The notes beneath the pieces are model-generated. The model saw only the letters and a list, made by a program, of their open reading frames with translations, had not been told where the DNA came from and did no database searches. From the NCBI RefSeq assembly GCF_963576545.1, contig NC_083638.1:22979090-23043089 (forward strand): a DNA stretch of 64,000 nucleotides, read 5' to 3'. The position numbers and the translations under genes are program-made. The DNA is from Limanda limanda (taxonomy: Eukaryota > Chordata > Actinopteri > Pleuronectiformes > Pleuronectidae). Positions 1 through 64,000 of the stretch are shown here, piece after piece. Each line of letters starts with the position of its first letter. The first letter of the stretch is position 1.

Positions 1-24
1 CCCTTTGTTTTCTTGTTCACACAG

Positions 25-12424
<12,400 letters not shown>

Positions 12425-15400
12425 GAAGCCCCTTCTTTTCACAGACTTACCAACCTCAAAAACAAGTGGCAGTGCCTCTACCTGAAAGTCACACCTAGAA
12501 CGCTTTCTGGTCATGGAATCGGGTGAAGTTGGTCGCTATATATTTTGTTTGAATATAAGTGTTTGTTATTTGACTGCAGCTGTGAATTGCGGTACAGTTG
12601 TTTTATGTTTAAATACGGGATGTTTAAACTATGTTCTGTTGGGCATAAATGTGGCCGTTCTTAAAGAATTTACTTGATTCATTTGGTAAATGGAAATCTG
12701 TGCGTCGTCTTCTGCTTCGTCTCGTAGACTAAGAAAAAAAACTGAAAAAAAACGGAAGCTGGCCTTTTCTACCAGTAGGCTCATGTGGTCTGTGTAATAT
12801 GTTTGCGTGTGTTTCGTACATCTGTAGTTTATGATTTGTGAGCATATATACTGTAGATATACAGACATGCACCCACAGCCAATAGATTTTCCAAAGAAAC
12901 AAAAGTAACACACTACAATCACAGTCTCTGAAAGAACAGACGTATATTTATCCCCACTGAAGCACTCCAAGTCAAACACTACGAGCAGAATGAATGCACT
13001 GTAAAAAAAAAAAATACAATACAAATGTTTTGCTAGAGTCTACTACATAAAGGAAGTCAATCTTTTCCACCTGTTATTCATCTCCTTGCTGCAAACGAGT
13101 CTTTCCTCTGCCACAACTGAGAATTTCCTCTGCAAACATTCCTCCAAACAGACTCAACTAGTCCAAAAGCACTTTTCTCCCCTCCCTGGAGTCGCCTTAC
13201 TGATATATCTTTCTCTTTTAGATCTGTGGTTTCTATAATCGTTACAGTGTAAGTCACTTGTAGACAGCAGACGTTGTTCAGAATCTCCTCCCCCCCTCTG
13301 GGATCGCCGCGTAATGACTCCTTCATATTCACATGTTTCTGTGGCCTACACTGATCCCGAGCCTTAAACATCTTCTAGCTGTGTGTGAACTCCAAAACAT
13401 GCCACAAATACTGTGATCTCTATACGTGGGAAGACACTTTATAAGTTTGCATCGTGTAAGAAAATTCATATTACAAACAGCCAAAGTGTAAGTGTACAGT
13501 GCCTTAGATTATATCCTGACATCACCCTTTGCTTTGTTTCAAGTCGAAAATCTATTTTGTGGATGAGACCGGAAAATAGACTCACCAGTACACTCCGAAA
13601 AAAATCCAGTGTCTTTTGTTTATTGTTGGTTTTTCCAGAGGCAGAATCCTTTATAATTGTGAGTCCGTTTGCAAATTTAAGGTCAAAATCTGTTGTGATA
13701 CAGGTTCTATTTTTCTCTAAACTCTGTAATATGTGTCCTAAAATCTCAGTCTTTTTCTGAGAGTGTACTTTAAACACAGACCGACTGCCTTTCCTGTTGT
13801 AACAGACCAAAAAAAAAACAGAGATACAGTCAATCTTCTGTCCTGTCCTGCATGGTAGCAAGGAAGTGCCTTCGGTTTGAAATTTACAGCTTCAAAAAGT
13901 CGAAACACAAACTTCAAAAATTCAAATGTTGCTAGACCAAAAAGGGAGACACAAGTGAGACCGATCACCACATTGCCTTTTGTTTGTAATGTCAGCAGGG
14001 GAAAGCTGGATACTGGTAAAGTAAAGGATCTATACATTTTATTTTAAATTGATTTCACTAATGATGATGTATTTGAAGAAAACCGTTTTTTCTTTGCTTC
14101 TTTGAGACACCTGCGGATACAGCTGCTGACTGCACGCAGGATGTCCACTCTAGTTCACTGCAGCCGTCTGCTTCGTGCACACTTGCAGGTTCAAGTGTTT
14201 TGTTTATTTTATAAGGAAATAAAAGGTTCTTTGGAAACTTTAAAGTTTCCTCTTTCCCGCAATCACAATGTGAAAACCACAGAAAACATCCGACCTTCTT
14301 AATGTTACCTTTGACGACGCTGCAGGGACCAACATGCTTTTATTATCATATATATAATTTTAAATAATTATTATCAGTACGTCTGTAGAACAATTTCCAG
14401 ACAATCATTTGGATCTGTTTTAATGCGGCAAAATCTGAACTTTTTTCCATATTCTGTTTAAGACGCTGTTTGTTTTACTGCCGCTGTGGACGAGGCCGTC
14501 AAGGTTAAAATGCGTGTCAACGCTAAGGACCATAAATACTCCGACTCTTACGCTTTCTTACAACTTCATCATCTAATGTGTTTTAATCGAGCTCTAGATG
14601 AATGCAGACGATGTCTCTGGTGGATGCAGATAAAATCAATCATTCAGTATTTCTGCCACAGTCCTGTGGACACTGGAGTGTTAAACAGGCCTTTTCTTAT
14701 GTTTACCCTGTGTATCTGTTCACATTTATTGATTATTACTTAGTGAGATGTTCTTATTGTACTTGTATACAGTTGTACTTGGTTTTGTGATGACATTGTC
14801 TGTATATTGCAAGCCCAATAAGATGGTTAATGATGTTACTGCTGCACTGCTGGTACATTTCCACATGTCGTCCCAACACGTAGAAAAAACAGCAGGGCTG
14901 AGGCCTCCAGTGGCGTGAATGTCAGGTGGACTATTTCAAAAGGAAATGGACTCAAAAAATGTCAAATAAAAAAATCTGCTAAGTTGAGGAATCATGCTAC
15001 AAACAAATCAGCAGTCTAGCTCTTGTGTTTTGTAATTCTGTAGGTACTCGTACCTTTCTGTTTCATGACCATTCTCCGTCGGTGACTTTGAAGTGACTCT
15101 TCACATGGCTCACATATAGTCGTCATGCACACATTTTGGTTTTGTGTGCAGACTTTTATTCTTTGTAAAAAGGGGCTTTGTAAAAAACGATATCTCAGCT
15201 TTTTCTTGGTACAGGTGTGTGATATCTTCTCATATCCATGACAGTAAAGTGTTGGAGCAGAAGGAGAGAAGAGAAGCTCTGCTATGTTTCTGTGTTCTGC
15301 ATATGGTCGTGTTTTTGCTCTGTAACATTATGATGCCTTCTTGATAATATAGTTATTTTGTAGCTTTCTAGATACTTTCTATGTATACAAATACTGAAGT

Positions 15401-15430
15401 TAAATAAATTTGAAACATGTCGCCCCTTTG
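12425..15430 (+). other. tead1: tead1 3'UTR (predicted)
   Basis: About 3 kb of AT-rich, frame-broken sequence follows the tead1 stop. A canonical AATAAA is at 15403-15408, with a possible earlier signal near 14963. No second gene can be read on either strand. Long 3'UTRs are usual for vertebrate TEAD1. The exact end is inferred from the signal, not from transcript data. Confidence 0.6.
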
Positions 15431-18180
15431 TTGTCACTTCAGAAAAACACTTTAATTATGGTAAAGAAGCATTTCAGTGTTTTCCAACACACTGTTTTGG
15501 TTGATTCATGCTGGACGGAGGCAACATATGTTTAACTCTTAAACTGCAAACACCTCAGATGAACAGCAGGTGGAGCCAGACACTTTAGTTTATTCTGTCC
15601 ATCTCCTTATTTAACTCTTTTTCATGTAGACCACTGAAACACGGACCATCACCGATGGGAGACACTGTCAAAGTTAAGGTAAATACATGAGTTACCAGTA
15701 TGTACTCTATATGTGTCTGTACGTATATAACTGTAGTCAAAGTGTATTTGTACAAAAGTGAGAAAATGTTAACCATTAAATATCTGAGGATTCAAATATT
15801 GCTCAACTGAAAAGAAAGTGTTGCCACATTAAGAATCTGAGATCAAACCTCTGGTGCTGCATTTAAATTATTGTATAATGAAAGCCATTATAGTTTAGAT
15901 TGAAAAAGTAAAAGTCCTTGCTGAAGACAATTTGTGTTACATGTGTTTGATGTAGCCTGATATCTCAGTGATAGATCACTAGCTAATAAAATTACAAATG
16001 TGCTTTATTACTGACATCATTGTAAAATATACAATTTCAGAAATAATCAACTAAGTTCCTGCACTAAAACACTGACCGTGTTTACAGGAGCAAACTGTGG
16101 AACAGATAATTCAGGTCAGAAATGATCTCAAATCTATAACATTAAGTATAAATGATTTAATGCTGTTGACAATGTGGCCCCAAAAGATTGTCTTTCAGCC
16201 ATGTTTGTGTAGTGCATAGATTCCCCCTTTACGATGAAACGATGTTTCAGTCTTTTGTAGTGCATTGCGCCATCATGTGGACATTTAAGGCACATTGCAT
16301 CTTCACAGATGTGAGGGGTACAACAGCTCTTTGGTTCAAGGCTGTTTTTTTCTTGAGCACTTATCAACTGTAAGTGCTAGAAAATGTGATTTGACAGAAA
16401 GCTGCCCTGACACCAGGTTAAAATTCACTTCAAATGTTAGAGATTCTTCATAACATTACAGTTTATTCAAGTGAATTATCAGGCTTATGTACTGGGCAGG
16501 CGTTTAATAAATGTGTTGTGATTTATGAAGGTTTTATAGGTTGAACGTCTTCATATCAAGCCTGTATTTATATTACTATGGCTCTGCTTTGTTTAAGGAA
16601 AGTCTGTTGCTGTTACTAGATATGAACAGCAGGAGGCAGCAGTGTCCACTACATAAACTAACTTTAAATTGATCACCATTATTATTCTGACCTATTGCTC
16701 ACTCACTCAGTTGCTACCTCTGCAAACGAAACAGTCAGATAGGTGGAGGTGGAGGTGGAGGCCCCTGATCGGGAGAACTGACCCCCCAACATTACTGTAA
16801 CAAACTTTAAAGGGATAATTCACCCAAAAATTTAAATTCACTCATTATCTTCTCACCACTATGCCGATGGAGGAGTGGGTGAAATGTTTGAATCCTAAAA
16901 ACCCTTTTTCGGGTTTCAAGGGTAAACTGTGTTGCAGCCAGATCCAATCCAACCGATTCATCAAACGTAAAAAAAATTAAAAAGAAAAAGAAAATGACTT
17001 CATATTGCTCCTTTGGTGTCATCCTTTGGTAAGTCCCGACATTAAAATTTGACTCGAAAATCGGTTTATGCTATGTGCCAAGTGTTTTGTCAAACACTCC
17101 CCCCACCCCTCCATCGGCATAGTGGTGAGTAGATGATGAGTGAATTTTCATTTCTGGGTGAACTACTCCTTGACCTTTAATAACAGAAGAGAGTAGCACT
17201 TTTCTCTCTTGCTTTGTAACCACGACTCAAAAGTCCATTGCGCATAATGGCTGAAATCTGAATGTGAAACAGGCAACAGACAATGAGAAGAAACAACATA
17301 AGGAACTAAAAGCTAATGAGGCCAAATCTTTTCATTTACGGGAGCGTCCCCAACAGAGACAAAAGAAGACAACACCTTTCACCACATATCAGTGACGTTT
17401 TTCTCACAATATCATTGTACAACATTAATTTAATTCTCAGCCATGTATCATAAGATGTTACCTGAATTGAACCATTGGCTTTTCTTTCAGTCACTGATGT
17501 GTTCACATATGATGTAGTGTCAGGCTGTCTATGCCTCTTAACCAAATTTTGTACATTGGTTTTACTTTTTAACTAAATGTTGTAATGATCGGTGTTTGTG
17601 TCTCCTAATTGAATTTTAACATTTGGTTTTACTTTATTAATGATGTACGTTTATCTGTGATATATTGTGAGGTATCCTCGGTGTCTGGACGCTGTGAAAT
17701 AAAACATTTTATCATTATTATCATAACACCACAAACCTCATAAATCAGAGGTGGTGAAATCATTTCCACCTATAAGAAAATATTTAGTTCCAAAAGTCAT
17801 GGACTGAACAAACACTCCAAATTGACTCAAATTAAGTGGAACAAAACCCAACTTGTTAGTATGTTAAATGTATAAAACACAGGTTCCCTTTTCTGGATCA
17901 CCAAACCTGATACTAAATGTATTAAAGGGGATTTATTTCAGGAGCTGGACGAACCAAAATACAAAAGTACGCAAGGAATAAAGATGCAGCTAATAAAAGT
18001 ACTCATTAGTCATTTGAGTATCATTTGGGGAAGTGTAATCATGCAGATCAGTATCATTGAAACAAAAAATATTGAATTTTTATTTTTAATTAAGGTACTG
18101 AGACTCCCGCTGTTCATCACCAAGACCTCAGATAAACTGATTGTTTACTAAAGTCCCTCATGTCTCCACACTATCGGCTC
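15431..18180. other. tead1-rassf10 intergenic region
   Basis: 2.7 kb without a credible gene. It contains the MITE at 16807-17180, a short GGTGGA run at 16742-16761, and degenerate repeat traces near 17930-18020. Short open frames on both strands here lack recognisable motifs. Confidence 0.7.
16807..17180. mobile_element. MITE with long (~85 bp) terminal inverted repeats, TTAA ends
   Basis: The left arm (ttcacccaaaaatttaaatt, then actcattatct, ctcaccactatgccgatgga) is the reverse complement, with a few mismatches, of the right arm (ccatcggcatagtggtgagt, then gatgagtgaattttcatttc, gggtgaac). TTAA occurs at both ends (16807-16810 and 17177-17180). The middle has no coding capacity. Size and structure fit a non-autonomous DNA transposon. 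A solo right arm of the same family is at 24535-24614. Confidence 0.85.
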
Positions 18181-18221
18181 CTCTGTCACTGGTGTGAGTC
18201 ATGTGACCAGAGGCAGTACTT

Positions 18222-18410
18222 ATGAGGGAGAAGTGTTTCTTTGACTGGTTCCCAGCAAAGTGCACCAGAGGACACATGGAGCCGCAAACCTCCAGACCAC
18301 TCATACGCGCCCAGGTCGCAGCGGCGCGCATTACGCACACAGAGGAAGTGTGTTTGGACACCGCCGCGCTTTTCTCCAGACATGTGGATTCAAACATGTC
18401 CTCGGAGTGA
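18222..18410 (+). other. possible upstream open reading frame(s) in rassf10 5' leader
   Basis: Two in-frame ATGs (18222 and 18276) open a 62-codon frame ending 18410, 42 nt before the rassf10 start. It lies wholly within the probable 5' leader and promoter and does not overlap the main frame. The product has no recognised motif. Whether it is transcribed depends on the start site, which I cannot locate. It may be chance. Confidence 0.3.
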
Positions 18411-18451
18411 CCTTTTACTTTCTTTATTTTTAAGTTGAACATAAACCCACG

Positions 18452-19720
18452 ATGGAGGAGAGTACGATATCAGTGTGGGTCTGCCGGGAAGAGAAGCTCG
18501 TCCTCGGCTTGTCGAAGCGCACGACCTGCGCCGACGTGGTCCAGGTGCTGGTGGAGGAGCAGGACCCCCCGAGCGGCCTCTCCGCGTCCTGCTGCATCGT
18601 GGAGAAGTGGAGGGGCTTCGAGAGGATCCTACCCAACAAAACCAAGATGCTGCGGCTGTGGGTCGCCTGGGGAGACGAGCAGAAGAACGTGAAGTTCGTG
18701 CTGGTGAAGAGCGAAGTGTCCCTGGCGAGCCACGGAGCCCGGAGCGCGGAGGCTCGGGTGGTGCGGAGCCACCAGGGCCCGGGGGGCACCGGAGGATCCG
18801 CCAGGTCCCCGGTGGGAAGCATCTCCCCGGAGAAACAGCGGCGGGTCGTCAGGAAAGCCTTCAGGAAGCTGGAGAAGATGAAGAAGAAGAGACCGAGGGC
18901 GGCGCGCAGGGACGCGTCCTCCGCGGAGAAGATGGAGACTCTGGTTCATCTGGTGGTGTCCCAGGACCACACGGTCCGGCAGCAGGTCCAGAGACTCACG
19001 GAGCTGGACGCGGAGATCGAGACGTGCGAGGCCAAGGTGCATGTGGACAGAATCAAGAGACACGGAGTCAACTATGTTCAGGACACGTATCTGGTGGAGG
19101 CAGCCTCCAGCCGCGAGGAGGACAAACTGTGTCCACCCGGGACTCTGGTGAAGCTGGAGGAGTACGTGGTGCGCTGTGAGGAGGTGCTGAGGCTGCACCA
19201 GGAGCTGGAGGAGCAGGAGGCTCAGGTGGACATCATTACGGCGCAGATCCAAGAGGAGCTGAACCACCGCTGGATGCAGAGGAGGAGAGAGGAGCAGCGG
19301 CCCGCCGGGGGACCACAGAGCGCCCCCTGCCGCACGGACACAGACACTACAGCAGAGGACGAGCTGCTTCTGGAAGGAGAGAGGATCAGAACGCAGCTAG
19401 ATGCGAGCTGGTACATCGGTCTGCGCCTCAACACTGACTTAGAGGCTCTTAGGAGCGATTTAGAGCTGAGCCAGGAGATTTGTGATGCGAGGGAGAAGGA
19501 GATGAGGGATTTGCTGGAGAAAGTGAACACTTTGGACATGGACGAAGGGACAGGGGTGATGATGATGATGAGCACTTTGGAGAGGAAGAGTGAGTGGGTG
19601 GAGCAGGCCAGGGGTCTGTCCAAAGCTCTCAGCGTGAACGACGACGACTCAGACACTGGATTAAGTTCCCTGCACAGTCAGGACTCAGACTGCCAGACTG
19701 TGTGGGAGTCACTGGTTTAA
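18452..19720 (+). CDS. rassf10: Ras-association domain family member 10 (RASSF10)
   Basis: A single uninterrupted frame of 422 residues, as expected for the intronless RASSF10 gene; human is about 507. N-terminal RASSF proteins are scaffolds linked to mitosis, cell polarity and growth restraint. Residues 1-95 are the RA domain: ISVWVCREEKLVLGLSKRTT, then CIVEKWRGFERILPNKTKML and RLWVAWG. The basic motif KQRRVVRKAFRKLEKMKKK follows at about 129-147. A coiled-coil half includes METLVHLVVSQDHTVRQQVQ, HGVNYVQDTYLVEA and LNTDLEALRSDLE. The C-terminus DSDTGLSSLHSQDSD...ESLV is a family signature. The shorter length reflects loss of low-complexity inserts found in mammals. It lies about 6 kb downstream of tead1 on the same strand, as in human. 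ATG 18452 fits the family start (short acidic lead before ISVWVC). Confidence 0.97.
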   Translation: MEESTISVWVCREEKLVLGLSKRTTCADVVQVLVEEQDPPSGLSASCCIVEKWRGFERILPNKTKMLRLWVAWGDEQKNVKFVLVKSEVSLASHGARSAEARVVRSHQGPGGTGGSARSPVGSISPEKQRRVVRKAFRKLEKMKKKRPRAARRDASSAEKMETLVHLVVSQDHTVRQQVQRLTELDAEIETCEAKVHVDRIKRHGVNYVQDTYLVEAASSREEDKLCPPGTLVKLEEYVVRCEEVLRLHQELEEQEAQVDIITAQIQEELNHRWMQRRREEQRPAGGPQSAPCRTDTDTTAEDELLLEGERIRTQLDASWYIGLRLNTDLEALRSDLELSQEICDAREKEMRDLLEKVNTLDMDEGTGVMMMMSTLERKSEWVEQARGLSKALSVNDDDSDTGLSSLHSQDSDCQTVWESLV

Positions 19721-20345
19721 TATTGGACCCAGAGTCCTTCAGCTGTTTGTCATTTATCACTGCTTCAGTCTCAGGGATCTTAGTTACTCTGAAGTGAAGG
19801 AACATTACATTTCCACAGGGCAGTGACATGGACCTGAACCCATCTGGTTTTACTTTGCTCTTGTTTGTTTGTTTGTTGGTTCATCAGCAGGTTTATGCAA
19901 AAAGTACAGAACTGATTCACAACACACTGGGTGGAGGGGAGTTGGCTACAAGCACGAGCCAAAGAAAAAACATTTCACTTCACTGTGGATCTGGTTAAAG
20001 AGGTTGATCCAGGATTGTTTCTTCAAACACCTTCCTTGACATCAATTTCTCAGGAAATATGGATTTATACATACAAATACATATTTGGTGTCGATATCTA
20101 AGATTTTGTAACATTAAGTGCAGAATATAAGTCCACTTCGCTTGTCTTCTTATTTTTCTATTTTTGTTTTTCTAAGAGCAATAAACACGTGGATTTGTAC
20201 GGCATCCCAAAAATCCCCCATATGTCCCTGAGTTTTTATAACATCCATCTTAAACCAGTTTAAGAACAACTACAGTTTTTTTTTATAACACCAATTGTTC
20301 CTCAAAGCTGTTTTTTTGTATAAATAAAATAAAATAACAGTTTTG
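19721..20345 (+). other. rassf10: rassf10 3'UTR with two polyA signals (predicted)
   Basis: AATAAA occurs at 20180-20185 and at 20323-20328 (within taaataaaataaaataac). No other gene reads through here. I place the end near 20345 from the second signal. Confidence 0.6.
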
Positions 20346-21547
20346 AATGTTGAGTTCATGTGTCCCTCCAGTCTCTTGTTAATAATATTTGACCCCTGCA
20401 GCAACGTCAGAGAGGACACGAGACTCAAGAAGCTGCCAAGACCGCTTGATCATTTCTAAGCTCAGAGACAGGCAGACACAACATACAGTCAAACACTGTT
20501 TATCCTGCAGATTATCAATGTCTCCGTTTTCCCTGTGACCCAGACACTGTGTGATAAATACAACCTCTCTGCTGTGAATCCTAAAGTCATAATAACATGT
20601 GAAGTCAAAACAGTGACACCAAGCTCAGCAGGATGAGTCACAAAGCAGAAATGACCTCGGTCTCTCTCAGAGGATAAAAAGTGACATTTCACACAGAACA
20701 GCTGCTTCGTCGTTGCTGCTCCTGAACCTGGACAACCTCACAGAACCTCGTTGAGGTATTTTACACAAATCAGAGTATTAAGGGGTTTTAAGGCAGCCTG
20801 CACACAACCTTCATATTTTAAGTTTAAAGAAAAAACACACTGCAAGATTCATCCAGAAATAAACAGATCACTTGAGGCTTTGCAGGCAGAGTGAAAACCT
20901 TCAAATCCACAGAGTCAGGAACAAATTACATCGAGACTAGTTGTATGTCAACGTAGGAATTAAGTGTGTGTGAAGGTTTTGGTGACAGAATATTTTTACA
21001 ATCTGCAGACTTTCCTTCAGTCCCTCCTCGCCTCACCTCTTACTTCTGACATCCCCTGAGCTGCTGTGCTCTGTGCTTTTTATTTAAAGCTCTGGTGATC
21101 TGACAGGTCACCGCATCTTAGTGTTGATATTTTCTGCAAAATTAAGGATTCTGTTTATCAGCCAAGTTACAAACGTATAGAATACAACCGTCCCTAAGGG
21201 AAAATAAACAAATAATAAACCGCTCTTATGTAAAGCTTTGAAATGATATTATGGCCCACGCCCTTTAAGGATGATAAACTTAAAGGATCAGACATCTGAT
21301 GATACCACAGATCCTCTGTCAGTGTCACAAGATTCATTATGTCTCTTTAGTTGTCAGTTATATTCATTCAGTGACACATTGGCCGCCAGCTTATTTTTAG
21401 CGCCTCACCCCTCCCTGCTCTCTAGTTACTTTATATACAAGTGTCTCTGATGTGTTCTTTGCAGTTTGGTTGACAAAGTTCAATTTGATTTTAGTGTTGT
21501 ATCATGAAAAGTGCCAGACCGACTCTTCTTTTAAAATGCTACAAAAC

Positions 21548-21819
<272 letters not shown>

Positions 21820-22888
21820 CTGGGTTTGATCTGTAGGCTTGAAACATCATCCGAGTCCTTTCACATAAACACTTGTACTCTGTTTGTACAGTGAAGTGCA
21901 GTAGATGGATTCTTCTGATATCTATCATTAAAAGCTAAAGAAATAATGTTGTTGCTGATTCTCAATCCTAAACTGTCGGGTTGAAAAGGTTTCAAGCGTC
22001 AGCACCAGAGAATTAACAACACTGAAATAGTATAAGGTTTCCTCCCTTGATAAACCCGCCCATGTGTTGCTTTGCAAGCGAACACACAGTGATACGCACG
22101 ACAACTGTAACATATACATTGCTGCCGTCATCAGAGTTGTATAGCTACTTAATAGGTGAATAGAATTATTCAAAACCACAGAGAGAATAAAGGATGAGCA
22201 GAGAGTTTTCTCAGCATATACAGTGACTGAGAGGAAAAGAAGATGTTGCATAACTGTGTGTGAAGATCTGGGGATCATTAGTTTATAGTGTGTCCCCAGT
22301 GAACACAAGAAATCGTTAAAATTACATTTTACCCTCTAAGCACTTCTATTTTCCAGAGATTCAGTGAATCAAGTTTAATAATTATATGAAAATGAATTAA
22401 TTGAGAAACAGGCTTTCCACAGTAACGATAATACACAAAGATCAGAAAAAGTCAAAGCTAGCATGCCCTTCAAAATACTCATTTAATGTATTTTGTCACA
22501 TAACCAGAATTGGAAGGCTGATAATACACATGAGGCTAACGCTAGGTTAGCAGCATTTCTACACATCTGAATTTTATAAGAAGCATACAACGTATATTTC
22601 ATCTGATTTTCCAACATCACTGAGGGAAAGCCAACTTCAATAAATAACAAACATTAACATAGCAATGACAAACCGGTCCCAGAGGTGTCTGTTCTGTTGT
22701 ATTTCATGCAACGTGTGTTGTCAAATCGATTTCTCCATTCGCATTTGCTGTGCTTATTTGTTTGTGTTTTCTTTCAGTAGCAGTGCGTTGAGGAATCATG
22801 GCTTCTGTAAACATGGCTTACAACTAGATCAAAATATTGATTTGACGTAGAGCAACAACAGACGGACACAATGCCAACACCAATATGT

Positions 22889-23210
22889 TTAAAGGTTCAG
22901 TGTGTAGAATTGAGTGACATCTAGTGGTGAACTTAAATTTTGCCGCTGAATCCCCCTCACCTCACCCTCTCCTTCCAAACATGAAATAGAAAATGTGGCA
23001 GCCTTCAGTTGTCATTAAAACTCAAAAGGTGTTTAGTTTGTCCAGTCTGGGCTACTGTTAAAAAACATGGCGGCCTCCTTAGGGAAGACCCTATATGTAA
23101 ATATATAGATTTAGATGAAACACACTGGTGAAAACATCACTAGGATTTTCTTACATTCAATTCCTGCCAATAGATCCCTTTCACCTAAGTCTTACACACT
23201 GAACCTTTAA
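22889..23210 (+). mobile_element. TTAA-flanked MITE (piggyBac-like termini)
   Basis: The left end is TTAA plus AGGTTCAGTGTGTA and the right end is TACACACTGAACCT plus TTAA. The terminal inverted repeat is therefore 14 bp with a TTAA at each side, the typical target of piggyBac-like elements. It is 322 bp including the TTAAs and has no coding capacity. It carries the phrase gacatctagtggtgaac, common in fish genomes. Older copies are at 11860-12195 (reverse) and 39605-39727 (truncated). Confidence 0.85.
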
Positions 23211-23349
23211 CCCCAAGTCACAATATAAATATGACTTTACCCCAGAACAATCCTGTGGGAATACGGAGCATTTCACTGGCACATCAGTGTCCTGGCTGTC
23301 TCGGTCTAAGACTCAAATTGATCCTCACAACAATAGAAGTAGAATAGCA

Positions 23350-23423
<74 letters not shown>
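23350..23423. repeat. (CA)n microsatellite
   Basis: About 37 uninterrupted CA units, preceded by a trace of the GTGAGGACC repeat. Confidence 0.95.
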
Positions 23424-23427
<4 letters not shown>

Positions 23428-24534
23428 CAAGCCACCTTAAGTGTCTTTGTCCCGTGGATTCAGGACAGCATCATTGTCAAACAAGGGGAAGTGCTGTATT
23501 TCATTCTCTGTGAATGGCAGCCTTCCTCCCGCTCGACGCACACAGCCATGCTCTCCTCTGTGCTCCACTCTCATGTGGCTCCCTTTTCATCTGAGGAACA
23601 TAAATTAACTTGACCTGATGGGAATAAAACTTTATCTTGCATGTGACAAGTGGCGGCGTAATACAATATACAGGATTCTCAGAGGAAAACGGGACAGTCT
23701 CGTTCTTTGCCTTTTGTTTCAGAGGCGCAGTCTGTGTGGAGCCTTTTTCCTCAATCACTGAATTTTAGGTTTTAATAAGCTGAGTGTTCCCCGGACTCTG
23801 GAGCTGTTGAGAAGATTTTCAGGAATCTTAAGGGTCCTTCTCTTGAAGCTTTTCACTGCGCTGGCCTGATTTAAAACACAAAAGGTTTTCAGGAATGTCT
23901 CTAATACATCTGAATATTTCGTCTCAGAGCTTCCCACAGTCCGTCTGATAGCTCCTTTGTCTCTGTTATCACAAAAGTTCATCAAAGCTTCTGTCTTTGA
24001 TTACAACTCTCTGGCTTGTACTGAAACATGTATAACTCACATCCGTGTGCACACTAACAAAAACATGTCAGGCTCTGATAAAGAAAACGTCACAGTCTTT
24101 GTCCGGGGGTCATGACGGGGTTCATGGGTCAAGTTATCAGGGGTTAGAGTTACTGAAGCATCTGACTCTCTCTGCCGAAGGGGTTGTGGGGGTGACCGGT
24201 GGGGGGGGCAGTGGCCGAGAGAGGCAGCACACTTTGCGCAGCAGGACTCTGACTCTATGGACAGAGAAGAGAGTTTCCTGTGGAGGGAGCAGGGGTCTCT
24301 GCACGGCCTCTAAATCATGACGTCACCTTAGTTAACACCAGAACGAGCTGAAAGTTTCCATGGTGTGTTTGAAATGCTGATGGTTAGGATTTCTGGAGAG
24401 TTCACCAAGTTTGACTTAAGACTTATAGAACACTTTAATGCTGCATTGAATAAAATCTAACAGCAGCTTTACGATAAAGCAGCGGAAATAAGAAGCTATG
24501 ATGGAAAACCAGTCGTGACATTAGGATCTGGACT

Positions 24535-24614
24535 CAAACACTTCACCCCCCCTCCATCGACATAGCGCTGAGTTGATGAGTGAATTTTCATTTTTGGGTG
24601 AACTATCCCTTTAA
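24535..24614. mobile_element. solo right arm of the long-TIR MITE
   Basis: The segment caaacacttcacccccc, ccatcgacatagcgctgagt, then tgatgagtgaattttcattt, gggtgaactatccctttaa matches the right arm of the element at 16807-17180, including the terminal TTAA. No matching left arm is nearby, so it is a deletion derivative or a truncated insertion. Confidence 0.75.
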
Positions 24615-25639
24615 GCCCTGCGGACATATAATCACTTATATGCAATGTTCGACAGTTCCATATTTTTCTTCTTAACACTCTCTATCAAATACAAATACAT
24701 TTGTATAGTTTGTATATAATTGTATCCAATTTAGAGACCTGCACCTGCATGAATATTCCAGAGAATTAAATAGCATCCACTGTGCCTTGATTCACGTTGA
24801 TTCAAGTCACACGACGATAGGAAAATAGGTGGAAACAACCTGTGTCACTGTTCTAATAAATAACACACAACCCTAGCACACAAAATGAATGAAATGATTA
24901 TCAAATTCTCGAAATGCTTTCTGATTAACTTTGTATAGACTGATTAGTCGATGAATCACTTCAGCTCCACTGCTGCAGGTACTTGAGCAATCTGCCATTT
25001 CCATGTGAACTTTCAGGTCTAATAACTGTCTCTGTCGCGTTTGGCCTCTTCTACAGTGAAACATGTCAACACCACATCAAACTGCTGTCTGGAGGAAAAG
25101 TCACCATGTCAAATTAATTACACTGAATTGTGATTTTTTTTTTCTGTTGTCAAAGCAAATTCTTTAAAATTCAGGAGGGGAAAAAAATGAACTTATTTCA
25201 ATGGCAAACCTGCCCGAGCTCTCTAATCCCCGGAATGTGTCACTCTGTGCCCCTGGCCGCCTTTGTTCGGCCTCCGAGAGTGATCTGCCATGAAGTCACT
25301 AATGAAGGTATTGACTCGAGCGCCAGGACTTCAATACCAGGGCTGAGGTGTGAGCCACTCAGAAAGCACTTTGCCTGCTGTTAACAGACTGGGGCCGCCA
25401 GTGTGCGCTCATTAGACCTCATTGTGCTAGTGGCAGGTGTGTTAATCCTGTAAGGCTGGGTGCTGACCCCGGGACCTCATCTGTGGGATACTGTACAGCC
25501 TCTCTGTGAGCCACTCAAGGTCTGTCGCCTCCTGTAGAAGTCGCATAGCCCAGATCTGTCACCAACGGGCTCATTACCCTCCGATAAGTTTCCTCGGAGG
25601 GGCTAGGTGCCGGTTTCCGGCTGCTTGGAACTAATTCAT

Positions 25640-25870
25640 TTAACCACAACATTTTGAACATCGACCTATCTAGCAACGTAAAAGGAAGTCCAAAAAATGC
25701 CTGGTTCACAGTCCTGATCAGCACCAAATTTAATGGGTTCTTTCTTAAGGCATAAGGAATCTTTCCACCCAGTTTCATGGTAATCTGTCCAGTAGTTTTT
25801 GCGTAATCCTGCGTGCTAACACACAGACAAACAAAGCAAGACTAAACCACAACATCCTTGTGGAGGTAAC
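25640..25870. repeat. fish dispersed-repeat tail
   Basis: The phrase agtttcatggtaatctgtcc, agtagtttttgcgtaatcct and acacacagacaaacaaa, ending in tccttgtggaggtaac, is a very common fish interspersed motif. Its parent family is not identifiable from this fragment. It has no coding content. Confidence 0.6.
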
Positions 25871-26394
25871 AAGAGAGCAAGAAGGTTCAGTCCTGACACA
25901 AGGTGAGAGTGTGGAAGCAGGAGGTCTTTGAAGATATCCGATCCTTCGATCAACAGTTTTAATGTTGTACAAATCCCCAAATCACAACTGATGGAATGAC
26001 CATCAGTATAGGACAATATTTAGCTAATATTGCTAATACTTGTGTAATGCCACTCTGAGAGTTACAAAAATGTCCCTTCTTTTGTTCTCTCTATCCTCTT
26101 TCTTCTCTTGGCTCCCTCGCCTCCTTTTTCTCCTCTTTCCACCATTTCTCCTCTTTCCACCCAACCCTTGGAAGCCCACTGCCCCCCTTTTGGGCAAAGA
26201 GACGTTTTAGAAGTATTTGCTAATTGTGGGAACAGTTGGGTTTATCTTGACAATACATGATAGGGTCTCTGCCCGTCCAGACATACGTATATTAAACAGA
26301 ACGTATTTGATGCGCTCACGAAATTACAGCGTGAAACCAAAACTAACTGGATCAAATTTAACAACGCAATTAAAACCTTAGTTTGGACCATATT

Positions 26395-26640
26395 CCAGAC
26401 TTTCAGGTGTGAAAACACCTGGAAACGGACTTGTTTCAGCAACCACTGGAGTCGCCCTCTGCTGGTCATCTGTGAGAATACAGGTTTCATGTGACTGGGT
26501 ATTCACTTTGCGGCAGCAGCTCTCGTTACTTTCTCTTTTGTCAAACTCTCCCCGTTGGCTTCCCATGGCTCTTTGCCTGGCTTCACCTGGTGGCACAGTA
26601 CAGTTTGAAGTGTTTCAGGATTTAGTGGAGAACATCATAT
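26395..26640. repeat. possible fish repeat fragment
   Basis: The phrase agcaaccactggagtcgccc with 'tctgctggtcatc' and 'ttggcttcccatggc' resembles a dispersed fish element I recall as 'agcaaccactggagtcgcccc...'. The 141-codon open frame that overlaps it (26409-26834) has no known domain and I do not call it a gene. Confidence 0.4.
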
Positions 26641-27324
26641 ACAGCAGCTTCAGGTGGTCTGTGGCAAAGGGCCACACCCGTGCAAAAAGAAAGGAAGCTT
26701 CAAGTACTTCACAGCTCAGTTGTCTCCTCCCAAAACACACAGACATTCTCTTATCGTGCACAACAGAGGACTTCATGGGTGTGCTTGGTGTATCAGTTAC
26801 AGAAAAACTCATCAAGACGTCTGGGTGTTTCTGAAATGCACTAAACCGCTTCCTCTCCACAAAAGTCAATGGATCTCGCTCAAGGCAAAAAGCATAAAGT
26901 CCCTTTCCCCTAACAAATACTGTAACCCACCCACTGCCTTATCACTTTATGGGAAAGTTGGGTCTCACATACAATGCGCATGGATTGTGTTGCAGTATCT
27001 TTGTAGGTTATACACGCACACACACACACACGCACACACACAAACACACACACACACAAACACACACACATGAGTCTGAAACAGGATCAAAACAACACGA
27101 ATGTTGCTGATTATGTTGCACCTGCTAAATACAGTGAGTATTGAAACCTTTATTTATATAAAATAATCTCAATTACACTATATGACATTTAAGCACATCC
27201 TTATTCACAAGAATACAAAGGCTTTCAAGTCTCAGAGAGTCTGCCATTGCATTGTTTTCACACAGGGCTGTTTTTAGTCTGAATGCTTGCTGACCTATGT
27301 TGATACCAATTATGTAATTTTGTA

Positions 27325-27420
27325 GAAAAGCGGACAAAATGGAGGTTGGCCAAATATTCTTATCCAGAAAAGTCAAACACAGTGACTTTCAGTATGTGCA
27401 GGAGCAGAATGGAGCCTCGT
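27325..27420 (+). pseudogene. bmal1: bmal1 relic: bHLH segment (tentative)
   Basis: GAAAAGCGG followed by ACAAAATG resembles codons for EKR(RR)DKM with a 7-nt gap. TCCAGAAAA at 27363 resembles SRK of the BMAL1 bHLH. After it TGACT-T--CAG-ATG--TGCAG follows the codons for LTVLRMAVQ with gaps. About 37 nt between these blocks would be missing. Taken alone this is weak; its order relative to the following segments supports it. Confidence 0.45.
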
Positions 27421-27646
27421 GGTCTATTCGACTTCAGGGTGAAATTTCTCTCCTGCTTTACTCCAACAACTTTCAGGAGGATTTAATGCTGATGAGAAGC
27501 AAATCAAACTCACAAAAATCTGAAGAGCAACAGCAGCTAGAGAACTTCACTTTTAGGTCACTCAGTAAATAACTCCATAGACGACACTGATCCCAGATCC
27601 ATAATCAAACATCACATATCCAGACATTTCAGCGAGGTCTCTGGTG

Positions 27647-27735
27647 AAACCTCACTACACAGAGTGCAGGAACAAACACACAACAGCAGCTGATGCCTTA
27701 GTGTTCTTCTTTTCCTAAGACCATTCATTCTTCTA
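27647..27735 (+). pseudogene. bmal1: bmal1 relic: start of PAS-A
   Basis: CTACACAGAG at 27655 followed by AACAAAC fits the codons of NPYTEANYKP. Then, after a deletion, GCAGCTGATG at 27686 opens AAD-x-x-x-F, matching RAADGFLFVVGCDRGKIL. The Cys codon is replaced by TAA, and ATTCTTCTA stands where ILF is expected. The stop and deletions rule out function. Confidence 0.65.
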
Positions 27736-27779
27736 ACCCTAACCCTAGTAAAAGAAAGATATCTGTGTCCTTGTGGTCC

Positions 27780-27865
27780 TTTGCATCACAATAAAAGTTA
27801 AAGTGAAGCTTTGTCCAAGATTGTTGCTCCAAGGACAAAGAATGTTCCTCATACTGAGAAAATGT
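27780..27865 (+). pseudogene. bmal1: bmal1 relic: end of PAS-A
   Basis: CATCACAA, then TTAAAGTGAAG and TTTGTCC, follow the codons for HPKDIAKVKEQLSS with small gaps. GCTCCAAGG and CTCATA at 27826-27853 follow APRERLI. The frame is broken by indels. Confidence 0.55.
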
Positions 27866-28151
27866 CTTCTCAGTGTGCAAAAAAAAAAAAAAAAAGGAAC
27901 TGCCAGATCAATATATGCAGGCAGGCGAGCACTCGACACTCGAGTGCAAACCTCCCTAATGCGATAAAAAAGTAGGCCCTCTTCTACTTGTTGCTATGGA
28001 AACCAGTGATCTGTGGGAACCTAAACATTGTGAGGACGCCAAACTCTAACAGAAGAGTCTTGTTTACGAATGAGGAATGAATGTTGCCTGGGTGTTGTCA
28101 TTCAAATTGAGACAAGGGTTGAAATATTTCTTGATAGAAGAGACATTCAGA

Positions 28152-28195
28152 GAAGAAGTGCAGCGGCAGATCTGTCACATTCACTCCTCCGGGGC
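28152..28195 (+). pseudogene. bmal1: bmal1 relic: PAS-A/PAS-B linker
   Basis: GAAGAAGTGCAGCGGCAGAT at 28152 then TGTCACATTCACTCCTCCGG translate to EEVQRQI-CHIHSSG. This aligns with BMAL1 KKADRKSFCTIHSTG, less one codon. Six nearly consecutive positions (C-x-IHS-x-G) agree. Confidence 0.6.
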
Positions 28196-28199
28196 CAGA

Positions 28200-31100
28200 C
28201 TGTGTCCAGCTGAATAACGTCTGTGACCAAGTCCACTGTCGAGTCAGTCATGTGAAGGAATAAAATAGTTTGCAGACAAAATATTTGGTGGAACACAACA
28301 GATCACACTCAAATAGAAAACATTTTATTATTGAGAACATATTTGGATACCAGGTTTAAGAATATCTCATATAGCGACTGGGATTCATTCAGAAACTGGG
28401 GAAAAGCACTCTGATAATGTTTCTCTACCAAGGTTTTGACTTTGGTCATAACAGTTAATTTTGCAGAGAATAAATGTGGTGAGTGAGGTGATAAAAAAGG
28501 ACAGGGAGCAGAATACATGCATTCAGCCGTGGATGAGCACGTTAACTCCTGAGATTTTGTTTTGACTGGTATTTCTTTAAAGAGACGAACATTGTGATTC
28601 AGTCTCTTGAATTCAACAGCCACACTTTTCACAGTCGGGAACTTGGACAGACATAACAATGTTTAGTCATCAGCTGATCAAAGTTGCCAGAACCTAATTT
28701 CACCATGACAGCCAAATGTCACAGCCCCAGCAGGATGTGTTATATTTACTCTCCAGTGGTTTTCTTTCAGGGTTTTTCCTTGTGACTCCCTCCTGACAGA
28801 TGGAGCAGTCACATTAGTGTTCATGATAACAATCAGGTCTTTTTCGGGGCTGGATGGAGAATTTCCATCAAAAACTAATTTATCATCCTGCACGCAGGTT
28901 TAAACCAGATATTATACTGTACCATGCAAAATACTGAAATCTATACAGAGCAACCGTATGTTGTATCTTTAGTTAGGCAGTATAGCCCATAATCATGTAC
29001 ACCTAGGATGTCAGGTTTTCATCACAAAAATAACCAGTGGCTGGATTAAAACGGAATTTAGTTAAATGATGCAGAATGGTTCAAGAAAGAAGCCATTAAG
29101 TTTTGGGGCTGATTTGCATCAGGGGGAGGATGTAGGACATTTTTTTCACTGTCTTTATCTTTGCGAGACAGGAAGCGATTTTACAACAATTTCGTTGATT
29201 TCACAGAAAATTATTTGTGGATGTTGCTGGAAAAAATCTGACTGGTTCAGAGAACTGATATTTATCTGCAGCTCCGAATACAAATCTGGATCCACTCTAG
29301 ATGCTTCAGGCCTTTTTTCTATTAAGGGTCCAAACTAATCTCCTTAATATCTGAGTAAGTGGAGACTGAGGCAGTAATCATCAGACACACTGATGCCATG
29401 CAGCTGAAGTACACTCTGTAAACATAATTACATTTACACAGTAGTTATATTCCACTGTAGCAGAGAATCCCCCTTGTATTTGATGATTGATATGACATGG
29501 CTCAGTCAACACACACAAATGTGCCCATTAGCGCATTTAGTCTCATGTTTCTTTTGTCTGACTCTGACATTTGACCTTTTGCATAGCTGCCTCGTCTCTG
29601 CTTTCACATTGTGCTGCTCGGCTTTTGTCATTTTTGTTGATGTTTTCAACAATACAAATTGTTTCTATGGCAATTCTGTGGTTCCAGTGGACTGACAGGA
29701 AAGCTGAATTAGAAAAATAAAGTTATATTGAGCTGCATACGCAAAATATTTATAGTCACTCTGTTTACGAAGATGCTCAGTCATCCAAGTTATGGGATAT
29801 TTACAAATATCAAAAGGCATCAGACAACTGGATGACATGAGACAAATCAAATACCAATGCCTCCAGTGATGACATTTTTTTAGTACAATAGCAAGTACAA
29901 ATTGGCCTCGACTTAAAGTATTATTTGTACTTTTATGAATAGCTGTTAAAGATTTATTGTCATGGGATAAACCACCTCGAGATATATTATCTTGTTTTTA
30001 ACAAACACTTACAAACAACACAGTACAAGGGACAATAATATGGAACACAAGAGTTAAAAAACAACAATGAGAACAAACACGAGAACAAAGTGGACAGAAA
30101 GAACAAAAGACAAAAATTACAAACTCAGACGCAACATAATCAAAACACTAGACACAATCAAAGTAGAGTAATTAAAGATCCTTTGAAATAATAATACGAG
30201 AAATCATGGAAAACATGGATCATCGACCTTGTTACTGAAAACACTCAATTTTTTAAAACTGAGACATTTATTTTGAATAACCTAAATGATCAATTATGTT
30301 ATTCATTCATATTTGATTTGGGCAGATGTGTCTCAACCACAAAGGGCCTAAGGTTTTATGCTGTTCCATTGTGAGCTTCTTCACTTTTTCCTTGAACACA
30401 ACAGATCAAAGCCTCAAGTGGACGTTCAAGACTCTGTTCCTTTATTTGTTTAATGTTCGGCTCTCACATGGTTTTCACTTAGCTTTGATCTTTTGTGGAA
30501 ACAAACATACTGTAGCCAAAGTGTATCTCTTTTTAATGTGCTGTAAAACTTCCTGTTAATGAAAGCAAACAACACTACTGATAATACTTGCATTTGTTGT
30601 ATTTGTTATAAGATACAAAAAAACTATAGTAAATTACAGCCTGTGAGTATTAAAATGACAATATGACTAAATTATGATAGTCACAGAAAATGCTTTTATT
30701 TCAGGGTTCAGAAATTACAGCATTAAAACAGAACCCACGTGTTTCATTCGATTTCACTCATGTCGGTATTTGGTGCACTGACACTTGATTCCCCAGAAAG
30801 AGCAGATGGTGGGATTCAGTTTAATAAGGTGTAATGTTGCACGTTCACATCTCTCAGGCTGGGTTATATTAAATTAGAAGACACCAGAGCCTGTTCTCAC
30901 CCATCTGTTAAAGAATGAGGGTGGAAAGCGTAAAAAAAGAAAGAAAATCAAACTTATAGACGTCCAGAGTGTCTGATTGAAACCAACAAAGAAATGAACT
31001 GGTCTGAACCCAGTGTTCTGTGTGGATGAACTGGGGTGACCCTGGTTATTATTACATCCCTCTGATCCACTTATCAGTTGTATGAAGGTCGTCATCTTAC

Positions 31101-31960
31101 TGCAGCATTTGTTTTCTAATTAGAAATAAAGCCAGATGACATTTCTTCCTCCTCTCTTCTATTTATTTTCTTGACCCATTTAAACATGTACTGTTTTATT
31201 TACTGAACAGTAATGTGCATAAATAACAGAATTGTGCCATATTCAGCTGAGACATATGCTCCAGTCTGACAGATCACACTCCAGATGTTGTGGGTGTAAA
31301 TGAGAGCACGAGGCAAAGTGTTGGTGGTGTAAGCAAACTGTACGTGACCAACGTTTAGAGGAGGATTCAAATGGAAGACGTTTAACATTTTACTTAAGTA
31401 GGAGTACAAATAAATAGACAAAGATGTACTCAAGTGAAAGTTACAATACCTACTTTTGTACTTGAGTAGAAGTAAGCAAATACTTTTTAGTATATATGTA
31501 TTTAGTATTAAAAAAAAAGAACTTTGCAGAGAGTAATCTATTTCCTAATGACATTCAAGTACATCAGTATCACTTAGTCTCAGGGCAGGCTTTTCCAAAT
31601 CCAATGCACGAACATTTTATCTGATCCTTTTTTTCACTGTAATTGAGTTCCAATGTGGCATCATCAATTTGTCTGTTGCACTCTGCTGCCCCCATATGGT
31701 GAAAAGAGGCTTTTCATGGCACATAATTGTGATCTCTCATGAGGTCTTATGAAAATAACTTTTGATTTCTTCTCTCTTTTATTTAAACTTGAATCATCAG
31801 TTTATAATCAAACAACAACACTAGACACATATTATGACATTATTGTTTTAAAATTATAAAATTAAAATAGAGAAGCATTCCTCATCATTCTGAGACATTT
31901 TCTCCTCTGTCGTTATCATTTTAGTAACAAACTCAGATAAAAACATGACCTCAACAACAA
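28200..31960. other. interval within the bmal1 relic
   Basis: 3.8 kb between linker and PAS-B segments, where human ARNTL also has introns. AT-rich. Open frames on the minus strand at 28309-28659 and 28678-28893 and on the plus strand at 29066-29338 match nothing I know. A run like tgtacttgagtagaagtaa at 31455-31475 is a common fish repeat motif. Confidence 0.5.
31385..31515. repeat. fish 'acttgagtagaagta' repeat relic
   Basis: Phrases acttaagtaggagtacaaat, ctcaagtgaaagttacaat and tgtacttgagtagaagtaa are typical of a dispersed fish repeat. A related trace occurs at 41690-41760 (aggacttttatttttcactg, tggtattagtacttgtgagt). Confidence 0.6.
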
Positions 31961-31964
31961 CAAA

Positions 31965-32085
31965 TGAGATCTGAACCTTTTTTAAGGGCAACGGCCATTT
32001 TGGTTCACTCACCTCATGTTGGGCAGGGAACATCATTTTCATGAAGATGACAAAAAGCAAAACTTGATGAACTGTTATTGCAGGC
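31965..32085 (+). pseudogene. bmal1: bmal1 relic: first half of PAS-B
   Basis: Codons 31985-32002 read RATAIL, exactly as in BMAL1 DQRATAILAYLPQELLG. CCTCA then TGTTGGGC, with a 5-nt deletion, stands for PQELLG. TTTCATGAAGATGAC at 32037-32051 gives FHEDD against FHQDD. TTGATGAACTGTTAT then resembles LAECH with indels. The frame is lost twice. Confidence 0.75.
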
Positions 32086-32257
32086 ATTCACAGTGTCTTC
32101 ACTCAAAGTCAAGGGTCCACGTTCAGTTATTAGACTGATGAGTGTGAAGGTCGTCTGGTCTCCTCTGGTGGAATTACAGAGCTCTGCAGTTCATCTTACC
32201 TGTGGACACTTCATCCATTATTTGCCCTGGTGCTCCTCTGTCGCTGTCTGCTGTGAG

Positions 32258-32406
32258 GGCTGCAGACGAGAGAGGATCAATACCAGCTGCTGTGAGTTCA
32301 AGTTAAAAGATGGATCATTCATCACATTAAGAAGCTGCTGCTTCAGGTTTATGGACCCTCGGACCAAAGAGGTTGAGACTACTGTCTCTTCCAATAGAGA
32401 GGTGAC
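32258..32406 (+). pseudogene. bmal1: bmal1 relic: second half of PAS-B, best preserved exon
   Basis: CTGCAGACGAGAGAG (32260-32274) encodes LQTRE. A 2-nt deletion shifts frame and INTSCCEFKLKDGSFITLRS continues, followed by F-x-FM-x-P-x-TKEVE and VSSN. By eye about 30 of 47 residues equal human BMAL1. Two tryptophans constant in BMAL1 (in RWF and NPW) are now Cys and Arg. The donor gtaagt at 32407 is intact and in phase 2, as expected after ...STNTVV. The conserved donor with a broken frame indicates a once-spliced exon, not a processed copy. Confidence 0.9.
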
Positions 32407-32845
32407 GTAAGTAAAACTGTCTTTTTCTATCCCGATACAAAATCATGTTGTATCAATCTGTTCCATGACATACTTTATTTTATCCTGTCATTACTTACTG
32501 CTAGGCATTGATTGCTATACATTTTGCTTTTATTTAAACAAAAAATAGCAAATAAGTTGTTTTAGCTAAAACGTCAAACTTGAGTTGACACGATAGGAAA
32601 AGTAAGACTCACCAACCTGAGCAGGAACAAAATGTATCTGAACCAAATGCCGGCATCCACAAGGTACATGTTGAGATATATTTGACAGGATAAGACATGT
32701 TTCATCACCTTTCCTCTGGTCACATGGCCGACCTGACAGCAGCTCTAATCAGAACAGAGTTAATGAAGATAAACGCTGAGCTCTGATGTTGCAGCTCTCA
32801 AATCAGAGGCTGCAGATTAATCATCCAGTATCTTGCTGCCTTCAG

Positions 32846-32910
32846 GTATCTGCAATCTGGATCTTTAAATATTCAGAGACTTCAGAGCTCTTCCCCAGAC
32901 GCTCTCAGAT
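32846..32910 (+). pseudogene. bmal1: bmal1 relic: exon after PAS-B (very tentative)
   Basis: After an acceptor-like ctgccttcag, GCAATCTGGA resembles the codons of ANVLE with a 3-nt gap, and CTCTTCCCCAGACGCTC resembles TFPQLT. The match is short and could be chance. It is kept because it falls in the expected place between better segments. Confidence 0.25.
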
Positions 32911-33142
32911 TCATCATATCTGGGATCAACCACGTGTGACTCTATCATGGATCAAATATACAAAGGTATTTTTTCATTTTGATGTCTTTATTTCATGATT
33001 TTAGGTTTTATTTTTAAACAACCATTTCAAGCTTTGCACAAAAAGATTTTGACCACAACAGCCTGTGCTCTGCTTAATATCTTGGCCTCGGGAGGAGCAT
33101 AACATCACATATCAGATCCAGTCAATGACTACATATCCCATT

Positions 33143-33195
33143 ACAAGATTCAGAGACATCTGAGAGGAATCAACTGGAGATCATGACACTAAGTG
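33143..33195 (+). pseudogene. bmal1: bmal1 relic: C-terminal KIGRMIAEEIMEIH segment
   Basis: ACAAGATTCAGAGACATCTG then AGAGGAATCAACTGGAGATC follows, with small indels, the codons for GKIGRMIAEEIMEIHRIR. The phrase AGAGGAA-TCA--TGGAGATC is the clearest part. It lies about 500 bp before the btbd10 stop codon on the other strand. Confidence 0.55.
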
Positions 33196-33691
33196 GTGAT
33201 TACTGATTTTCTCCATGACCAGAAAGTCATACTAGTGAGTCTGGCTTTCTTCCCCCCTAAGCACATTTAGTAAGTAGGCCACCCAAGACAATCAAACTTA
33301 AAGTAATCATCAAATTAAAACCTGTGTGAAAACAGTGACACCACAAAGTGTGCTCAGCCAAACGTATCAAATTAAGGTACAAGAACATTGTAAATAATAT
33401 GTTATTAATAAGTGTTTTACAGATTTTTTTCCCAAACAGAAAAATAAATTCCTTTGGTCAAGTAAAAAACAAAATTTAAAATAATAATAGTGAACTTTTC
33501 CTTTCACCAGTCTTTTATCCCTCATGATTCTTCTTGTATAGTCTTCCAGGTTCTTGAGGCTCTAAGGCTGCAAATGAGGTGTCAAGGCAATATGGTTATG
33601 GTGCCCCTGGCGCTCCACACTGCAGCATGCTGGGAGATGGACTAGAAGAGTAGGAAAGGAGCAGAGGCATTGAAAGAGGACCAGAGCACCG

Positions 33692-39429
<5,738 letters not shown>

Positions 39430-39604
39430 TCAGAGTCTCAGAATTTGTTATACTTCTAATTGAAGATAAGGCAAAGTAGAGCCAAAAGAGAACAATCCTT
39501 GAAACGCCAAATTATCTCGCAAACTGCTGACAGACAGTAGCTTTCCATATTTTCTTCCACAGCCAAGCTGAGGGTACTGAGGGGATTTCTGAATGAACAG
39601 GGCC

Positions 39605-39727
39605 CATTCTAGGGTAAAGAAAGCAACAATTCGTACACTTTAACACACTAGTGACAACATCAGTAGGATTATCTTATATTCAATATCAGCCAAATTTCTC
39701 CAAAATATAACACACTTAACCTTTTAA
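39605..39727 (+). mobile_element. truncated TTAA-type MITE (family of 22889-23210)
   Basis: The phrase acacactagtgacaacatca, gtaggattatcttatattca and aacacacttaaccttttaa follows the right half of the 22889-23210 element. The left half is missing. It lies in btbd10 intron 1. Confidence 0.65.
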
Positions 39728-40047
39728 GCGACATTAAATAAAATATTTAAAACCCCCTCAAATTCAGATGATTACATTTCTTTTTTCTTGCCTGTTATAT
39801 TCATGAAGGTATGATTTACTGCAGATCAGTTTTATTATACTGAAGTAATTTAAGCTATGTACACCTGATAAAGTGCCAAGTGAAGGTGTATATACCCTTA
39901 TAGTACACGAGTACTTCGCCCTAACATGATAGTGCAGAATGCAGTAGTTCATACAGGGGCACTGAAAAACTTACAGATAAATAATGTGACACAGAGATGT
40001 ATAGATTCCAGCTCGTCGGCGGCTGACCCCGCGTCCCTGCGGTGACC

Positions 40048-40118
40048 TTTAGAGATGTTTTCTAATTATTGAAAAGAAACTGAAATGTCACATTATCTTA
40101 TTGTAAATATTCAGAACC
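40048..40118. repeat. 71-bp exact direct duplication, copy B (btbd10 intron 1)
   Basis: AT-rich insert in a GC-rich context (ctgcggtgacc before, ggagggtcggg after), 27 nt inside the intron from the exon 1 donor. ACC stands just before the insert and at its end, a 3-bp repeat at the junction. It has no terminal inverted repeat and no long target duplication, so it does not look like a transposon. Confidence 0.9.
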
Positions 40119-40145
40119 GGAGGGTCGGGTTCTCAGCTGGCTCAC

Positions 40146-40500
40146 CTCGAGTACTCTGGCAGAATTTGCGAGGTCGACTCGTCGCTTTTCACTCCCAGTT
40201 CTCGGTGTGACTGGAGCTGCTGTCATATGACCGCGGACAAGCTGCCATCAGCCGCACAGGGACAGGGACGAGCCCGGTCTGGATCTGTCACCGTTCATAA
40301 TCTGATTCATGGCACAAATCAACAGGTCAGGTCCTGCGATCAGCCGCTGACACGGACCGAGCACTGGTCTGTGACTGGGTGGGAGAGAGTCGCTGACTGG
40401 GACACGGAGCCGGACGGTGTCCGGTGTCTCACTCAGGGACAAAGTCTTCTCGTCCCCGCTGCTGTCAGACTGAGTCCGACCGGGTTAGCTAGCTCGCTGT
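40146..40500 (-). other. btbd10: btbd10 5'UTR exon 1 (predicted)
   Basis: The donor ctcgag|gtgagc on the minus strand ends this exon at 40146. It joins the acceptor before 39169 (aatagcaccag|tcaggg). The 40-nt segment from 39169 to the ATG is the rest of the 5'UTR. An ATG at 40230 opens a frame that does not join the main frame. The upstream end is not defined. Confidence 0.5.
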
Positions 40501-40805
40501 GTTAGCATTTACCTCGCGAGCTAACGCTAGCTGGCGATGCTAGCGGTGCGTCATAACGCTGTTAATACATTGTTGTGAGCAGCTGAGCGGCTACTGACGC
40601 AGGCCCGACAGAACCGACACACAGGCCGGTCACACGATGCGTGGTGAAGTCTGAAGAGAATAAAAACACACCCACCAAGCTGTCTGTGGCTTCCGCTGAG
40701 ATTTAATCCGAGTAGCTCGGCAGCTAACAGCCATCTCCTTTCAAAACACCGAGCTGACGTCCTGCGTGACGTGTCGGCCGCTAACAAGGCGACGTCATCA
40801 CGCAA
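40500..40805 (-). promoter_or_regulatory. btbd10 CpG-rich promoter with three TGACGT half-CREs
   Basis: CpG density rises sharply from about 40000 to 40800 and falls at 40810. TGACGT occurs at 40755-40760 and 40767-40772 on the plus strand, and ACGTCA (its reverse) at 40792-40797, three within 43 bp. These are CREB/ATF half-sites. No TATA box is seen, in keeping with a housekeeping-type promoter. Confidence 0.6.
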
Positions 40806-40809
40806 CCAC

Positions 40810-42470
40810 GAACTTCAGTCGCTTCTACATTCTGACAGAGAAATAAACTGTATTTTAAAGATTGTGTCCATTTATAATTTTATTCTTCTTTTAATTTTTT
40901 TTTTCTTAGCCTGTATTCACCAATGAGTGCATATACACAGATAGGGATATATATATAGGTAGTAGGACACAGTTTGTGGAGAAAGAGACAAACAAAACAA
41001 ACAAATCATGAGGGTAATAATGATAATAATGAAAGAAATAATATAAAGACAAACAAAACTACCTTTACTTTTCACATTTATATTATGTCATTTACCGTCT
41101 TATTTTTAACAGCTGCTGGACAATTTTCATGTTCCATATCTGTGTGATGGTTCGCGATGGTTTAAATTATTTAATAGTCTACATTGTGTGCTCCATTCTA
41201 TATATATCATTCTAATGAAAACGCCATATAGTGTTGTAAAATCTAAGATGGAATTTGGAGTTGACCGACTTCAACAGGTATCCCAATTTGTTGAATAATA
41301 TAATATTTTCCCCCTCACCTTAGAGCCAATACATTAAAAGTTATATAATCACATTAAAGTTGTCTTAAGAACATTTAGACACTGATCAAACCAAACAATG
41401 GTGTGTTGGGTGAAAGTTTAACCATCTTGATCAAGTTGTGATTGTTGAAGGTGTCACTTTGTTCTCTGGGTAATTCTGACAAACCTTTTGCAATATTTTA
41501 GTTATTTTATAAAACATAAAACTGTTGCATTGGTTAAATAACAATACATTGATCGATGGGCAAATGGAAGCAATTATCAGTTGAAGCCCCAAATACAAAT
41601 TAGTTCAACCTCAGCTGACCATAAGAGTAACATTCTTACACATTAATAATTGTACAAATAATCAAATATATATAATTGAAAGCTATAACACGGGGGCGAT
41701 TCAATGTAGGACTTTTATTTTTCACTGTGGTATTAGTACTTGTGAGTAGAGGATCAAGCTTAATACTAGAAGAAGAAATATGAAAGAAAACTCAAGTGGG
41801 ATAAAAGAGAACACAAATGTTCACAGTTCTGCTACAGCAATGTCATATTATTTGAAACAGAATTGTTGTAATATGGTTATCTGTGTTAATGCAAGATAAT
41901 GAAAACCATCAAGTCTGGACTCAATTTATTTGAGTCTAAAGTTATTTGTAATAAATCTAGTGAAATTAAGCACAAGCCGAGAATGAGCATGACGAGTAAT
42001 TACACAAAAAGATGCCAATGAAACAATGCATGTAAGACTAGCTGGTTAATTGGTCCCTATTTGCATATTGTACATTACAGTTAACAATATACTGTATATT
42101 CTAAATACTCATGTACTGACAATTCATGTTGTCAGTACAAGAGTCAACTTAAATATTATACTAAACTATTTTAACAAAAAACAATGTGAGTGAAGGTCTA
42201 TTTTAATGGCCTGAGTTACTAACCTGTTATAATCATGTTGCTAGAAAGACAAAAGAATGCAATAAAATATATAAGAATCAACCAATTATAAATTAAATAT
42301 TTAAAATACAAGTTATAAAGAAGGAAATAAAACAACAAAATACAAATACAAATAAGGAATACAAATAATTAGATGAGTAAACAAAATAAATAAATGGACA
42401 ATAAAAAACAATAATAATAACAGCTAGAAAAAAGTATTCACTGTGACTTCCTATAATTATGAATGGGGCT
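40810..42470. other. btbd10-pth intergenic region
   Basis: 1.7 kb of AT-rich DNA with no credible exon. It contains a trace of the 'acttgagtagaagta' repeat at 41690-41760 and A/T-rich simple sequence at 42290-42420. Confidence 0.7.
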
Positions 42471-42471
42471 T

Positions 42472-42940
42472 CTATGTGGTCTGATAAAAAACAGGAAATA
42501 AGTTGTTTTCAATCCTGTTGGATCCAAGAACATCATTTGGGAAAACGTTTTTAGTATTTGCTGTGGGTCCGTGCTGTGGTTTGACGCTGGCAACAACAAT
42601 GTCCTTTAACTTTTCCTGAAGCCAGTCCTGCCTGTCTCCAACTTGTTTGTGTTCCCGAACATTGTGCATGAGCTGTACCTCACTGATGGTTCTCTTTCTG
42701 TGAAGATAGAGAACACCACTGTTAACTTTTATAATCAGTACTTTGTTTAAAATAATAATATTATTATTAATGATAATGATGATAATGATAATAATAATGA
42801 TATTTAATATAACAAGGGTTTATTTTGCTCTGTATAGACACAAACTCAAAATGTCTTTACCTCAATGGTTTAGCCTCTATTTGCAAACTGGTGAGAAAGA
42901 AGATCACAACCAACGTTTCCAAGTACCTCAAGGAAAACAT
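42472..42940 (-). CDS. pth: parathyroid hormone precursor (PTH)
   Basis: PTH is a secreted peptide that raises blood calcium through PTH receptors. Coding exons on the minus strand: 42940-42861 (26 codons plus 2 nt) and 42697-42472. The 101-residue preprohormone has a hydrophobic signal peptide (MFSLRYLETLVVIFFLTSLQ), a short pro-segment ending PLRKR and a 72-residue mature peptide beginning TISEVQLMHNVREHKQVGDR. The receptor-binding part QDWLQEKLKDI follows the PTH(1-34) pattern. The intron interrupts the pro-sequence just before KR, as in mammalian PTH. The mature form is shorter than the 84 residues of mammals. It lies 2.3 kb upstream-to-downstream from btbd10 on the same strand, the human order. 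I cannot tell pth1a from pth1b. Confidence 0.96.
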
Positions 42941-43048
42941 GTTCCTTAACTAAAACAAATGAAATAGAAACTGGTTAGAAAATGTAATTTCTTTTTTCTG
43001 TTACAACCCCTAAATTCAAATTGTCCTCCACTGTCATTCCATGCTTAC

Positions 43049-43140
43049 CAGGTTTTCTGTCCGTATATCCAGGAAGAGTATGGCAGGTGGTTTTGTTGAG
43101 GAACTACTGAATCAGTGAGGCGAAGTCAAACTTGATCAGT
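43049..43140 (-). other. pth: pth 5'UTR exon 1 (predicted)
   Basis: The donor acctg|gtaagc ends the exon at 43049. A 99-nt intron (42950-43048) with acceptor ttttag leads to exon 2, which starts at 42949, nine bases before the ATG. The start of transcription near 43140 is inferred from the TATA box. Confidence 0.65.
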
Positions 43141-43165
43141 CTTTTCGTGCGAAGAAGGTTCTTCC

Positions 43166-43172
43166 TTTTATA
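43166..43172 (-). promoter_or_regulatory. pth TATA box
   Basis: TATAAAA on the minus strand within gcgtataaaaggaag, about 30 bp upstream of the inferred start and about 230 bp from the ATG. A TATA promoter fits the tissue-restricted expression of PTH genes. Confidence 0.75.
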
Positions 43173-43179
43173 CGCAGAG

Positions 43180-46100
43180 TAGCCCTCCCCTGGTCATCAA
43201 TAAGCCATTTTCACTGTCGATGTTGTCACTTTTCAAATGCATCGATGGGGACAGGCATCTGCATGACACCACCACCACCACCGCTCACTACTAACTCATC
43301 TGTCAACACCTCTGCAAAGCTCCCTGTTCGTCACACTGTTTTTGAACTTGTTCCATTTTCACCCTTCAGGCTGAATGATCTCAGTTTTGTTGTGATGCTT
43401 ATGTGAACCTGATGAAGCACTATTGCACAAATCTGATCCTGTTGGTCAGAATACCTCTAATTAGACATGTCTCATGCATTGGGACTGCAATGAAAACATA
43501 TACTCTTTGAAAAGGCAATGACTGTCATGTTGAATTTATTAGCAATGCAATTCATTTTATGGTTCACCTCATGCAAGCATCTAAAGGTCGTGAAGAAGTG
43601 CAAGTGGGTCAGCCCTAAGGGTCTGAAGCAGAGGGACCAATTCAGTGCAGATTAACAGTTAGATGCACACAGAGAAGATCTGAGAAGAGATAATGGTTCA
43701 TTTTTTAGTGCAGGATGTTCATAGATCAGAAGACCGCACCTGCTCTTTGACTGAAGGTCTCACAGTTTCCAAATTTGCCTTAGTCTCACTAGAACCTGCC
43801 CATTACCAGGCTTTCATCAGCTATGAAGCCGTCACAGAAATTGTCTTTATATAATGTGAAGAAGAACAGATTCAAATTTTATTAAAAACAAAAAATCATT
43901 GGAATTGTGATTTGTCATAATTTTCCACTTGGAAGAGTCATATTTTAAGTTATATTTATATTTTATTCTAAAATAAATCATGTATGATGCAATACGAGTG
44001 TGGATTTACACAGTGCACCCCTGTGTATATCCATGGTTCAACGAGACATTTAAAACAAAATGCACCGTTAACTGAGTATTTATGATGTATGGGTTGTGGA
44101 TAACCTTGTCACTGTGTCACAAGGTGCATTAGGTAACCATGAAAGACATTTTCTAAATGTGGCAAAGGAATGGCTATGCCATGACTGAAGGAATAGGTGT
44201 CACAGAAGGACCTATATCTTTCTGTCATTAAGGTTCCCTGCACAATATGGGGCCCATTTACAGTAGCAATTTTGCCTACTTGCAGGTTATAAGATCTGTT
44301 TTTCTGCAATATATAGTGTGATATTAATTAAATTAAACTCAATGATAGTAACTGTTTTTTTTTTTAATGATTAAAGTAACCCTTTTTGTTTAAATGGCGC
44401 ACTGCATCATTTAATCTAATTTTCAAAGTGATTCCATAATTCATCAATATCAAAGTATTATATATGTCAATAGCTGAAACCAGTGTCAGAAGTCTTATTC
44501 AGCAGGGGCGGATCTGGAATGTTTCTAAATCGGACTATAAAGGGGCTACAATTTGCACAAAGGGGCTAATCATATATCCAACATCCATGCACAAGTCCTG
44601 ATTTGGTAAGATGCACATTTAAATCATTTAAGCAAAGCCAGACCTCATCCAATATAACTGTTCATTGTTCAAGAACACTGTGTTCTTCAATAAAAGCCTG
44701 GAAAATAAAAAATCTCAACAAATTCTCATATTTATTTTATTTTTTTAGAGTGACTATTTGTTCCCTGTGTTTTGCAGACATCACTGAAAAGCCAATAAGA
44801 GTGTGAGGTTGTTATAACAGGCCAGCTAACCTGACTGAGGCTGTTCCTCCTTGTGGGAGAAGTGTTGAGACCACGCAGGGCCTGATGCTGACCATGTGAC
44901 CCTATGAGCCCTCCCCATCCTGTGCTTTTAACTGAGCTAGATGTTTCGTGCACATGTAGTATACTAGTTGCTCTCATTACCTCATGCAGTCAGAATGTGA
45001 GCCATCTCAGTGATGGTATGCCACTGGTGTGTGCAGGAGGTCTTGACAGGGATTGATGGGAAGAATTGCACGCAAATCATTAACATGGGTCACCCCCATG
45101 TCACAAAGAAAGTAAGGCACGTAAAAATGACTCATCTCTTTGAACTATATGTGAGTTTGTTGACCGTAAATAGGCTGCCTCTGTCCACATTTGGCTTCTC
45201 AAAGTGTTTTCATAGATTTACAGGTGATTACGCTAAACATTTTTTCTATGTATATCATGTGATGTCATACCTGCTGCATTTAGATCCATATAATGAAGAT
45301 AATGTCACAACAATTTGGGAATTAAATGCCATCAACTTTAGTTCTTAATGTGTAAGAGGTACGATTTTCTTATTATTGCATCTCATTAGCGACAGGTTCA
45401 ACTCTGTTGTATGTTAAAAAGGTGTGGAAGGACAGCAGGGCCATGCAATGCTTTCTCCGAAACCCATAAATGGAGTTACTTTTGTCATGAAATGAGGTCA
45501 CCTTGCTCAAGCGTATCATGTAACGAAATAGAGTATATTTAGATTGTTGACATCATCCCGCCTTTGCCAGTGACACCAAACAAACACATAGAACACATAT
45601 CTACATCATACCATGTAGATAAACATTTATTGCTCATGAAAGGGGGAAGACTCTGGTGCAGCAGTAAATCATTCAGATATCTGACTCAGCCTTTTTGAGT
45701 TTGTTTGGCCAAACTAAATGTTTCATATCCACACTCACATCAATCTATCAAGCACTTTTGCAATGTCCATTTGACTACCAGGCACAGGTGGTGGTGGTGT
45801 CAAGTTAGGATCTTTTCCCTGTTGTGCACACGGAGCATCGAGTCCACAGACTATAAAGAAAGAGCCGGCAGAAAGCTTTTCTCTTCACAATCATCATAAT
45901 CATCACTATCACGAAAAAAAAAGAAGATCATTATCAATATGATGATATCTGATTTACTCTTTAACAAACACTTCTCCCATTTAAATAAAGCACTTTTGTG
46001 GTTCCGGAGGGTTCTGTCCGAGGTCAGATTAATATCCTCCTCAAGTGATGTCATTCGAGTCATTGTCAGTTTGGTTTGAAATCGTTTGAAGAGGAAAAAA

Positions 46101-48809
46101 CATCTGAGGGCTTACAGTTAGAAAACAAGCTGAGATTATCCACTGGGCCTGTTGGGTCGATCTGTGCCTCGGGGGGCGTCAGACCTCCAAAACGCTACCG
46201 AGTGGCTCATCCCTTTTTTTAACACAATCATGTATTAATGCCATTCAGCTACACACTGCATAGGCCAATGTTGCTGCTGGCCCAGGAAAGTATTGCTACA
46301 ATTATGTGATGTAAATCCTTTTTTATAGAATAAATCTACAGTTGTTGATAGGCTCCCTGAGGTTGTGATCACAGAGCATTGCCTGCAAGTGTAAATCCTG
46401 TATAAGCTTCAGGTAAGTGGCAGGTTTTGACAAGCGAGAACAATGCATGGAATAAAAGAGACGATATTCGTCTGCATCACTTTGGTGCTTTTCGTTCTAA
46501 TCAGCCACACGTTCATCACTTACACAAAGACGTCGTGATCCACAGAAACCTGCATGTTCTGAGCATCCTGGAATCAGTGTGAGATGAAATGAAGAAATGA
46601 CAGAAACACAAAGAAGTCCACAGAGGACTTGTTTTAACTTCTTTAACAACTTTCCTGCCTCGACTGGTCATTGAAAAACTTTGCACAAGTGTAGCCTGAG
46701 CATTGGTGCTGTATGAAAGGGAGTCACATTAAATACTTTGATTTAGGTATTTTCCTGTTTACTGCAGGACGTTATATGTATTTTATTTAATAAATATAGA
46801 ATAGAAAAAATGAATGCGGTTGTTTCGGAAGCACAGTTGCTTTAAGTTCCTAAAAATGTTAAGTAATTCTTTTCCAGCGTTTTGCCAAACTTGTCACTGC
46901 ATGAACTGTAAAATCTTTATTGATTTTGTTTTTTATTGCCTCATTTAAATGGAAACGTTCTTGACCAGAATTCGATATGTTTTTCCAAAAATTCGGCCTG
47001 ACATGATTTGATATCTTTGGAAAGTGTTATCATGGAATTGAAAATAAGATCCTGCAGGTTTTGGTTTGTGTGGGCTGAACAGCATGACTCTGTATAAGTG
47101 CTTGTGAGGTGAAGCAAGTGGCAGTCGGAAGAGAAAGTTGCAAAACAGAAAAGAAATCATATGCAAAGTGCACTGACATGAATGTACAGCTGCACAGGAG
47201 GTGGGCGGAGGAGGAGTCAGAGAAACTGTTTGTGCTCTGGACACAGTTTAAGTAGCATGGTTATTCACGCATCAACTTTTTCAGATACAAATCCCACACA
47301 GTGTCCTCTGATGTTTTACCACTTTAGAGGAGAGACTGTCTTAGCAAGGGCAGTGTCCCGGTGATGGTTTGTTTTTGCGGCATTGCACAGGAAAATTTAA
47401 TCTATAAAATATCTTGAGCTAGTCATAGGTGTCAGACTGTCATAGGAACCTCTATGTTTTGGATTGTATGCTACTTCCTCAATATCACAGCAGTATTTAG
47501 TGATATGGTGAAACATGGAGTACAGTATATATCAAATATTCCTACACCTGTACTTTAAAATATTGGTCTTATCCACAAGAGGTCACTGTGATCCAACAGT
47601 TCAGTTTACCCTATGACACTCCTCTTTTTTAGATGAATTTTTATGTTTTTATTAGTAATACTTTGCTGGAAAGACTCAGTATGAATAGAACAGCACTGAG
47701 CGTATTAAGTGATAAAGCAAAAAGTGATATGATAACACCATGAGAAGTGATGTACTAACAGTGGCTCCGCAGTCTGACAGTAAAATAACAATAAATTTGA
47801 GTTATTCACCAACATAGAATAACAATCTAAACTTGTCACCAAAGACTTGAGATTCTTCCCCCACCCTGCACCACAGCAAATATGTCATCTAGAGCCACTG
47901 AATTTAATACAGGGCAGTGGGGAGAAGTCTGATCCATACCGGGTGTGGAAATGTTTAACACTGAACAAAAATTGTTGCATCAAAAGTTACAAAGAAACAA
48001 TACAACCAACCCAAACAGTAATTTAGGACTCAAATTATGCCGACTATACACAAATGTGCAGACTTTCATATGATTTATTATTTCGACACTGTATTTAGTG
48101 ATTAGTATCCATCCATCCATGGGTGAGAGGCCGGGTGGTCCCTGGACAGGTCATGAGCGTACCACAACTACATACAAGTACCCAATAAACACTTTATCCC
48201 ACTTGATACTACTTTACTTTTTTGGGGGGAAAACTAACCAACAATTCCCTTATATGACCTGCATTGAATGAAAAATATCAGAGCAGCTTTGTCTATTGAA
48301 TCCACAAAATACCACACATGCAGCCAGTTGAAGAGGAAAAACAACTCCTGCTGGACCTCTCTGTTTGCACTCAGGTCCCATGTGGTTTGATGTGAATGCC
48401 ACCTGAAAGCAGTGAGAAAGTTTCAGAGCCAATGGAATTTAAAGTAGAAGTAGCTGATGGTGCTGATGATGTTGTTGTGTTTTCCTTTTCATGTCTTTGT
48501 ACCACACCTTGGAATTTGAATGTGGATGTAGATACCATGATAATGTGTAGCGACTCAAACTGATGCACCGCTGTGCTGAGCTGAAAGGCAGAATTAGCTC
48601 ACAAGCCCAATTCTCCTGCTGTGCGGTTGCAGTCCTTCTCTCTATGACTAAGAGCTTACCTACCTGTAGAGACTGCAGATTTCTAAAGAGTAACACAAAG
48701 CTACAGTTGGTCAAACATACTGCTGTTCAGGGATTTCATTTATGTCAACCTTTAACCTTTTTGCTGGTTTTGTCATATTCCACAACCTTTCAAAGCCAGA
48801 GATGCTGAG
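43180..48809. other. gene-poor region upstream of pth
   Basis: 5.6 kb without a recognisable exon. A 112-codon frame at 45010-45348 has no known motif. A fish repeat tail (ccatccatccatgggtgaga, ggtccctggacaggtcatga) lies at 48107-48160. In human FAR1 follows PTH; I saw no trace of it here. Confidence 0.6.
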
Positions 48810-48817
48810 CTGATCAT

Positions 48818-49811
48818 TAGGGCTGCAACTAACGACTATTCTGATAGTCGATTAGTCACCGATTATTGAAACGATTAATCGACTAATCGGATTATGAATG
48901 ACACAAATTCTCAATTGCTCTTATTTAGCAAGCAGCTTTTAAATTTAGCTTGAGGTTGTTCGAGGCATGTGATGACTGAAAATAAAGGCAATAAATATTG
49001 ATACTTCATTAAAAAAAAATGTCTTTTAATAAACTTTGTTTCATATAAGGGTACTGTTGACACAAAAGCAAAGACAAATCAAGTTTTTGTCCATTTAAAA
49101 GCAAGGACAGGCAAAGTGCTAATAAAACAAATAAATTAAAAATCAAGTATTCATTTTTCCTGTTAACAAAAATGACAGGGAAAGTAACAGCAATAAAAAC
49201 ATCAACAAACGAAACTACAGTCTTCTGACTAAATAATTGTGATTAAAACAAGACGTTTGTCAGGCAATAGGATAACATAACGCTTTTAAACTCGTTAATA
49301 AAAAGTTTAAACCATATTTTTGTAATGGATGCTAGAATCCTGCGAGCAGGTATAAACGTGTATATATAACATCTGACAGAGGCAAGTCCGCATCGTCTCC
49401 GTTACGATGTCACACGTGCCTCCTCCTCCTCACATGCGCGTGTCCTGCTTCCATGGAGAGCAGGTCGGCCGCACAAATACTGCAGGTAGTTTTTCTCGGG
49501 CTGTTACGGGTGAAGTTCTCCCGAACTTTTTACTTCCTGGTGCGCGACTGCGCGCGGCAGCGGACGCCGACATTGGTCCATGTTTCGTCGCTATTGCACA
49601 TGCGCGACTTTCAGAGATAGGAAGGAAGCGAGATGGCTCACTCCTCGGGTACTTCCATCAGCACCTCCGGTAAAACGCCGTTTAGTTCCGCTGCGCGGCA
49701 CGAGAAACACGCGCTATGACGTCACCAACGAATCATCGACGGGTAAATTCGTCGGCGACTATTTTGGTCATCGATTTTTGTCGACTACGTCGACTAATCG
49801 TTGCACCCCTA
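48818..49811 (+). mobile_element. hAT-type MITE, copy 2 (intergenic)
   Basis: 994 bp with the same ends as copy 1 and its own 8-bp target duplication ctgatcat (48810-48817 and 49812-49819). By eye it differs from copy 1 at only two places: T/C at 37933/48833 and an extra C near 49004. Both copies therefore inserted recently from one source. Confidence 0.95.
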
Positions 49812-52685
49812 CTGATCATTAACCTGCTTGGTTAAATGAAAATGGAGTCAGAAAAAAAAAAAACAGGCATGAAAGATAAACTGATGCAAAATTATTACCC
49901 ACTCCCGCCCCCAGCGTTTTGCTTGAATCGTCTTCTATTATCACTGCAAATTCTTTACTTCATATCACTTTCATGAACTTATTCTAAAATTCCACTTCTT
50001 TTGGGCTCCATTAACTGACCCATCAAATATTCAATACTGAGCCTTTAACCACATTAAAAAGTAACACTGAGCTTTAACAACTCCATTAAGAAAGCTATGG
50101 GCTGTGAGTGAAGAGTATTCATTCTATTCAAATTACTCCTGCAGCCACATGATTCATCAGAACTGCTGCTGTTTTGGTCATTTCATTAATCTGTGGTTAA
50201 TACTTATGCGTGTTTATATATGTGGTACACAAATATCAATATATATATATATATATATATACTCTAAGCAAAAAGAAGAGTTACTCATTATCGAGAGTTG
50301 GATAATGAGTTCTGATAAAAAGTTTGTTGCTGTTCTCCACTTTTAATCACAGTTAGAACCAGGACGTTAATGTTATGGATTATTTTATTATCTTTTTTTT
50401 TTACTACAAATTCATTTTTTGGGCTTCTCTACCCAATATTGAGTTGGGAGATGTCTTTTATGAGAAGCCACAGCAATTGTTTGATGTATTTGTCCAATAA
50501 AGAAGCTCCAGGTAGAGATTAATGTGGCCACTGTGACCTGTGACATTACAATACTCAGATTCCTTGATATCAATAAAACTGCTCTGTTCTGTACGGCTCA
50601 TCAGCCTTGTCTCCCTCATGCATCTGGTATTGAGATGAATACTTCTGCTTAAGAAAAAACTTCATTCGTAAGATCTCTCCCGCAGTTAGCATATATTTGA
50701 CCCCTTATCTTATGTATATTTGTAGTGCTTTACCCTTTAGAGACGCAGTCTTTATGGAAATACTTTACTTTCTGTATCACATGTTTCTCCTCTTTTGTTT
50801 TCATTTGTTTCACATGTTCACATTTTTTCCACTGTACCTACGTGTAATTGTCAATAAGAACAAGTAACGTGTTTATTAATTCTTGAATCATACCACAAAT
50901 CACAGTTGAAAGGACAACAAACTTGACAAACATTGGCTCCCGTGATACTGTCTGACATTCTGCATGTCGACCTATTCACAATGTAAACATGTCCACATTG
51001 AGGACAGTGAGACAGGAAGTTAGAGCCAGCAGCTGGTTAGCCTTGGAAAGGGATCTTCTAACCTACTGCAGAGTCTAAAACTAATTGGAACATGGAAACC
51101 TTCCCATTTAATATGTTTCATTTAGTCCGTTTAAACAATACATTGGGATTTATGTGCTGGAGTATTCTTGTTTCCAGTCTTTATGCTAAGCTATGCAAAC
51201 TGTCTTTGGGTGCAGCTTCATTCATTGTACTTGGCAAGAAAGTACTTCCAAAAAGTTGAACTTCTCCGTTGATATTACACAAAGTTGGTGTTAAGTATTT
51301 TCTTCTTTTTTGCTTTGAATATATTGTAAGAACCATTGTTTACTAGAGGATTTATGTACAATGCCCAGTAACCTCTCACCAGCTGACTTCCACTGTACAG
51401 GTGTATTGCACATAAATACACAAACGCATTCTCACTGCCACGTTCTGCTCTACTGCAAGTGTTGCATTTAATCCTCACAGTAGCATTGTGCTTCTATAAA
51501 ATACACAAGTACAGAACAGCATGAGCAGATGCATGGCATGGTTTGAGATAAAAAGAAAAGACCTCAAGACTCTTTTCGTTGGTGTTCTGCATCACATATT
51601 GATTTTCAGAGATTGGTCCATTGCCCATGACCCTAAATGAAATTCATGGGAGTCCAAATGAAATTCATGAGAAAACACAAATGCGTCCAGACTCTAATTA
51701 GTTGTGATCAGTATGCTCTATTTTAGAAGATGATTTTAATTGATTTTCTATCCAGTCATGCACTGCTAGATTTTGTTTTTCAAATAAACAAAATGTTTTT
51801 GCCTAAAATGCTATATTTATGTATTTTAAGCACATATCCTATTTTCATGCAACTTTTTAAGTTAAAAGTAAAGGGTCAGATTTAATAATTATTTTCGTAA
51901 TAATGTTGAACAAAAGCAGAGCTCAGACAAAAGGCCTGAAACCTTCATTTTGTCGAACATGAATAATAAAGCTGGCAGATGTTCAGATTCAGACACTTCA
52001 CACAGTAGCTCCCATGGAAAGATATCGGCTCATGAGATCCCATTGAATCCAGTTGTTCGGGTGACACTGAGTTTACAAAGCAAAACTGAATAAAGTTGAG
52101 AGCAGATGCTGCCAGAGTGTGATTCATCGTTTTGAATTCCCACGCTTTTGATCACTGGGACATTAATGAATTTTAAAGGACACACATCTGATACTCTCGC
52201 TGCGTTTACAGATTCAATAAACACAGCTTCCCCACACGTGCCTTGCAGAGCACACCTTCGAAAAAATGGATGCAAATTTCTTCTGAGGATAATTTACTCA
52301 TAAGGGGTCGTTGGGTTTGAAGTTGCCAAATGAAAACCTGACACATTCCTTTTCAACGGGAAGGGAAACTTCTTTCTAGTCGATGAATATTTAATGCAAG
52401 GAAAGGCTGCTTTAATAAAATAGCGCACAGGCCAGTCAAAGACATGTTGGACCAAGAGTCTTGGGGGAGCTTCTGTTGCGACTGTGAAAGAAAAGTATCA
52501 GCCTTTGAATACTAAAAGGGACAATGACAATGCAGAGAGAAAGACCAAAGGAGAGGAGGAGACATTAATTTTGTGCCTGTAAGTGAAGCAACTGCCACTT
52601 TTCCACAGGGTCATTTTAAACTCACAACTTTCGGCTGTCACTACATCCACCTGTCATGTAGTAATAAGAGCAATTAAAGTGTGGT

Positions 52686-52840
<155 letters not shown>

Positions 52841-55800
52841 CATATATCTGTGACATCAGAGGACTTCAACTTCCTCTTAATCTAAACTGAACTGTAACTG
52901 TACAATGTTTCAATCCTAACATTTTGTGATTGTCCTTATTGGGATTTGATAGTCCTCCAACATTAGGAATACCTGGACAGCTGGATCCAACACACCCAAA
53001 CAAACACCCACGCAGTGGAGTTAAGACTTAGTCAGACAAATTGAAATACTCAATAGAGGTACAGGCAAACTTCACATCATGAAGGCGACCAGTGGACCTC
53101 AGAATAACATCTTGCCACTGAACGCTTCAATGAAAAGTCGCCCAGTGGCGCCACCTGCAGAAAGAGAGAAAGGTTCAACTGTATTCAAACAGAGCCTGGA
53201 AACAACCAGTCTCACTTGTTTGGATCCTTTCATTCCAAATGCGAATAGATTCCTGATTCACTATGATTTCACTTTAATGACCCACTGGTGCTTGAATAAA
53301 AGATACATTGCATGAAAACTACACTGCTTGGGAAATAAACTGCCTTGACATGCACCAGTATGCCGGTGCCAGGAAATTAAGCTACGAAGTGTGAGTTCAA
53401 TATGTACTGTAAATTATGTTGTGCAAGCTTCAGGCTCATGAGAGGGAGAGAGAGAGTCTGAACAAAGTGTATGAAGGGCCGAGGCCGAGACCCAGGGAAA
53501 ACGTAATAGCTGTAGAAACAGGCAGGGGAAGCTGACAGTACCTCCCACTTGGAAAAAAGAACTCCATTAGTGTCTAAACTTGACATCATCAACATTGACA
53601 TTATATCTGTTGATTTGTGTCATTAAATAGCATCACACACTTTGTTTTTGTGTGGTTTTGAGAACTATGTAACACAACGCTCATTATTCAAATTGAACTG
53701 AGCTCTTTATTCTTTGCTTTTATTTAAATGTGATTATTGCTTTAAGTGCACTGCTGGGCTGACCCATCCTTTTGTCCAACACTTTTCATTGTACTGTGGA
53801 ACTTGTGATCATTTATATATGACAAATAAAACGTGAAAGACTAACCTGAAACCATATAATACAATTCAGTCCAGCGGCCCCTTTAACAAATACTCACGTT
53901 CAAATGTGGACTGTAGCTTTGTGTGCAAGAGTGGACACATTAAGAAGTCACTGTTAATGCCCACAGCTGTAGTCTACCTCAGGATTATTTATAATTGGGT
54001 AATTTTTTAACTGACCTATTTTTGCTTTATAATTGAAAGGAATTAAATTGCAAAAACTCCTCTAAGCCTTTGAGAAATCAATGACTGCCTTCACAATCCT
54101 TTCTGTGCAGTTGTGTGTAGGATATGTTTACTTATTTATATACCTTGATTGCCTTTGCCCCGAAAATCTAAAGGATTAAACCAGTGGGAAATATAGCAGG
54201 AACATTTTTTAAAAACACAAACAGGCAATGGAGATAGCATAAATCTTGACCAATATATTAATATACACATCTTAAATCTAATTTAGAATGTATTAAAAAC
54301 TGAGGATTGTAATCATTATGTGATCGATAATGTTGAGTTACTGTGATCTGTGCACTCACACAACCTTTTCTTCATAGTCGCAAATGCACACATATAGGAA
54401 ACATCATGGAATACATGCTCACTGCCTCCATGGTTACCACCTGAGCTCTGTAATTACATGGTTGATAATTATCTGGATAATGAGCGAGGCTGGAATGCAC
54501 CTGCCTACAGTGTATGTACGCTGCTTCAGAGGCCGACCACTGAAGGAGCAGGAGAGGAAACTGGACGGCTAATCCCCCGCTCGTCGGCCTCTGACTGTGA
54601 GGGGCAGTGCAGCTGCAGGGGTTTTCAGTTTGGTCTGTTTTATAGGCGCAGCTGAAATGAAGAGTGATACGAGGTTATTTGCAGTTTATGTTTGAGAGTT
54701 TTGCAGAGAGAGCGAGCGAGAGAGAGCGAGAGAGAGGGAGCTGGCAGTGCTGCTACTCCTCTAACAAGTGGTGACTCCTCTACCAACCTGCAGACTTGAG
54801 CAGGTGACAGAGATGAGTGCTGAGGCTGGAATAGATTGCAGCGCTGTCAACTAGAATAAACCACAGAGCTTACTTACATGGCAAACTGTCTCCAACAGGT
54901 CGAGTACTGCAGAGGCTGCTCTATGCACTTGAGTTACATCCCCACAGACTAAAATTTTAAAAGTCTTTCCTGAAATCGTCCTGATTTACCTCTGTCTGAC
55001 GCAAAACTGTCATGAATATGCATCTGGGCACATTTATATTTTTCTATGAAACCAAGACTGAGCGTGTGATGATTGCTGAGAGATTTATAGGAAAGTGAAA
55101 TCCTACTTATAAATCCCAATGGTGAAGATAATTAAATACAAGAACATCTTCAGTAAAATGTGCAAAATTGTGGCAACAGGAACAAAAGGATTTTTTCATA
55201 ATCCAACAATAAACTCCAAACAAATGGCTCCGCAGTGAAGTTAACTTTTGGAGACTGACAATAAAACTTTATCGTATCAAATTGTTTTAATAGATTAGAA
55301 CAAAGTGTTAGAGAGGTAAATAAGAAAATTATAAGTGCAGAGAACAGAAAAGAATAGAGCTTTACCTCAGAGAATCAGTCACACTCATCTTTTTGTACTG
55401 ATCACAGCATTTTACAGCTTCAGAGGCCACATAGGGACACTGATATAATCCTTGTTTCAAAAATACAGAATAGTATGCGTCATCCTTTCATCCTGTAAAT
55501 TGTAAATGTATTTATATTGAATTCAGTCTTATTGAGCACTCAAAGCAATTTACAGTCCAAGTCACATTCACCCTCTGAAGTACGCAGCATGAGATTATCC
55601 AGGTCAGACGTTCAGCAACGGGAAAATGTTTATACTCATTATACTCACGGCTCGAATCGTCAAGTTACCTGAGGAAAACTCACCAATTTGTCACAGCTTA
55701 TAGTTCGACAACCACACACTTAGACTATAAAATGAACCTCATTATGTGTCCTCACTGTGTTTTTTTTTTAATCTTTAAAGGGTGTAAGTGAATACATTTC

Positions 55801-56995
55801 TTTTGAGGGAACTCTGGCTTTATAGATAAGGCTCCTTACAGTTGCAAAATTAATTTAAAATTTGAGAAGGTCACATGCACAAAGTGAACCCCAGTCTGCC
55901 GTACACACTGCTATCAGTGACCACCTGTGTTCTCATTGGTTTCCACCAGGCCTGTCAACAAATACAGGATTTAGAGTTTTGCTCCAAGGTGATGTTTGCA
56001 GAGGGTCTTTGTTTAGGAAATGAAGAAGGTCTTCTGCACACACTCTTAGTAACACTGCGGTGCTCACTGACTGTGTGCAGTGTTTACACATCGTGATGCA
56101 GATGCATAACTAAATGTAAAACAACATCATTTAAAGTCAGATAATTTGATAAATCTCTCCCCCTGCATGTTGGGAATGCTGTTCCTCACAGTCCCTATTC
56201 ATGAAAATCATTATTTATTGATCTGTTGCAGTACTGTCATTCTGCATCATGTTTTAAATCAAACACGAGTTGTGACAAGAGTTCCTCATTCAATTTGTCT
56301 TCAAAGAAACGTTGCATAAATTTCTACATTAACACAAAGATACAGACACTGATTTGCTTTCATAACCATTTGTTGGGATGAATACGTTCTGGGGTGGCTC
56401 TTTATAGTCAAATGTCATGAAGCACAATGTAAATATCATAAGACATTTGTGAGAAAGGGGAAACAACAGCCACCAGGTTTCTCTGCAGTAATCACTGGAA
56501 ACAGGGGACTTTTATGTCACCTTGAAACGTGGATTTTGTTGGTCTGGTATCATAAACTTTGCATAATTCAGGAGTCCAAGTCAAGAGATGACATCAAGTC
56601 CCTTCAATGAAACAAATGAGAGAAACGATTCCACAGAACCAAATCAATCTGTGATCACTTTTTGCTCATGTATTTCACCTGTGTTCGATCAACCACTGCC
56701 TCCATCGTGTATATAAGTCTCTGTGCTTCCCTTTGTCTTTGTCAGTTTGTCGTTATTCACTCGTCACCATCTTTCCTTCATGAGTTTTCTGTCGTTCCTC
56801 GTGTTCCCAGTTGATCCTGTCACCTTTTTGCTGTCTTTTCCAGTTCCCAGTGTTTTTTGGTTTGTGTATTTTTGGGACTTTGAATACGAAGCTTTTTTTC
56901 TGCAAGACCCTTTTTCTAAACCTGGCTTCTGCACTTTTACTAGACATACTGTCTAGAATAATGCTGAAGTGTATAAATGCCAAACCCACTGGGAT

Positions 56996-56999
<4 letters not shown>

Positions 57000-57089
<90 letters not shown>
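57000..57089. repeat. (CA)n microsatellite
   Basis: About 44 uninterrupted CA units. Confidence 0.95.
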
Positions 57090-57090
<1 letters not shown>

Positions 57091-59894
57091 TAGCACACAC
57101 TGAACAGCTGGATGCGTCCTGAACTCTCTGTAATATGCACTTCCTTGTAGCATAGAGTATGAACGAAAGATGAGTTCTGCTCATTCTCGTTCCACTTTGA
57201 ACACATGAAGCTGCACTGACATCAATATCTAAAAGCAGTGCTTCCCACATGAATAATGTTTGTCATGACACTCGGCTGCAGCAGTAGTGAGTGTTTACAC
57301 TTGTCACAACAAACAACGATGTTTGTTATTATAGACTTTCTCAATTCAAGCTCAGTGTTATTACTGAGGCTCAGTAATTTAAAAACAGACGGACAATGAT
57401 GCAACCACAGTGTACGCAGCCTTCTTACTGTTGTCTTACTTATTTTTTATCATTGTCATGAATAAATAGTTCATGTTTAACAGACCCTTGCATATATAAA
57501 ATTAATCAAAACAAGTTTTTACTTGATTATGTTTATTTTACAAAATTAAAAATGTCCCTTGTTAAATAATTTAGTTTTTGTTTCAGCAGGCTCAACGAAA
57601 AAGATTAATTTCCCAAAGGGTGCTCAAACTCCCCCAGAACATTTTAAGAGATATAGTAATTCACATTTCACTGTCATTCGTGGTCTGGGCAATTTCAGGC
57701 CCATAGCTATCCCTGCTAGAGAAATCATTACAATTAAAAGTCTACAGCCAAGATGAGAGGAAACTGGAGGGCACTTTCTAAAATCCTTTCCTGCCTTTGA
57801 GTTGAACTCATACAAATTAAACTAAACTGCAGGAGATTTAGCGTTTATATAAAAAGTGTCCTTTAAACATCCTAGATAGAAAATCGGTGCGGACACTGAA
57901 CCTATGGAAAGATTTGACTTCATACAGAAATGGAAAGATATAATTACGATAAAGATCGTTAAATCCTCTCTATATAAAAAGCCTCTCTCTTACATATCCA
58001 GGCTTATACATGCAGACCCGCTCACCACAGGTTGTAATAGGCCTCTAACTATATGGCACCAGTGGGCAAGAGCAGAAAAGTGTGAGATTGATTTTCCTTA
58101 CTGAACTGACTTCCTTATAAGGTCAGCCATATCGCAGGAACATCTGTTGGCAGCCACACATTTAAAGTTTTAGCAATAACTGTTCATCTGATGTGACATA
58201 TACAGATGACCAACACCATGACAGGAACATGTGTACCACACATGACAGTACAATAGTTCTGGGATACAGTAAACACAACCTTCATGAAGCCTTTTATTAG
58301 AAGCTGTCAGAGCTTTTGATTAATGTCTGAGGTTGTAGCTTTGTGTTGTTGTGTTGGATTTAATTTTTCTACCAGAGTAGCATGTTCACTCCCTGGTGTA
58401 ATGCACCTGAGGAAAATATGAAGTGTCACAGTACAGTAAATGGTAAAATAATCACAGCTAGTTGGTTTTATTTATTCATAACAACTCACACTATAACAAT
58501 AACAACCTTTCAGTTTTCTGCTTGGACCTCACGCTGCTCGGCGTAAAGCTCTGAGGTGCAGGCACAAACACACCGAAGTGAGACTCACAGAAGCATCATC
58601 TTTCGGTGCGCCTCACAGACATGACAACTATGGTCCAAACAGGGAGTTGGGGTTACAGGTTTTCATCTTTCCCCAGGCCTTCTGCTCCAGCTGAAACGCG
58701 AGAGCTGGATGTCTGGATCAAAAAGACTAAGGCTGCACAGCCAGACAGATTTCCCAGGGAAACTGATATCTTAAATATTAAAATATACACTGCTGCAAGA
58801 TTCAGGATGACATGATTGTTGTCTTTTTTTGAAAACAGCAGATCCATCAATTACCACCAGAATCGTTGACATTTTGACTGATCTTGAATTTGATGCAAAG
58901 CTCAGAAACAGTAAGTTCACTATATTCAACTCTTATCATTACACTCTTTTGTGTTATTTGGTCAATGCAGTGAATTGTAGGCCAGTCAAACCAGTCACTG
59001 CCAGAGATGTTACATATTACTATGAAACAATTTTAATTGTTTAATCAAATCTTAAGGGGGATTGCATTATATTTCAACCTGGGCCCTTTGTTTGTAAATG
59101 TGGATGTGCAAATTAAGGATACTCACAAAAATGAAATGTGAGTGAGACTTGAAGAGAGGAGTTTGAATTTGGTGATCAGGTATTCAAAGCAGAGAGTCTG
59201 TATTGGCTCATTTTCACAAGACATTTAGTTTGTCTACATATGTTTTGCAATTAAAGTGACAATTGGTTTGCTTAATTGTTTTGTCTTCTGGATCATAGAT
59301 GGAAAATGAGAGGGAAAAAAAACCCAACAACAATAATGTTCATTGGGCATCCAAGGTGATGGCTGAATCTCTAGCATGCCTCCAATAAAGTGATAGCAAA
59401 TCACTCACAAGTTTGGATTCTTCCCCACTGATTATAAAACTGCTTTGGTAAAACCTATTTTAAAAAGGGTGAGACTAAATACTAAATACCTAGGAAATTT
59501 TCAAATCTTAAATTTTTAAGCTAAATTTGACAGAAAGGGTGATCCACTCGCAAACGTGGCTGGAGAGAAGGATAGTAAAGGACATTTAGGCTAAAAAAAA
59601 ATTGTGGATTGGCTGCAACGCTGTTTGCCCCTGAAACTCCAAAAGGGTTTTGTGGACTCAAACACTTCACCCACCCCAGTGGATAAGAGGGAATCTTCTC
59701 TCATGAAATGTTTGCAATAAAAATCTGATAAAATGATCAAAGGAATGAAACAACACAGCATTGTATAGGAAGCAGAGTCACAGGCTGACCTATGCAATAA
59801 AAGTAAGATGAAAGGATTAGAGGGGTTTTTATACAAAACTTTTTCCTCTAATTAACTGATATGAGACCTACAGTTTATTTTAGTTATAATAAAA

Positions 59895-60025
59895 TCAGAT
59901 ACAGTAAGACTTGGACAATCTAAGGGCAATTCCAGATATGCTGACACACTTTATTAGTCTATTGATGAGAATGTTATACTCAATGTTGTCAAATGTGGAA
60001 CTGAGGTCAAGGAGCAGTAATACAG
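59895..60025 (-). mobile_element. LINE reverse-transcriptase relic
   Basis: On the minus strand the frame reads LLLLDLSSTFDNIEYNIL then NRLIKCVSISGIALRL and SKSY. This follows the non-LTR reverse transcriptase pattern LDLSAAFDTIDHNIL and GISGTALRWFKSYL of L2-like elements. Only about 130 bp remain, with no ends. It lies 300 bp before the kinesin start codon. Confidence 0.8.
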
Positions 60026-60349
60026 AAGACATCAGTTAATGGTTTGTAATTTTAATGGAAGAATTTTAATGATCAAGTTCAACCTCATCAGTTCTAATTA
60101 TGCGCTGATTATTGAGATGTGATTCTGGAAATGTGTGTAAAGCCACGGACAGGGACATGTTTGCCTGCAACACAGGTGTTAGCATCAGAATAGATATGGC
60201 AAGGCTAAAGTCGTTTATTGTGTTTAATTTCACTGAGTGTGTCTGATGCATTATCAAGGTTGTCATCGAAGGTTGGTACTTATCTTTCCGTGTGTCTTTC
60301 CAGCAGATTCAGATTTTTACAGTCCAATTGTTCCTGACACTTGGAAGAC

Positions 60350-63624
<3,275 letters not shown>

Positions 63625-64000
63625 GTACGGAGCTTGCATATCATACTGTTGGCCGTCAGTTTTATATCTATGACAAACACAATCTGTACTGCTACAGGAG
63701 AGAGCAAATATAGTAACAAAGTTGTACGGTTTCATACTTGGGAACTAGTTCTGTTCAACCAGACTTTCCTTTAAAAAATGTATCTGTAATTATTATTAAA
63801 TATGAGGTTAAATTCTGTGGATCATTTCCAAACCACATCCTAGAATACACAGAGCTTCTGGTGTCATAAATGACACAGCAGGGCAAGAGTCACAAGAATG
63901 ATTGTGGTCTGTCACATCTGAGTGTTTGTGTTTTGCTGTCATTCTCCGCTTGGCCTGTTCTTGCTGCCTCTGGCTGATTGCTTGTCTGTTTGTCTTTCAG

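Follow-up and report, generated by a model that had tools for sequence, protein, structure and literature searches.

Probable relic of the clock gene bmal1b in the ancestral slot between rassf10 and btbd10

In the accessible text of the sources on bmal1b (arntl1b), the gene is listed for zebrafish, pike and salmonids (PMC8674837), and neither TOGA nor Exonerate detected it in Sander lucioperca or Sparus aurata (PMC12154703). The gene is presumed absent from the perciforms studied there, which is called consistent with other Acanthomorpha, and the notothenioids studied in PMC10298351 are all described as being without it. The accessible text of PMC12154703 contains neither 'flatfish' nor 'Pleuronect'. 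Our literature search found no described bmal1b relic in the text available to it, and the accessible parts of PMC8729910, PMC7941933, PMC6611576, PMC4062345, PMC6723592 and PMC4558521 hold nothing on one. As far as these texts go, the loss of bmal1b in spiny-rayed fishes has so far been a failure to detect the gene, and a relic in the expected slot would be positive evidence of it.

Here we analyse a stretch of 64 kb (the window; 40% G+C, zero N) that holds the interval between rassf10 and btbd10 (the slot). We consider it very likely that this slot contains a non-functional relic of bmal1b, the copy derived from the teleost duplication, in its ancestral rassf10-btbd10 position. The evidence comes from one certain and one very probable piece of the PAS-B region, from the damage found in and around them, and from the location of bmal1b in two berycimorph fishes.

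The slot and its neighbours

The human gene order, which we take to be TEAD1-RASSF10-ARNTL-BTBD10-PTH, makes 19718-33694 the presumed counterpart of the ARNTL position. A preliminary description of this DNA had claimed the same order, and the neighbours placed by Pfam agree with it, with the PTH-like exon falling below the Pfam cut-off (Table 1). The rassf10 product shares 90% identity with a protein of Pleuronectes platessa and 84% with one of Paralichthys olivaceus, the next matches reaching 76% at most, which points to a pleuronectid or a closely related flatfish as the source of the window. NCBI classifies P. platessa in the Percomorphaceae, Carangaria and Pleuronectiformes. At the opposite border the segment 33695-34048 (minus strand) was assigned by reading and is presumably the C-terminal exon of btbd10; Pfam gave no relevant match for it. 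A search of the window with Rfam at the gathering threshold gave 0 matches.

Past the end of btbd10 the plus strand carries TTTATT, which is AATAAA on the minus strand, at 32474, 32529, 32987 and 33007, and given these sites the btbd10 3' UTR could run close to exon A. The second copy of a 997-nt repeated element has CTGATCAT on either side, an 8-bp duplication. Duplications of 8 bp are typical of hAT-type elements, and this element is probably a recent non-autonomous DNA transposon.

Table 1. Positions of the features discussed, numbered from the first letter of the window
Feature	Position	Strand	Basis or remark
TEAD exons, two (YAP-binding domain)	8439-8780, 10376-10657	+	Pfam YBD 46.6, 52.1 bits
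PAS-A-like piece, 21 codons	13613-13675	+	between TEAD exons and rassf10
rassf10	18434-19717	+	intact single-exon ORF; Pfam RASSF8-10_RA above cut-off; left border of slot
Exon B, very probable bmal1 relic (first part of the PAS-B exon before exon A; 18 codons)	31985-32038	+	codon-likelihood scan
Exon A, bmal1 relic (second half of PAS-B)	32267-32406	+	tblastn; PDB sequence search
btbd10, part	33695-37687	-	right border of slot
btbd10 exon with start of BTB_3 domain	37184-37687	-	Pfam BTB_3 37.4 bits
997-nt element, two copies	37918-38913, 48818-49814		99.8% identical, 10.9 kb apart
Parathyroid-hormone-like exon	42475-42819	-	Pfam Parathyroid 19.5 bits, E 0.0016; cut-off 22 not reached
Kinesin motor	60338-61783		Pfam E 5.7e-119
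Long CA/TG dinucleotide arrays	4448-4652, 21551-21817, 23351-23423, 52689-52838, 56999-57088, 62983-63124		

Two pieces of the PAS-B region

When the 64 kb were searched by tblastn with human BMAL1 and nine ray-finned-fish Bmal1 proteins, the sole significant match, at 32267-32407 on the plus strand, was returned by all ten queries (29-31 identical of 46-47 residues; E 1.7e-11 to 6e-13). The E-value was 8.4e-13 for the percomorph Bmal1a cluster P0077, with 31/47 residues identical, and 5.4e-12 for human BMAL1. Compared with the PDB sequences, the exon A peptide preferred BMAL1 (3.1e-14) to ARNTL2 (8e-9), cycle (0.005) and ARNT (0.7-0.9), and this preference identifies it as a piece of bmal1. 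Pfam returned DUF4590 alone for exon A, and its 18.7 bits fall below the cut-off of 27. The exon is open for 47 codons up to a donor-like GTAAGT at 32407-32412, and its start may lie near 32257, where an upstream extension needs a gap and gains only about 2 bits. From its sequence, then, exon A can be regarded as shown to derive from a bmal1 gene, in the slot and on the expected strand.

Exon B directly precedes exon A in protein order and lies 228 nt upstream of it, where it reads RATAILVHSPHVGQGTSF against RATAILAYLPQELLGTSF. The codon-likelihood scan gave it 31.8 bits, a score equalled by none of 200 local shuffles, which peaked at 19.0, or at 21.9 when gaps were made cheap. When the exon to which it belongs was used as a 44-aa query, no score above 21.9 bits arose in 8 pieces of real DNA. 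When the whole protein served as the query, the score of exon B was equalled by one of 200 shuffles of the slot and by 1 of the 8 real-DNA pieces. Since this score can be reached by chance in that way, the weight of exon B comes from its adjacency, strand and order. Its in-frame translation is RATAILVHSPHVGQGTSFS*R*QK, and the six codons after exon B include two TGA stops in the same frame (32042-32044 and 32048-32050). Exon B is thus very probably the start of the exon that precedes exon A, interrupted by in-frame stops. A continuation in another frame (FHEDD...) was equalled by 3-10 or by 33-58 of 300 shuffles, depending on the stretch tested, which is suggestive only of a frameshift within exon B.

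A dead copy of bmal1 between rassf10 and btbd10 had been proposed in the preliminary description, and exon A (through tblastn and the PDB search) together with exon B bears this out. The tblastn search with fish Bmal1 that was proposed there gave the significant match at exon A, with exon B, at an E-value of only 2.5 by tblastn, in the right order.

A comparable score was also found outside the slot. The PAS-A-like piece of Table 1 reads LLFIVGFSRGRILYNCESVCK and aligns to FLFVVGCDRGKILFVSESVYK of PAS-A with 32.4 bits (tblastn E 0.13), and none of 120 shuffles of the surrounding 14 kb equalled it. Its flanks show no similarity, with at least 284 and at least 148 of 300 shuffles reaching their scores. 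The piece, on the wrong side of rassf10, may be a chance match or a displaced scrap of bmal1 PAS-A. It matches the score of exon B at a place off the slot, so about 32 bits alone are no proof, which bears on exon B as well, and we count the piece among the points against the preferred explanation.

The state of exon A bears on whether it could have been kept by selection after co-option, for instance because it became an exon in a transcript that is not annotated or because it acts as a regulatory element next to the 3' end of btbd10. Its 47 open codons and its GTAAGT donor survive where otherwise only part of exon B is recognisable. The likelihood over a grid of divergences (d) peaks at 0.2 for exon A with three queries, and at 0.3 for exon B. 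The chance that exon A has no stop is 0.45 at d 0.15 and 0.39 at d 0.20, and that it has no indel 0.08 and 0.03, respectively, at the assumed indel rate; neutral openness without an indel would thus come to about 1-4% over this range. This makes the openness of exon A mildly unusual, and together with the good donor we count it against a dead relic, tempered by the fact that exon A was picked out because it is the best preserved piece. Co-option itself we regard as very unlikely given the substitutions in exon A and the in-frame stops in the neighbouring exon B. Of 178 Bmal1 proteins examined, 170 could be aligned; 16 of the 47 residues depart from their consensus, and five of these departures, both tryptophans among them, are at sites identical in 170/170. 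The forced changes also fall on codon positions 1 (9/47) and 2 (8/47).

Decay or deletion of the remaining exons

The preliminary description had read seven or eight plus-strand segments in this interval. One certain and one very probable PAS-B exon are what stand of these, and the others are at chance level. For the bHLH, PAS-A, linker and N-terminal half of PAS-B, which had been placed in 27325-31984, the best matches in that interval were equalled by 50, 26, 23 and 28 of 60 shuffles; for the top-scoring collinear chain of the interval the figure was 23 of 60. The KIGRMIAEE segment that had been noted in 27.3-33.2 kb is likewise inseparable from chance. Downstream of exon A, in 32408-33694, KIGRMIAEEIMEIH was not returned as a match. 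The best match there was IQRLQSSSP (32871-32897), equalled by 7 or 25 of 200 shuffles according to the gap cost and by 3 of 60 in another test; as a candidate bmal1 exon it stands out weakly and is inseparable from noise.

The slot-wide exon search used a frameshift-tolerant codon-likelihood scan with three fish Bmal1 queries. With both exons masked, the three queries scored at most 21.5, 24.2 and 23.9 bits in the slot; shuffles averaged 21.8, and 19 of 200 reached 24 bits. Three further candidate pieces proved inseparable from noise, namely 23514-23591 and 24147-24215 (both start of PAS-A; 20.7-31.7 bits by gap cost and query) and 28149-28193 (REEVQRQICHIHSSG; 16.0 or 21.7 bits). Disabling damage is therefore seen in two respects, as the other exons do not rise above chance in the slot and in-frame TGA codons follow exon B.

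The upstream exons might nevertheless still be present over 20-30 kb, decayed past recognition and not deleted. This would fit the collinear chain over 19718-31984, which was equalled by 1 of 60 shuffles and, for the three queries, by 2, 0 and 8 of 100, as well as the PAS-A-like stretches at about 23.5 kb and 24.15 kb, which reach 28-32 bits with cheap gaps. However, unrelated intergenic DNA of the window gave chain scores of 69.8, 65.2 and 61.4 against 66.7, 77.0 and 63.7 for the slot. When the protein was permuted in blocks, 8 of 150 versions equalled the observed value. Because unrelated DNA of the window chains similarly, the collinear-chain test was not used as evidence.

Simulated decay also speaks against the persistence of unrecognisable exons, which on balance we consider unlikely. 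The Centroberyx protein was divided into 16 pieces of 39 residues, and 0.12 indels per substitution were assumed. At d 0.20, 0.25, 0.30 and 0.40, a mean of 15.8, 15.0, 13.4 and 7.9 of the 16 pieces kept at least 27 bits. Given that two (perhaps three) pieces are seen where the simulation expects most of them, the simpler explanation is that most of the gene was deleted. Under these assumptions most of the bmal1 copy has probably been deleted, unless exons A and B evolved slower than neutral.

Identity of the lost copy

The exon A peptide is identical at 30/47 residues to Centroberyx 1b, at 31/47 to Chaetodon 1a and at 31/47 to Diretmus 1b, and cannot tell 1a from 1b. The identity of the lost copy was therefore approached through its location. 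In Centroberyx gerrardi, 1b (P0098) and rassf10 (P0296) are each on a contig of 38,969,015 bases, and in Diretmus argenteus 1b (P0142) and rassf10 (P0270) are each on one of 56,394,213 bases. We took equal contig size to mean the same contig, by which linkage, not adjacency, is inferred. Percomorph 1a is represented by the cluster P0077, which comprises 451 sequences and takes its name from Chaetodon auriga. The longest contig of this cluster measures 29,774,467 bases and falls short of the contig that carries rassf10 in C. auriga (33,648,271). This indirect evidence places 1a and rassf10 on different contigs in Chaetodon, and 1b with rassf10 in the two berycimorphs. The surviving percomorph bmal1a would likewise be on another contig, as indicated indirectly by other fishes. 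The relic described here lies beside rassf10 and btbd10, as expected of the 1b slot, for which the berycimorph linkage comes from contig sizes.

A tree of 34 proteins groups berycimorph 1b with the 1b of Hypomesus, Esox and Oncorhynchus and with Aplochiton (99/95), and places the percomorph proteins together with Esox 1a (100/96). The deep forks between 1a and 1b are weak in this tree, and two sequences sit oddly, Lepidogalaxias lying among the percomorphs and a Pygocentrus protein named 1a within 1b. In the same tree, the branch of Diretmus P0142 measures 0.16 against 0.006 and 0.015 in Centroberyx, in a protein that is otherwise very conserved; this 1b copy may be eroding in the deep-sea Diretmus lineage, as if constraint were already relaxed. 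Among the best 120 of 3178 matches to Centroberyx 1b, the acanthomorph rows named 1b are three berycimorph one-sequence clusters, and the nine rows recognised as percomorph are all named 1a; each cluster carries one name, and P0137 is unnamed. Centroberyx and Diretmus belong to the Berycimorphaceae in the NCBI taxonomy.

Location also bears on whether the fragment could be a later insertion of the surviving bmal1a, as a duplicated piece or a retrocopy, and not a resident gene. The peptide, being equally close to 1a and 1b, would allow this. The insertion is nonetheless highly improbable in our view, given that the fragment has the expected orientation in the slot probably occupied by berycimorph 1b, which shares its contig with rassf10, and that the exon pieces are about 230 nt apart, a gap that a processed copy would not have.

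For the lost copy, bmal1b is the most likely identity. In the history that we favour, the second bmal1 copy of the teleost genome duplication would once have occupied the rassf10-btbd10 slot, a deletion would have taken most of its exons, and exons A and B would have drifted, with the clock role carried by bmal1a elsewhere in the genome. The distribution of the copies suggests that the loss took place before the percomorphs or early in their history. Together with the full-length bmal1b listed for Centroberyx and Diretmus, the relic suggests a loss that is not shared by all acanthomorphs.

The loss of bmal1b is already known for many spiny-rayed fishes, and in this respect the relic is an ordinary but tangible trace, which could serve as a marker to date the loss across percomorphs. 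The gene missing here is the same as the arntl1b reported absent in PMC12154703 and PMC10298351; in their accessible text those reports describe non-detection and give no relic sequence. The closest intact counterpart is the berycimorph bmal1b (Centroberyx P0098 and P0114, Diretmus P0142), which has the homologous PAS-B exon. Its locus is probably that of the relic, given that 1b and rassf10 share a contig size in both C. gerrardi and Diretmus. The berycimorph proteins are full-length, at 614-624 residues, whereas the relic comes to about 65 codons in two pieces, with in-frame stops after one of them.
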